Program-made: the position numbers and the translations under genes
Notes under the pieces: generated by a model
What the model was told of the DNA's origin: nothing
Databases searched by the model: none
Seen by the model: only the letters and a program-made list of their open reading frames with translations
DNA from: Amyelois transitella
Taxonomy: Eukaryota > Arthropoda > Insecta > Lepidoptera > Pyralidae
Reading direction: 5' to 3'
Assembly (NCBI RefSeq): GCF_032362555.1
Contig: NC_083505.1
Coordinates: 1,913,501-1,977,500, forward strand
Length of the DNA: 64,000 bases
Part shown: positions 1 through 64,000 of the stretch, one piece after another
Layout: each line of letters starts with the position of its first letter
Numbering within the stretch: the stretch's first letter is position 1

Positions 1-162
1 CTTATGCCTCGCAGTTTTCTCCACGGGCCTAATATATAATTATTAACGTTTTGAAGTTATTAGAAAAGTTATTCAGACGATCTTATACTTTTGACATATT
101 TATAAGTTCAAACACAACTTAACCTATAAAGAATTTAGAAATATAAACAATCAAAAACATAT

Positions 163-425
163 CGTGCCGTACCACAGTTCCAGGCACCAATAGAAAAAAG
201 AAAATGACCACCATCTCTTTCCCATTGATGAAGTAAAAGTCGACTAAGGGAAATGCTTCTAAACTTGTGATTCCTCTTTCAGGCGATGAGCTAGCAACCT
301 GTATCTATTTGAATCTCGATTCTATAATTAAGCCAAACAGCTGAACTTCGCCTATCAGTCTTTTCAAGGCTCTGTCTACCCCGCAAGGGATATAGTCACG
401 TCTATATCCCTTGCGGGGTAGACAG
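163..425 (+). repeat. SINE-1 copy with inverted tail junction
   Basis: Diverged SINE-1: GTGCCGT start, GGCACCAATAG, AGGCGATGAGCTAGCAACC and CCCCGCAAGGGATATA in order. Instead of an ATGT tail, the end runs straight into the reverse complement of the same tail (about 399-424), forming a palindromic junction. Confidence 0.8.
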
Positions 426-659
426 AATGTATGGTAAGCAAATATGCAAAAACATAACAATTTCCAAACAAAAATTCCACTGTAGAAAAAACATCAACGC
501 GCAACACAAGTTGAGTCATACTTCAACTAAGTATATAAACTTGCAAAAAACTTTCAAAGCTAATACTACGTTAAAGTTTCAACATCAAAACGTTAACACA
601 AACTCACGTTTCAGAGGTTTCGGGTTGCTCTGTTTCCTTCGTGACATGACCTAACTCTT

Positions 660-835
660 TTCCAACATGGCACTACACTTCACGACACGAGAACTTTGCG
701 GACGGGAGCGACACGTCCGTCCCTCGGCGGCGCCAAGTGCGGACTAAAGGCGTAACTAACACCATTCGGAGGCGAGGCAGCCGAGGCCCCGCCCCCTTCG
801 TAGACCCCCTCCCGCGTAGCTCGTAGAGGCGTAGG
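660..835. promoter_or_regulatory. GC-rich unique island with Sp/KLF box
   Basis: GC-rich, CpG-rich block in an AT-rich setting that matches none of the repeat families here. It contains CCCCGCCCCC (787-796), a typical Sp/KLF site. It could be a promoter or enhancer of a gene outside the window; no convincing exon is seen. The rest of 426-995 is AT-rich with nothing recognised. Confidence 0.3.
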
Positions 836-995
836 AGTTTTCAAGTTTCGTAGCACTGAAAAGGAGTCTTATTATAGTACATTTCTTTTGGGCACTGAAA
901 AGGTAAACAGTCTTGATGCGTTGTTTTGTTGAGATAGAGGTACATTTTTAAATTAATTTATAGACATGACAAGGTACGAGTACTAAAGCAAATTA

Positions 996-1255
996 CATAC
1001 ATACATACATATGATCACGTCTTTATCCCTTACGGGGTAGACAGAGCCAACAGTCTTGAAAAGACTGATAGGCCACGTTCAGCTGTTTGGCTTAATGATA
1101 GAATTGACATTCAAATAGTGACGGGTTGTTGCCCATCGCCTAAAAGTAGAATCCCAAGTTAATAAGCCTATCCTTTAGTCGCCTTTTACGACATCCATGG
1201 GAACGAGATGGAGTGGTCCTATTCTTTTTTTTATTGGTGCCGGGAACTACACGGC
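996..1255 (-). repeat. SINE-1 copy, full length
   Basis: Starts with an ACAT run, then the reversed tail with CGGGGTAGACAGAGCC, body, and GGTGCCGGGAACTACACGG at the 5' end. Confidence 0.9.
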
Positions 1256-1321
1256 CAATTACATACTTAATAAATTTTCTGATTAATTATTTTTGCAATA
1301 TCCCATAATATATCTCAGTAA

Positions 1322-1582
1322 CTAGCTGTGCAACTTCGTCCGCGTGGAATAATTATTTTGGGCATCATTCACGCCCTCAAGGATGAATAATTTTCCGCGG
1401 TTTTTTCAAATCTTCCATTATTTTTCCTTTTAGTTGCAGCGTGATATTACCTATATAGCCTAAAGCCTTCCTCGATAAATGGTATATTCAACGCAAAAAT
1501 TATTCCTCAATTCAAACTTCTTGAGATTAGCGCGTTGAAACAAACAAACAAACTCTTCAGCTTTATAATATTAAATATAAGA
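1322..1582 (-). mobile_element. Hel-B Helitron-like element
   Basis: On the minus strand it runs from a TC end (1581-1582) to CTAG (1322-1325). It is flanked by A on plus at 1321 and T at 1583, as expected for insertion into an AT dinucleotide. Contains the family landmarks CTTCGTCCGCGTGGAA, CTCGATAAATGG and a CAAACAAACAAAC run. Non-coding and non-autonomous. Confidence 0.7.
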
Positions 1583-1682
1583 TGTAACATTAAAAAAAAT
1601 TTACTTCATTACCTACAGTGTTTAATTTTAGTATTATTGAAAAGTGGTTCTGTTTTAAATAAATCTTCTTGTTTCTCCTGGG

Positions 1683-2300
1683 AATTGTCCAGGTTGCATC
1701 TTCACCACTCTGGAGATGAGCCCAGGGTAAGTATGCCTTTGACAATGGATTCTGGATGAGTCAGGTTTATACACGAACGACACCCATGTGCCGTGTGGTT
1801 TCCGGCACCAATACAAAAAAGAACAGGACCACTCCATCTCTTTCCCATGGATGTCGAAAAAGGCGACTAAGGGATAGGCTTACAAACTTGGGATTCTTTT
1901 TTAGGCGATGGCCTAGCAACCTGTCACTATTTGAATCTTAATTCTATCACTAAGCCAAATAGCTGAACGTGGCCATTCAGTCTTTTCAAGACTATTGGCT
2001 CTGTCTACCCCGCAAGGGACATAGACGTGACCATATGTATGTATGTATGTAAGCGACACCCATCTTACCTCCGCAACCTTTTCAGGGGAACATAACCCGT
2101 ATTGGATCTATCATGATTACACGCTGAATGTCTAGGTTTACTCACAATGTTTTCCCTCACCGTAAGAGCATCGGTTAGTATTCAAACTAATGTCTGTCCA
2201 TAACTTCGAATGTAGTCATTGGTACATGGCTGAGGTGGGATTTGAACCTGTGCCTTTATAAGCAACACGCGTTTTAACCGTTACCGATGCTGCAGTGCAG
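1683..2300 (-). repeat. SINE-3 copy interrupted by SINE-1
   Basis: Read on the minus strand: tRNA-like head near 2230-2300 (GGTTCAAATCCCACC as B box), then the body, ending near 1683. A SINE-1 (1788-2053) splits it; the two halves rejoin across the repeated CGACACCCAT. Confidence 0.7.
1788..2053 (+). repeat. SINE-1 copy with target-site duplication
   Basis: Full-length SINE-1 ending in ATGTATGTATGTA. CGACACCCAT at 1778-1787 is repeated at 2054-2063, a 10-bp direct repeat expected from target-primed insertion into the SINE-3 copy. Confidence 0.9.
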
Positions 2301-2470
2301 TTTGTTACCGCTTCTTCCGCGCTGACGCCTTGGAAGCGGCAGTAAACTTAGTTTTAAGTAATTTAGGTATTTGACGTCAACCAATGTTGTGAAACCAGAA
2401 GATTTGACAATTATTAAGCGATATGAAGTATCCTACAATAAAGAAAAAAAAATTAATTTGAGTTTGAATT
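2301..2470 (+). repeat. Rep-D copy
   Basis: Contains GCAGTTTGTTACCGCTTC, GGAAGCGGCAGTAAAC and TTGACGTCAACC, with an A-rich end. Probably a LINE 3' region; related to the copies at 43370 and 45262 that end in AATAAATCTATTCTATTC. Confidence 0.6.
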
Positions 2471-2744
2471 GACCACCGTTTTTTTTATCTAGATAATTGC
2501 TTAATTTAGAAATTATTGCCACTCAAGTATAGCTAAAATGACCTATTACTTTAGAATAGGACGACTACATTACTATCCCAAGGATGTCGTAAAATGCGAC
2601 TAAGGGAAAAAGCACATTAAATCTAATGAAGAGTTTACCATCCAATATGGGTTAGGTTCATCGCAAAGATTCAAGTCATTGTAAAAACCTGACTAACTCA
2701 ATCCAAAGATATGGTCAAAATGCCCATTTTTGGAAACGTTAGGA

Positions 2745-3105
2745 TATACATACATATACATATGGTCACGTCTATATCCCTTACGGGGTAGACAGAGCCA
2801 ACAGTCTTGCAATGACTTAATGGCCACGTTCAGCTTTTTGGCTTAATGATAGAATTGAGATTCAAATAGTGGCAGGTTGCTAACCCATCGCCTAAAAAAG
2901 AATCCCAAGTTTGTTTGTTTTTGTGAATTTCAAGTTTTCAGAAGCGAAGAAACGTTCATCATAGAATTCAGATTTCTGAATCTGAATTCTGTACTAACAG
3001 TTTGCTAGCCCTTAGCAAAAGAAGAATCCTAACGACTTTTATGTAATCCATGGGAAAGAAATAGAATAGTTCTATTCTTAAGAACCTGGAACCACCCGGC
3101 ACAAG
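2745..3105 (-). repeat. Two partial SINE-1 copies
   Basis: 2745-2912 holds the reversed tail and middle, stopping after CCTAAAAAAGAATCCCAAG. After a short break, about 2950-3105 holds a diverged 5' half ending in GGAACCACCCGGCAC. Confidence 0.8.
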
Positions 3106-3274
3106 TAAGTTTGAAAAAGATGCGAAACCTTCGTGTTATGTGTATTAATTTAGCATGCGAGTAAGTATTATGGACATTTATTGGAAAAGTTCCGATATCA
3201 GTTTATTTCTTTTTGATTTCAACTTTTATTTTTTTATTTTAAAAGCATTCGTTATCAAAATATTATATACCTTT

Positions 3275-3458
3275 AGGCTTACAAATTTAAACCTATAGGA
3301 TTCTTTTTTAGGCGATGTGCTAGCAACCTGTCACTATTTGAATCTTAATTCTATCATTAAGCCAAATAGCTGAACGTGGCCATTCAGTCTTTTAAAGACT
3401 TTTGGCTCTGTCTACCCCGCAAGGGACATAGACGTGACCATATGTATGTATGTATGTA
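3275..3458 (+). repeat. SINE-1 3' half (duplication breakpoint copy)
   Basis: Starts abruptly near TAGGCTTACAAATTT and runs to the ATGTATGTATGTATG tail. Its 5' edge is the junction between the two duplicated units. Confidence 0.85.
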
Positions 3459-3462
3459 AGCG

Positions 3463-3880
3463 ACACCCATCTGACCTCCGCAACCTTAGCAGGGAAACAT
3501 AACCCGTATTGGATCGATCATGATTACACGCTGAATGTCTAGGTTTACTCACGATGTTTACCCTCACCGTAAGAGCATCGGTTAGTATTCAAACTAATGT
3601 CGGTCAATAACTTCGAATATAGTCATTGGTACATGGCTGAGGTGGGATTTGAACCTGTGCCTTTATGCGCAACACGCGTTTAAACCGTTACCGATGCTGC
3701 AGTGCAGTTTGTGACCGCTTCTTCTGCACTGACGCCTTAGAAGCGGCGGTAAACTTAGTTTTAAGTAATTTATTTGACGTCAACCAATGTTGTGAAACCA
3801 AAAGATTTGACAATTATTAAGCGATATGATAGTATCCTATAATAATGAATAAGAATTTTGAATTTGAATTGACTACCGAT
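3463..3880. repeat. SINE-3 (-) followed by Rep-D (+), second duplicated copy
   Basis: Homologous to 2054-2470: SINE-3 to about 3703 with CTGACCTCCGCAACC and GGGATTTGAACCTGTGCC, then Rep-D with GAAGCGGCGGTAAAC and TTGACGTCAACC. Confidence 0.7.
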
Positions 3881-4184
3881 TTGTTTTTCTAGATGTTTGC
3901 TTAATTAAAAAAATATTGCCTCTCATGTATAGCTTAAATGATGTGTTGCTCCTATTATTTTAGAATAGGACGATAACATTACTATGATGTCGTGAAATGC
4001 GACTAAGGGAAAAAGCACATTCATATCTAATGAAGCGTTTACCGTTCAATATGAGTTAGGTTCCCTCGAAAGATTGAGGAGTCAATGTAAAAACCTGAAT
4101 CAATCCTCAATCAAAACTCAATCCAAAGTTATGGTCAAAATGCTCAACCGGGCTCATTTTTGGAAACGTTAGGATGTATGCATA

Positions 4185-4444
4185 CATACATACATACATA
4201 TAGTCACGTCTATATCCCTTAGGGGGTAGACAGAGCCAACAGTCTTGAAATTACTGAATGGCTACGTTCAGCTATTTGGCTTAATGATAGAATTGAGATT
4301 CAAATAGTGACAGGTTGCTAACCCATCGCCTAAAAAGAATCCCAAGTTCTTAAGCCTATCCCTTAGTCGCCTTTTACGACATCCATGGGAAAGAGATGGA
4401 GTGGTCCTATTCTTTTTATATTGGTGCCGGGAACCACACGGCAC
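4185..4444 (-). repeat. SINE-1 copy, full length
   Basis: ACAT-rich start (4170-4200), complete body, and 5' end GGTGCCGGGAACCACACGGCAC. Confidence 0.9.
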
Positions 4445-4469
4445 ATATGGATGTATATACAATTATACA

Positions 4470-4702
4470 TACATAAAACACGTCTATATGCCTTGCGGAG
4501 TAGACAGAGCCAACAGTTTTAAAAACTGATAGGAAACGTTCATCTGCTTGGGTGAATGATAGAATTCAGATTTCACAATCCGAATTTTGTACTAACAGGT
4601 TGCTAGCCCATAAAAAAAGAAGAATCCTAACGACTTTTATGTAATCCATGGGAAAGAGATAGAGTGGTCCTAGTCTTAAATACCTGGAACCACACGGCAC
4701 CA
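4470..4702 (-). repeat. Diverged SINE-1 copy
   Basis: Older copy matching the partial one at 2950-3105 (shared CGACTTTTATGTAATCCATG), directly downstream of another antisense SINE-1. Confidence 0.8.
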
Positions 4703-4864
4703 GTAGTTTAAAAAGATGCGAAACCTTCGTGTTTTGCGTATTAATTTAGCGTGCGAGTATTATGTACATTTATTGGAAAAGTTCCGATATGAATTTATTT
4801 CTATTTTAATTTAACTTTTATTTTTTTTATTTTAAAAGCATTCTTTATCAAAATATTATATACC

Positions 4865-5280
4865 TTTATGCTTACAAATTGAAACCTATAGGATTCTTTT
4901 TTAGGCGATGGGCCAGCAACCTGTTACTATCTGAATCTCAATTCTATCATTAGGCCAAATAGCTGAACGTCGCCATTCAGTCTTTTCAAGACTGTTGGCT
5001 CTGTCTACCCCGCAAAGGATATAGACGTGTCCATATGTATGTATGTTCGTTATCAATTTTCAACATGTTAGCCTAGGTACTCAGACTTGAAATAGGTAAT
5101 TTGGGAAATATTGTAAACCATTCATAAAAATCTCTGCTAGAGATAATTCCACTGGGCATTATCGTTTTGTCACACTTACCATGTTTCTGTGCCGTGTGGT
5201 TCCCGGCACCAAAAGAAAAAAATAATAGGACCACTCCATCTCTTCCCCGTGGATGTTGAAAAAAGCTACTAAGGGATGGA
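4865..5280 (+). repeat. Two partial SINE-1 copies
   Basis: 4865-5045 is a 3' half ending ATGTATGTATG. 5189-5280 is a 5' piece starting GTGCCGTGTGGTTCCCGG and ending near AAGGGATGG. Between them is unremarkable AT-rich sequence. Confidence 0.8.
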
Positions 5281-5379
5281 TAACATAATAAATACTTTTT
5301 ATCATGAGATTCTCATGGAAGCGCTACCCCGGGGTGTAACTAGTTAAGTTAATTAAGTCAAGTTAGTTTTTCTTCTTCT

Positions 5380-5487
5380 TCAGCCCATATTCATCCACTG
5401 CTGGATGTAGGCCTCTAGTAATGCACACCATTCTCCACGGTTTTGTGCTTTTCTCATCCACCTCCTTCCAGCAATCTTGACCAGATC
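5380..5487 (-). pseudogene. RTE-clade LINE C-terminal remnant
   Basis: Minus-strand reading gives 35 residues, including GRRWMRKAQNRGEW and EAYIQQWMNMG, then TGA at 5380-5382. An arginine/tryptophan-rich WM..AQ.R..W.....AY.QQW ending is typical of RTE-type LINE polyproteins. Only this 3' stub remains. It differs from LINE-L. Confidence 0.7.
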
Positions 5488-5670
5488 AAGTTATTTATAT
5501 ATATGTATTTCTTTTTTAATAGATATGTTATGTTATGTGTAACAATATGGTTTGTAAGTATTTCACTTTAAATATTAGTCCATATTTTCTCCACACCTTC
5601 TCTTTTTACTCCAATGTTGCCTTCTTATTCCAAAATCTGTCGTGGTCACTTATATCTAAACAAAATTCCG

Positions 5671-5925
5671 TATTCTGAAAATAAGGAGAGGGTGGAGGGA
5701 ACGGTCGGAGTGGGAAGGCCTAGACGAATGTATGTTGATCAAATTAAGGACGTCCTGGTAAAGGGTCAGGTCAAGAGTACCCGAAACCGCCGAGCTTGCA
5801 TGAAGAGTTATGAATGTGGATGAAGCGAAGGAAGTATGCAGAGATCGTGGCAAGTGGAAAGATGTAGTCTCCGCCAACCCCTCCGGGAAAGAGGCGTGAT
5901 TTTATGTATGTTTGTATGTAAAATT
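5671..5925 (+). repeat. LINE-L 3' fragment
   Basis: Encodes GVGRPRRMYVDQIKDVLVKG and RNRRAC, with a one-base shift before VMNVDEAKEVC. It then runs through TCCGGGAAAGAGGCGTGATT into an ATGT tail. 5'-truncated, as in the other long copies. Confidence 0.8.
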
Positions 5926-7340
5926 CCGTTCCTATATTCGCCTTTCATTTTTGTTATTTTTATACTTTTTACTTTATTTCATCTAGCCTGTGTTTATTTT
6001 AAAAAAAAATACATGAGCTTAATTATACTCACAACATTTTCTTAAACAGATCTTGTCAAAAATATAATTAGAAAATCTGTTGCCTCGACCTTCGGCTGTA
6101 GGCCTGCTCGTTATAAGACACACTTAAAAGAAATACTTAATTTATAACCAAACAGACTCTTAATGAGTGAGTTACAATAATTGTTTTTTTTTTAATATAT
6201 AAATTTATATAAAAATCTTAATTATCAAAGTATGTTTAACGTTTACTACGTACTATTTTCTAGTGGAAACTTTATTGATTTATGTATTGTAATTATGTGA
6301 GTTAATGCCGTTGTATGTTTATTAAATAAATAAATAAATAATCATTAAAAGTAAAACTAAGTACAAATGTGCTACTTATTTCAAAAGAAATCTATTATGT
6401 ACTTACAGCAGAGTAATTTTTTTAAGGTTTCAAAAGCGCAGGAATAGAAAAAGAGGCAGAAAATTTATGAAGGTAGGCAGACTTTTTCTACATACATCAC
6501 TATATGCTTTGCGGGGTAGACAGAGCCAACAGTCCAAAATGACTCTTATAATGCGAAATAGATAGGTACTTAGATACAAAATAATGCTGACACCGATTTC
6601 AAGTTTTGACAAAATTAAAATATGGTTAAAAATCAAATCGATCAAATTTATTATACTATACTTTTATACAATATAATCATGCACGTAACATACCTTTATT
6701 TTATCTCTAACGTTTTATACCCGTATTATTTATGTAGATAATGCAACACGAAAGTTTAAAAGGTTTAAGTTTATAGACTTTTATTCTCATAAAGACATAT
6801 TTTATATCACTTACGTAAGTACATGAGAACACAAAAAAAATTAGTTCGTTGTCACACTAATAAACGAAATATAATAGCAAAAGTTCAGTAAATTGACATA
6901 ATGTGCTCGAACGATGATCGAATCGAACGAGGTAATATTTTTGATATCTTTTTAAAAAGTAAATACATTATATTTTATGTTCAATCATCTTTTAAAAATT
7001 AAAAATCTAAAAACAGTTAAACGTTTTTATTGCCATAATAAAAGGCGTATGTATGTTATATAAATGTATAATCATTTAAGTACAATTCTCAGAGCCAATA
7101 AGTGTTAACTGTGCTATATTATTATTAAATTTCCCGTAATGATACAAAATTCATAATTTTACGTATATATAAGTCACAAAAGTTTGATTCACTTAACATT
7201 TTGTGCACGAAGTAAAGTAGTGACATCTTTACAATTTTCAGTTACTTATCAAATGTAATGTTTCATGTAATTTGGTAATTTACAGCACTATCTCAGCCAA
7301 CTCTGCTTCTATGCATATAGTTTTTAATTCAGATGGATAA
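5926..7340. other. AT-rich intergenic stretch
   Basis: No gene seen. It holds a SINE-1 tail fragment on the minus strand (about 6495-6545, GCGGGGTAGACAGAGCC) and a LINE-3'-end-like stretch near 6770-6830 (ACTTTTATTCTCATAAAGAC), similar to 8030-8085. Confidence 0.5.
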
Positions 7341-7692
7341 CACTAGATGGCGCTGACTTGCAAGAAATATAATAACAACATAATGACAATGTGTATGACA
7401 TAATATAGGCAAGCAACATATTTATATTCTCACTAAATAGTATTATTTACCGTTTTTGATTTTTAATGTATGGCATATTACACACAAAAACAATATTTAT
7501 ATCTAAATATTTCAGTGCATATTGGCCCTAATATCCTCCACTTTTATCTTTTATTTCCAACTAAGTATTTTGCATTCACCTATATCATTATCATACAAAA
7601 ACATATTTTATTTCTTACTTTTTACTTATTATAAATCTCCTTCCATTATGTCTATTATGTATAATTTTATCAACGTCCCCTAGATGGCGCTG
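7341..7692 (+). promoter_or_regulatory. Two CTCF-like motifs
   Basis: CACTAGATGGCGCTG at 7341-7355 and CCCTAGATGGCGCTG at 7678-7692 fit the CTCF core CCASYAGRKGGCR closely. The second lies just upstream of the U5 gene. Related sites are at 9209-9223 (CGCTAGATGGCACCA) and, inverted, 41392-41406. Motif match only. Confidence 0.35.
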
Positions 7693-7703
7693 TTGAAAAC
7701 ATT

Positions 7704-7718
7704 TCAATCCCACTACGC
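7704..7718 (+). promoter_or_regulatory. Candidate PSEA of the U5 gene
   Basis: TCAATCCCACTACGC resembles the insect snRNA proximal element (Drosophila PSEA, TYAATTCCCAACTRC...) with two single-base gaps. It lies about 55-68 bases before the U5 start, near the expected distance. The second U5 copy has no such match. Confidence 0.35.
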
Positions 7719-7771
7719 GCTACAGAGATTTTCTCGCGTATAGTTGGGTCACCCGACTAATTCTTTGGTCG

Positions 7772-7888
7772 TCACTCTGGTTTCCCTTCAAAACGCATAA
7801 ATCTTTCGCCTTTTACTAAAGATTTCCGTGGAGGGGAACACTCAAATGAGTCTTATGAATTTTTGTTGGCTTTGCTTCGGCGAAGCCC
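7772..7888 (+). ncRNA. U5: U5 spliceosomal snRNA
   Basis: Component of the U5 snRNP, which holds exon ends together during splicing. Visible landmarks: ACTCTGGTTTCCCTTC at the 5' side, the invariant loop GCCTTTTAC (7808-7816) inside its stem (AAATCTTTC / TAAAGATTT), Sm site AATTTTTG (7858-7865), and a perfect 8-bp 3' stem with a TTCG loop (7868-7887). About 117 nt, the normal size. The exact 5' end is inferred from other U5 genes. An intact 3' stem, Sm site and possible PSEA make this the likelier functional copy. Confidence 0.9.
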
Positions 7889-8449
7889 TATAAAAACTTA
7901 AAAAACAAAACGATTAATTAGGTATTATGTTTATCTTAGCACATTGGGTCTATGTAAAATATCAACAATCATAAGATTCTAAGACTTAAGATGTGTGATA
8001 TCCATTTTCTAAGTACCCTTGAGGTTTGAGGTTTAAAGACATTTATTCTCATCAAGACAAGTTGTCACTTACATGAGAACTTAAATTACTATTTACAATA
8101 ATATTATAGATGTTCGTTCGTTGCCTTGAAACGGTTACATAATAAAATAAAAGTATACATATTTAAAAGTTAGATAAAAAAAATGAAATAAAAAAACAAT
8201 AACAATAAACCACAACTACAAAGTTATTAAGCACAATAGCTCGTATACAATACCCTTTGAAATTAATAAAAAATCTATTTGAGTTACATAAAAAACAGGT
8301 TGCGTTGATGTCTTTTGTACTAATAACAATTCAAAATGTAATGAATGTTACTCACATCTGCGTGTTCCCAATTGCACCCTCCATAGAAGTGTTTCGAGGT
8401 ACGCCTACTCATTCATAATAATGTGTGTGCTGCACATATATTTTTTTTG
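7889..8449. other. AT-rich stretch with LINE tail debris
   Basis: GTTTAAAGACATTTATTCTC (about 8031) looks like an antisense LINE 3' end and recurs near 6770. Nothing else is recognised. Confidence 0.4.
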
Positions 8450-8875
8450 TTTGTTACCGCTTCTTCTGCACTGACGCCTTGGAAGCGGCAGTAAACTTAG
8501 TTTTTAAGTAATTTATTTGACGTCAACCAAGTTGTTAAACCATACGACAATTATTAAGCGATATAATAATATCCCGTGTGGATCCCGGCACCAATGTAAA
8601 AAGAATAGGACCACTCCATCCCTTTCCCATGGATGTCGTAAAAGGCGACTAAGGGATAGGCTTACAAACTTGGCATTCTTCTTTAGGCGATGGGCTAGCA
8701 ACCTGTCACTATTTGAATCTCAATTCTATCAATAAGCCAAATAGCTGAACGTGGCCATTCAGTCTTTTCAAGACTGTTGGCTCTGTCTACCCCGCAAGGG
8801 ATTTAGACGTGACCATATGTATGTATGTATATAATAATATCCTATAATAATGAATAAAAAATTTTGAATTTTTTA
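8450..8875 (+). repeat. Rep-D copy split by a SINE-1
   Basis: Left part 8450-8574 matches 2301-2440 and 3704-3850; the right part resumes at 8843 with TATAATAATGAATAA. The two older copies serve as empty-site references for the SINE-1 inside. Confidence 0.75.
8575..8828 (+). repeat. SINE-1 insertion with perfect 14-bp TSD
   Basis: Flanked by ATATAATAATATCC at 8561-8574 and 8829-8842. It starts CGTGTGGATCCCGG and ends ATGTATGTATGT. Direct evidence of LINE-type target-primed insertion, and it defines the element ends. Confidence 0.95.
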
Positions 8876-8988
8876 AGACAATTCCTGGAATTCGTAAGGA
8901 CTGAGAAAATAGGCATTCACGTAATGCATTATTGGAACTTGCTTACGAGTAGTTACGCCTGTAAATAGATGGATAAATCTTTTATAAG

Positions 8989-9116
8989 TCAGGTCAAGAG
9001 TACCCGAAACCGCCGAGCTTGCATGACGAGAGTTATGAATGTGGATGAAGCGAAGGAAGTATGCAGAGATCGTGGAAAGATGTAGTCTCTGCCTACCTCT
9101 CCGCGAAAAAGTATAT
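8989..9116 (+). repeat. LINE-L 3' fragment
   Basis: Matches from GTCAGGTCAAGAGTACCCG to CTCTGCCTACCTCTCCG; it has a 9-base loss after GATCGTGG and no ATGT tail. Confidence 0.75.
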
Positions 9117-9304
9117 GATGCAGCCTTTGTCCTGATCCCTCTTTAAATGGTTCTTCTTAAAGAGACAGCTTACAAAATGGGTGGCGTGCGTTATAGTTAC
9201 ACGTATCGCCGCTAGATGGCACCACGTACTGAAACTAAAAACATAATTGGCGATATCAAGATTTTTTTGCAATAGATTGGGTTGATGGAGCAGTGCATAT
9301 TTAG

Positions 9305-9422
9305 TTACTCTGGTTTCCCTTCAAAACGCATAAATCTTTCGCCTTTTACTAAAGATTTCCGTGGAGGGGAACACTCAAATGAGTCTTTGAAGTTTTTGAA
9401 AAGCTCTACTTCGGAAGAACTT
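9305..9422 (+). ncRNA. U5 snRNA-like copy (variant or pseudogene)
   Basis: Nearly identical to the first U5 through ACTCAAATGAGTCTT, including loop GCCTTTTAC (9341-9349), but the 3' domain differs: Sm site AGTTTTTG instead of AATTTTTG, and the terminal stem (9399-9422) carries a mismatch. No PSEA-like element is visible at the right distance. It may be a variant U5, as insects carry several, or a decayed copy. Confidence 0.7.
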
Positions 9423-9500
9423 ATAATATCGTTTTTAAGTCATCATCTGCTGACTGCTTTAATTTTCAAGTGAAATACAAGGATATGTAAAAGGATAATA

Positions 9501-9663
9501 CTTATTTATTTAAAATTCATGGCTATTTCATTGACATGACAATAAAACAATCCAAAAAAAAAAATTAATTTTTTTTTTCAGCAAATGCTCACGTACATGT
9601 TTTTTTTTTGGATTTTTTTATTTTCATATCAATTTAATAGCCATGAATTTTAAATAAATAAAT
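9501..9663. mobile_element. Fold-back (MITE-like) element
   Basis: Arms of about 60 bp are inverted copies: TTTAAAATTCATGGCTAT...AATCC then A10 on the left, T10 then GGATT...ATAGCCATGAATTTTAAA on the right, with about 40 bp between. Non-coding. It could be a MITE or a head-to-head pair of A-tailed fragments. Confidence 0.65.
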
Positions 9664-9787
9664 TCTGTTCGGTGATTTGCTGTTCCCGTGAGATTTTTGG
9701 AAAATATTAAAGTAGTTGCCAAAATTCTCTCCGTCTATTAGTCTCGGCTGTAAGTCCGTGAAGGAAAAACAGCTGACACACAACATA

Positions 9788-10498
9788 TCTATACTAATAT
9801 TATAAAGCTGAAGAGTTTGTTTTGTTTGTTTGTTTGTTTGTTTGTTTGTTTGTTTGTTTGTTTAAACGCGCTAATCTCAGAAACTACTGAACCGATTTAA
9901 ATAATTCTTTCACTGTTAGATAGTCTATTTATCGAGGAAGGCTATAGGCTACATTTTATCCCGGATTTCCTACGGGGAACGTCAACAATGCAGGTGAAAG
10001 TTGAATGAGTTGGCCATCTGCGAGCTTTCCACGCGAACGCTGCGCAAACCAACAAAGATATAGTAAAACAATGTGCTAAAGATGTGAAGTACTCATTTTT
10101 TGCCACAAAAAAGTCCGCGAGAGCATATATCTATCTCTTAAGGTTTACTTACAATAACCACTTTTATGTTCATTTTTTAAGATTATTTTTTCATTATAAA
10201 CATAAGTTATTTTGAAACCAATTTTCTTTAATTCAGTATTAATCCTTATCCAAATAAATATGTTTATTACTTTCGGCTTTTCATGTAGACTAAAATTGCC
10301 ATTTACAGTATATAAATCAGACGAATAGGTTTTGAGATATAATCGTTATAAGCAATTTGCAGCGAAACATTTAATACGGCGAACCAGCGTTCTTTCTAAT
10401 ACGCGTGACCGCCTGACCGCCTGAGGAGGATGTTTGCAAAAATAAATATGATGCCCAAAATAACTATTCCACGCGGACGAAGTCGCGGGCACAGCTAG
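9788..10498 (+). mobile_element. Hel-B Helitron-like element, long form (711 bp)
   Basis: Starts TCTATACTAATATTATAAAG, ends GGGCACAGCTAG, and sits between A (9787) and T (10499). A short bulged hairpin CGCGGAC-GAA-GTCGCG lies 11 nt before the CTAG end, as in Helitrons. It has a TTTG microsatellite (about 9815-9860) and no Rep/helicase gene, so it is non-autonomous. Longer than the ~260 bp relatives, so it carries extra internal sequence. Confidence 0.75.
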
Positions 10499-10511
10499 TA
10501 TATATACATAA

Positions 10512-10900
10512 CTAGAGGACGCCCGGGAATTTGTCCGCGTGGAATCAATACCGCGGGAACTCCGGGATAAAAAGTAGCCTATATGTTATTCTGGGTCTTC
10601 AGCTACCTACATACCAAATTTCATCGTAATCGGTTCAGTAGTTTTTGCGTGAAAGAGTAACAAACATCCATACCGACATACTCTCAAACTGTCGTATTTA
10701 TAACTAGAGGCCGCCCGCGACTTCGTCCGCATGGAAACCCTATCAATCCCGCGGGAACTCTGGGATAAAAAGTAGCCTATGTGTTATTCTGGGTCTTCAG
10801 CTACCTACATACCAAATTTCATGGTAATCGGTTCAGTAGTTTTTGCGTGAAAGAGTAACAAACATCCATACAAACTTTCGCCTTTATAATAGTAGTAGGA
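10512..10900 (-). mobile_element. Two tandem Hel-A elements
   Basis: CTAG ends at 10512-10515 and 10704-10707; only the second keeps its TC end (10899-10900), followed by T. Both carry TACCAAATTTCAT and GTGAAAGAGTAACAAACATC. The first is cut at its 5' side exactly where the second starts. Confidence 0.75.
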
Positions 10901-11214
10901 TAGGATAGTAGGATAATAGTAGGACTATGCGCTACCAACGGAATAATTTTGACAATCAAGTCCTTATAAATATTTGAATAAACTTAATTAGTGTTGTTCA
11001 TAGTCCGACATCGTATCAGATCAAAACAATCGATGGACCGCGAGATGGGAAACCTGTTTATTTATTTTTAATCTCGAAGATTATTGAAATGTGGTGGTCG
11101 CGATATTTTTATCCGTCTTGTATGATATTACATCACTCGTTCCTTAGTCTTTCTCTGAACTACGAGACAGCATGGAAGTTACTATGTTATTCAGTAATTC
11201 TTTTATTCATTCAC

Positions 11215-11425
11215 GTCTATATCCCTTGCCGGGTAGACAGAGCCAGCAGCCCTGAAAGATTGCTTGGCCACGTTCAGCTATTTGGCTTAATGATAGAATT
11301 GAGAATCAAATAGTGACAGATTGCTAGACCATCGCCTAACGAAGAATCCCAAGTTTATAAGCTTATCCATTAGTCGCATTTTACGATCCTATTCTTTTTT
11401 TTAATGTGCGGTTACCGCACGGCAC
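11215..11425 (-). repeat. SINE-1 copy
   Basis: Runs from CACGTCTATATCCCTTGCCG to GGTTACCGCACGGCAC; a short loss removes the CCATGGGAAAGAG segment. Confidence 0.85.
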
Positions 11426-11502
11426 TCTTAAAATATATTTATCTAACAAGTATCCTTAAATTTAAATCTACACCTTTGAGCCTTTCTTATCCCTTCTTCT
11501 TC

Positions 11503-11725
11503 TTCCTGGCTTTAGTCCAAGTTACATCCTCACCTATCTGATGTGGAGCCCGGGGTGCGCCTTTGATTTGACCATACTTCTGGATTGAGAGGGTCCGGTT
11601 TTTACACGAAGCGACTCCATCTGACCTCCGCAACCATTGTGATTGGATCCACTCGCCTGCATTTGCAGGATTCTTCACGACCTCACTTAGGTCTTTCCTA
11701 CCATCAAGACCGTAAGCCGTTCATC
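11503..11725 (-). repeat. SINE-3 body fragment
   Basis: Contains CCTGGCTTTAGTCC, GGAGCCCGGGG, TTTTTACACGAAGCGACTCC and TGACCTCCGCAACC; no tRNA-like head. Confidence 0.65.
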
Positions 11726-11884
11726 TCATAAACGAGACGAGGAAGACCATCACCTGGAATTTGTAATCTGTGTACAGTACACGTCAGCCATTACCAGTTT
11801 CCTAAACAACATGCACGGAGAGTTCAACGTACCACATAGCTGGAGCGTGGCGCAAGGGCATAAGCGATAGCGGAACTTCGTTTG

Positions 11885-12018
11885 TTTGTTTGTTTGTAAT
11901 ATCTTTATTGCATAGAAATTTACACAGTAACAAGAAAATTGTACATAGTTATAAAAGAAACAAATCACTTGCAATGGCGGACTTATCCCATTAAGGGATC
12001 TCTTCCAGTCAACCGGCA
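11885..12018 (-). repeat. LINE-E 3' end
   Basis: On the minus strand: GCCGGTTGACTGGAAGAGATC, GATAAGTCCGCCATTGC, AATAAAGATATTAC, then a CAAA repeat. This is a LINE 3' UTR with a short tandem-repeat tail; it matches 50155-50285. Confidence 0.7.
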
Positions 12019-12125
12019 AACAATAAAGGAACTAGATAATTCAGTACAAAGTAGTAATAATACCTATCCAACTTAGATTTGAACTTTGTTTGGTCAGATT
12101 TACAAACATAAACATTTTACCCCTT

Positions 12126-12193
12126 ATTGCGATAATCAAAGGGGATAACATGGCACTCGCGATGCTGTTTTTATCGCGCGATAAACTATATCG
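12126..12193. promoter_or_regulatory. GATA-motif cluster with palindrome
   Basis: Five GATA/TATC cores in under 70 bp (CGATAATC, GGATAAC, TTATCG, CGATAA, ATATCG), two of them in the perfect palindrome TTTATCGCGCGATAAA (12170-12185). Not in a recognised repeat. Possible GATA-factor enhancer; motif evidence only. Confidence 0.3.
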
Positions 12194-12274
12194 CTGTCCC
12201 GCTTCACATCATAATAAAAAGCGTTAGTGTAAGTTTATCACGTCTTCTTATTCTTTAAGGCGTAAGAAGAGCCG

Positions 12275-12540
12275 TTTGCCGTGTGGTTTCCAGCACCAAT
12301 CGAAAAAAGAATAGGACCACTTCATCTCTTTCTCATGGATGTCGTAAAAGGCGACTAAGGAATGGGCTTATAAACTTGGGATTCTTGTTTTAGGCGATGG
12401 GCTAGCAACGTAGCAGTCTTTCCACGACTGCTGGACCTGTCTACCCCGCAAGGGTTATAGACGTGACTTTATGTATGTATGTACACTCTTAAGTGGTCCT
12501 GTTCGTTTTCTTATTAGTTCCGGATACCATACGGAACAAT
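12275..12540 (+). repeat. SINE-1 copy plus inverted 5' scrap
   Basis: 12275-12484 is a + copy lacking part of the middle, ending ATGTATGTATGTA. 12490-12537 is a minus-strand scrap (AGTGGTCCTGTTCGTTTTC...). Confidence 0.8.
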
Positions 12541-13597
12541 TCAAATATTCAAGAGCGTACGAGTACTTGTAATAAAGTATTTAAGTTCTGTAAAAAAAAA
12601 ATTTTCAACATCATTTTGTATCACCTATACATCAGTGTACTTGTAATTTTAAACGTCAGTTCTGTGCAAACACTTTCTTGTCCGCTTCAGCTTATAGCTT
12701 CCACCACTAGCAGTCACTCACGCGCCGCGTGGCTGCCGCTTTCACGACGTGGCCCTCACACACACACTCACAGAGGAATGCCCACTAATAATAAACCTTA
12801 TTATAAGAGCCCTAAGAGCGAAACCTTGAGTTTATATTTAGACATGTGTGTCTTTATGTTACGGAGATTTAGTATAAAGCACATTATTTATAGTTGTTAT
12901 TATTTATAGTTTGTTTTCGTTACATACTATGTTACTATGATTTCCTCATAATTCGTAATTTTGTACTGTTTACTTTGCATTTAAGTATTTATTCTTATAA
13001 GACTGTAAACGTGCGTGTCTGAAATTTTTAAAGTTTTTAAATAAACATATTTACATATTTTTTTTTATTTATAAACAGTTATTGGTATTTTGAGTATAAG
13101 AAGAGATTTGAGTCCTGCATGACATCTCAAATAAATTCTGATTTATGATGTGGTAATTTCCAAATATGGTAATATTTAATTTAACAAAAAAAGAACCATT
13201 TTCCTTCTCCCAGATATCTCTTTGACCCGGCTCTAAAGTCTGCGATCTGTATGCAAAGCAAAATATTATTGTTTTGCGATTCCGCAGCAGACGTGGGTTT
13301 AAATTCCAAGAACTTAAAATAAACATTCTACTTTGTGTCATTATTATGTATAGTTATAATCGATTAAATATATATATTGTTGTGTAGATTAGGTACATAT
13401 TACAACTGGCGCCTATTACTATGAAAATATAAAAAAAAAAACAATAATTTTAATAACATTCTAGTTCTAGTAAGAATAATTTTGCAAAATCTAATTCTGC
13501 CCATTTTATAAAAAAAAAAATAATGAAGAAAAATAAGTATTTGGTAATTCCTATACATGAGGATTCGAACGGGCATGTTACTTCACTTTATTGTCGA
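12541..13597. other. Unannotated intergenic stretch
   Basis: Mostly AT-rich. About 12715-12780 is a short GC-rich patch (CGCGCCGCGTGGCTGCCGC) with a CA run. An open frame at 13069-13341 (-) has no recognisable domain and is not called. Confidence 0.4.
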
Positions 13598-13804
13598 CTA
13601 GAGGTCGCCCGCGACTTCGTCCGCATGGAAACCCTATCAATCCCGCGGGAACTCTGGGATAAAAAGTAGCCTATGTGTTATTCTGGGTCTTCAGCTACCT
13701 ACATACCAAATTTCATGGTAATCGGTTCAGTAGTTTTTGCGTGAAAGAGTAACAAACATCCATACATCCATACAAACTTTCGCCTTTACTTAATAGTAGT
13801 AGGA
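13598..13804 (-). mobile_element. Hel-A Helitron-like element
   Basis: CTAG at 13598-13601 after A, GGA at the other end before T (13805). Nearly identical to 10704-10900 and 62889-63092, so probably recently active. Confidence 0.75.
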
Positions 13805-14089
13805 TTTGTTTTGTAATTAAAACAATGTGGCACCATTTCCGTTGAATAGGTATATCTTATCACAATCGCAAGCGTTAAGAGCAACTGTGATATCAACCTG
13901 ATTACAATACGATGCATGATAATTATATGCGATTATTTTGTCCCATTTATCAAGACCTCAGTTTCAACCTTCATCACTATATTTCGCAGTTTCAGTTTTC
14001 CACGTCACGTCGTCGTGTCATTTGATCTGTGACGGCGAGGTCATCGACACGTCTGTCAAAATAGTCAAGTTAGATGCAACGGGTGTTAA

Positions 14090-14350
14090 GCGCTGGTTGC
14101 AGCGGCGAGCGGCGAGGCGACCTTGCGTGCCCGAGCCCTCGCGCGGCCGCCGACGTCACGCGGGGGCGCGCCGGTGACGTCACGCGCCGACCTCGCCGTC
14201 ACTCGCTGTGCACGTGAACACCACGCGCCGGCACGCGCTGGCTGCGTGATCACTGCCCCGTCATTGGCCGCCGCAGCCGCGCCGACCGCTCCCATTGGCC
14301 GCCCCCCGCCCGCGCCCCGCACCGGCACATGCTTCGTGCCGCGGCGACTC
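14090..14350 (+). promoter_or_regulatory. GC-rich promoter region of the KLF gene
   Basis: Long GC/CpG-rich block just upstream of the KLF start codon. It contains CGACGTCA (14151-14158, near-CRE), TGACGTCA (14175-14182, perfect CRE), the E-box pair at 14211-14227, and inverted CCAAT boxes ATTGG at 14263-14267 and 14294-14298. No strong TATA box; the transcription start is not resolved. Confidence 0.65.
14211..14227 (+). promoter_or_regulatory. Carbohydrate-response-element-like E-box pair
   Basis: CACGTG-AACAC-CACGCG: two E-box-like halves separated by exactly 5 bp, one base off the ChoRE consensus bound by Mondo/ChREBP-Mlx. In Drosophila, cabut is a known sugar-induced target of Mondo-Mlx, so location and spacing fit. 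Binding is inferred. Confidence 0.5.
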
Positions 14351-14484
14351 GCAGAGCGGTTTATTCGTCTGTCGACCGCTTACCGAACCACACGGCTCCA
14401 AAGAGCTTAAGCGCGCGGCGAAAACTCAAGTTTTGTGAATTAAAAGAAAGTTTTTTTCCATTGAATGTTATTGAACTGATCAAA

Positions 14485-15705
14485 ATGTCTACTATACTTG
14501 AAGTTTGTGGACCTCTCTCACCACCATCGACGCCTCCGTTGTTTGAACACAAAGTGAGTGTCTCAGTCAGTTCCGGATAGTTTCTAGTTAAAACTTTAGA
14601 ATTTGAAATTAAATTAAAAATATTTCAGCAATATCTATTTAAATAAAAATTAAAAGAAAAATAACAACGCCATTTATGCAATTGAAAGTTTGGTAAGAGA
14701 GCGCGGCGCGATCACGCATAGCGCGCGTGCTCCGCGAAGTTAGCGGCCGTTCACTTATGTGCATCCGTCTTTGTCCCACAGGTCGAGTTACCTCTGAAGA
14801 AGGCTGCAATGAAGCGAGCCAGGGAGTCGCCACCCCCGAGTAGTGGCTTAGTCACTCCCCAGCCTTCAGACTCGGAGGGCGAGGACGAGTTCAGCAAACG
14901 CTCCCGGTGCGAACTGGAGCGACTGCTGCTCACCACGCCACCGCCGGAGCCTTGCCGGCCCTCCGTCATCATGCGGGCGAACAAGGACGGCACCTGCAGC
15001 CCCGTCCAGGCAGCGCCGCCCAAAGACATGAACATTTTGAAAACTCTGAAATTCAAAATGAATCGCGGCCATAGTTATTCACAAGTGAAATATATCGCGA
15101 CCCAAAATCAAAGTGTTCCCATTTCTGAACCCGTCACCCCCATGAAAACTGAGGAAGCGCGGGTTCCCTCCCCGCACTCCGAAAGTCAACCCAAGCCGGC
15201 GAAAGAGGAGCAACGCGTACCGCAGGTGAGCCCTGTGTCTGCGGCCCCCGGCTGGGTGCCTTTGGCTCCGAGGCCCGCTCCCTCCATCATCGTCCCCGGG
15301 GCGTTACTTCCGACCACAGCTCTGTGGTTAGTGGCGCCAGCACCCGCCGCAAGAAGACGTCTTTACGAGTGTTCACATCCTGGTTGCGGCAAAAATTACT
15401 TCAAATCTTCCCACTTGAAAGCTCATGCCCGCACGCATACTGGCGAGCGGCCCTTCAGATGCGCGTGGCCGGGCTGCGAGCGCAGGTTCTCGAGGTCCGA
15501 TGAGCTCTCGAGACACAAGCGCACGCACACAGGCGAGAAGAAATTCGGTTGCCGCGTTTGCAATCGCCGTTTCATGCGCTCCGACCACCTCGCTAAGCAC
15601 GTTAAGAGACACGCCAAAGAAAGGGCTCCTCCGGCCCCAGTTCTCCGCCTGCTGCCGTCGCCGCCCATGACCGTGCCGGTGCAACCCGTTGGGCCGGCAC
15701 AGTGA
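14485..15705 (+). CDS. cbt: KLF10/11-type (cabut) zinc-finger transcription factor
   Basis: Coding exons 14485-14553 and 14782-15705 join in phase 0 across a 228-bp intron with GT (14554) and AG (14781) ends, giving 330 residues. The N-terminus is [15 protein letters not shown]; the middle is proline/serine-rich with [11 protein letters not shown] near residues 86-95. Three C-terminal C2H2 fingers follow: C220/C225/H238/H242, C250/C255/H268/H272 and C280/C283/H296/H300, with linkers HTGERPF and HTGEKKF. Finger residues SSHLKAH, SDELSRH and SDHLAKH, with [17 protein letters not shown], are hallmarks of KLF10/11. Such proteins bind GC/CACCC boxes in the nucleus, usually as repressors; in flies cabut links sugar sensing, circadian output and growth signalling. 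The ATG at 14485 has A at -3 and starts the family-like sequence; an in-frame ATG at 14329 would add 52 residues. KLF class near certain, cabut orthology likely. Confidence 0.92.
14554..14781 (+). other. KLF intron
   Basis: Donor AAA|GTGAGT, acceptor TTGTCCCACAG|GTC; phase 0. Needed to link MSTILEVC...FEHK to [17 protein letters not shown]-rich first part, GC-rich near 14700-14750. Confidence 0.85.
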
Positions 15706-15860
15706 GCCGCTCAACACCCCGACTGTGATTCAGATCTCAAGATCGTTACCTAGTTATAGTTTTACTCATCTTTAAGACTGTCCTATCGACTACTCATGTA
15801 GTTCTAGATGTAAGCAATATGTTATTAGCGCTGCTAAGCTTCCAGATTAAATTAAACGTT
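15706..15860 (+). terminator. KLF 3' UTR and possible polyA signal
   Basis: After TGA (15703-15705) there is a short UTR. ATTAAA at 15851-15856 is the first plausible polyadenylation hexamer. No canonical AATAAA nearby. Confidence 0.4.
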
Positions 15861-17820
15861 AATGTTTTCTACTATTTCTTGGTTTGAATTTCACAACACG
15901 GCCTTTGAGCACTATCACTTTGTGAACAAACGTACACAATGAACTGGCACATCACTGTATCCAAAAGTCCATTGGATTGTTGAGTTGTTAGTTGAGGTAG
16001 TTGTGGTCGTGAGGGCGTTGAAATCGACCACAGACCCCGGCTGTGATGGCCGGCAGGCGACTGGCGAGGAGGCGAGGCTCGCCGCGCCGCCGCGCCCCGA
16101 TGCTGATAACAGTCACCGTTAGCTTAACTACTTATCACCAGTCTTGATATCGCACGACAATACGACTATTTAGATTGCATTAAATAAGATAGCAATTACA
16201 ACACCTGATTCCAAATGCAAATATTTAGCAACTCTACATGAAGTCAAGAAAAGTCTGACATCTAGAACCTGAAACGCTTAATAGAGCAAAAAAAGACTTA
16301 TTCTTCCATATTCATAATACAGAAAATAACAATGAAGGTATACTGAAAAAAAATTACGAATTGACCGATGCACTTAAAATGAATAGCAAGACACGAGGCG
16401 TTTTAATTAAAGATCATCCTTATACCAATTCATGCTCATGAGGAACTTTACCTCAAGGTCTTACAATGAAGAATTTATCTGTTGTTGTGGCAGATATTCA
16501 TATTATTATTCAAGAGTACGAAGTAACTTAAGCTCAAAATAAGCATTACAAATAAAATGCCTACTCCTAACTTAAAACGCAAGATTCCTATTGATTGTTT
16601 ATTCATTACGAGGTCAAATGTCCTGACCCCGAAAATGTCACCAAAGCAAATCTAATTAAACACCTCAAAAAGCTTTGCAAAGGTAGTTTATTAAAAAAAA
16701 TTAAACTCAATTGGATATATCACTGACTTAAACGAGAGAGTTAAACTGATATTTTATATCGTGAAAAAGTTGAACAACAATTTCATCATCAGTTGCCAAC
16801 GCAGTATTATTATCAAGACTTTAAACTAAATTTCAGCCTGCTATTAGTTTAACGACTACAGCATCAAAAGTTCAAGACTTTTCGAATACAGTGTTTGATT
16901 ATAACACCCGGATTTCAAGTTCATGTATGCAATTATCTAGTAAAAAAAATACTCAACACAACTCACAAAACTTTCCAAACTTATAAGTAATAATTTAATT
17001 ATCATTTCTTAAATTACAGATGTTTTTTTTTTTGCAAAAATCTAAACGTCATCACAAATTGCATCTAGATAAGCTAACGCAACTAAAACGTCAATAAAAT
17101 TAATCAACAACAATGTGAATAATACAAACAATATTCACACGTATAGATAATCAAATTACGAACCGGATACGAAGGATCAAATAACACGAGTTGCGTAAGA
17201 CGTAACGCCCAAAAGTCCTGCGGGTGACGTCACACGGCACGGCGCTACTGCGTGGCGGGCACGCCCGCGCGCCGTGACAGCGCCGTGCCGTACCGATAAC
17301 GTGACGTGATCGGCAGGTGTAATGGAGACGAACGAGAAAGTCGAAAGATTCGCGTGATTCAATAGTTTTCTGTGAAGGTCGTCGATTATGGCGAAATTAC
17401 ATACACAAGTCTACCTGAAAGAAAATTAAGTGAAATTTTTCAAAGGGCGGACGATGCGTGTGTTAATTCAAATCGTAAGATGAAAGAGAATGTGAGAGTT
17501 ATATCAATAAAAGAACTCTAATAATGGTCTAGTTCACGGTCTTCTCAATAAAAAAAAAACAGTTGCTCATAAAACAATTGTTGCCAAAAAAAGAAACCAA
17601 ATAATATAAGCCTTTCCTTGATTGACTTCTACAGTAACTTACGCAGCTTCTTTAGCATCCGCTTCAATATCCTGAAATTGAGATTCGGATGTACGGTGGC
17701 CCATATGAAATGGCATTAGCCTCGCGAAAGAGGTTAAGTGACTCTCATCCACCTCTTATCCGATATCTATGCCCTAAAGAAACTAACCCAGGTAAAATGA
17801 AATAAAAAAATTATAGTTCC
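15861..17820. other. KLF downstream flank, unique sequence
   Basis: Largely free of the repeat families. 16020-16105 is GC-rich, followed by three GATA cores (16107-16155). A second GC-rich island lies at 17210-17320 with TGACGTCA at 17225-17232. A good place to look for KLF enhancers; no exon seen. Confidence 0.45.
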
Positions 17821-17825
17821 TTTTT

Positions 17826-18145
17826 TTTCTTCCTTTTTTAGGCGATTTATAAGCAACCTGTCTCTATTTGAATCTCAATTCTAACATTAAGGCAAATAGT
17901 TGAACGTGGCCATTCAGTCTTTTCATGACTGTTGGCTCTGTCTACCCCGCATGGGATATAGACGTGACCATATGTATGTATTCCTCACGATATTATTGAA
18001 TGTTACCCGAAACCGACAAGCTTGCATGAAAAGAGTTATGAAAGTGGATGAAGCGAAAATAGGCAGGAATAGTGGCAAGTATAGAGATGTAGTCTCTGCC
18101 TACCCATCCTGTAAAGAGGCGTGGTTTTATGTATGTATGTTAGTT
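17826..18145 (+). repeat. Partial SINE-1 followed by LINE-L
   Basis: 17826-17988 is a SINE-1 3' half. 17996-18145 is a decayed LINE-L reading RNRQACMKRVMKVDEAK with an ATGTATGT tail. The two families sit head to tail, so their similar tails can be compared directly here. Confidence 0.75.
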
Positions 18146-18451
18146 AGTTAGTGTCCCGTAAACTATGAAACCCTTGACCCTTTTAAATAACCCCGTGTTT
18201 TCATAACATTATATAATCCTGTCAAGAGAAGATGGATAATTGTTGATATTTATATAATGACGTTGCGTCTGATGGTAGTCTCAAGGTAGATTAATTTTGG
18301 TATATTCCTTACGTGAAAGTCCAGTTCAATATATATCCCGGCAGAATTCCTCTTTGAATAAAGCCAATTCGTCCCTTTTTGCCTCTACATACAAAAAATA
18401 TAATCACGTCAACCCTTGCGGTGTAAAGATTCCAAGTTTAAAAGCCAATCC

Positions 18452-18702
18452 CTTACATACATACATACATATGGTCACGTCTATATCCCTTGCGGGGTAG
18501 ACAGAGCCAACAGTCATGAAAAGACTGAATGGTCACGTTCAGGTATTTCGGTCAATGATAGAATTGCTAGCCCATCGCCTAAAAAAGAATCCCAAGTTTG
18601 TAAGCCTATCCCTTAGTCGCCTTTTACGACATCCATGGGAAAGAGTGGGAGTGGTCCTATTTATTCCTTTTTTGTATTGGTTCCGGGAACCACACGGCAC
18701 AA
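18452..18702 (-). repeat. SINE-1 copy, full length
   Basis: ACATACATACATACATATGG start, GGTTCCGGGAACCACACGGCAC end; a short loss removes the GATTCAAATAGTGACAGG segment. Confidence 0.9.
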
Positions 18703-18974
18703 TATGTAATAATAATACTAATACAGATAAAAATTGGTACAATAGTCTCACTGTTTTAACATTAAAGTAACACGTCTCCTTTTTGCACTGTAGGTTAAAA
18801 ATAAAGATTGTGCGGTTAGCGCGGCAACTGTAACGGCCTCAGTACAGCGGTTTCAACAAAGTGATGATGTATTGTTCTCAAAAAAATATATGTATGTATG
18901 TACTGGTATCGACCAACGAATATATTTATATGTAGGTACGCCTTACAAATGAATTGCTATTGTTATTTGGGTCA

Positions 18975-19303
18975 TGTGGTTCCCGGGTGCCGTGTGGTTC
19001 CCGGCACCAATACAAAAAAGAATAGGACCACTCCATATTATACATACATACATATGATCACGACTATATCCCTAGCGGGGTACACAGAGCCACCAGTCTT
19101 GAAAAGACAGACAGGCCACGCTCAGCTGCTTGGCTTAGTGACAGAATTGAGATTCAAATAGTGACAGGTTGCTAGCCCATCGCCTAAAAGAGGAATCCCA
19201 AGTTTATAAGCCTATCCCTTAGTCGCCTTTTACGACATCCGTGGGAAAGAGATGGTGTGGTCCTATTCTTTTTTTGTAATGATGCCGGGAACCACACGGC
19301 ACA
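18975..19303. repeat. Inverted SINE-1 pair
   Basis: A 5' piece on + (18979-19037, with a partly doubled GTGGTTCCCGG start) meets a complete minus copy (19042-19303). The + piece breaks at ACCACTCC, where the minus copy's ACAT tail begins, so the second inserted into or recombined with the first. Confidence 0.85.
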
Positions 19304-19309
19304 CCACAC

Positions 19310-19560
19310 ATTTAAATATCATATCTTTCGTATTCACAACATTGATTGACGTCGAATGAACATTAAACTAAGTTTAGTGCCGCTTCCATATCGTCGAAGA
19401 TCATTTCACTTGCCACGATCCCTGCATACTTCTTTCTCTTCATCCACATTCATAATTCTCTTCATGCAACTCCGTTCGTTTAGGATTTGAATCCAGTCTT
19501 TTCGAATTGTTGGCTCGGCTCTGTCCAACCCGTAAGAGCCATATGGTCACGTGATTATAA
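19310..19560. repeat. Rep-D, LINE-L and SINE-1 scraps
   Basis: 19310-19395 Rep-D (-) with ATTGACGTCGAATG. 19403-19472 LINE-L (-) with CACTTGCCACGATCCCTGC. 19485-19560 SINE-1 tail (+) with TTGGCTCGGCTCTGTCC. No gene. Confidence 0.6.
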
Positions 19561-19564
19561 TATG

Positions 19565-19865
19565 TACGTCTGAATCTGGTATGATATATGATATATATAT
19601 ATATATCATGAGTAATGTTAACCTCATTTGCACTTTAGTGCTATTTTATTTAATAACGTTGTGAAATATCGCAGATCATCAGCTGTTTTGACGTCAATTT
19701 TCTTAATAATCGATCGCTTTGATTACAATTTGGTAATTACTGGCTGTTATAACAGACGCCTTTAAAAAAGGGAAGTTCTCAATTTAATATTACATTTTTA
19801 TCGGTGTCTTACCGTTTGATAAATTTAATTTGATAAAATTATTTGAACTGTTACCCAAATCATCA
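19565..19865. other. Unique AT-rich stretch with CRE
   Basis: Holds an AT-dinucleotide run near 19590 and TTGACGTCAA (CRE core 19689-19696) next to CGATCG. Nothing else is recognised. Confidence 0.35.
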
Positions 19866-19867
19866 TC

Positions 19868-20470
19868 ATAAAGCCAAGCAGCTGAACGTGGCCTGTCAGT
19901 CTCTTTAGGACTGCTGGCTCTGCCTACCCCGCAAGGGATATAGACGTGACTATATGTATGTTACCCAAATTATATTTTTATTTTTTATCCATATTAAAAG
20001 ACAAAGACAAGGAGAGTGTGGAGGGAAAGGTCGGGGTGGGAAGACCTAGACGAACATATCTTGATCAAATTAAGGACGTCCTGGTGAAGGGTCAGGTCAA
20101 AAGTGCCCGAAACCGCCGAGCTTGCATGAAGAGAGTTATGAATGTGGATGAAGCAAAGGAAGTATGCAGGGATCGTGGCAAGTGGAAAGAGGTAGTCTCT
20201 GCCTACCCCTCCGGGAAAGAGGCGTGAGTTTATGTATGTATGTATGTATGTTAAAAATGTAATTTCCGGTACTTCAGAATAGTACCACTCCATATCTTTC
20301 CCAAAGACGTCGTAAAAGGCGACTAAGGGCAAGGTTAATAAAATTAGGATTCTTCTTGTAGGCGATGAGCTAGCAACCCGTCACTTGAATCTCATTTCCA
20401 TCTTAAGCCGTACAGTTGAACAGTTATGACTCTGTTTACCCCGCAAGGGGTATACAGTGCAGACAAACGC
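19868..20470 (+). repeat. SINE-1 tail, LINE-L, SINE-1 in series
   Basis: 19868-19965 SINE-1 3' end. 20000-20262 LINE-L, the best-preserved copy: an open frame with GVGRPRRTYLDQIKDVLVKG, RNRRACMKRVMNVDEAKEVC and KWKEVVSAYPSGKEA, then TGA (20225-20227) and an ATGT tail. 20263-20470 is a decayed SINE-1. Confidence 0.8.
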
Positions 20471-20794
20471 CAGATAGTTTTAAAAGTGTCCATCTTACCA
20501 TAACCACGGTAGTATAATAGTCATTATGGAGCCATACCGGAGTCAGGAGTCATTAGTTAATTGCTCACTTTACTTACATACTTAGTAATTTATCTGATCG
20601 TAGTCACGTAGACATCGTGCAGACTAGAAGATCATTATTATCTTTTATTTTTTTCTTGTAAATACATATACCTTTGGCCTACACTACAAAGTCAAGTTGT
20701 AGTTTTTTTGTTGGTGTCCAAGTTATAGATTTGCGGAAAATAGACAGTCAATGAGTGAGTTAAAATTTATTAAAATTATAACTAATTTTTATAG

Positions 20795-21150
20795 ATTGGG
20801 ATTAGGCGATGGGCTAATTAACTAACTGGCTAATTAGCTAACCTGTCACTATTCGAATTTCAATTCTATCATTAAGCCATACAGCTGAACATGTCCTTTA
20901 GGTCTTTTCAAGACTGTTAGGCCCGTCTACCCCGCAAGGGATATAGACGTGGTTATATGTAGGCATGTATATAACTAAAGGTATTTGAAATATATCATAC
21001 ATATGGTCACGTCTATATCCCTTGCGGGGTAGACAGACAGGCCACGTTCAGCTATTTGGCTTAATGATAGAATTGAGATGCAAATAGCGACAGGTTGCTA
21101 GCCCATCGCCTAAAAAAGAATCCCAAGTTTGTAAGCCTTTCCCTCACAAT
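20795..21150. repeat. Tail-to-tail inverted SINE-1 pair
   Basis: + copy 20795-20975 and - copy 20994-21150 face each other across about 20 bp, so a transcript could fold into a stem of roughly 150 bp. The upstream 20475-20790 is AT-rich with nothing recognised. Confidence 0.85.
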
Positions 21151-21185
21151 TATATCAATAAACGTTATATGTATGTATTGTATAT

Positions 21186-21430
21186 ACCTCCTGCTTCCCC
21201 TCGGCTTTAGTCCCGGTTGCATCCTCATCACTCTGGAGAGGAGCCCGTGGCATGCCTTTGACCATGAATCCTGGATTGGGTGAGTCAGGTTTTTACACGA
21301 AGCAACTCCTATCTGACCTCCGCAACCTTTGCAGGTAAACCTAATCCGTATTGGATCGATCATGGTTACACATACAGTTGCCTGAATGTGCAGGTTTCCT
21401 CACGATATTTTTCCTTACCCTTATTTACCT
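21186..21430 (-). repeat. SINE-3 body cut by an LTR element
   Basis: CCTCGGCTTTAGTCCCGG through TGCAGGTTTCCTCACGATA, ending at ACCT where the LTR element begins. Confidence 0.7.
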
Positions 21431-21685
21431 TGTAGCGGGAGCGATGATTCGGCTCGACCGCCACCAAAGGGAAGATCTTCCGCCAGGCTAGGTGTTATGC
21501 CTGGGGAACCGCGGCTCCGACGATGTTGAGTCGGAGGTTGTATATATAGCTCCAATCCTTGAAATCTCTGAAATCGTGATTTGGGTTCTTCGCTGCTATT
21601 GGCTGAGCGCGTCGATTTCTTCGAGATGATTGACAGTTGTTGTGTGATTTGATGTTGTGACGAGTGGCGTAGAGATGTCGCCACA
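21431..21685 (-). repeat. 3' LTR
   Basis: 255 bp, TGTAGCGGGAGCG to GTCGCCACA on plus. Keeps a segment (GCCTGGGGAACCGCGGCTCC to CAATCC) that the other LTR lost. Confidence 0.88.
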
Positions 21686-22136
21686 GTACTCCCCCCAAGA
21701 CCGGAGGTCTGAAGTCTTGAGCTTGCTGTGCAATCTGTGCTTCAGTAGCTTGCAAGTGCCAGTTGTCTTCCAGTGAGTCGGAAGTTGCTCGAAGTCCTAG
21801 TGAGTCAGGAGTGAGCTGTTGCGTTGCTCGTAGTCTGCAGTGAGTCGAGACAGTAGAGAGCGAAGTCGACTTGTTGGCGCCGGGAGAAATCGTGCAGAGC
21901 TGCCACGCTGGAGAGAAGAGCGGCCGTCGAAGAGATCCAGGCGTGGGCTGCGGTCGATGCGTCGGTCGCTGAAGTCGATGAGAGTGAGTGCGGGTGGAGA
22001 CAGGATCAGGAAGCTCGGTGAGTCGGCTGCGATGGACCTGCTGCAATACCCAGTTGCTGGCTTGCTGTGAGACTGCTTGCAGAGTGAGGAGTGATGCTGA
22101 GGATTGGAGTGGAAGATGATGGAGAAGGTTGCTTCC

Positions 22137-22155
22137 AATCACGTCGGGGTCACCA
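22137..22155 (-). other. tRNA-Trp primer-binding site
   Basis: Minus strand TGGTGACCCCGACGTGATT pairs with the 3' end of tRNA-Trp; one spacer base separates it from the LTR. Confidence 0.85.
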
Positions 22156-22156
22156 A

Positions 22157-22357
22157 TGTAGCGGGAGCGATGATTCGGCTCGACCGCCACCAAAGGGAAG
22201 ATCTTCCGCCAGGCTAGGTGTTATGTTATGTTATAATCTCTGAAATCGTGATTTGGGTTCTTCGCTGCTATTGGCTGAGCGCGTCGATTTCTTCGAGATG
22301 ATTGACAGTTGTTGTGTGATTTGATGTTGTGACGAGTGGCGTAGAGATGTCGCCACA
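22157..22357 (-). repeat. 5' LTR with internal deletion
   Basis: 201 bp; after TAGGTGTTATG it has TTATGTTAT in place of about 60 bp present in the 3' LTR, so the element was altered after insertion or formed from a deleted template. Confidence 0.85.
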
Positions 22358-22427
22358 ACCTAATTACTGGTTAAATATTATGAACTAACAATATGTCACT
22401 ATCTTAATCTCAATTCCTTTATTAATT

Positions 22428-22790
22428 AGTGCCGTGTGGTTCCCGGCACTATTACAAAAAAGAATAGGACCACTCCATCTCTTTCCCATGGATGTCGTAA
22501 AAGGCGACTAAGGGATAGGCTTATAAACTTAGGATTCCTCTTTTAGGCGATGGGCTAGCAACCTGTCACTATTTGAATCTCGGTTCTATCATTAAGCCAA
22601 ATAGCTGAACGTGGCCATTCAGTCTTTTCAAGACTGTTGGCTCTGTCTACCCCGCAAGGGATATAGACGTGACCATATGTATGTATATGACCTTTATTAA
22701 GACATCCAACTGTACGCGGCCTTCCAGTCTTTTCAAGACTGTTGTCTCCGTTTATCCCACAAGGGGTATAGACGTGACTATATGCAATTA
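22428..22790 (+). repeat. SINE-1 full copy plus partial
   Basis: 22428-22688 is complete and close to consensus (GTGCCGTGTGGTTCCCGG to ATGTATGT). 22689-22790 is a tail fragment directly behind it. Confidence 0.9.
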
Positions 22791-22799
22791 TTTACACGC

Positions 22800-23435
22800 A
22801 AACATGATGAAACCGATATTGTCTGTGTGTTTACGAAGTGCAAGAATGTATGTAGTGAAATGTCGCAACACACCATGAATTAGATACAAGTGCAGCGCTA
22901 AATATAGCGGCCCCGATTTAGATGGGTGGGCACGGCTACTTGGACTTTGGTCATGTGTATATTTTTGTAGCAAAACATTGTGTTAGATGGGACTTCTACT
23001 TACAGGGATGACTTTAACGCTAATCGTTATATTATAACGTTATATTTTTTAAGGATTTTATTTATTTATCTATTTATTTGGAAGAGCTACTAACGTTTAC
23101 AAAAAATAGCGCCACGTAAACTATGAAACCAATGGTCAATTACAGGGCCTCACTGATATAAAAAAACTAATACAATATAATAGGAATATTAATCTGTAAA
23201 CATTCAACATTTTTATAAAAAATAACCTTAACTCACTTAGTTTACATCTACTTACTTTTTTCAATCTAAGTAATTATAATATAGGATTACTACATTTTGG
23301 CGGAGTCTGGGTTAAAGACACAGTCTAAGAACTTTAGTTTGTTTGTTTGTAAATAATAACTTTTTTGTTAATTCTTACAGCAACAGAAAGAATAACGCGG
23401 GCGGATCTGTTTGCAAAAGCTAGTACAAATTATTC
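22800..23435. other. Intergenic stretch, no gene
   Basis: AT-rich. A TTTATTTATCTATTTATT run near 23060 followed by GCGCCACGTAAAC looks like an antisense LINE tail. A TTTG run is near 23340. Confidence 0.4.
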
Positions 23436-23439
23436 ATAC

Positions 23440-23706
23440 TAATGACGTCCTGGCAAAAGGTTAAAAGGATGTACGAATGTGTATGAAGCGAAACAAGTTT
23501 GCAGAGATCGTGGCAATTGGAAAGACGTAGTCTCTGCCTACCCCTCCGGGAAAGAGGCGTGATTTTATGTAGGTATATTCCTAAATTAACGTAGTTACTG
23601 TAAAAACCTGACTCACCCAATGGAGGATCCATGGTCAAAGGCATACCCCGGGCTCCTCTCCAGAGTGGTGAGGATGCAACCTTGACTAAAGCCGGGGAGA
23701 AGAAGT
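23440..23706 (+). repeat. LINE-L tail joined to SINE-3 body
   Basis: 23440-23583 is a LINE-L copy with an internal loss (GACGTCCTGGC... then GATCGTGGCAATTGG... TCCGGGAAAGAGGCG). 23586-23706 is SINE-3 body on plus (TGACTCACCCAATGGAGG to AAAGCCGGGGAG). Confidence 0.7.
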
Positions 23707-23718
23707 ATATTCCTATAA

Positions 23719-23892
23719 TATACTAATATTATAAAGCTGAAGAGTTTGTTTGTTTGTTTGAACGCGCTAATCTCAGGAACTACTAGGTTCGAATTGAAAA
23801 ATTCTTTAAGTGAGAATAGACCATTTATCGAGGAAGGCTTTAGGCTATAAAACATCACAAATCATCGCTGCAAATTTTAGGAGCGAAGAAAT
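23719..23892 (+). mobile_element. Hel-B 5' fragment
   Basis: TATACTAATATTATAAAGC start, TTTG run, CGCGCTAATCTCAGGAACTA, CGAGGAAGGCTTTAGGC. The CTAG end is missing. Confidence 0.65.
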
Positions 23893-24064
23893 ATTATTTA
23901 TAAACCGAAACAATTTAAAACGGAAATGAGACTCACGCCTCATCTGAGTGTATCGTGATAGAACGCTTGATATTTCTGTCCGTTATATTATAACTCGTAC
24001 CGCTGTAACCTTGTCAAAAACAATATCAATAACTATACTCGTTTCAAATTTTATAAGGTTATAC

Positions 24065-24850
24065 TGCCGTGTGGTTCCCAGCACTTTAGAATAAAACCAG
24101 TCTATCGCTTTCCAGGGGATGTCATATAAGGCGATTAAGGGATAGGCTCATATACTTTGAATTCTTCTTGTAGGCTATGGTTTAGCAACCTTTTACTATT
24201 TGAATCTCAATTCCATTATTTAGACATACGCCTGAACGTGGCCTTTTAGTCTTTTCGAGACTATTGACTCTGTCTACCCCGTAAGGGATAAAGACTTAAT
24301 TCCATGTATGTATGTATGTAGAAAAAAGACACCCAAGTTTATAAGTTTCTTCCTTAGTGGTCTAATTCTTTTTTTATTGGTGCCGGGAACCACACGACAT
24401 GATCCAGGATTAAGTACCATTAAATACCAACATAGCGTTCATAACAATAAATACTGCGCAATTATATTATTGTCTCATGTTACTACATGGTTACCTACTT
24501 CACGTTTTTAATTATATTGTTTCATTGCAGTATTTGGTATATGTTTTGTATATTATTAATATCATATAACATACAATCAATTTGTAATGTTTAACTACAA
24601 ATCAAATTTAAAACGTACCAATTAAATAACTTTATATTCGCTTTCAGAGGGATGTCGTATAAAGCGACTAGAGGATAGGCTTATAAACTTGGGATTCTAC
24701 TTTTAGGCGATGGGCTAGCAACCTGTCACTATTTGAATCTCAATTCTTTCTTAAAGCCAACCAGCTGAACACCTATCAGTCTTTTCAAGACTGTTGGCTC
24801 TGTCTACTCCACAAGGGATATACACGTGATTTTATGTATGTATGTATAAA
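24065..24850 (+). repeat. Three SINE-1 copies
   Basis: 24065-24325 full but diverged. 24340-24402 minus-strand 5' scrap with TTGGTGCCGGGAACCACAC. 24650-24850 + copy lacking its first ~80 bp, ATGTATGTATGT tail. 24403-24649 between them is AT-rich with nothing recognised. Confidence 0.85.
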
Positions 24851-24990
24851 AATGGGCTAGGCAAAGTATTAACACAAGGATCTAGCGGAGTTGCGTCAGA
24901 CTATGCGTCGGCACGCGTACGGCCCGTGCCGGTGTGACATGTGTCGTACAAAGTCGTACTTCACTATTATTAGTAGCTGTATGGTCGATG

Positions 24991-25258
24991 GCCGTGTGGT
25001 TCCCGGCACCAATAAAAAAAAAAGAATAGGACAACTCCATGTCGTTCCCATGGATGTCGTAAAAGGCGACTAAGGGATAGGCTTATAAACTTGGGATTAT
25101 TCTTTTAGGCGATGGGCTAGCAACCTGTCACTATTTGAATCTCAATTCTGTCTTAAAGCCAAACAGCTGAACGTGGCCTATCAGTCTTTTTAAGACTGTT
25201 GGCCCTGTCTACCCCGCAAGGGATAAAGACGTAATCATATGTATGTATGTATGTATGG
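24991..25258 (+). repeat. SINE-1 copy, full length
   Basis: GCCGTGTGGTTCCCGG to four ATGT units. Just upstream, 24880-24960 is a small GC-rich unique patch (GTCGGCACGCGTACGGCCC). Confidence 0.9.
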
Positions 25259-25456
25259 TCGATTGGTTAAGGTTGGTAAATTACAATACTTGGATTTCTG
25301 CTGCAGGTATAAATAAATTAGCTTTTTTGTGTAAAAAAATTGAAACAGATTGAGCTAGCCGAAAATATCTCAATAATACAAAAATTACAAATGGCACATA
25401 CTTATAGTTTTTTCACTTGAGTTTGGAATTTTAAAATGTTCTTAATAAAACAACGT

Positions 25457-25790
25457 TTGCCGTGTGGTTCCCGGCACCAATAGAAAAAAGAATAGGACCA
25501 CTCCATCTCTTTCCCATGGATGTCGTAAAAGGCGACTAAGGGGTAGGCTTATAAACTTGGGATTCTTCTTTTAGGCGATGGGCTAGCAACCTGTCACTAT
25601 TTGAATCTCAATTCTGTCTTAAAGCCAAATAGCTGAACGTGGCCTGAAACAGATTGAGCTAGCCGAAAACTCAGTTCGATACGATATCTCAATAATACAA
25701 AAATTACAAATGGCACATAGTGTTTTCAAAAGTGTTGGCTCTGTCTACCCCGCAAGGGATATAGACGTGATTATGTGTATGTATTATTAT
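25457..25790 (+). repeat. SINE-1 copy with inserted local copy
   Basis: Normal through GCTGAACGTGGCC. Then 25645-25719 is a copy of flanking DNA at 25341-25400 (TGAAACAGATTGAGCTAGCC ... ATGGCACATA) with 15 extra bases, and the SINE resumes at TTTTCAAAAGTGTTGG. Confidence 0.9.
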
Positions 25791-25973
25791 GTACATATGT
25801 TAAAAAGTAAACTGAGATCTCTACTGAAAATATTCACATGTACTCCCCGTGAAAATATAGCTATTAGGTAATGTTTCTACCTAACTCTAGTCATAGCCAG
25901 TAACTACTCATAGCTATGAGAATGAGTATATCTGGCTTGAATAATATTCATTTATTTTCAAAAGACGATCAAT

Positions 25974-26416
25974 CAGCCAGTAATCTGTCAATATTTAAAT
26001 CTCAATTCTATCATTAAGCCTTATAGATGAACGTGCCTGTCAGTCTGTTGAGACTGCCGGCTCTGTCTATCCCGCAAGGGATAGAGACGTGATTATATGA
26101 ATGAGTCAATCATTGAAATTGCAGGTAAGTAACCTATGTACAACTACCTCGTTAATTAATTGTTTTCAAGCTATAAAATGCAGCGAAACTTGAGATTAAA
26201 ACCAATAATGTATGACCAAGACCAATTTAATTTGCAAGAGTACATACACACATACAGCGCCGTGTGGTTCCCGGCACCAATATAAAAAAAGAATAGGACC
26301 ACTCCATCTCGTTCCCATTTATGTCGTAAAAGGCGACTAAGGGATAGGCTTATAAACTTGGGATTCTTCTTTTAGACGACCGGCTAGCAACCTGTCACTA
26401 TTTGAATCTCAATTCT
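25974..26416 (+). repeat. Two partial SINE-1 copies
   Basis: 25974-26108 is a 3' half. 26259-26416 is a 5' half that stops at CAATTCTACAGG. The 150 bp between is unique. Confidence 0.8.
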
Positions 26417-26604
26417 ACAGGTGTAATTACACACATATATATATATATATATACAATGTACACGCCACAACAATAAGGAACTTTAAACTATATAAAATAC
26501 TATTGTTAACAATGACACGCCTACGAATAATAACAAATGCAGTCCATTGTTGCAACTTCGATAAAACATTAGTCATATAGGTACAACTCACACATATAAT
26601 TATA

Positions 26605-26761
26605 CTAGCGTTTACTCTCAGCTTTGCCCGCGTGATTTTAACGACATTTACAAAAGAGCGACGAAATTATCATCTCCCATTTTCAGTTCGAACCAGTAGT
26701 TCCTGAGATTAGCCAAACAAACAAATAAACAAACTCTTCAACTTTATAATATTAATATAGA
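26605..26761 (-). mobile_element. Hel-B copy, shortened
   Basis: CTAG at 26605-26608 after A, TATAGA before T at 26762; internal part reduced, but CGAACCAGTAGTTCCTGAG and the CAAA run are kept. Confidence 0.65.
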
Positions 26762-26794
26762 TATAAATAATAATAACATAGGTACATACATATA

Positions 26795-27030
26795 TGCCGT
26801 GTGGTTCCCGGCACCAATAAAAAAAAAAAGAATAAGACCACTCCATCTCTCTCCCATGGATGTCGTAAAAAAAAAATAATAATTCTATCATTAAGCCAAA
26901 TAGCTGAACGTGGCCTTTCAGTCTTTCCAAGACTGTTGGCTCTGTCTACCCCGTAAGGGATATAGACGTGATGATATGTATGTATGTATGTACATACATA
27001 TAATCCGTCTATATTCCTTGCGGGTTAAAC
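26795..27030 (+). repeat. SINE-1 copy with internal deletion
   Basis: The 5' part runs to GATGTCGTAAAAA, jumps to ATTCTATCATTAAGCC (about 90 bp missing) and ends in ATGT repeats. A minus-strand tail scrap follows at 26994-27030. Confidence 0.85.
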
Positions 27031-27039
27031 GACACCTAC

Positions 27040-27217
27040 TGAAGAATACAGGTTTTACGCAAATCCCACGGGAACTATAGTTTTTACAGGGATAAAAGGT
27101 TCCTTCCTTCTCCAGACTCTCACTTTTTTTAAAGGATCGGTTAAATAGTTAACGCGTGAAGCGGTAACAACCAAACAAACAAACTTACTTCCGCATTAAT
27201 AATTTTAGTTGGAATGT
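27040..27217 (-). mobile_element. Decayed Helitron-like copy
   Basis: Order of ATCCCACGGGAACTATAG, GGGATAAAAGG, GCGTGAAGCGGTAACA and a CAAAC run follows the Hel-A/Hel-B plan; ends not preserved. Confidence 0.4.
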
Positions 27218-27316
27218 GTAACTGTTATGACAAAACACATGCATGAGGATGCGACATTTGATAATACTATCTGGACATGTAAATTGTTGTATTGTCATCA
27301 TACTGCATATATACGA

Positions 27317-27555
27317 GTACCGTGTGGTTCCCGGCACCAATAGAAAAGAATAGAACCCCGCCATTTCTTCCCCATGGATGTCGTAAAAGGTGATTAACAT
27401 TAGATTCTTCTTTTAGGCGATGGGCTTGCAACCTCTCACTATTTGAATCTCAATTCTATCATTAAGCACAACAGCTGAACGCCTATCAGTCTTTTCACAA
27501 CTGTTGGCTCTGTCTACCCCGCAAGGGATATAGACGTGATTATATGTTATGTTAT
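27317..27555 (+). repeat. SINE-1 copy
   Basis: ACCGTGTGGTTCCCGG start, a loss around AAGGTGATTAAC, tail ATTATATGTTATGTTATG. Confidence 0.85.
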
Positions 27556-28100
27556 GTCTACGGTTCCATCTATATGACCTCGATGTGTTAAGGAATATAT
27601 TTTAACACTGAAACTTTAACCAGCTTAGATTATAGCTCCATTTCGGTAAACTTTACAGACACTTGGATCATTGGTAAGCATGCAAACTATTGTAAGAACA
27701 TACTTTACTTAATAACATAACCCCTCCTTTGCAGCCGGATAAAAAAAGATCAATTTCGAGTCGGATCCTTCACACATTGACCTCGAAAATATACTAAAAG
27801 AACTTTTCATCTTAGAAACTTTAAGGAAAATCAAGATGAGATCCTTATAAAGTCAATCAGGTATTGCATAATTTACGGGGACTAACCGCAAAATATAAAA
27901 TCCTATCGCTTGGGGAAAACCAATGCGCTATCATTTTGCATCATCCATCCTAAAAATGATTCTAAAGAACGCTGCAGACCCGGAAATGTGAAGAGAGAAA
28001 TGTCTAAAACCGGACTTCAGTCAAAACTGACTTCTTTTTAAGGAAATTCCCTTTGAAGCGAAGCCACGAGGCAAAGTACTACTACGTTGTTAACATTAAA
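27556..28100. other. Unique intergenic sequence
   Basis: No repeat family or coding signal recognised. Confidence 0.4.
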
Positions 28101-28363
28101 TAAATACATACATACATATGGTCACGTCTATATCCGTTGCGGGGTAGACAGAGCCAACAGACAAGACTTGAAAAGACTGAATGGCCACGTTCAGCTATTT
28201 GGCTTAATAATAGAATTAAAATAGTGACAGGTTGCTAGCCCATCGCCTAAAAAAGAATCCCAAGTTTGTAAGCCTATCCCTTAATTGCCTTTTACGACAT
28301 CCATGGGAAAGAGATGGAGTGGTCCTATTCTTTTTTGTATTGGTGCCGGGAACCACACGGCAC
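28101..28363 (-). repeat. SINE-1 copy, full length
   Basis: ACATACATACATATGG to GGTGCCGGGAACCACACGGCAC. The flank CATTAAATAAATA appears at 28095 and again at 28364, a likely TSD of about 13 bp. Confidence 0.9.
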
Positions 28364-29180
28364 ATTAAATAAATAAATCTTATTTCTTACACAGTGATGC
28401 AAGAAATACCGTTAATCTTCAATGTTATTTCTAAATATGACGCATTCAAGTTATAGCGAGGAAAATCCATGACGTCATAACGTTACTAATTATTGATTAT
28501 AATTAACGATGCATTAAAATAAACGTTAATTTCGTCAATTGATAGAAAGTGAGTATTATTTTTTCCCGCGAAATAATAAGATCTTGATCGCTAAAATGAT
28601 GATTTACAATCTCACTATGAATATTACCAGGTAGGTATTATTCAGACAGGTTTTCTACATACATACATGTCATCACGTCTATATCCCTTGCGGGGTAGAC
28701 TGAGCCAACAGTCCTAAAAAGACCGAAAGGCCGCGTTCAGCTGTAAGGCTCAATGATGGAATTGAGATTCAAATACATAGGTTGCTAATCCATCGCCCAA
28801 ATAATGAATCTCAACGTATGTTCTAAAGATCTTAAGTCGTTAACATTAACTTTACATATAGTCATTACCTCCTTTTTCATTTGGAAGTCAGGAAGGTCAG
28901 ACCACGCCCTCGCTGTTGCTATGTGCGCTATTTCAGACTGACCTTTGCGTTATTAACATCAATTTACCGGATTGTTTATCTGTTTTTGGCTTCATGACGT
29001 CATTTTAATTAGCTTCATTATTTTTAATGGTCCAGAACAAGCTACACCTTTATTATCGAAATAGCTTTTGCTCGGAACTTCACTCCCGTGTGAATTTCAT
29101 AATTTTACACATAGATGAGACTGGATCACACGACACTGGGGATCATAGAATGGGATGGCAAAACAGTATTTCAGTCATTC
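28364..29180. other. Unique stretch with two CREs and a partial SINE-1
   Basis: Perfect TGACGTCA at 28470-28477 and 28995-29002, both outside repeats. 28659-28820 is a partial minus SINE-1. Confidence 0.45.
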
Positions 29181-29182
29181 AT

Positions 29183-29433
29183 TCATATAATCACGTCTAT
29201 ATCCCTTGCGCGGTAGACAGAGCCAGCAGCTTATTGAAATACTGGCCACGTCCAGCTGTTTGGCTTAATGAAAGAATTGAGATTCAGATAGTGACAGGTT
29301 GCTAGCCCATTGCCTAAAAAGAAGAATCCCAAGTTTATAAGTCTATCCCTTAGTCGCCTTTTACGACATCCATTGGAAAGAGATGGAGTGGTCACATTCT
29401 TTAATATATTGGTGACGGGAATCACACGGCACC
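29183..29433 (-). repeat. SINE-1 copy
   Basis: Complete minus copy; the 5' end reads GGTGACGGGAATCACACGGCAC. The ACAT tail is replaced by CATTCATTCATATAATC. Confidence 0.85.
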
Positions 29434-29799
29434 TAACAGTATTTAATAATTAAATTTTATGGTCGTCATTGGAGCAATTTAACAATTGTAAGTGTTGAAT
29501 TAATTACATTAAAACTGTTGCAAATAAGTATAAAAATCCTTATACTGCCGCAAAACTACGAGAGGCAATAAGGTGGTAAAATAACAAAGGTGTTCCCTAA
29601 GCACCAGTCTTCTTTTCACTCGTAGCGTGAAAATGGTCCTTTGATTCGCCAAAACTATTGTCGTAAATCATATGATTGGACTTCGCAACATCATTATAAA
29701 TTGTATGGATATCTAAAGACATTAAAGACCGTGTAAAAACTTCATGCACAAAAAAAAAAAAAACATCCGCCTAAGAATTTCGAACACGCGCCGTTCGAA

Positions 29800-29960
29800 A
29801 TTCAAAGTCCGAATTTTTTCAGCGGCACGTAAACACAACACATTGGCCGCAGGCAGGTGCGGTCGCGGTGACGTCACGCGCGGCGCGAACGCACGCATCA
29901 CCGCCGTGCACGCCCGCCCACTCAGAGCCAGACACGAAACGGCGGACGCTGCCAACATTG
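29800..29960. promoter_or_regulatory. GC-rich island with CRE and CCAAT
   Basis: CpG-rich unique block with inverted CCAAT (ATTGG 29842-29846) and TGACGTCA (29869-29876) followed by CGCGCGGCGCG. Its make-up mirrors the KLF promoter. Promoter or enhancer of unknown target. 29440-29799 upstream is AT-rich with nothing called. Confidence 0.4.
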
Positions 29961-30016
29961 CGTCGTCAGCTTGCAAAACATACGTAAAATATTCCATTAT
30001 ACATATATATATATAT

Positions 30017-30257
30017 AGTGCCGTGTGGTTCCCGGCACCAATACAAAAAAGAATAGGACCACTCCATCTCTTTCCCATGGATGTCGTATAAGACGACTAA
30101 GGGATAGGCTTACAAACTTGGGATTCTTCTTTTGGGCAATAGGCTAGAAACCTGTAATTTTTTTAATATACATTAAAAAAATGACAGGTTTCTAGCCTGT
30201 TGTAAGAGTGTCTAAGAGTAACTTTATATACCTACATACGTATATAAAGTTACTCTT
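30017..30257. repeat. SINE-1 5' half ending in two fold-backs
   Basis: 30017-30160 is a + SINE-1 that reverses: AGGCTAGAAACCTG recurs inverted at 30183-30198. Next to it, AAGAGTAACTTTATATAC (30214-30231) and its exact inverse (30240-30257) form an 18-bp perfect stem with an 8-nt loop, followed by a T run. Confidence 0.8.
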
Positions 30258-30424
30258 TTTTTCTACAAAAAAGATCGTCATCGAATTCTGATTCAGACCC
30301 ACTTCTAAATATAGCTTTTAATATATAAATAGCCATTAAATCCTCAGCACTTCAATCCCCCTTAACACGAGATTTACTCCTTACTGCGCCAATACAAAAA
30401 AAGATAAAATTACGCTTTCTGTCT

Positions 30425-30595
30425 CGGAGAGGTAGGCAGAGATTTACATAATTCTATTTGTCGTAATACCTGCATACTTCTTTCCCTGCATGCTAACTGG
30501 ATATTTAGAATACTTTTGCCAGTAACGTAATGTAGGAAACCCTAGACGAACGTACCTCGATTAAACCAGGAACGTGCTTGCCAAATGATCATCAT
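30425..30595. repeat. LINE-L fragments in opposite orientation
   Basis: 30425-30500 minus (GAGGTAGGCAGAGATTTACA ... GCATACTTC) and 30536-30595 plus (CCTAGACGAACGTACCTCG). 30600-30975 is unique, with no gene. Confidence 0.55.
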
Positions 30596-30979
30596 TCACA
30601 TTCTTAAAAAGTTATAAAGTTCATTAAGAATTCTCAGTACTGTTTTCTTAGAATGTTCCTGTAATTCAGTACTATAACGACCTCGACCGTTGTTCCATAC
30701 GACGCCGGCGACCCGCCCACCACGAGTCTCATGAATGATTTTACCTATCTCCAAAAAGGAGGTTATCAGTTTGACCTAGGTATACAGACAGGTATACTGT
30801 CAACAAGATCGCAAACAAATTTTTGTGATAGTGATGGAATTGGAGAATATTTGTGACTGGTAATCTATTTAAACCTCCGAACAGTTGATAAGTAACAGAA
30901 AGAATGTTGACACAAATTTCATGAATAAGTGTAAGTCATATCGTGATTAAATGATGACATAAAAATTTTCTAATTGTGT

Positions 30980-31395
30980 TGTGCCGTGTGGTTTTCGGCA
31001 CCAATTAAAAATAATAGGACCACTTATTCTCTTGCTCATGGAAATCGTAAAAGGCGACTTAGGGATAGGCTTTTAAACATGGCATTCTTCTTTAAGGCGA
31101 TGGGCTAGCAACCAGTGATTTTTTTAATCTCAATTCTATTATCAAACCAAAAAGCTGAACGTGACATATCAGTCCTTTAAAGACTGTTGGCCCTGTCTAC
31201 CCCGCAAGGGATATAGGCGTGACATATGTATGTATATATAAAATTTTAGTCAATTATAAACCGAACTGGAGATTAATTTACTCATATTTTTCTATAATTA
31301 ACCCAAATAGCTAGCCGTGGCCTAATGGTCTTTCCGAGACTGTTGGCCATGTCTACCCCGCAATGGATATAAACGTGATTATATATATGTATGTA
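30980..31395 (+). repeat. Two SINE-1 copies
   Basis: 30980-31240 full and diverged. 31285-31395 3' part, ending ATGTATGTATT. Confidence 0.8.
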
Positions 31396-31754
31396 TTTTC
31401 TTTTATAGAGTTCGGCATTTTTTTTCATGTACATTATCATGGGAGGATACACGGTTGGTGCCAAAGGGAGCAACTAATCTCGCGACACCGTCAACTGCTG
31501 GTCACCAACCGGTTACTGGCCGGTGTAAGTCCTTGAATGTACGAGGAGAAATTAACTTGCAGTTTTTCCTTGTCTATAACGCTGTCTGATATCCTGCTTA
31601 TTCTTGCTTTCTCTCTGTTTTTAAAGATAAAAGATAAATAAGAAAGAATTAGAAAGGTAACAGAACAAAATCACTTGATATTGCTGGTGTCTTAGCGCAT
31701 CTTCAATGCTTTTTATCTGCGCTGCTTTTTATATTTGGGATATTCCTTTTTTTA

Positions 31755-31910
31755 TTTGGTCGACAGGACGAAATTCCGATTGGTATAAGTCCGCCATTGT
31801 AGGTACACATCTTCTAAATCCAATGACTGTTTTCTATTTTTTGTTACATTTTTCTTTTTTTATGTGCAATAAAGAGTTAACAAACAAACACATAAAACAG
31901 ACTTAACATT
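31755..31910 (+). repeat. LINE-E 3' end
   Basis: GGTATAAGTCCGCCATTGTA, ATGTGCAATAAAGAG, CAAACAAACACATA tail. 31400-31750 before it is unassigned. Confidence 0.55.
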
Positions 31911-33140
31911 AACCGATATAATTACGCCGATAATCACGGCTTTATACTTAACATTGCTTTAAATAAGTGTAAATTTAATATAATTCGCTTCATATAACCC
32001 CAAGTGTCATGACATGGGGTGATTTTATCATTTCGTCAGGTCAGAGTCATTGGTAGGAAAATTTACAGTCTAATTTCCAACGCAATAAGTTGGTTGCGCG
32101 ATAAAAATATGTATATTACATTTCTGCGACCCTCATACATGGTTTTGTATGTTATTATATATTTATATGTTATTTTATCATTGTAGCCTCGGTTCCGCTT
32201 GTTTATTATTGCTTGCTCTTGCGCAAGATGATTTCGGAGTTAACTATAGTCTTCATCTATTACTCTATTTATCGCATTGCATTCAGCACATATTCATTAT
32301 TTCTGCAAGACGACGTTCATAGTTAAACAAGATCTTCATGAAAATTAAGAATTCTAATTCTGGGGTAGTTAAAATGGTCATAAATACTTCACTGGTAGAA
32401 AATTGGTATCGACTAACAACTATGATGTTTAATATCGGGTCATTATCAATGCAATGACAAATATAAAAGTGTAATTAATTTTGAGTTATATATTGCATAA
32501 CTCATAAGTCTATCTGTATCATATACATATGAAATTCATCTACTAATCATGGAATTGACCGCTCAGTTGAGATTTCTTTGAGCAGGGCTCCAACAATATA
32601 AAGACTTCTACTTTCCTTCTAAGCTTATACCATATGGCAACGTGAGAGTAAAATCTATGAGAGATTTTCCTAAGCGAGGTGTGTCACAATTCACAGAAAA
32701 CGCTCAAAAATGTGAACACGTTTCCTGTCCCACAAAAAATGTTTTTCAAGTTTGATCACCTTTGTTCTGTGCGAGCAAAATGTCTTTGTAGATATGTTCT
32801 CATTTGTAGAAAAAGATATAGAAAGTAACTCTACGTTTATACTCTTCAAGAAATTGCACCATTTATTTATAAACAGTACCTTCTCTATATTTATAGTAAG
32901 GTAAAGTATTATAGGAACTACCAGTCTCACAAGTATTTGCACTAATGACTAATTCAGCACGTGTTTTTTCAATGTCAAAAATATCAATTCTACATGAATT
33001 AAGGAAATTTAAATTAATTAATTATTTCTATTTCCAGAATAATTTTTTAGACCTTTGACCAAACTGACCTATCTTTTGAGTCATACCATTTCCAGCCTTG
33101 ACCTCAATTTCCTTTCTTTCCATATCACCAAGATAGTGCT
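31911..33140. other. Repeat-poor intergenic or intronic block
   Basis: AT-rich unique sequence; none of the window's repeat families is recognised. No coding exon seen. Confidence 0.45.
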
Positions 33141-33141
33141 A

Positions 33142-33414
33142 TCATGAATTGAATATTGATAACTTAACATTTCCTGAAACATTGATGTCATTTACATTTC
33201 CTGATTCATGTTTTGCTTTCGAGACTGCATTTAATTTGGTCAGGTTATCAGTGGTGCTATTGGGATATCCCTTCTGATTCATTAGATCAGCTAAAATTTC
33301 TCTTTTACAATGAACTATGGCATTACTATGCGTAGTACTATTACTCATTGCTTCATCGTCAGTGTTATTTTCAACGCTGTCTGTCGGTCTGTTCATAGTA
33401 GTATTAACGTTCAT
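33142..33414 (-). CDS. Hypothetical 90-residue frame
   Basis: Asn/Thr/Ser-rich frame starting MNVNTTMNRPTDS, no recognised domain or signal peptide. On the minus strand an acceptor-like CACCTCCCAG lies just upstream in a compatible frame, so it could be a terminal exon of a minus-strand gene. It could equally be chance. It lies close to the plus-strand promoter at 33545. Confidence 0.18.
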   Translation of the reverse strand: MNVNTTMNRPTDSVENNTDDEAMSNSTTHSNAIVHCKREILADLMNQKGYPNSTTDNLTKLNAVSKAKHESGNVNDINVSGNVKLSIFNS

Positions 33415-33544
33415 AACATTGTTTGCTAGTCTGGGAGGTGTTCATAGTGTGCCCGTACAATCCGCACTGGGCACTTGTGTATGTTGACGATCGTTTATAT
33501 ATGCTCGGTCGGTTGATAACGCGGCGAGTACTCGGCGGTACGTG

Positions 33545-33576
33545 TATAAATTTACTCAAAGCAGTACGCCTCATAT
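33545..33576 (+). promoter_or_regulatory. TATA/initiator core promoter
   Basis: TATAAAT at 33545-33551 and an initiator-like CTCATAT with A at 33573, 28 bases from the first T of the TATA box, the standard spacing. The start codon follows 54 bases later. Confidence 0.5.
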
Positions 33577-33626
33577 TTACGAGACGAGGTTAAACTCGTG
33601 TGAAGTAAACATACCAAATTTAGATC

Positions 33627-33681
33627 ATGTTTTTATTTTTTGCTATTATTATAGCAATTTTGATAAAAGTAACAGGACAAG
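33627..33681 (+). CDS. First coding exon with signal peptide (partial gene)
   Basis: ATG at 33627 opens MFLFFAIIIAILIKVTGQ, a compact hydrophobic secretory signal ending in a plausible cleavage region, then CAAG|GTAAAG, a good splice donor (phase 1). Reading through gives only nine more residues before TAA, which supports splicing. The TATA promoter upstream adds weight. The mature protein cannot be named from this exon. Later exons are either outside the window or unrecognised; 39252-39291 is in a compatible phase. Confidence 0.5.
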
Positions 33682-33705
33682 GTAAAGAAGTAGTAATTAA
33701 TATGA

Positions 33706-33740
33706 ATTAAAAATGGAGTAATCAATACTCCATTTTTAAT
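33706..33740. repeat. Perfect 15-bp inverted repeat
   Basis: ATTAAAAATGGAGTA, 5-nt loop, exact inverse. It lies inside the putative first intron, 25 bases after the donor. Confidence 0.8.
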
Positions 33741-33741
33741 G

Positions 33742-35200
33742 TCCATGTTCCGATAATAAACAATCACTACCTATTTACAATATTAAGCGGAATTTTAGAT
33801 GAAGTTATTGAATATTTTAATGATACTGACAAAATTTATGTTATTTAATATCCAAAGTATATAAATTGAACCGATGAGATTAGTTTTATCGCAAACAAAC
33901 AAGTTAACACAAGGACAGACAAACAGGCACGCCCTTTATTCAAAAGATATGAGGAAACGCCTGCCAACGCGGCTCACGGTCTCGGTGACTAAGAATTATT
34001 TGAAGACACGTCGAAATCTCCGAAAGAACTTTCAAAGAAATTAGCTTAAGAAGCCGAATCGTTAATTTGAGGAAACAATTATGCGATTGACATGACGTTA
34101 CATTACGCGCCAAATAACATTGGAGTAACCAAAAACTGTTGTGCACTTACGCAAATCGAACGGAAAACTACAGGCGTGCATTGCACAAGATATTAGTGAG
34201 TTCTAATGTGTTGTTGGTAAGGTCGAGATTTGTATAGCTGTTGATGACGATGATGACGTCACGCGCACGCCTCGAAGCCGTGGCCAACTGACGCACCCAC
34301 CGAGCGTGGAACTGGTTTAACGAGGAGATACGGAGTTACTCGTGCAAGCAGTTGTTCACAGCTAACCAAGTTTGTTTATAGTAGGTTAATAATATGCGAT
34401 GTTTCTTCCATCTCCGTTTTTTTTTGCTTGTTGTAGGACTGGTATTCAGTTTGGTATCAGTGTGAAGTTGTTTTGAGAAGGAAATACTAGTATTATGTAC
34501 TTATTTCAAATGGTGTTTAATGATTTTTCAGTGAGCTCTTTGTCTGTTGTTTCGCTATGATTTAAGATTTTAGATACTGTCACAGTGTGATTTGACAAAC
34601 CTATTCATGTTTTCCTCAATGTGTTACCTTGTGGTTCAAAGTCAATTGTATAAAACCAATTCCGATTGTTTTCAATTTCCCAAATAGTGATAAGTTTATA
34701 CGAACATAAATACAATTGAAAGATTCATTCATATTTTCGTATTTCATTCAAATAAAAAATACTTATAACCTCATGGATCAAAAAGATTTTATTCGAATAT
34801 ATAGCGATTTCAAGAGTCCCAGTACCCTTTATGATCGCCCTTTATGATCTATATGACCTTCGCAATAAAGATACAACAGAGAAGAATTCCCTTTTTATTC
34901 TCATGGTGCTGCACCTAAAACTTCATATCTTCAGAGTCAGCATCTCATCCATTTCACTCAACGCAACAGTCATCATTTCACCCATCTCTTAACGTTCATC
35001 ACCACTAAATAACAAAACTGTTGATGAGTCAACGGCTTCCTTGTTGGATGTTTGTATGACACACCTTTCGTTGAATACGTAATGTACAGAGTCTTCAAGG
35101 ACAATACCTTTTACTAGTGTTTCACAATGAAGAATGAATGAAATCTTTATTTGAGTTTGTATTTCTGTAAAAAAAATTTAATACCTTACTTTCGTTAATA
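33742..35200. other. Unique block, probable intron, with CRE island
   Basis: No repeat family recognised. About 34236-34330 is GC-rich with GATGATGACGTCACGCGC (CRE 34254-34261), resembling the KLF promoter and 29.8 kb islands. Confidence 0.4.
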
Positions 35201-35204
35201 AGAT

Positions 35205-35352
35205 ACTGGAGATCGCCCGCGACTTTCCTTGCGTGAAAAGTGCACTCTGTCCTTCTCAGTACAAACTATGTCAAAATATCATGGAGTCTGTTCAGTCGTT
35301 TTGACGTGAAAAACTGACAACAAACACAGTTTCTCATTTATAATATTATAAT
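35205..35352 (-). mobile_element. Decayed Helitron-like copy
   Basis: GAGATCGCCCGCGACTTTCC at one end and ATTTATAATATTATAA at the other, with GTTCAGTCGTTTTGACGTG between, follows the Hel-A plan; ends eroded. Confidence 0.5.
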
Positions 35353-35825
35353 TAATTCTTATAGCTATTTGTAAAGCAGAAGGCTAACAAAGTTATGTAC
35401 TTTTTCTTACTTTCTATAAAAAGTTAAGATTTTTACCAATTTTATTAAAAAAAATTGTGGTGAATTGTTTTTGGTACGGATGAGTTCACTGACTTTCACT
35501 AATTAGAAAGATATACTTTATATTGTATATGACATTTCATCAGTATACAAATATTGTAGGAACATAAAGCTATACGTAAGTACTATTAAAATGTATTTAT
35601 AAGTAAAAAAGCTATAGTCACGAACTACAACCACGCTCGAGGAACTAAAAATTTCCATTGGCACGTTTTCTAGTTTTCTCTAAATATAAAACACAAATAA
35701 TTTCAACCAAAATCTGCCTCTACCGGCGTATAATTACTTATGTAAAGATACACAAATTAGCAGGTAAATATGAACACACGACTAATTGAGTCATTTTTGT
35801 AGAAGTTAAATAAGATCATCATGCA
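35353..35825. other. AT-rich unique stretch
   Basis: Nothing recognised. Confidence 0.4.
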
Positions 35826-35827
35826 CA

Positions 35828-36290
35828 GTGCCGTGTGGTTCCCGGCACCAATACAAAAAAGGATACGACCACTCCATCTCTTTCCCATGGTTGTCGTAAA
35901 AGGCGACTAAGGGATAGGCTTTCAAACTTGGGATTCCTTTTTAGGCGATGGGCTAGCAACATGTCACTATTTGAATCTCAATTCTATCATTAAGCCAAAT
36001 AGCTGAACGTGGCCATTGGCTCTGTCTACCCCGCAAGGGATATAGACGTGAGCATATGTATGTATGTACTTATAATTCATGTGCTTTGCATATGAATTTT
36101 AAAAAAAGATAATAGAGCCATAAATAGTCTCCTCTGGAGTAGCCCGGGGTGCGTCTCTACCAATATTCTTTATTATTCACGCAGCGGGATTCGAACTCGG
36201 CACCCCTCGCTTACAAATCCGCAACATTTTTACCAACACGCTACGTGTCTGAAACAACTACCTCGGTACTCAATAACTGATAGAAGTAAT
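35828..36290. repeat. SINE-1 copy then SINE-3 remnant
   Basis: 35828-36066 is SINE-1 (+), missing the CAGTCTTTTCAAGACTG segment. About 36130-36240 is a SINE-3-like piece (CCTCTGGAGTAGCCCGGGG, GGGATTCGAACTCGG). Confidence 0.75.
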
Positions 36291-36354
36291 ACCAAACGGT
36301 CACGTACCAACCACGCCTTCAAACAAAGAAATGAATCACCCATTAACATGCAGG

Positions 36355-36640
36355 ATATACATACATACATACATACATATGGTCACGTCTTTATCCCTTG
36401 CGGGTTAGACAGAGCCAACAGTATTAAAAAGACTGAATGGCCACGTTCAGCTATTTGGCTTAATGATAGAATTGAGATTCAAATAGTGACAGGTTGCTAG
36501 CCCATCGCCTAATAGAGGAATCCCAAGTTTATAAGCCTATCCCTTAGTCGCCTTTTACGACATCCATGGGAAAGAGATGGAGTGGTCCTTTTTTGTAATG
36601 GTGCCGGGAACCACACGGCACTGCCGGGAACCACACGGCA
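36355..36640 (-). repeat. SINE-1 copy with doubled 5' end
   Basis: Complete minus copy whose 5' end GCCGGGAACCACACGGCAC is repeated in tandem (36602-36640). Confidence 0.9.
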
Positions 36641-36663
36641 CGTGTTACGTTGCCTATATGCAG

Positions 36664-36870
36664 GATATAGGCAAAGTAACACGCCTCTTTCCCGGAGGTG
36701 TAGGCAGAGACTACATCTTTCCACTGGCCATTATCTCTGCGTACTTCTTTGACTTCATTCATAAGTTTCTACATATAAGCTCGTCGGTTTCGGATACTCT
36801 TGATCTGGTCTTTCGCCAGGACTTGTCTGATCTGATCAACGTTCGTCTAGGCTTTCCACTCCAAGGTTCC
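36664..36870 (-). repeat. LINE-L 3' fragment
   Basis: ACGCCTCTTTCCCGGAGG, CTCGTCGGTTTCGG and CGTCTAGGCTTTCC in antisense order. The preceding bases (36640-36676) form an imperfect palindrome CGTGTTAC...GTAACACG. Confidence 0.75.
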
Positions 36871-36907
36871 CATACACATTCGTTTGATTACCGACGCTTT
36901 ATACATA

Positions 36908-37338
36908 GAATGTAATCTTCTGAATTTACGAGAAACCTCTTATTTAGCTACAGAAGAATGTAATCTTCTGAATTTACGAAAAACTTCTAGTTTAGATACA
37001 GTGAATGTAATCTTCTGAATTAACGAGAAACCTCTTGTTAAGCTACAGTGGAATGTAATCTTCTGAATTGACGAGAAACCTTCAGTTTAGATACAGTAGA
37101 ATGTAATCTTCTGAATTTACGAGAAACCTCTAGTTAAGATACAGAAGAATGTCATCTTCTGAATTTACGAAAAACCTGTAGTTTAGATACAGAAGAATGT
37201 CATCTTCTGAGTTAACGAGAAACTTCTAGTTTAGATACAGTAAAATGTCATCTTCTGAATTGACGAATAACTTCTAGTTTAGATACAGTATAATATAATC
37301 TTCTGAATTTACGTGAAACATCTAGTTAAGATACAGGA
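36908..37338. repeat. 48-bp minisatellite, nine units
   Basis: Units begin at 36908, 36956, 37003, 37051, 37099, 37147, 37195, 37243 and 37291. Core GAATGTAATCTTCTGAATTT then ACGAGAAACCTCTAGTTTAGATACAG, about 85-95% alike. Non-coding in register. Confidence 0.95.
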
Positions 37339-37564
37339 TGTATTTGCCTAAATGACTTATGCAATAAATAACAATGTAATCGCTGCTATGGCGTCAGTAA
37401 CGTCCTCTAGATAATGACGGTTGTGACAAACAGACATGGAACACGATATCTTTATTTCTATATACTTAATGTAATAGTCCCTCATAGAGTATGTTATGTT
37501 TGTAGCTCATAAACTACTTTACTGTACATATCGTCGTGTTTTTGGAAAGAAATTCCGAGAAAAT

Positions 37565-37825
37565 ACTATCTGGATCTCAAAAACATCATTGAACCTAACC
37601 ATATAACTGAACTCGGCCTTTAAGTTTTCCAAGACTATTTATTTACTCTGTCTACCCCATAATGGGTAAAGTCATGGAACAAGACTGAACTAAATGAAAA
37701 GGATAAGTATAATTATTAAATAAATAATTAGATTTTATGTGAATGAAGAAGAGTTGAAGCGAAAAAAAAAGAAGGGATTGTGGCAATTTGAAATGTGTTC
37801 TCTGCCTACCCCTCCCAGATATCCC
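37565..37825 (+). repeat. Decayed SINE-1 and LINE-L remnants
   Basis: 37565-37680 keeps ACTGAACTCGGCCTTTAAG and CTCTGTCTACCCC. 37745-37825 keeps GATTGTGGCAATTTGAAATG and CTCTGCCTACCCCTCCC. Confidence 0.5.
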
Positions 37826-37839
37826 TCACATTTTTCAGA

Positions 37840-39250
37840 GTATTTTCTGTGCCTTTATCAGGAGAATTGATTGTACATACTGTTTGTAGCACTAACTACA
37901 TTAAAAAGCGACCACGTATGTGCGCATGAGCACTGCATGACTGAGTCACTGACAAATCCTTTGTTTCATTTGCAAACATCAAAACATAATGCAACCGCGG
38001 TGATGGCATATTATGATGGAAGTTTTCATGTTGTTTTATGTGATTCAACTGATAATATATGTGATTATTTATTAAGCCGTATATTTAAGGAACTATCACT
38101 GGATGATATTCACGCTATATTTTATTTGTATGGTTATAAGCACTCCTACGTTTTCATTGCCTTAACATTTTTTTTGTATAATATATGGTAGGTATATCGT
38201 ATGTAAACATCGTATACAAATTTTCCTCCAATTGATTCTGTGACTTCTCACTCAACTAATAAGATTAGTCTTTTCCTTATTATAGTCTCTATGTTGAGGT
38301 TCTAGGTTTTTCTATATCACAAATGATTTTTATGGTGTATGCAGAAACAAGTATGCGGGGATTATGGTAAGATAACACCACACCGTTTATCGAAGAAGCA
38401 GTCTTTAATCTCCATACAATATAACAAAAAAAACAGACTATTAAAATCTTGTCAATGCCCCGATCCAATTGCCAACAATTTGAAATTTGGAACGCGTTCG
38501 AGAACATAGGGTGTGGTTTTTACGAATGTAGGCGCTAAACATCAATCACCAGTTTTCTTGACCCTTGCTCACCTCAACGCGTTCCCCTTTGGCCAATAAT
38601 CAATTTGTATTGAAGAGAAGGGGAAAGGGTCTTGTTTAATTGGTTAATGAGTTTAGCGCAGCACGTTCTATTTTTAAACGGCGTGCGGCGGCCACGCTCT
38701 GCCCGCGTGGCTTTGTTTTGCCCAGATACCGTACGCCATGTTGTATCACCACTTATTTACAACGTGTTAGCTGATACAAAGTAAATTCTGTAACTATGCG
38801 TTGGGTGAGAACTTTCCGTTTTATCTTCAAACGTAAATACTTTAATTAGCGTAGTTCCAATTGTTAATTAAACATTGTAAAAATAAATTTTCATCAGCCT
38901 GTTATCTGTTTCGCATAATGACTCAATGATAATGATATTTTGAGAAAAGTTATCACTGAACAACAGTTTTCCGCTAGGTGTTTACTGAGTTGAAGATAAT
39001 GTATTTTGAATCAAATCATCAAATATGATAACTATGTACCTGTATTTTTTTTATTGTACTGTGCCTATTTCTTTTCTTGATTTTGTTTATCATCACAAAA
39101 CCTTTTGTTTATATTCTATTTGCTTTTACCTACCGTTACAACAACAAAAAACTATATTTTTTGAATTCCATTAAATAATTACTACCATGCCTCATTTCTC
39201 CATGTTCTCAATATATGAAAATTCCATCCAAAAAAATCTAACCCCTCCCA
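37840..39250. other. Unique block, no confident exon
   Basis: A 106-residue frame at 37871-38191 has no recognisable domain. 38640-38730 holds a GC-rich patch (GGCGTGCGGCGGCCACGC). Confidence 0.4.
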
Positions 39251-39251
39251 G

Positions 39252-39291
39252 GTCGTCCGGAGCCGACGACGATCCACCGCCGACTGACGAC
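39252..39291 (+). CDS. Candidate 40-nt exon
   Basis: Bounded by CCCCTCCCAG (acceptor) and GAC|GTGAGA (donor), GC-rich in an AT-rich setting. In phase 1, as required after the exon at 33627-33681, it reads RPEPTTIHRRLT with no stop, giving 31 joined codons. A second frame (SSGADDDPPPTDD) is also open. Host gene unknown. Confidence 0.3.
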
Positions 39292-40565
39292 GTGAGAACT
39301 CCGAAGCCCCCACGTTAACTACTCTTCTGATAACACCAACCAGCCGCTAATGATCTCCCCCACTCGATAAATTTCATACTAATTCACTAATTTTCACAGA
39401 ACGTAAAGGTCTATCTACGTTGGTCTGTGTATGCATGATAATTCGCTTACGCAAATGCCTCCTGCTATAGCGAGATTGGCAAGTGTCAACAGTTGATAAG
39501 TGTCTGCGCCTGCGCGGGTCATGTATGTTTGTGTACTGTAGTAGGTACCTATATATGTATTAAATTCGATTTTTGTATGTCAATTAATGACACAATCTGG
39601 CCTGATATTGAGTGGAAATGTTTTTTTCAGGATGTGACATTGTGATAATCGATTGTTCGGAGGTTGATATCGATTTATCTTTCATTATTTTTACTGCCTA
39701 TTCTGCGATACGTCTTTTAAACATTTTTCCGAACTATCTAGAAACGTAATGATTATAAACATGAAGTAACATTTACATCATTAACAGAACCGGTTCATAT
39801 TTTGTACCATTCCTTCGTGATTATGCAGCAGAAAACAAACTGTTTGTCTTTTTGTTAAAAAGATAATTGGATTCAACATGATTATCGGTACCTAAAGGTA
39901 CTTGTTTAAATGTAAGCTGTCCTCCCAAAAAGTCTTAAAAATAAGTCTAAGTAATTATGTAAATGAACAAAATCAATCATAAATGCAATTAACAATTGAT
40001 AATTAGAATAAATTGATATGACAAACGCGAAAAATAAATAAAAAATATTGACCTTAAATAAATGAGATCGGACCATAAAAAATGTAATTCGGGGTCGCAA
40101 TTAAAAAATTAAAACAATACACCGCAGTAAACAAAGTGATTATTTTGATAACCTATCGACTACAGGACCACTAGTTTAGCATGTACAGCATTTATGTAAT
40201 ACTATTACAATTTTAACTAAGAAGTTAATGAGCGAACTTGATTATTCAATAAAATTCGCTCACTCGTGTATAAGATAATGTCTAAAAATCTTTATAATGA
40301 ACTAATACTGTTCTACAAAATTTAACTATCTGTATAAAAATTTCTTTGCTAAGCATAAAACAAGCATTCGTTGGAACTGACATGAATCAGTTACCATAAC
40401 CTATCGGGGCGTTACATCGGATGAGTCCATATTCATATTAAAATAGTTTTATATTTAATTTTTACAAGAATTTTTATAGAAGCGTGTAAAAAGATCTTCC
40501 TGTATATAAAAATAACTTTTATCCTCATTGTCCAATTCTACTGTAATTTCGTCATTGCTTCCATC
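39292..40565. other. Unique AT-rich block
   Basis: None of the window's repeat families recognised and no exon evident, up to the tRNA. Confidence 0.4.
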
Positions 40566-40639
40566 GGCCCATTAGCTCAGTTGGTTAGAGCGTCGTGCTA
40601 ATAACGCGAAGGTCGCGGGTTCGATCCCCTCATGGGCCA
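40566..40639 (+). tRNA. tRNA-Ile (anticodon AAT)
   Basis: 74 nt. Acceptor stem GGCCCAT / ATGGGCC, A box TAGCTCAGTTGG (40573-40584), anticodon loop CTAATAA with AAT at 40600-40602 in a 5-bp stem (TCGTG/CGCGA), B box GGTTCGATCCC (40618-40628), discriminator A. No intron. A T5 run at 40647-40651 is the Pol III stop. A near match to other animal tRNA-Ile(AAT) genes; reads AUU, and AUC/AUA after A34 is edited to inosine. Confidence 0.97.
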
Positions 40640-40651
40640 CGATTCCTTTTT

Positions 40652-41460
40652 AGTTTTTTTTAGTAATATTATTTTTTTCTTTGTCTCTATCATAAAATAT
40701 TATGTCTTTTAGGTTTTTCAATTCAACTACCTGACCGCAAATATAAAACGAAAGGTAAAAAGGTTTGCCAATACAATATCACTGACAGAAGAACAAATAG
40801 TTTTTTTACCTGACCATTCCACATCAGTACAAACAAGAAAATTGTCAAAAAATAACTTAAAATTAACGCACATAACAGTTAATTACTAATTGTTGATCTC
40901 CGCTTTTGTCAGGAAGGTAGGCGTCTTTATGAATAGTTCATAGCATGAAGAAAATCCTTGTCAAAACGAAAGTATAGATTATTTGAGAATTTACTAAAAA
41001 TAAAGGGGGATTAGTCTTGTAAATACACAACTATCACTACCACCCATTGCTCTGCCAACCTTTCAGTAATCGTCGCCGAATCATGGTAGAGGTAAGCTGT
41101 TAGAGAGTTTTTTCTTCTTTTTCTTGACTCCCTACAAAATCTCTTTAGCGTCCCTTAACTTTAGTATCTCAACTCACCCCTATTTTAGGGATAGGGACTG
41201 ACGATGCACGTAGCCAAACCATTAGTTAATCTGTTATCCTGAAGACCTCTACATTTTTCTTATTATTTGTTAATAAATATTCTTAACAGCATTCTAGTTT
41301 GCTTGGTAAATACGGTGGTGAATGTGATTGTGAATATAACGTTTGATGCACCTCCATTACCTTTGAAAGCTATGTTTGAAAAATGGTACGAGTCGCCATC
41401 TAGCGGAAGAAATATAAATAACGTCGGTAGCTTAGATCATGACTATCATTACATATGGCC
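40652..41460. other. Unique stretch
   Basis: No gene. An inverted CTCF-like site lies at 41392-41406 (CCGCTAGATGGCGA on minus). Confidence 0.4.
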
Positions 41461-41464
41461 GCAT

Positions 41465-41601
41465 CTATTCCTCTGTATGTATGTTTAGCTCTTCAAAACT
41501 ACACGACGGATTTTGATCCATTTTTTTAATAGATAAAGTAATTTAAAAGGAAGTTTAATATGTATAAAAACTACCCGGGCGAAGCCGGGGCGGGTCGCTA
41601 G
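41465..41601 (+). mobile_element. Helitron/RTE-SINE-like 3' end
   Basis: AAAACTACACGACGGATTTT and GGGCGAAGCCGGGGCGGGTC then CTAG (41598-41601) before T. A similar end in reverse is at 54929-54960 (CTAGCGACCCGTCCCAGC). Confidence 0.45.
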
Positions 41602-41604
41602 TTT

Positions 41605-41920
41605 ATATAAATTCTCACACCAAGGTGCGCAATATCGGTCGACCATCTCTTCGAAGCAGAACAACAAGCGCGAAGATTGCGTGATCCCATTGAGATTAGC
41701 CAAGCCCTGCAGTGGCCCTAGGTCCGGTCCGAGCCGGTTTGCTATCTGGGGCCCCGGGGTCGCGCCCCGACCTACGCCTCCCACCAACCCACGGAAGATA
41801 ACATGCAATTACATGCGAAATTGACTGGTTTGTTTACTTACATTTTGAGTCCCTACTGGTTAAAATAGAGCACAGAGTAAAGCTATGGCAACCGTGCTCT
41901 GTGGGGGTTATGCTTATTTA
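41605..41920. other. GC-rich unclassified block
   Basis: 41640-41800 is GC-rich (GGGGCCCCGGGGTCGCG). An open frame on minus crosses it but has no recognisable domain and runs into repeat sequence. Confidence 0.3.
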
Positions 41921-41929
41921 TTAAGAAGT

Positions 41930-42125
41930 CACCTCCAGGCGACTAAGATTTTTAAACTTGGGATTCTTCTTTTGGGCGACGGATTAGCAACCTGTCACTA
42001 TACGAATCTCAACTTTGCCATTAAGCCAAACAGCTGAACGTGGCCTATCAGACTTTTCAAAACTGTTGGCTCTGTCTATCCCGCAAGAGATAAAAACATA
42101 ATTATACGTACATACGTATACATAT
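41930..42125 (+). repeat. Diverged SINE-1, 3' part
   Basis: TTAAACTTGGGATTCTTC to CTATCCCGCAAGAGAT, tail ATACGTACATACG. 42130-42545 after it is unique. Confidence 0.7.
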
Positions 42126-42552
42126 GCTAGCTCATCGCCTGCAAGAAGAATTTATACTTGTATTATGTTTAAAGACACCCTCTTCCTGAGATATGATTAA
42201 ATTAAATTCAAATTTGAACACAGATAATATATATTTTTTTAATAATAACTTAATTCATAACAAGTTACTATTTCTACTTAAGATGTAGGTATTATGCGTA
42301 GGCGCTCATTAGGATGTTTTTATAATGTAGCAAGAGGAATGGCACTGATAAGTTATTTACTCATTCTTGTTTATGAGTTTACTTCTATTTTTAGTCCATA
42401 TCAGGAGTAAAAATGTCTTAGCAACCATATTAAACAGGGTCACGGAATAATTAATACTGATAATAGGGTTTTATGTAATCACCTGTCTTAAATAATTAGC
42501 CTATCATAACAGTCTTAGTTTTCCGAGCGCTTCCCTAACCTCGAGAGGACAA

Positions 42553-42822
42553 CGATACATACATACACACATATAATCACGTCTAGAGGAGACAGAGCCA
42601 ACAGTCTTGAAAAGACTGAAAGGCCACAATCAGCTGTTTTTCTTAATAATGGAATTGGGATTCAAATATTGACAAGTCGCTTGCGAAACCGCCGAGCTTG
42701 CATGAAGAGAGTTATGAATGTGGATGAAGCGAAGGAAATATGCAGAGATCGTGGCAAGTGGAAAGAGGTAGTCTCTGCCTACCCCTCCGGGAAAGAGGCG
42801 TCATTTTATGTATGTATGTATT
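42553..42822. repeat. SINE-1 (-) interrupted by LINE-L (+)
   Basis: The minus SINE-1 (42553-42685) breaks after GACAAGTCGCTTGC. LINE-L follows (42686-42822: GAAACCGCCGAGCTTGC to ATGTATGTATGTA), then SINE-like TTGATAGGTCGCTAG resumes at about 42819, so LINE-L inserted into the SINE-1. Confidence 0.75.
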
Positions 42823-43070
42823 GATAGGTCGCTAGTACAAAGAATAATCCCAAGTTTGTTTACGCTGTACAAAAACTAATCTACGATACGAAGGTGGGTA
42901 TACTTTTCTATATAGCCCACTGTACTTCCTCCGTCGATGACATGCAAAGACAATATTTATAAAACATCCTATCTGCCGACCCTACGTGGATTACATAATC
43001 CTTATCAGACAACAGTTCAGACCCACTGTGCGTCGCGTGACACAGGCCTGTTATCAGTTACTATCAGTGC

Positions 43071-43327
43071 TCGCGACTTCGTCCGCGTGGAATAGTTGTT
43101 TTGGGCATCATTGAAGCCCTCAAGGAGGAATAATTTTCCCCGTTTTTTTTTACATTTTCCATTATTTCTTCGCTCCTTATAGTTGCAGCGTGATGTTATA
43201 TAGCCTGAAGCCTACCTTGATAAATGGTATATTCAACACAAAAAGAATTTTTCAATTCGAACCAGTAGTTCCTGAGATTAGCGCGTTCAAACAAACAAAA
43301 TCTTCAGCTTTATAATATTAGTATAGA
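43071..43327 (-). mobile_element. Hel-B copy lacking CTAG end
   Basis: CTTCGTCCGCGTGGAATAG to TTAGTATAGA before T (43328); the 3' CTAG side is cut. Confidence 0.7.
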
Positions 43328-43369
43328 TCACTCTCCTTCTGCGTTAGAAACAGAATAGAATAGATTTAT

Positions 43370-43515
43370 TTTCAAAATTGGATACAAGGTATCACTTATT
43401 GACGTCACATAACTTAAATCTAATTATAACTACTACCGCTTCCAAAGCGCATGTGTAGAAGAAGCGGCGGAACAAACTACACTGCAGCATTTTCATAGGA
43501 CGTCAATTTACAACT
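43370..43515 (-). repeat. Rep-D copy
   Basis: GAATAGATTTATTTTCAAAA, ATTGACGTCACATAAC, GAAGAAGCGGCGGAACAAAC. Mirror of 45262-45405. Confidence 0.7.
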
Positions 43516-43639
43516 ATAGATCTCTTAAATCTAAATCGTGGACGAATGCACATTGTCTACATTAAAAAACATGTATGAATGTAGATGTAGTAGAGAGTAA
43601 ACATGTCAATATCCATACTTCCAATTCAATATTTATTTA

Positions 43640-43965
43640 TTCATGTAAATACAGGAGGACATGTGAAGAAACCTGCACATTCAGCCAAGTGGATGTGTAA
43701 CCGTGAATCCAATACGAGTAAGGTTAACCTGCAAAGGTTGCGGAGGTCAGATGGGAGTCGCTTCGTGTAAAAACCTGACTCACTCATCTAGGATCCTTTG
43801 ATTTTCCTTTGAGTATGCCTTTGCATACCCAGGGTTTCTCTCCAGAGAGGTGAGGATGTTGTGACAACTTCGAAAATAGATTAGTACATGGTGGTGGTGG
43901 GATTCGAACCTGTGCCTTGCTGCATTGCGGGCATCTTACCGATTCAACCACTGACACTCTCAAAA
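43640..43965. repeat. SINE-3 body (+) facing a SINE-3 head (-)
   Basis: 43655-43862 holds AACCTGCACATTCAG, GGTTGCGGAGGTCAGATGGG and GTGTAAAAACCTGACTCA. About 43870-43965 on minus reads a tRNA-like head with GGTTCGAATCCC (B box) and TCAGTGGTTGAATCGG (A-box region). Confidence 0.7.
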
Positions 43966-43989
43966 CCTATAATAAGATTCATGGACAAA

Positions 43990-44255
43990 AGCCATGTGGT
44001 TCCCGGCATCAATGCAAAAAAGAATAGGACCACTCCATCTCTTTCCCATGGATGTCGTCAAAGGCGACTAAGGGATAGGCTTATAAACTTAGGATTCTTA
44101 TTTTGGGCGTTGGGCTAGCAACCTGTCACTATTTGAATCTTAATTCTATCATTAACCCAAACAGCTGAACGTGGCCTATACTCTTTTCAAGGCTGTTGGC
44201 TCTGTCTACACCGTCAGAGATATAGACGTATCTATATGAATGTATGTAGATATAT
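43990..44255 (+). repeat. SINE-1 copy
   Basis: GCCATGTGGTTCCCGGCATC to ATGAATGTATGTAG. Confidence 0.9.
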
Positions 44256-44309
44256 AAGATACATGGAAACGAAAGCTACTTATGTATTTATTCTTAAAAA
44301 TATTCGACT

Positions 44310-44390
44310 ATGCTACGAAATGCTACGATGTTTCAGTTTCGTAGCAGTTCGTAGCGCAGAATTATTAAAAGTAATACTTCGTAGCTACTT
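44310..44390. repeat. CGTAGC/GCTACG cluster
   Basis: GCTACG twice then CGTAGC three times within 80 bp; a mirror arrangement sits at 50028-50112. Confidence 0.5.
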
Positions 44391-44574
44391 ATTACTTCTT
44401 AGGTTTAATTTTTACCTGCTTTAATCCGTTCCCGTGGGAATCCCTCTCTTATCACTACACTCCCAAGAGAAACTAAATGGCAAATTTCAGTCTCCAACGC
44501 TTAGTAGTTTCGATTGTACGTCGTCTATCAGTCAGTCACACAATAACGTTAGAGTTTTATATGTACTGTTTTTT

Positions 44575-44960
44575 TTACATACATACATATTATCACGTTT
44601 TCATACCTAACGGGATAAACAGAGCCATTAGTCTCAAAAAGACTGAAAGGCCACGTTCAGCCATGAGCTTAAAGATGGAATTAAGATTCTAAACAGTGAC
44701 AGGTTGCTAGCCCGTCGCCTTAAAGAAGAATCTCAAATTAATTAGCCTTAGTCGCTTTTTACGACGTCCATGGAAAAAGATGGATTGGTCCTATTCTTTT
44801 TTCTATTGGTTCCAGGAAACACACGGCACGGCGCGATTATAAATACATAAAATAGAATGATTCAGCCTAACAGCTGAACGTGACCTGCCAGTCTTTCAAA
44901 ACGGCTAGCTCTGTCTACCCCGCATGGGATATAGACGTGATTATATGTATGCATGTATGA
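44575..44960. repeat. SINE-1 copies in opposite orientation
   Basis: 44575-44830 minus, full and diverged. 44855-44960 plus, 3' part with CCCCGCATGGGATATAGACG. Confidence 0.85.
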
Positions 44961-45260
44961 TTTATAACGCAAACATAATTACAGCCTTACAAACCATAAA
45001 CCGATAACGGAACATATCCATAGCATAAAATTTCCATGACAACAAAAACACATTGATAAGTGTTATCAATGCGATATTAAAAAGGAGGTTCTCAACAAAA
45101 CAACTGGAGTGGCTGTTCAGATGAGGGCCGCATGCAAAGTAAGTTAAGTGGTTACCGCTTCACAGTGACCTTGTAACGATTTAAATATATTCAATAGAAT
45201 CTTGTAACGAAAAAATAATAATATATAAAATATACATATATAAAATAGGAAATATTAAAA
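44961..45260. other. Unique stretch with GATA palindrome
   Basis: ATTGATAAGTGTTATCAAT (45052-45070) is a perfect GATA-site palindrome; further GATA cores at 45003 and 45073. Nothing else seen. Confidence 0.4.
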
Positions 45261-45261
45261 T

Positions 45262-45625
45262 TGACGTCCGATGAAAATGGTGCAGTATAGTTTGTTCCGC
45301 CGCATCTTCTACACATGCGCTTTAGAAGCGATTAGATTTAAGTGATGTGACGTCAATAAGTGATACCTTGTATCCAATTTTGAAAATAAATCTATTCTAT
45401 TCTAAAAGTCGATGTCGTAAAAGGCAACTAAGGGATAGGGTTATAAACTTGGGATTCTTCTTGTAGGCTATGGGCTAGCGACCTGTTACTATTTGGATCA
45501 CAATTATATCATTAATATAAGCCCAAAAGCTGAACGTGGCCTTTCACTTTTTTAAGTCTGTTGGCTCTGTCTAGCCCCGCAAGGGTTATAGTGACTATAA
45601 AAATATGTGTGTATGTATGTATCAA
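45262..45625 (+). repeat. Rep-D then 5'-truncated SINE-1
   Basis: 45262-45405 Rep-D (GTTTGTTCCGCCGC, GTGACGTCAATAAG, AATAAATCTATTCTATTC end). 45406-45625 SINE-1 from GATGTCGTAAAAGGC to ATGTATGTATGT. Confidence 0.8.
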
Positions 45626-45629
45626 CAGT

Positions 45630-46000
45630 ACACAGTGAGCGAAATCGGTGCCTAGCCTGGAATTAGATTATTATTGCATGCCAATCAAAAATGTCTCTTT
45701 TCATGTGCTCAAGCTGAAAACCGTTTAAAAATTACCCAAAAATAGAAACATTTTAAAACAAGCTCATGCCATAGGGGTAAATGGATATAGCCTGGGGCGA
45801 GCCTGTGACCCTGGATGTGACTAATCAGGACTCGTGTACTAAACACGAGTCCGTATTTAGGTATCCCTTTAAAAATAAATGTGACGCAGATGCGTAGCTA
45901 AAAATGTTTTCATTTAGGCATAAAAGCGTAAGTTATTTGTTTAACTGGCTGGTTTTAAAGTTAGGTAGGATTTATAAGTGACGTAGGAAAGTTTTTTTTT
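45630..46000. other. Unique stretch
   Basis: GGACTCGTGTACTAAACACGAGTCC near 45828 forms a short perfect hairpin (10-bp arms). No gene. Confidence 0.4.
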
Positions 46001-46002
46001 AT

Positions 46003-46270
46003 CATGCGTATGCCCTGTGGTTCCCGGCACCAAAACAAACAGAATAGGACCTCTCCATCTCTTTCCCATGGATGTCGTAAAAAGCGACTAAGGGATAGGC
46101 TTATAAAATTGCGATCCTTTTTTTAGGCGATGGGCTAGCAACCTGTCACTATTTGGATCTCAATTCCATCATCAAGCCGAGCAGCTGAACGTGGTCATTC
46201 AGTCTTTCGGGATTGTTGGCTCTGTCTACCCCGTAAGGGATATAGAGGTGACTATATGTATGTATGTATC
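46003..46270 (+). repeat. SINE-1 copy, full length
   Basis: CCCTGTGGTTCCCGGCACC to ATGTATGTATGTAT. Confidence 0.9.
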
Positions 46271-46289
46271 ATGCGCGTATGCGCTGTGT

Positions 46290-46445
46290 TTTGGAATTCC
46301 TTCTCCGCATCTCTCCTCCCCGATATATACAACTTGGGGATTTTTAAGGCAAGAGTGAATAGGCACTATTTGAGCTTGCGTGCATTACCTTAAGGGTCAT
46401 CTTGATTACCACCAGGCAGATTGAGGTCAAAGACCCTCAAATTAT
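46290..46445 (+). pseudogene. LINE polyprotein C-terminal remnant
   Basis: Broken frame reading DIYNLGIFKARVNRHYLS-like sequence, the (Y/F)NL..FK.RVNR pattern found near the C-terminus of Jockey/CR1-type LINE proteins. Contains stops. Confidence 0.45.
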
Positions 46446-46644
46446 CATAGAAAATACCCCTAATATTTCGTTTTTTTTTTTTGGTGTATGACTGCACCTC
46501 TATGAGTTCGATCACCCGATTTCTACAATCGAAGCTTCGAATCGAGACCAGAAACATATAATCTTTTTAAAATTGAAATCGCATTCGTGTCGGTACATTC
46601 GTTTAACTTCTACGATGTGAAAAATGGGTTATTTGCTCATAGGG

Positions 46645-46880
46645 TGTAGCGGGAGTGAGGATTCGGCTCGACCGCCACCAAAGGGAAAATCTTCCGCCAG
46701 GCTAGGTGTTATGCCTGGGGAACCGCGGCTCCGACGATGTTGTGTCGGAGGTTGTATATATGCTCCAATCCATGAAATCTTTGCTTGCGCGATTTAGATT
46801 TTTCGCTGTTTTTGACTGATAGCGTAGCGTGATTTTATTTTTTTATTGTTGTGACGTGTGTCGTCGACATGTCGTCACAC
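46645..46880 (-). repeat. Solo LTR of the CsRn1-type element
   Basis: Shares GGCTCGACCGCCACCAAAGG and TAGGTGTTATGCCTGGGGAA with the LTRs at 21.4-22.4 kb. Flanked by AGGG at 46641-46644 and 46881-46884 (4-bp TSD). Diverged in the right half, so older. Confidence 0.8.
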
Positions 46881-47014
46881 AGGGTTTTTAATAACCTCAA
46901 CCACTTACCTAAAAACATACATATCATCCTTTGCGGGGTAGACAGAGTCGGCAATCTCTTGAAACCATACCAGACTAACCCATCTTGTATAAGGTAAGTC
47001 ACACTGTGTTCTTA

Positions 47015-47110
47015 CACAAAGCGACTCTCGCCTGAACTCCGCAACATGCCTGAATGTGCAGGTTTCCTCGTGATGTTCTCATCACGGTAAGATCATTCAT
47101 TTAAATGACC
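47015..47110 (-). repeat. SINE-3 body fragment
   Basis: ACAAAGCGACTCTCGCC, CTCCGCAAC, TGCAGGTTTCCTCGTGATG. Confidence 0.6.
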
Positions 47111-47160
47111 ATCCAAAACAAACTTTCACTTCGAGACGTTCGATTGCAATGTCGTAAGCC

Positions 47161-47211
47161 GTTATCAATGTAGTGATAACGGAACGATATCTTATCAGCG
47201 TTATCACGTGA
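47161..47211. promoter_or_regulatory. GATA cluster plus TCACGTGA E-box
   Basis: Five GATA cores in about 45 bp (GTTATC, TGATAAC, CGATATC, CTTATC, GTTATC) running into TCACGTGA (47204-47211). Candidate enhancer; not in a known repeat. Confidence 0.35.
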
Positions 47212-47484
47212 CGCTGTTGACAATATACGGATGCCGGCACGGGCTGGGGGCGTGATGGAAAAATTAGCCGATTTAAATTTGATAACGTATGACTTGACAC
47301 ATTGTTATTGTATAGAATTGTATTAATTTAGTTTTGCCTTTAAATTCGTAAACTTTAAAAATCCATTGTTATATCTACTAATTATTTTAACCAATAATTT
47401 AAATATTTGTTTGTTTGTTTGTTTTCTTTTCACGTCAATAAAAAGAAAATAATGAATATGAATTAAGCAAGAGTTATATGTAAG

Positions 47485-47780
47485 GATCCCGGCATTGGAA
47501 AGAAGTAGTTTCTGCCTACCCCTACGGGAATAGGCGTGATCATATGTTTCTAATAAATTACAAAAGAACAGTGTCGTGTGGTACCCCCCACTTTAGAATT
47601 GGACCACTCCATCTCTTCCCACGGATGTCGTGAAAGGCGACTTAGGGATAGTAAAATAAACTTTGGATTTTTTTTGGTGATGGGCTAGCAACCTGTCACT
47701 ATTTGAATCTTAAAAAAATCTCTGAGCTACTGTTGGCTTTGTCTACTCAAAAAGGGATAAAGACGTGAAAATAATAAAAA
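47485..47780 (+). repeat. LINE-L tail and decayed SINE-1
   Basis: 47485-47552: GGATCCCGGCATTGGAAAG to TACGGGAATAGGCGTG. 47572-47780: GTGTCGTGTGGTACCC to GGGATAAAGACGTG. Confidence 0.65.
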
Positions 47781-48171
47781 ATGTCTAGGTTGTAATTAGA
47801 TATTAGTAATCATTTTTGTACACCTGTCGCAATGTATTGTCTAAATAATATAGTTACATTGAAACCATGTGCAGTATGTCAACTCAGCGAATTCCGTCAA
47901 TTTCAACAGTGAGTTAATTGATAAGTCAGTCACCTTTTCCTTTAACATAAAAAACTTGCATGCTCTTAAATTATTTCTTGCCATTTTTTACGTTTCATGC
48001 GATATCTTAATGTGGTTTCAGAGCTTTCGGCGTGTTTAAGGTTATCAATTAAGGTCTTATACTGTTTGCAATAGTTCATTCATAAAAAACATATACGCTT
48101 GTCTTATTACACATAAAATTTGTTATTAAAATCTGTGATTATGCGCCTATGAGTGAGATCTAAGATTGTGT

Positions 48172-48650
48172 AAGTCAGGTTTTTGCAGGGGAGCCTAACC
48201 CATAAATAAGTACCATCTAGTCCCTTGAATACGTAGGTTCCCTACCCGTTACTATGTTTTCCCCCAATGTTAGAGAATCAGTTAGCGATCAAACTAATGT
48301 GCGTAACTCTAAAGTCCTTGGTACCTTTTAAGTATCACACTTTTGCCCGAGCAGCTGAATTGTTTTGCAAACGTCAATGTTAATCATAGGGCCGTACAAC
48401 TGAACGTGGCCTTTCGGTCTTTTCGAGACTGTTGGCTCTGTCTACCCCGCAAATCATATAGACGTAACTACATCTATGTAGACTTCGTAAATTTGGAATT
48501 CTTCTTTCGATATTTATATAAAAGGCGATAGGCTGGCAACTTGACAACAAAGCCAAATAGCTGAACGTGGCCTGTCAGTCTTCACATGACTGTTGGCTCT
48601 GTCTTCCCCGCAAGGGATATAGACGTTATTATATATATATGTATCATCAG
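48172..48650. repeat. SINE-3 fragment and two SINE-1 tails
   Basis: 48172-48345 SINE-3 body remnant. 48385-48482 and 48525-48650 are SINE-1 3' ends on +. The 47790-48165 stretch before them is unique. Confidence 0.6.
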
Positions 48651-48939
48651 TTAAACGATCTGTGAATGTTAATAAATATGGCCGACACTCATTTACCACT
48701 CGATTCCCGCGTGTACCGTGGGAGCGGCGATATCTTATCGCATTTAGATTATTCACAACGCGAATAACACTGTTCTGATAAAAAAGAGGCAATAAAACGT
48801 TAAATACACGTATGTCTCGTTTTTATCCTTTACGGAGTAGATAGAGCCATGTCACAAGGCAAGGCAGCTTTGACAATATTTAACTTACTTCGTGGCTAAC
48901 TCGATCTGTGTTAGCTGTCCCATATATATTTATTTATTA

Positions 48940-49162
48940 CTAGAGGCCGCCCGCGATTTCGTCCGCGTGGAAACCCAATCATAACGTTACAATGAATATA
49001 GCGGAAACTCCGGGATAAAAATTAGGCTTTATGTTATTCTGGTTCTTCAGCTACCTACATACCAAATTTCATCGTAATCGATTCTGTAGTTTTTGCGTGA
49101 AAGAGTAACAAACATCCATACTGACATACTCACAAATTTTCGCATTTATAATATTAGTAAGA
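48940..49162 (-). mobile_element. Hel-A copy
   Basis: CTAG at 48940-48943 after A; other end TTAGTAAGA before T. CATACTGACATACTCACAAA shows the longer subfamily, like 61723-62117. Confidence 0.75.
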
Positions 49163-49194
49163 TATGGTCCGAAGTGAGTTAGTTTTTCCTGCAA

Positions 49195-49322
49195 AGGTGA
49201 CGAAGGTATGACGGGAATCGAATGCAAAGAGTTTAAATGTGCATCAAACGAAACAAGTTGCCATGATCTCTGTCTACCCCTCGGGGAAAGAGGCGAGGAT
49301 TCTATTCTATATACGTATGTTG
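49195..49322 (+). repeat. Decayed LINE-L tail
   Basis: TGCCATGATCTCTGTCTACC and TCGGGGAAAGAGGCGAGGATT, with losses upstream. Confidence 0.55.
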
Positions 49323-49329
49323 AAAACCA

Positions 49330-50000
49330 GAAATATCGACATTTCAGTGCTTCTAATATAAGAACTAGGTATTCCCAAAGAATAAAGGTTAAACCACCCT
49401 GACGTCACAAGAATGATAAAAAAATCCATGTAACGGGTTATCATTCACAATTTTATCGGAATTTCGCACGATATTTATAATTCACGAGGAAATTCTTGAA
49501 CTGCCCTTTGCCAACAAACGATTATCGACACAGAGCACTGCACTACAACTATTTATTTTGTAAAAGTAAGATATAGAAAACGGTTATCAAAAAAAAAATA
49601 CGTATTAGTTTTACAGATTTACTTATCGTTCAAGGTTTACGTAGACTTCGGAAAAATTTAGTTTTTTTATTATTTCTATCAATTGCTTTAAAAACTACTA
49701 AACCGATTACCTATGATACCCGTAAAACTTGAATATCATATCATAAACTAGAGATTTACTTGGATTTGGCCGGTATGCATTTTTCACACATACAAATAAT
49801 TAATTTTTGCTCGAATTCGGAATAAAAGAACTCACTCGTCGAATGTCGAAACTTTATACTAATTCAATTAAAAATGTCACGCTTTTGATAAAATTTTATA
49901 GAAATTTAGCTAATATCAGAATTGCACACAGGCTACAATAATTTTTTAATGCGAGCGAGTCCGTGAGGTAATTCTAGTCATTAATAATTCAGAGTATCTA
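49330..50000. other. Unique stretch with CRE
   Basis: TGACGTCA at 49400-49407. AAAACTACTAAACCGATTACC near 49691 suggests a decayed Helitron-like copy. No gene. Confidence 0.4.
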
Positions 50001-50154
50001 TAGTGGGTGTAAAAAGACATTCACCAACCTCGTAGCAAATTGTGACTATCGTAGCAGGCGCCTTCTCATGATCCCACACGCAACGGCTACGAACTGCTAC
50101 GACCGCTACGAGATAATATCACACTTTTTACTTAATTATCTAGTTTCTTTATTG

Positions 50155-50285
50155 TTCGCCGGTTGACTGGAAGAGATCCCTTCATGGGATAAGTCCGACA
50201 TTGCGTGTGATTTTTTTCTTTTATAACTATGTAAGTACTATTTCTTGTGACTGTGCAATGAAGATATTACAAACAAACACCCACA
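50155..50285 (+). repeat. LINE-E 3' end
   Basis: GCCGGTTGACTGGAAGAGATC, GATAAGTCCGACATTGC, GCAATGAAGATATTAC, then a CAAAC tail. Sense counterpart of 11885-12018. Confidence 0.7.
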
Positions 50286-50396
50286 GTATTTTTATTTATT
50301 TATCGATACTTCGAATAATAAACAGTGAAATTAAATAATTAGGTATTAATAAATTTAAATAATTTATAGTTTAAAGTTTATTTTTAGTTTGAAGTT

Positions 50397-50800
50397 CAGT
50401 TTCCCTCCGGGAAAGATCGTGATTTTATATAAGTATGTGCCTTGTGATTCCCTGCACTAATAGAAAAAAGAATATGACCACTCCATCTCTTTCCCCGTGG
50501 ATGTCGTAAAAGGCGAGTAAAAGAAAAGCTTGCTTGCAAGGGATATACATACATACATATGGTCACGTCTATGTCCCTTGTGGGATAGATAGAGCCATCA
50601 GTCTTGAAAAGACTGAATGGCCACGTTCAGCTATTTGGCTTAATGATAGAATTGAGATTCAAACAGTGACAGGTTGCTAGCCCATCGCCTAAAAAAGAAT
50701 CCCAAGTTTGTGAGCCTATCCCTTAGTCGCCTTTTACGACATCCATGGGAAAGAGAGGGACAAGAAGATGGCAAGGGATATAGACGTGTTTATATGTATG
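50397..50800. repeat. Nested LINE-L and SINE-1 pieces
   Basis: 50397-50438 LINE-L tail (CCCTCCGGGAAAGATCG). 50440-50540 SINE-1 5' half (+). 50545-50762 complete minus SINE-1 placed inside it. 50770-50810 the rest of the + tail (GCAAGGGATATAGACGTG). Confidence 0.8.
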
Positions 50801-51048
50801 TGAGTATGTATAAATTTTGAGATCCTTGAAAGTGACGTCGCCAAGGACATGCGTACGTGACGGGCTGCCCGTGCGCAGCATTATCTATAGTTATTTTCCT
50901 GCGCAGAGACCTCGATAAAAGACAAAACATAGACAACCTTGATTGATGGCCAAACTATTGTTTTAAGGAAACAGATATTTGTTTACATATGATGTTTGTA
51001 TTAATAATATATATATATATAAATAATATAACTTTGCGTCTATAATAA

Positions 51049-51425
51049 ATTTAAATCCCATCTCGGCCATGTACCAACGGCTATTTCAAAGTTATGAGTA
51101 CATTAGTTTGAATACTAACCGATGCTGTTACGGTGAGGGAAAACGAGAGGAAATCTGCCGTTCAGGCAACTGGACGTGTAACCATATGATCCAATAAGGG
51201 TTAGGTTTACCTGCAAAATTTGCGGAGGTCAGATGGGAGTCGCTTCGTGTAAAAACTTACATTGTGCCGGGTGGTTCCCGTTATCGATAAAAAAATGGGA
51301 TTTGGATTCTTCTTTTAGGCGATAGGTTAGCAATCTTAACGTGGCCCTTTCAGGCTTTCAAGACAGCTGGCTCTGTCTACCCCGCAAGGTATATAGACGT
51401 GATTATATGTATATACGTATGTACC
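51049..51425 (+). repeat. SINE-3 body then SINE-1
   Basis: 51049-51268: ATCTCGGCCATGTACCAACG, TAGTTTGAATACTAACCGATG, GCGGAGGTCAGATGGGAGTC. 51270-51425: SINE-1 with a large internal loss. Confidence 0.75.
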
Positions 51426-51524
51426 TTACATTGCTTTTGGGGTTATATTTTACTGTATACCATATTTCCAGTAGAATTTTTAACATTTCACATTTTTATG
51501 CAGATAAAATGATCATCAATTGAC

Positions 51525-51625
51525 CGCGTGATGTGACCGAATGACGCGTCATCGTCTGACGACGGCGCTCCGATGCGTCACGCCTGTCACTAATTGACGC
51601 GGGCTGACGAATTTTTGTCATTTTT
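51525..51625. promoter_or_regulatory. GC-rich island packed with TGACG half-sites
   Basis: Unique block with repeated TGACG/CGTCA motifs (TGACGCGTCATCGTCTGACG, GCGTCACGCC, TTGACGC, CTGACG). Candidate CREB/ATF- or bZIP-responsive element. Confidence 0.35.
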
Positions 51626-51814
51626 ACGTGGATTTCGTCATTACTTAGCGTAACTGTATTATATCATATAATCTCTATTGTACCGGAAAAAGAACGGTCA
51701 CAGACGCAAAGTATATACGAAAGGAAGACTTTTTTTTTCGTGTTTTGTAAACATTTTCTTATACTGACTACCTTATCCACTAATTAAAAAAAATACTTAT
51801 TTATTTAATAATTT

Positions 51815-52240
51815 TTATTAATTTAAACTTTATTGTGCTAAGTACAAATGTATAGCACAATTGGCGGACTTGATGCTAGAAGCATTATCTACCAGTCAAC
51901 CATTCGCTCTGACAGAGAACTTATGTATGTGGGGTCAATCACCTTACAAATAATCAATCACTTTACAAATAATTGTGCCGTGTGGTTCCAGCACCAATAG
52001 AAAAAACAAAAGAACTACCCCATCTCTCTCCCATGGATGTCGTAAAAGGCGACTAAGGGATAGGCTTATTAACTTGGGAATCTTATTTATGCGACGGGCA
52101 GCAACCTGTCACTATATGAATATCAATCCTATCATAAACCCAAACAGCTGAACGTGGCCTATCACTTTTTTCAAGACTTTCGGCTCCGTCCACCCCGCAA
52201 GGGAAATAGACGTAATTTTATTTATGTATGTACATATGTA
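51815..52240. repeat. LINE-E (-) and SINE-1 (+)
   Basis: 51815-51912 LINE-E antisense (TTGGCGGACTTGATGC). 51974-52240 full SINE-1 (GTGCCGTGTGGTTCCAGC to ATGTATGTACATATG). Confidence 0.8.
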
Positions 52241-52527
52241 AACAATTACTCCGTTTTAGATTTCAACAAACCAAGCAAAACAAAACCCAACCCAATGTAA
52301 AATAAAACATAATCAATTTTCAGCTTTTCACGAACAGAATTTCCGTATGTTTGCGTCACCTAATTGGACGGAAGATTTTTTTGCATTACATTGACTGTAG
52401 GTAATAAAGCAATGATACTTAACATTTTTAATCTGTTAAATAAGTGTTAATCTAATATCTTACGATATGAGATTAACACTTATGGACGTGTGGTGTTCAA
52501 AGTTCAAAGTGAAATTATGTGATACAA

Positions 52528-52780
52528 GCTGTGCCTGAGACTTCGTCCGCGTGGAATAGTTATTTTGGACATCATTGAAGCCCTCGAGGATGAATAATTT
52601 TCCCTGATTTTTTTCGCATTTTCCATTATTTGCTCCTTATAGTTGCAGCGTAATGTTATATAGCCTAAAGCCTTCCTCGATAAATGGTCTATTCAACAAA
52701 AATAATTTTTCGAACCATTAGTTCCTGAGATTAGCGCGTTCAAACAAACAAACTCTTCAGCTTTATAATATTAGTATAGA
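52528..52780 (-). mobile_element. Hel-B copy
   Basis: AAGCTGTGCCTGAGACTTCG to TTAGTATAGA before T; the CTAG end has decayed to CAAG. Confidence 0.7.
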
Positions 52781-52910
52781 TTAAACTGATGGCTGTTCGT
52801 GGACCTTGCACTTTTGTTGTGATACTGCAATTAAATGGCAAATAGATACAGTTGGATTGTAAAATATCTAGATTTATAAAGATGAATAAAATATATGTAT
52901 ATCTACTTAA

Positions 52911-53440
52911 AATTACGCCTCTTTCCCGGAGGGATAGTCAAAAACTACATCTTTCCATTTGCCGCGAACCTGGCATATTTATTTATTTATTTATTCTGTA
53001 TTGTAACAATCACAATTAGTAAATTACAATATGCGGACTTAATGCTAATGCATTGTCTAACAGTCTATGTACCATTGGGTAAGCAGAAAGCATACATACA
53101 TACATATACATACATTTACGTATACGGGGTAGACAGAGCCAACAATCTTGAAAAGACTGATAGGCCACGTTCGACTGTTTGGCTTGATGGTAAAGGTTGC
53201 TAGCCCAGCCAAGCGTATCCCTCAGTCGCCTTTAGCGAAAGCGCAACTTTTGGGAAAGAGATGGAATGTTTTTATTCTTTTTTCTATTTGTGCCAGGAAC
53301 CACACGGTTTTAGTAAATTAGGAGATATTTTTGGTAATTTTATTATAATTTATTGTGCATTTACATTTTCTTAAGTACAGTAGGCGGACTTAATGCTTAT
53401 AGCCTACCATTTGAATCTAGAATATCATCATTCGAATGTA
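52911..53440. repeat. LINE-L, LINE-E, SINE-1, LINE-E in series
   Basis: 52911-52972 LINE-L tail (-). 52975-53085 LINE-E (-, ATGCGGACTTAATGC). 53088-53310 SINE-1 (-) with losses. 53335-53440 LINE-E (-, AGGCGGACTTAATGC). The two LINE-E tails flank the SINE. Confidence 0.65.
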
Positions 53441-53444
53441 GAAC

Positions 53445-53800
53445 TTTTACCAGTCTTGCACAACGAACAAAAAACTAAATTTACGTAAATAACATTTCAA
53501 ATAAAGGATATAGATACATAAATCATGCGAACGATGCGTGTGCGCTGTTTATCGACAACTTTGCGTAACATTTTTAAAGAAACAGTCATCATAACAAAAC
53601 TTATCTGATACAAAGAGACACTATCTGCACTGAATTAATGCCAATTCACACAAAGACATATTTAATTGCTTCCAAATTAGATAAGACTGCTTCATTTTCA
53701 TTGATTTAATAATTTGGCACATAAAAAGCCTACCCACACTACTTACATGTTATTTAATTAACGTGTAAAAAATTAACCTTTGCTTCAATACATACTAATT
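53445..53800. other. AT-rich unique stretch
   Basis: Nothing recognised. Confidence 0.4.
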
Positions 53801-53804
53801 ATAT

Positions 53805-54064
53805 ACATACATACATATCATCACGTTTATATCACTTGCGGGGTAGACAGAACCAACAGTCTTGAAAAGACTGAATGGCCACGTTCAGCTATTATGCTTA
53901 GTGATAGAATTGAGATTCAAATAGTGACAGGTTGCTAGCCCATCGCCTAAAAGAGGAATCCCAAGTTTATAAGCCTAACCCTTAGTCGCCTTTTACGACA
54001 TCCATGGGAAAGAGATGGAGTGGTCCTATTCTTTTTGTAATGGTGCCGGGAACCACACGGCACT
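53805..54064 (-). repeat. SINE-1 copy, full length
   Basis: ACATACATACATATCATCAC to GTGCCGGGAACCACACGGCAC. TAATTATAT occurs at both edges (about 53797 and 54066), a probable TSD. Confidence 0.9.
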
Positions 54065-54067
54065 ATA

Positions 54068-54360
54068 ATTATATTCCTGGCTTTAGTCCTGGTTGCGTCC
54101 TTACTTGTCTGGGAAGAAGCCTGAGAATCCGCTGGTAATTATGATCACTGAATCTCAATTTTACATTAAGCCAAACAGCTGAACGTGGCCAAATCAATCT
54201 TTTCTAAAGTGTTGGCTCTGACTACCCCGCAAGTACATGAATAAATATATAATTATGTATTACACGAAGGGACTTTCGTCATCCCGTTGTCTGAATGTGC
54301 AGGTTTCCTCACGATATTGTCACTCACTCTCAAAGCATTGGTAAGCGCATTCAAACTAGT
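54068..54360 (-). repeat. SINE-3 body split by SINE-1 tail
   Basis: CCTGGCTTTAGTCCTGGTTGC, then a SINE-1 3' part (54150-54250), then TGCAGGTTTCCTCACGATA. Confidence 0.65.
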
Positions 54361-54403
54361 ATATAGTAATAGAATCACTAAATTTTTTTTAAATAGATTA
54401 TTT

Positions 54404-54573
54404 AATAAGTATTTCTACCAATGGTGTGTTCTTTTCCAGAGTTTATTTGAAACACTAGTTAAAAGACTAGTAGGTAAATACCAAAAATAATAAGTATTTC
54501 TACCAACGATGCTCTTTTCTAGAGTTTATTTGAAACACTAGTTAAAAGACTAGTAGGTAAATACCAAAAATAC
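54404..54573. repeat. 85-bp tandem duplication
   Basis: 54404-54488 and 54489-54573 share AATAAGTATTTCTACCAA and the palindrome-like ACTAGTTAAAAGACTAGT; about 95% alike. Confidence 0.9.
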
Positions 54574-54704
54574 CACCTTATCCCGGCCCACCTCTTGAAA
54601 ATTGCAGTGCGCCGCATTCTCCCAACTCCCTACAATTAAACTTTGACCTTTGTCTGCTGCATAACAACATACCTTTCTCTAGAATGTATAAAAAGCTTGC
54701 ATCA

Positions 54705-54903
54705 AGTCTGTATCTTGATCAAATTAAGGACGTCCTGGTAAAGGGTCAGGTCAAAAGTACCCGAAACCGCCGAGCTAGTATGAAGAGAGTTATGAATGTG
54801 GATGAAGCGAAGGAAGTATGCAGAGATCGTGGCAAGTGGAAAGAGGTAGTCTCTGCCTACCCCTCCGGGAAAGAGGCGATTTTATGTATGTATGTATGTA
54901 TCA
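54705..54903 (+). repeat. LINE-L 3' fragment
   Basis: Open frame with YLDQIKDVLVKGQVKSTRN, MKRVMNVDEAKEVCRDRGKW and PSGKEA, ATGT tail. A clean, young-looking copy. Confidence 0.8.
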
Positions 54904-54927
54904 AGTCTGTAGGAAGCATACTTAAAC

Positions 54928-55070
54928 TAGCGACCCGTCCCAGCTTCGCACGGGTAGCATTTATACATATAAACCTTCGTCTGGTATCACACTATCTTTT
55001 AAATCTCGAAAGAATACTGCAACAGAATCTGTTGTGTATAAAAAGAACTATTAGTTTAATCCCGCGCACT
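54928..55070 (-). mobile_element. Helitron/SINE-like remnant
   Basis: CTAGCGACCCGTCCCAGCTT start, reverse of the end at 41601; other end not found. Confidence 0.4.
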
Positions 55071-55274
55071 TTAAATTAACCTTTAACCTTTTCTTGGGGA
55101 TTAACCCAATGTATGAAGCGAAAGTATTTTAGTTAGATATTTCAGTAAAATAGTATACGACTATAGTTTGTTCTATAAAACAAAAAGATGCAATTTTATC
55201 CATATTAGAATGTACTTTTACGACAAAATTGTTTTTAATTTTCTATTCAAAATATTTATGGTGTCTAAATATAC

Positions 55275-55522
55275 ATACATATAATCACGTATATCCCTTG
55301 CAGGGTAGACAAAGCGAACAGTCTTGAAAAGACTGATATGCCACCTTCAGCTGTTTCGCTTAATGATAAAATTGAGATTCAAATTGCGACAGGTTACTCG
55401 CCAATCGTCTGAAAAGAAGAATCCCAAATTAATTGGCATATCAGTTAGTCGCCTTTAACGACATCCATCGGAACATGGAGTGGTCCCATCTTTTTTCTAA
55501 TATTGCCAAGAACCGCACGGCA
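55275..55522 (-). repeat. SINE-1 copy
   Basis: TATACATACATATAATCACG to GCCAAGAACCGCACGGCA. Confidence 0.85.
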
Positions 55523-55599
55523 AACGAAAATTAACGTCCATTTATATCTAGGAATACTGCATTTCAAGTGCAAACCTGCAAAATCGATAGAGCAAGTTC

Positions 55600-55685
55600 A
55601 AGGCTGTGTACTTGCGCGCGGCCGCCCCCAATGTCACCCCCGCCCCCCTCCCCCTCCCCCGGGCCGCCTGATGACGTCAAAGAGC
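55600..55685. promoter_or_regulatory. C-rich (G-quadruplex-prone) block with CRE
   Basis: Five C-runs of 5-6 at 55625-29, 55637-41, 55643-48, 55650-54 and 55656-60, then TGACGTCA (55672-55679). The minus strand could form a G-quadruplex. Unique sequence. Confidence 0.45.
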
Positions 55686-55857
55686 CATTCATACACCCCC
55701 AGCACCCCCGGTCGATAGGTTAGCTAGGAGAGTTTTGGTACAAGTTATAAGAGGTAGTACATTTGTTGGTTAGGAATATTATTGTACATCGTATGTATCG
55801 TAAGACTATTTTACCTGTAATCCTTAATGAAGAATGTTTTTATTTGTACAAACGTAT

Positions 55858-56095
55858 GTTACTGCCTACCCCAATTGAGGTAGGCAGATTAGGATTTCCA
55901 GTTGCTACGATCCTTACAGACCTCTCCCGATTCCTCTACACTCATCTCTCTTTTAGAGCATATTCGACGGATGCGTAATTTGGTCCTTGAAAGTTAGACA
56001 GAATCAACAATGTCACTAAGACTGATAGTATTGCTTAAAGTTGAAATAGAGAACAGGTTGCTAGCTCGTCGCCTAAAAGAATCCCAAATTTTGTG
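55858..56095 (-). repeat. LINE-L and SINE-1 remnants
   Basis: 55858-55925 LINE-L-like, with CTGCCTACC...GGTAGGCAG as a small inverted repeat. 55985-56095 decayed minus SINE-1. 56096-56750 after it is AT-rich, no gene. Confidence 0.45.
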
Positions 56096-56751
56096 AATGA
56101 ATGATTGTATGTTGTGTATTGTATTTTTTTTGTGAATGAATGATTGTATGTACTGTAATGTGATTTACGAGTATGTTCAATCACTTTGTGATGAGTCGAT
56201 TTTCGTACTTCAACTCGTACGTATGTTAAAAAAATATTACAGAGTAAATAACTTTTTGACGACATTAACTTTTCGACAACTTGACAATTAGGTGCTAAAG
56301 AACACATTTAAGTCCAAGAAATAACCCAATTTCGACGGAAAAGCCATTTTACAATATTACTCCGCTACCGCTTATGAATCAAGCCTTACAATCCTTCAGA
56401 GAGAACTGCGGAGTTCCGAGAGATTCACAGTTTTGGTATTTCTGTGAGTGTTATAAAGAAATGCGCAGGGCCATGAATGAAACATGCATTGCGCAGTTTG
56501 GAAATCCTTGTTAAATCTGAAAAAAATGTATTATTTAATGATATACTTGATAGTGATAGAAGTAATACATAAGTTTCAAAAAAAATTTTTTTTCACTCAA
56601 AATACCTATGCTTCTACAGATTAGTAAGGTTTTAAAAACATGTTTTAATGTTAAACATTTCAGATGTAATTTTGTTTGTAATTTACACTGTCTAATGAAA
56701 AAAAATCTCCTATACTTTCTGCTTAAAAAAACTCCTGTATTTCTTTCAAAT

Positions 56752-58445
56752 ATTCATATTCATATTTATTCATATTTTTCATATTCATATTTATTTATTT
56801 CTTAACAATACAATTGTGTTGAAAATTTTGTAAAATAATACCACCACCATCCCAATAGCATTACAAATTAAAATACATAAAATCGAATTAAAATCAAACA
56901 TAGAAAAGTGGATAAATGTCAAACAAAATAAAATAGTAATAATATGTCAATGTCGTAATCGTGGGTCGGTAATCGTATTTCGCTGTGTCGTCGCTATTTG
57001 CGATTTAAATAATCATCTAAGGAGTAGAAGCACTTTTTCAATAAATAAATTTTTAATTTGTCAATAAAATGCTTTGTATACAGCAAGTCCTTCAAGTCCA
57101 TGGGCAGTCTATTAAAAAACTTTACTACCTGGTAATGAGCACTGTGCTTCACTACTAATAACCGGGCTACTGTACCTGTAACAAAATCTTTTCGTCTACT
57201 TGCTTCTCTTTTAAGTCGTTCCTCATGAGTCTCATAGTCATTAACATTTTTAGCGAAATGTGACAGCAATACCAAAATATATAAACTTGGTACAGTTAAT
57301 ATACCCAAACGAATGAAGTGGTCTTTGCACGACTCTTGTTGACGTATACGTGTTATAATTCTTATTGCCCTCTTTTGCATAACAAATGCCCTTTTCACGT
57401 TATAATCGTAACTAGCCCCCCAAAACAGTATGCTATACCTTAATTTAGATTCTACTAAGGCATAGTAGACCAATTTAAGGTGTTCCGTACCTACTTCTTC
57501 CCTGAGACTTCTTAGTACATAGCAAGCCGAACTTAGTTTTGCTTCAATATCGTCAAGCTCGTACTTCCAATTTAACAGGTAATCAACATGGACACCCAAA
57601 AATTTTACACTTTTAACTAAAGGCAAAGGCTTATTATCCAGAGAAATGCTAATACTTTCCTGATTTTGTGTATTCGTTTTTATTAAAATTAAATTCGTTT
57701 TGGAAGCATTGACAACAAGGCCATTTGCATTAAACCAATCGCTAACAGTTTTTAGGGAATTGTCCACAGATTGTTTTAGATTTAACATATTGTCGGCTGA
57801 TATTATTATATTAGTGTCATCTGCGTACAGTATTAATTTAATTGATTCTGGATCAGTGGCGGAGGTGAATTCAACTAAATCATTCACAAATAAGGTGAAA
57901 AAGACAGGTCCCAGAATACTACCTTGCGGTACTCCTGTTTTGATATTTGATACACGTGATTTATAAACTTTCTCACAATTATCTCGATCCGAACCAGTTG
58001 AACCTGTTATCTGCACAAACATTCGCCTATTTTGCAAATATGATCTGAAAAGTTGTAGGACTTTACCTCTTATCCCATAATGAAATAGTTTTTCTAGCAA
58101 CAATTCATGATTCACTGTGTCAAAGGCAGAACTTAGATCCAAAAAGACGCCAGAAACATTTTTTTTGTTATTTATAGCACTAGTAATATCGCTAATAAGA
58201 GCATTTATTGCATCCAAGGTTCCTACTCCTCTCTGGTATCCATATTGCCTTATATTTAATATACTATTTAAGTTTAAATGACGTACTAATCTGGATTTCA
58301 TTGTCTTTTCTAAAATTTTGGACAATATAGGCAGAAGTGAAATGCCTCGATACATTTTTGGATCCAGTTTTGACCCCTTTTTATGTATGGGAATTATCTT
58401 AGCCAACTTTCAAAACATCCTTAGCTAATAAAAGCAGTGAAAAAA
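56752..58445 (-). mobile_element. 5'-truncated non-LTR retrotransposon
   Basis: From a TATTCA-rich microsatellite tail (56752-56805), through an AT-rich 3' UTR and the RT frame, to a break near 58445. No endonuclease domain. Length and tail fit normal 5'-truncated LINE insertion. RT style suggests the CR1/L2/Jockey group; exact clade not decided. Confidence 0.8.
56994..58406 (-). pseudogene. LINE reverse transcriptase, 5'-truncated and frameshifted
   Basis: 470-codon frame. Order: IIPIHKKGSK and YRGISLLPILSK (residues 5-30), FLDLSSAFDTVNH (motif A, 88-100), GVPQGSILGP (motif B, 158-167), YADDTN (catalytic YADD, 194-199), then thumb and C-terminus with LRYSILFWG. All three catalytic Asp positions are present. 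The frame has no natural ATG: it opens at TTG after a TGA (58410-58412). The preceding LAKDVLKVG lies in the next frame, so one base was lost at about 58404-58410. The endonuclease half is absent. Synthesis of DNA at a nicked target is the family role; this copy is dead. Confidence 0.85.
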
Positions 58446-58770
58446 AATCAAAACGGTTTTTTTCGGTTTGTTCCTTGGCTCGGCTAATCGAATATGGTAG
58501 TAAATAAATATTCATAGTGGAACAAATTATAATTTAAATTGGTACGAAAATTGCTTAATTTAAATTATAACACAGGTTTAAAATTAATCCCATTTATAGT
58601 CGGCGCGGTGTCGCGAAAAGAAGGAAATACCCGAACAGCAACCAAAAACAAAGAAGAAATTTGATCAAATAATAGCTCTAACTATCAACGTCATAACTGA
58701 TATTTCCCGTTTATAATAACGCGCCGTAACTAGTAATAATATCAAAATAAATAAATTACTAATAAATATA
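58446..58770. other. AT-rich stretch
   Basis: A short inverted AATTTAAATTATAA pair near 58530-58570; nothing else recognised. Confidence 0.4.
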
Positions 58771-58772
58771 CG

Positions 58773-58975
58773 GGACAAATTACACAGATTGAGTTAGCCT
58801 CGAAGTAAGTTCGAGACTTGTGTTACGAGATAATAATTTAACGATACTATATTTTATAATAAATACTTATATAGATAAACATCGAACTGAACTTTCTCAT
58901 CATGCCCTGACCGGGATTCGAACCCGGGACCTCCGGTGCCACAGACAAGCGTATTACCGCTAGGCCACAGAGGCC
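58773..58975 (-). repeat. SINE-2 (tRNA-derived) copy 1
   Basis: Minus strand: GGCCTCTGTGGCCTAGCGG (A-box region), CCCGGGTTCGAATCCCGG (B box), CAGGGCATGATGAGAAAG, then body to AATTTGTCC. A Pol III-type retroposon, not a tRNA: no matching acceptor or anticodon stems. Confidence 0.85.
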
Positions 58976-59234
58976 GTCAATGATAAGCCTTCATATTGTC
59001 TACATTTGCCTTCTTAATAACAAAAAAATAATTTAAATTATAGTTTTGCTTTGTTTTATGTAAGTGTTTTTTTTATTTATTTATTTCTTATTCTGGAACA
59101 ACACCCTGTAATCAATTTGTTTCCTTCCACCCCCTTTTAGCCTGAGTTATTGCGGTAACCCCCATAATGCGTTTATTGACCTATAGTTTTAGTCCGAAGT
59201 TCCGGTCCTGTAAAAATAGTTACGTTAATTATTT

Positions 59235-59325
59235 ATTTGTTTAAACTTTATGCATGTAAAATGTACAACAGGTGGACTTAATGCCACAAGGCATTCTCTG
59301 CCAGTCGAACCTTTGGACCAAACTG
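59235..59325 (-). repeat. LINE-E 3' end
   Basis: AGGTGGACTTAATGCC and CTCTGCCAGTCGAACC antisense. Confidence 0.6.
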
Positions 59326-59412
59326 AGATGATGCGATAACTGTAAGAAATATATAAATATGAATAGGTTACATAATACACTTACATATAATAGTTTACAT
59401 ACATAAGTAAAG

Positions 59413-59571
59413 GGCCTCTGTGGCGCAGCGGTAGTACGCTTGTATCTAGGAGGTCTCCCGGGTTCGAATCCCGGCCAGGGCATGATGAGAAAAGAACTTT
59501 TTCTGATTGGCTATTTCGTAACACAAGTTTCGAACTTACTTTGAGGCTAACTCAATCTGTGTAATTTGTCC
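59413..59571 (+). repeat. SINE-2 copy 2
   Basis: A box TGGCGCAGCGG (59421-59431), B box GGTTCGAATCC (59461-59471); shortened body ending GTGTAATTTGTCC. Confidence 0.85.
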
Positions 59572-59588
59572 TGTATATGAATACGAGA

Positions 59589-59811
59589 GGACAAATTACA
59601 CAGATTGAGTTAGCCTCAAAATAAGTTCGAAACTTGTGTTACGAGATACCAACTCAACGATACTAGGTATATTTTATAATAAATACTTATATAGATAAAC
59701 ATCCAAGACCCATTCCAATCAGAGAAAGTTCGCTTCTCATCATGCCTTGCCAGGATTCGAACCCGGGACCTCCAGTTTCACAGACAAGCGCTCCGCTGCG
59801 CCACAGAGGCC
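59589..59811 (-). repeat. SINE-2 copy 3
   Basis: Full-length, tail to tail with copy 2 across 17 bp, making an inverted repeat of the shared 3' part. Confidence 0.85.
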
Positions 59812-59850
59812 ATCAAAATGTCTTAACATGTGAATAATGTCATAACATGT

Positions 59851-60121
59851 AAATACTCTGTCTACTCCTCCGAGGATGGCACTTGATTTTATGTCCGTAT
59901 ACAGTAAATACTCTGTCTACTCCTCCGGCGATGGTACTTGATTTTATGTCCGTATACAGTAAATACTCTGCCTACTCCTCCGGGGATGGTACTTGATTTT
60001 ATGTCCGTATACAGTAAATACTCTGTCTACTCCTCAGGGGATAGTACTTGATTTTATGTCCGTATACAGTAAATACTCTGTCTACTCCTCCGGCGATGGT
60101 TCTTGATTTCATGTCCGTGTA
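59851..60121. repeat. 55-bp minisatellite, five units
   Basis: Units start at 59851, 59906, 59961, 60016 and 60071 with AAATACTCTGTCTACTCCTC. Each unit holds CTCCGGGGATGGTACTTGAT and TTTATGTCCGTATACAGT, which parallels the LINE-L/SINE-1 tail. Confidence 0.95.
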
Positions 60122-60260
60122 TCTCAGTGAACTCGCAGCATTGAATGGCTGGAGGTCGTGGGCGGCATGACGTCAAAACGCCTTCGCCCGCCGCCCCTCA
60201 ACTTGACATTCGTAGGCTGTATCGATCCACACCCCCCTCACCCCCCCTTCAGAGCCGGGA
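60122..60260. promoter_or_regulatory. GC-rich island with CRE
   Basis: TGACGTCA at 60168-60175 inside GGTCGTGGGCGGCATGACG; C-runs at 60226-60248. Unique. Confidence 0.35.
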
Positions 60261-60373
60261 CCATGTTTACATTCTGAATGTGAATGAAATCTTGCCGGTT
60301 AACCTTCCGTGGAAATGATGGGTAATGTTGGACCATGAAGTGTAGTAATACATAACATTTTTATTGTAATCTT

Positions 60374-61318
60374 TGCCGTGTGGTTCTTGACACCAATACA
60401 AAAAAGAATAGGACCACTCAATCTCTTTCCCATGTATGTTGTAAAAGGCGACTAAGGGATGGGCTTATAAACTTGGGATTCTTTTTTAGGCGATGGGCTA
60501 GCAACCTGTCACTATTTGAATCTCAATTCTATCATTAAGGCCATGAAAGAGGCCATTCAGTCTTTTCAAGACTATTGGCTCTGTCTACCGCTCAAGGGAT
60601 ATAGATGTGACCATATATATGTATGTATGTATCCTGTAATCTCATATTGCTTCTTGCGCCGCCTTCTGTATGCTGTGAATATTATTCTCTCCATCCATCA
60701 CTTGTGATCTGAAAGAAATCGCTATAAGCTATAAGACTTCCAATTGTACTACAGACATATAAATTGTCACGTCTATATCCTTTGCGGAGTAGACACAGCC
60801 TGAAAGAAAAGACTGAAAGGCAACGTTCAACTCTTTGGCCCGATGATAAAATTGAGATTCTAATAGTGACAGGTTACTAACCCATCGCCTAAAAGAATCC
60901 CAAGTTTATAAGCCTATCCCTTATTCATTTAATTCATTTTTAGATAAATCTTAACTGTTGTTGGTTCTGTCTACCCCGCAGGGGATGTAGACATGACTGT
61001 TTGTGTGTCTTTTGGGTATTGGTTATAATGCCAGCCCATTAGTTCGCGTTTCTGGGTTCGATTTTGAAGGTATTTGTGTTCATCGTGCCACAAGGAATCC
61101 TCTCGATTGCCTTCTCATTGTGATCAGATTTTGTATGTGGGTGTCTTTCTGATCTTCTCTTTGTCAGGTTTATTATATGCTGTATCTTCATATTCTGCAG
61201 TATTCCTAAGAATACTATTAATTGAGCCAAATAGCTGAACGTGGCCATTCAGTCTTTTCAAGACTGTTGGCTCTATGTACCCCGCAAGGGATATAGACGT
61301 GACCATATGTATGTAAAT
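60374..61318. repeat. Four SINE-1 copies or parts
   Basis: 60374-60632 full (+). 60745-60925 partial (-). 60930-61000 tail (+). 61213-61318 3' part (+). 61005-61210 between the last two is unique. Confidence 0.85.
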
Positions 61319-61526
61319 TGATGTCATTGATGAAAACGCCGCAGTGTAGATTTTTTCCACAAGTCGCGAACTGACTTCGAGGCTTGTTCAATATTTATTT
61401 ATTCCGCAATTATTTTTTGGACGCAGCTTTAATTTTTTCAGGTCAACGACCGATATCGCTTTTTCAAAAGAAATACAAAATAAAATAACTACTGAACTTC
61501 ATAGGTACCAATCCTACTAATCCTAA

Positions 61527-62117
61527 TCCTACTACTATTATAAAGGCGAAAGTTTGTATGGATGTTTGTTACTCTTTCACGCAAAAACTACTGAACCGAT
61601 TACCATGAAATTTGGTATGTAGGTAGCTGAAGACCCAGAATAACACATAGGCTACTTTTTATCCCAGAGTTCCGCGGGATTGATAGGGTTTCCATGCGGA
61701 CGAAGTCGCGGGCGGCCTCTAGTAATATTATAAATGCGAAAGTCTGTTAGGGTGTCAGTATGGATGTTTGTTACTCTTTCACGCAAAAACTTCTGAACCG
61801 ATTACGATGAAATTTGGTATGTAGGTAGCTAAACACCCAGAATAACATATAGGCTTTATATCCCGCGGGTAGGGTAATAGGGTTTCCATGCGGACGAAGT
61901 CGCGGGCTGCCGCTAGTATTATAAATGCGAAAGTTTGTGAGTATGTCAGTTTGGATGTTTGTTACTCTTTCACGCAAAAACTACTTAACCGATCACGATG
62001 AAATTTGGTATGTAGGTAGCCGAAGACCCAGAATAACATATAGGCTACTTTTTTATTGCGGAGTTCCCGCGGGATTGATAGGGTTTCCATGCGGACGAAG
62101 TAGCGGGCGGCCTCTAG
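61527..62117 (+). mobile_element. Three tandem Hel-A elements
   Basis: Head-to-tail units 61527-61722, 61723-61916 and 61917-62117, each ending CTAG after the GGACGAAGTCGCGGGC (or GTAGCGGGC) block. Only the first has a TC start, after A (61526); the last is followed by T (62118). Units 2 and 3 start directly at AATATTATAAATGCG-like sequence. Confidence 0.8.
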
Positions 62118-62204
62118 TTTACAATATAATGTTAAGTTCAAATTAAATAATGTCTTCTTTCGTATTTGTTACTTAAAAATTCAAATATTATCTTTAAACA
62201 ATTT

Positions 62205-62730
62205 TTTCATTCAGTCTTTTCAAGACTGTTAGCTCTGTCTAGCCCACAAGGGATATAGACGTGACTGTATGTATATATATGTAAAAATTTGTTCTCGTAT
62301 TTATTTTACGTATAAAATTACCAAAACCAGCAATGTAGTTGTGTTTATATCGTACGTGTAATGACCTCCAGCGCGCCCTTACCCCTGCGAGGCGCCCGTG
62401 ACGTCAACAACGACCTTAAAAGGGAGAAGATACGCCCTGTTCCAAGTCGTGGTCGATTATAAGTATTACATGATCGGTTTTCGTGTTTTTTTTAAATAAA
62501 AACCGGCTCCAATGAATGCAGCCACTCCATCTCGTTCCCGTGGATGTCGTAAAAGGCGATTAATTAAAGGTTTATAAATTTGGGATCCTTCTTTTAGGCG
62601 ATAGCCTAGCGACTTGTCACTATTTGAATCTTAATTCTATCAATAAGCCAAACAGCTGAACGAGGCCTTTTAGTCTTTTCAAGACTGTTGGCTCTGTCTA
62701 CCCCGCAAGGGATATAGACGTGATTGTGTA
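62205..62730 (+). repeat. SINE-1 pieces around a CRE island
   Basis: 62205-62280 SINE-1 tail. 62360-62415 GC-rich unique patch with CCCGTGACGTCAAC (CRE 62399-62406). 62515-62730 5'-truncated SINE-1 without ATGT tail. Confidence 0.75.
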
Positions 62731-62888
62731 ACTCTGAACGTCTTATTTTGCCTCTAAATATTTTTTCATTTTCCTCTTCAGATGTATTTTCAGTTATATA
62801 CATATAATCTGTGGCTACGTCTAACAAAAGTGGGCGTTGAATGAGTTAGCGGGGGCGTTTCGCCTCAATTGAGCGGTTTTATTAAGAA

Positions 62889-63092
62889 CTAGAGGCCGCC
62901 CGCGACTTCGTCCGCATGGAAACCCTATCAATCCCGCGGGAACTCTGGGATAAAAAGTAGCCTATGTGTTATTCTGGGTCTTCAGCTACCTACATACCAA
63001 ATTTCATGGTAATCGGTTCAGTAGTTTTTGCATGAAAGAGTAACAAACATCCATACAAACTTTCGCCTTTATAATAGTAGTAGGAAGTAGGA
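62889..63092 (-). mobile_element. Hel-A copy
   Basis: CTAG 62889-62892 after A; GTAGGA before T (63093). Near identical to 13598-13804. Confidence 0.75.
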
Positions 63093-63307
63093 TACTCGAG
63101 CAATTGAAGGAATATTAGAAGTATCTCCAATCTCCATGTTAACTTTTGCCCGCGATTTCACCCACGTACATTATATACTTATGTTATCATACATCCTGTC
63201 AGAACAGTACTTAGTATTGCCAGAATGTATGATACCTTTGAAATGAAATTGAATCCATTGAATAATTTTCGTTTTAATGAAAGAAAAGAAAACCCTCGTG
63301 AAAATTG

Positions 63308-63385
63308 TTGGTAATGCTGTGTGGTTCCAATAGAAAAATGAAAAGGACAACTCCATCTCTTTCCCATGGATGTCGTAAAAGGCAA
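63308..63385 (+). repeat. SINE-1 5' fragment
   Basis: GCTGTGTGGTTCC to GATGTCGTAAAAGGC, then breaks off. Confidence 0.75.
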
Positions 63386-64000
63386 AATCCGTTTAGTAAA
63401 GGTTTGAAGTTCGCGGGGCATCAAAATCGTCTAACAAGTTTTTGTTATATAAAAAAATTCGAGATCTTAGTTTGCTAACAAAACAAGTATTGGAAATTGG
63501 ACTTTGTCTAGCAGGTGTGTGAAAAATATACATCCCGAGCACGTAACATTGAAGGCGTGTCAACAACCAAAGGAATCTTAGAGCGAATCCAGTGGAAACC
63601 GGTTTGTTTGGCGTTCCGCCAGATTGCGGCGTTCACACTCTCTCCAAGTGTCTGCGTTATTTTTTTTTGGCATTTTGTTGTGACTACATCGCACCTCTGT
63701 TATATGATCTGTGGTTTCACGTATCGGGTATTTTGAATTAAGAATTTAGGAGTAATTTTTTTTTAAAGGAGATAGACGTCGTTTTAAATTAAAAAGAATA
63801 TAGGGCTTATAAAGTAACACTTGGCGGGAATCCAAACGTCATGTTGTTCGTGGTGTAATATTGTTCCATTTTTATTTATTTATGTACACAATAATATAGG
63901 TACAGATGATTGAGAAGTTGTGTATCAAATCAAAATCAAATATTTTATTTTCTCTGAAATCTCAACAAGCAGTAAATACATAACATAGTTAAAATTATGA
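63386..64000. other. Unique end of window
   Basis: An open frame at 63515-63736 has no recognisable domain. The last 60 bp (CAAATATTTTATTTTCTCTG) looks like the start of an antisense LINE tail. Confidence 0.35.

Follow-up and report, generated by a model that had tools for sequence, protein, structure and literature searches.

The window analysed here is a stretch of 64,000 nucleotides from the moth Amyelois transitella (contig NC_083505.1, assembly GCF_032362555.1), and it carries a predicted zinc-finger gene on the + strand. From the open frame and a splice model, coding exon 1 was placed at 14485..14553, with its start codon at 14485. Coding exon 2 was placed at 14782..15705 by the splice model, Pfam and PDB chain matches, and it encodes three C2H2 zinc fingers and the stop codon. 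The predicted intron (14554-14781) is of the GT-AG type, with the donor GT at 14554 and the acceptor AG ending at 14781; this acceptor is a choice, as in-frame acceptors a few bases downstream also keep the frame open. Spliced in this way, the frame runs unbroken for 330 residues and closes at 15705. Another ATG in the same frame, at 14329, lies 52 codons upstream of 14485 and may provide an N-terminal extension or an alternative start.

What kind of protein does this gene encode? The C-terminal fingers are of the KLF type, as Pfam zf-C2H2 and related models match them and three fingers were counted by eye. The PDB chains matched by the protein include KLF4, KLF5, and KLF10. With the full protein as query, KLF5 scored 130 bits over 89 residues, KLF4 115 over 88, and KLF10 104 over 61 (its chain is 72 residues long), while the non-KLF finger proteins Aart, ZNF568, and WT1 total higher than the KLFs. 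When two fingers alone were used, KLF5 scored 106.7 over 62 residues and KLF10 104.5 over 57. Per aligned residue, KLF10 tops the KLFs, whereas KLF5 exceeds KLF10 by total in both searches. Exon 2 was also compared with the viral_contigs collection, where 7 pattern stretches were obtained and no relative was among them. The first finger of the predicted protein presumably resembles that of KLF10 as well. Judging from the fingers, the KLF chain scores, and these first-finger features, the gene is best read as encoding a KLF-class zinc-finger protein of the cabut/KLF10-11 kind, which agrees with the first-pass annotation of the gene as cabut/KLF10.

In the proximal promoter of this gene, a sequence read and a spaced-pair scan located a ChoRE-like pair at 14211..14227 on the + strand. 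The pair consists of CACGTG, the spacer AACAC, and CACGCG (CACGTGAACACCACGCG), that is, two E-box-like hexamers exactly 5 bp apart, and 11 of its 12 hexamer positions are equal to CACGTG-N5-CACGTG. The pair lies 257 bp before the predicted ATG at 14485, or 101 bp before the upstream ATG at 14329 if that is taken as the start. The first-pass annotation had described an 11-of-12 match to the ChREBP/Mondo-Mlx element with the exact 5-bp spacing, about 260 bp before the start codon, and all of this was reproduced on rereading. Its designation of the pair as ChoRE-like was also sound; by sequence, spacing, position, and neighbours, 14211-14227 is a very good candidate.

How does the moth pair compare with known ChoREs? 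ChREBP-MLX is described as a heterotetramer on two E-boxes five nucleotides apart, and natural elements are described as imperfect (PMC11900861). Measured against CACGTG-N5-CACGTG, the moth pair has one mismatch, while Txnip-a has 2, Txnip-b 4, Tug1 ChoRE1 3, and a zebrafish reporter element 2. The moth pair is thus closer to the perfect form than any of these four working elements, among which Tug1 ChoRE1 is reported to work in repression (PMC7681008). Tug1 ChoRE2, in which CACGTG stands in a ChoRE-like setting, is a non-working element with 4 mismatches; altering its spacer was reported to be without effect (PMC7681008). The half-site CACGCG is an accepted one, since Txnip ChoRE-b, which is bound by MondoA/MLX, has it as the 3′ half (PMC2791861) and the glucose-responsive zebrafish reporter contains CACGCG-N5-CTCGTG (PMC7515633). 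A looser consensus, CAYGYG-N5-CRCRTG, has also been published (PMC7681008). The moth pair misses a full match to it by one mismatch, located in CACGCG. The full match is not defining in practice, because all four scored working elements miss it too, with 2, 3, 3, and 1 mismatches.

The strict form of the pair is rare. Within one mismatch of CACGTG-N5-CACGTG, 14211-14227 is the sole N5 pair in the 64 kb. When CACGTG-Nk-CACGTG was scanned over the 64 kb with k from 0 to 20 and at most one mismatch, matches were found only at k=5 and k=15, the latter consisting of the E-box of the 14211 pair and the next CACGCG. At least one one-mismatch N5 pair arose in 147 of 20,000 dinucleotide shuffles of 14041-14400 (0.74%) and in 17 of 8,000 shuffles of 13485-14484 (0.21%); these counts, like those of the chain tests below, were back-calculated from printed fractions. 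An excess of CACGTGNNNNNCACGNG over the window (15 matches with at most two mismatches versus a mean of 4.83, with 0 of 100 shuffles reaching 15) was set aside, because the matches represent 8 places, 7 of which were scored on both strands, and because a whole-window shuffle is blind to uneven GC.

It was found that the pair belongs to a longer array. A hexamer scan, the consensus matches, and a chain score outlined five CACGTG-like hexamers at 14200..14248 (no strand assigned), namely, CACTCG at 14200, CACGTG at 14211, CACGCG at 14222 and at 14232, and TGCGTG at 14243. The steps between them are 11, 11, 10, and 11 bp, or about one helical turn each. The outer two hexamers are equal to CACGTG at just 4 of 6 positions. 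One-mismatch matches to CAYGYG-N5-CRCRTG number 10 across the window, and three of those, at 14200, 14211, and 14232, are in the cabut promoter, where 0.10 were expected; at least three such matches occurred in 2 of 6000 shuffles. With steps of 10-11 bp, 1 of 6000 shuffles reached the chain score of the array; the figure was 8 of 6000 for steps of 11 bp only and 6 of 1500 for any step of 6-31 bp. This test was post hoc, as its score was designed with the locus already known.

Is such a pair common in the genome? The window's own assembly (327,366,114 bp in 33 contigs) was scanned for CACGTGNNNNNCACGCG, which is CACGTG-N5-CACGCG. There are 29 occurrences, and the reversed pattern has 8, a ratio that is a rough guide only, as the reversed control has fewer CpG steps. 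At the genome-average rate, about 4e-5 occurrences of CACGTGNNNNNCACGCG are expected per given 484 bp, a rate that a GC-rich promoter exceeds. All 29 places, grouped into 28 loci, were compared. Among them, the cabut site is locally the richest in GC (0.61, followed by 0.54) and also has the best phased-array score, 9, although this score was devised post hoc, with the array already known, and tends to be higher in GC-rich DNA. The next best phased arrays among the CACGTGNNNNNCACGCG copies are at L008 (G000:C4:10342758), with a score of 8, and L002 (G000:C1:4888822), with a score of 7. Around the other 28 occurrences, at most three open frames of at least 100 residues per locus were read by eye, and some of these occurrences may be in exons.

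The array is followed by two CCAAT boxes. Motif scanning placed an inverted CCAAT box (ATTGG) of the NF-Y type at 14263..14267 on the − strand, 14 bp past the array, and a second inverted box at 14294..14298 on the same strand, 31 bp past the first. By count alone, two boxes are not significant (P 0.11). Induction of Txnip, like the efficient recruitment of MLX to its promoter, is reported to depend on two CCAAT boxes (PMC2791861), a requirement that suggests a role for the CCAAT pair at moth cabut. The Txnip promoter of the same report resembles the moth promoter in having elements made of two E-boxes 5 bp apart, CACGCG as a half-site of ChoRE-b, and two nearby CCAAT boxes. However, the Txnip boxes are described as lying between two ChoREs in opposite orientations, while those of moth cabut are both inverted and come after one array. 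Moreover, Txnip is stated there to be vertebrate-specific.

The motif scan also found a full CRE palindrome, TGACGTCA, at 14175..14182 on the + strand, overlapping the CACGCG that starts at 14181. TGACG half-sites number 7 in 14001-14484 versus 1.71 expected, and 2 of 1500 shuffles had as many, a figure uncorrected for the nine motifs scanned. The TGACGTCA at 14175 accounts for two of the seven, and the cluster lies mostly upstream of the array. Near the CRE, there is a direct repeat of GCCGnnGACGTCACGCG at 14146 and 14170. The TGACG cluster and the GCCGnnGACGTCACGCG repeat suggest a putative CREB/ATF input to the cabut promoter. In the dopaminergic neurons of flies, cabut is listed among the genes regulated by activity (PMC7515954), and the CRE cluster may serve such regulation in the moth.

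Mondo-Mlx control of cabut has been reported in other species. The first-pass annotation had pointed to fly cabut as a Mondo-Mlx sugar target, which is borne out by the literature: fly cabut is given as a Mondo-Mlx target (PMC3616910, PMC8530363), and it is among the most reduced genes in the mlx mutant fat body (PMC3616910). Mammalian Klf10 is cited as a ChREBP target in PMC8410083. Thus, both the Drosophila and the mammalian gene would encode a sugar-induced KLF10-type factor (PMC3616910, PMC8410083), as proposed here for the moth. The closest case is that of Bombyx, where less Cabut mRNA and a less active Cabut promoter are reported after knock-down of Mondo or Mlx, and where ChIP-PCR is reported to detect both factors at that promoter (PMC10970504). 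The gene is of the same kind, the insect order is presumably the same, and the binding is direct. The sugar-cabut circuit in a moth was therefore already published in 2024, and the idea is less new than the first-pass annotation held. A literature search that covered articles without their supplementary files found no ChoRE sequence reported in a lepidopteran cabut promoter. The Bombyx evidence, as presented in PMC10970504, is at the scale of the promoter, while the present window gives base-level coordinates for this sugar-sensing link.

As a candidate from one genome, 14211-14227 is probably the core of a working Mondo-Mlx ChoRE in the proximal cabut/KLF10 promoter. This reading is based on the low mismatch, the parallel with the Txnip CCAAT boxes, the fly mlx data, and the Bombyx Cabut data, and it is the most likely one because Bombyx Mondo and Mlx act on the Cabut promoter (PMC10970504). 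I infer the use of 14211-14227 by Mondo-Mlx, a role for the extra hexamers, help by NF-Y, and the transcription start. When glucose-6-phosphate rises, Mondo-Mlx heterodimers would bind CACGTG and CACGCG, one helical turn apart, as a heterotetramer. The weaker hexamers at 14200, 14232, and 14243 may allow additional complexes to bind or the occupied position to slide, and NF-Y bound at the CCAAT pair may aid recruitment, as in Txnip. The induced Cabut would then repress genes of lipolysis and gluconeogenesis. If the element is conserved across Lepidoptera, the sugar-KLF10 circuit could be traced by sequence alone.

Could the hexamers instead be separate bHLH or bHLH-PAS sites, with the 5-bp spacing being incidental? 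The chief candidates are Met-Taiman, which mediates the juvenile hormone response, and CLOCK-CYCLE. Juvenile hormone response elements of Met-Taiman likewise have CACGTG and CACGCG hexamers; locust Met/SRC is reported to bind CACGTG at Mcm7 and CACGCG at Mcm4, and the same E-box is reported upstream of Bombyx Kr-h1 (PMC4207617). Both kinds of hexamer are present in the cabut promoter, and Drosophila Cycle is said in PMC10970504 to regulate Cabut. However, the Met-Taiman elements as described in PMC4207617 have one hexamer each and follow no N5 pairing rule, unlike the moth pair, and separate sites leave the exact N5 spacing and the 11-bp phasing unexplained. No report of cabut as a juvenile hormone target turned up in literature searches aimed at other questions. 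Independent bHLH sites are thus an unlikely account of the locus. A related possibility is that the CACGC (GCGTG) cores are response elements of the AhR-ARNT type, tying cabut to immunity or xenobiotics. Mosquito KLF10 is reported to be downstream of AhR with a GCGTG motif upstream of the gene (PMC8994780), and 14001-14484 contains six GCGTG cores. This number is within what chance would give (3.79 expected, P 0.18), and AhR-ARNT would account for neither CACGTG nor the spacing, which makes this the least plausible of the readings and a very improbable one.

Another possibility is that the pair is a chance by-product of the GC- and CpG-rich promoter. CACGCG alone is unsurprising, because the cabut promoter is GC-rich (0.66-0.71) with a CpG o/e of 1.3-1.6; four copies are present in the promoter neighbourhood versus 1.76 expected (P 0.10), and two of the four are tails of CRE-like GACGTCACGCG repeats, a direct repeat present in the promoter. 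Given four CACGCG nearby, the probability that one lies exactly 11 bp from the E-box is about 0.055, and the looser consensus CAYGYG-N5-CRCRTG finds at least one one-mismatch match in 9.8% of shuffles. The sequence GTGACGGCGAGGTC forms a perfect 14-nt inverted repeat (14029-14042 / 14189-14202); it was dropped as a cruciform or paired site, as 9.5% of shuffles yield a perfect repeat of this length, and it illustrates how easily patterns arise here. On the other hand, the strict one-mismatch N5 test gives P 0.002-0.007, Mondo-Mlx is known to target this gene in other species, and CACGTGNNNNNCACGCG is rare genome-wide (29 in 327 Mb). Coincidence therefore seems improbable as the whole explanation. 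Taken together, the spacing and the phase of the hexamers favour a putative Mondo-Mlx site over Met/SRC, Cycle, AhR, and chance.

A wider reading of the promoter builds on the Mondo-Mlx ChoRE. The phased platform of five half-sites, the paired NF-Y boxes, and the CRE cluster might together form the insect equivalent of the Txnip module, with a separate origin. Two or more Mondo-Mlx heterotetramers could fit on such a platform, and cabut might then act as a coincidence detector of sugar and cAMP or stress. This composite reading is speculative and, on balance, doubtful. The comparison with vertebrate Txnip also suggests a rule, namely, that the combination of ChoREs with paired CCAAT boxes may be a signature of Mondo-Mlx targets in insects as well.

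Several other features were observed in the window. An open frame of 471 residues on the − strand (56994-58409) has a reverse transcriptase domain (Pfam RVT_1) and is probably a LINE-type element. Tandem arrays are present at 36901-37336, 59849-60118, and 61556-62117, with units of 48, 55, and 191 bp, respectively. Compared by eye, the 191-bp unit resembles the reverse complement of an element that lies shortly before cabut, at about 13601-13810. Loose N5 matches with at most three mismatches number 48 in the window, and 26 of them, by manual count, are CAAGGG or CATGGG followed by GACGTG or the reverse complement; these 26 correspond to CAAGGGATATAGACGTG, slightly varied or reverse-complemented (for example, at 20935, 22655, and 62247). 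Presumably, they belong to a dispersed repeat whose sequence resembles a weak E-box pair. Two tRNA genes were predicted, a tRNA-Ile (aat) at 40566-40640 and a tRNA-His (gtg) at 58903-58974.
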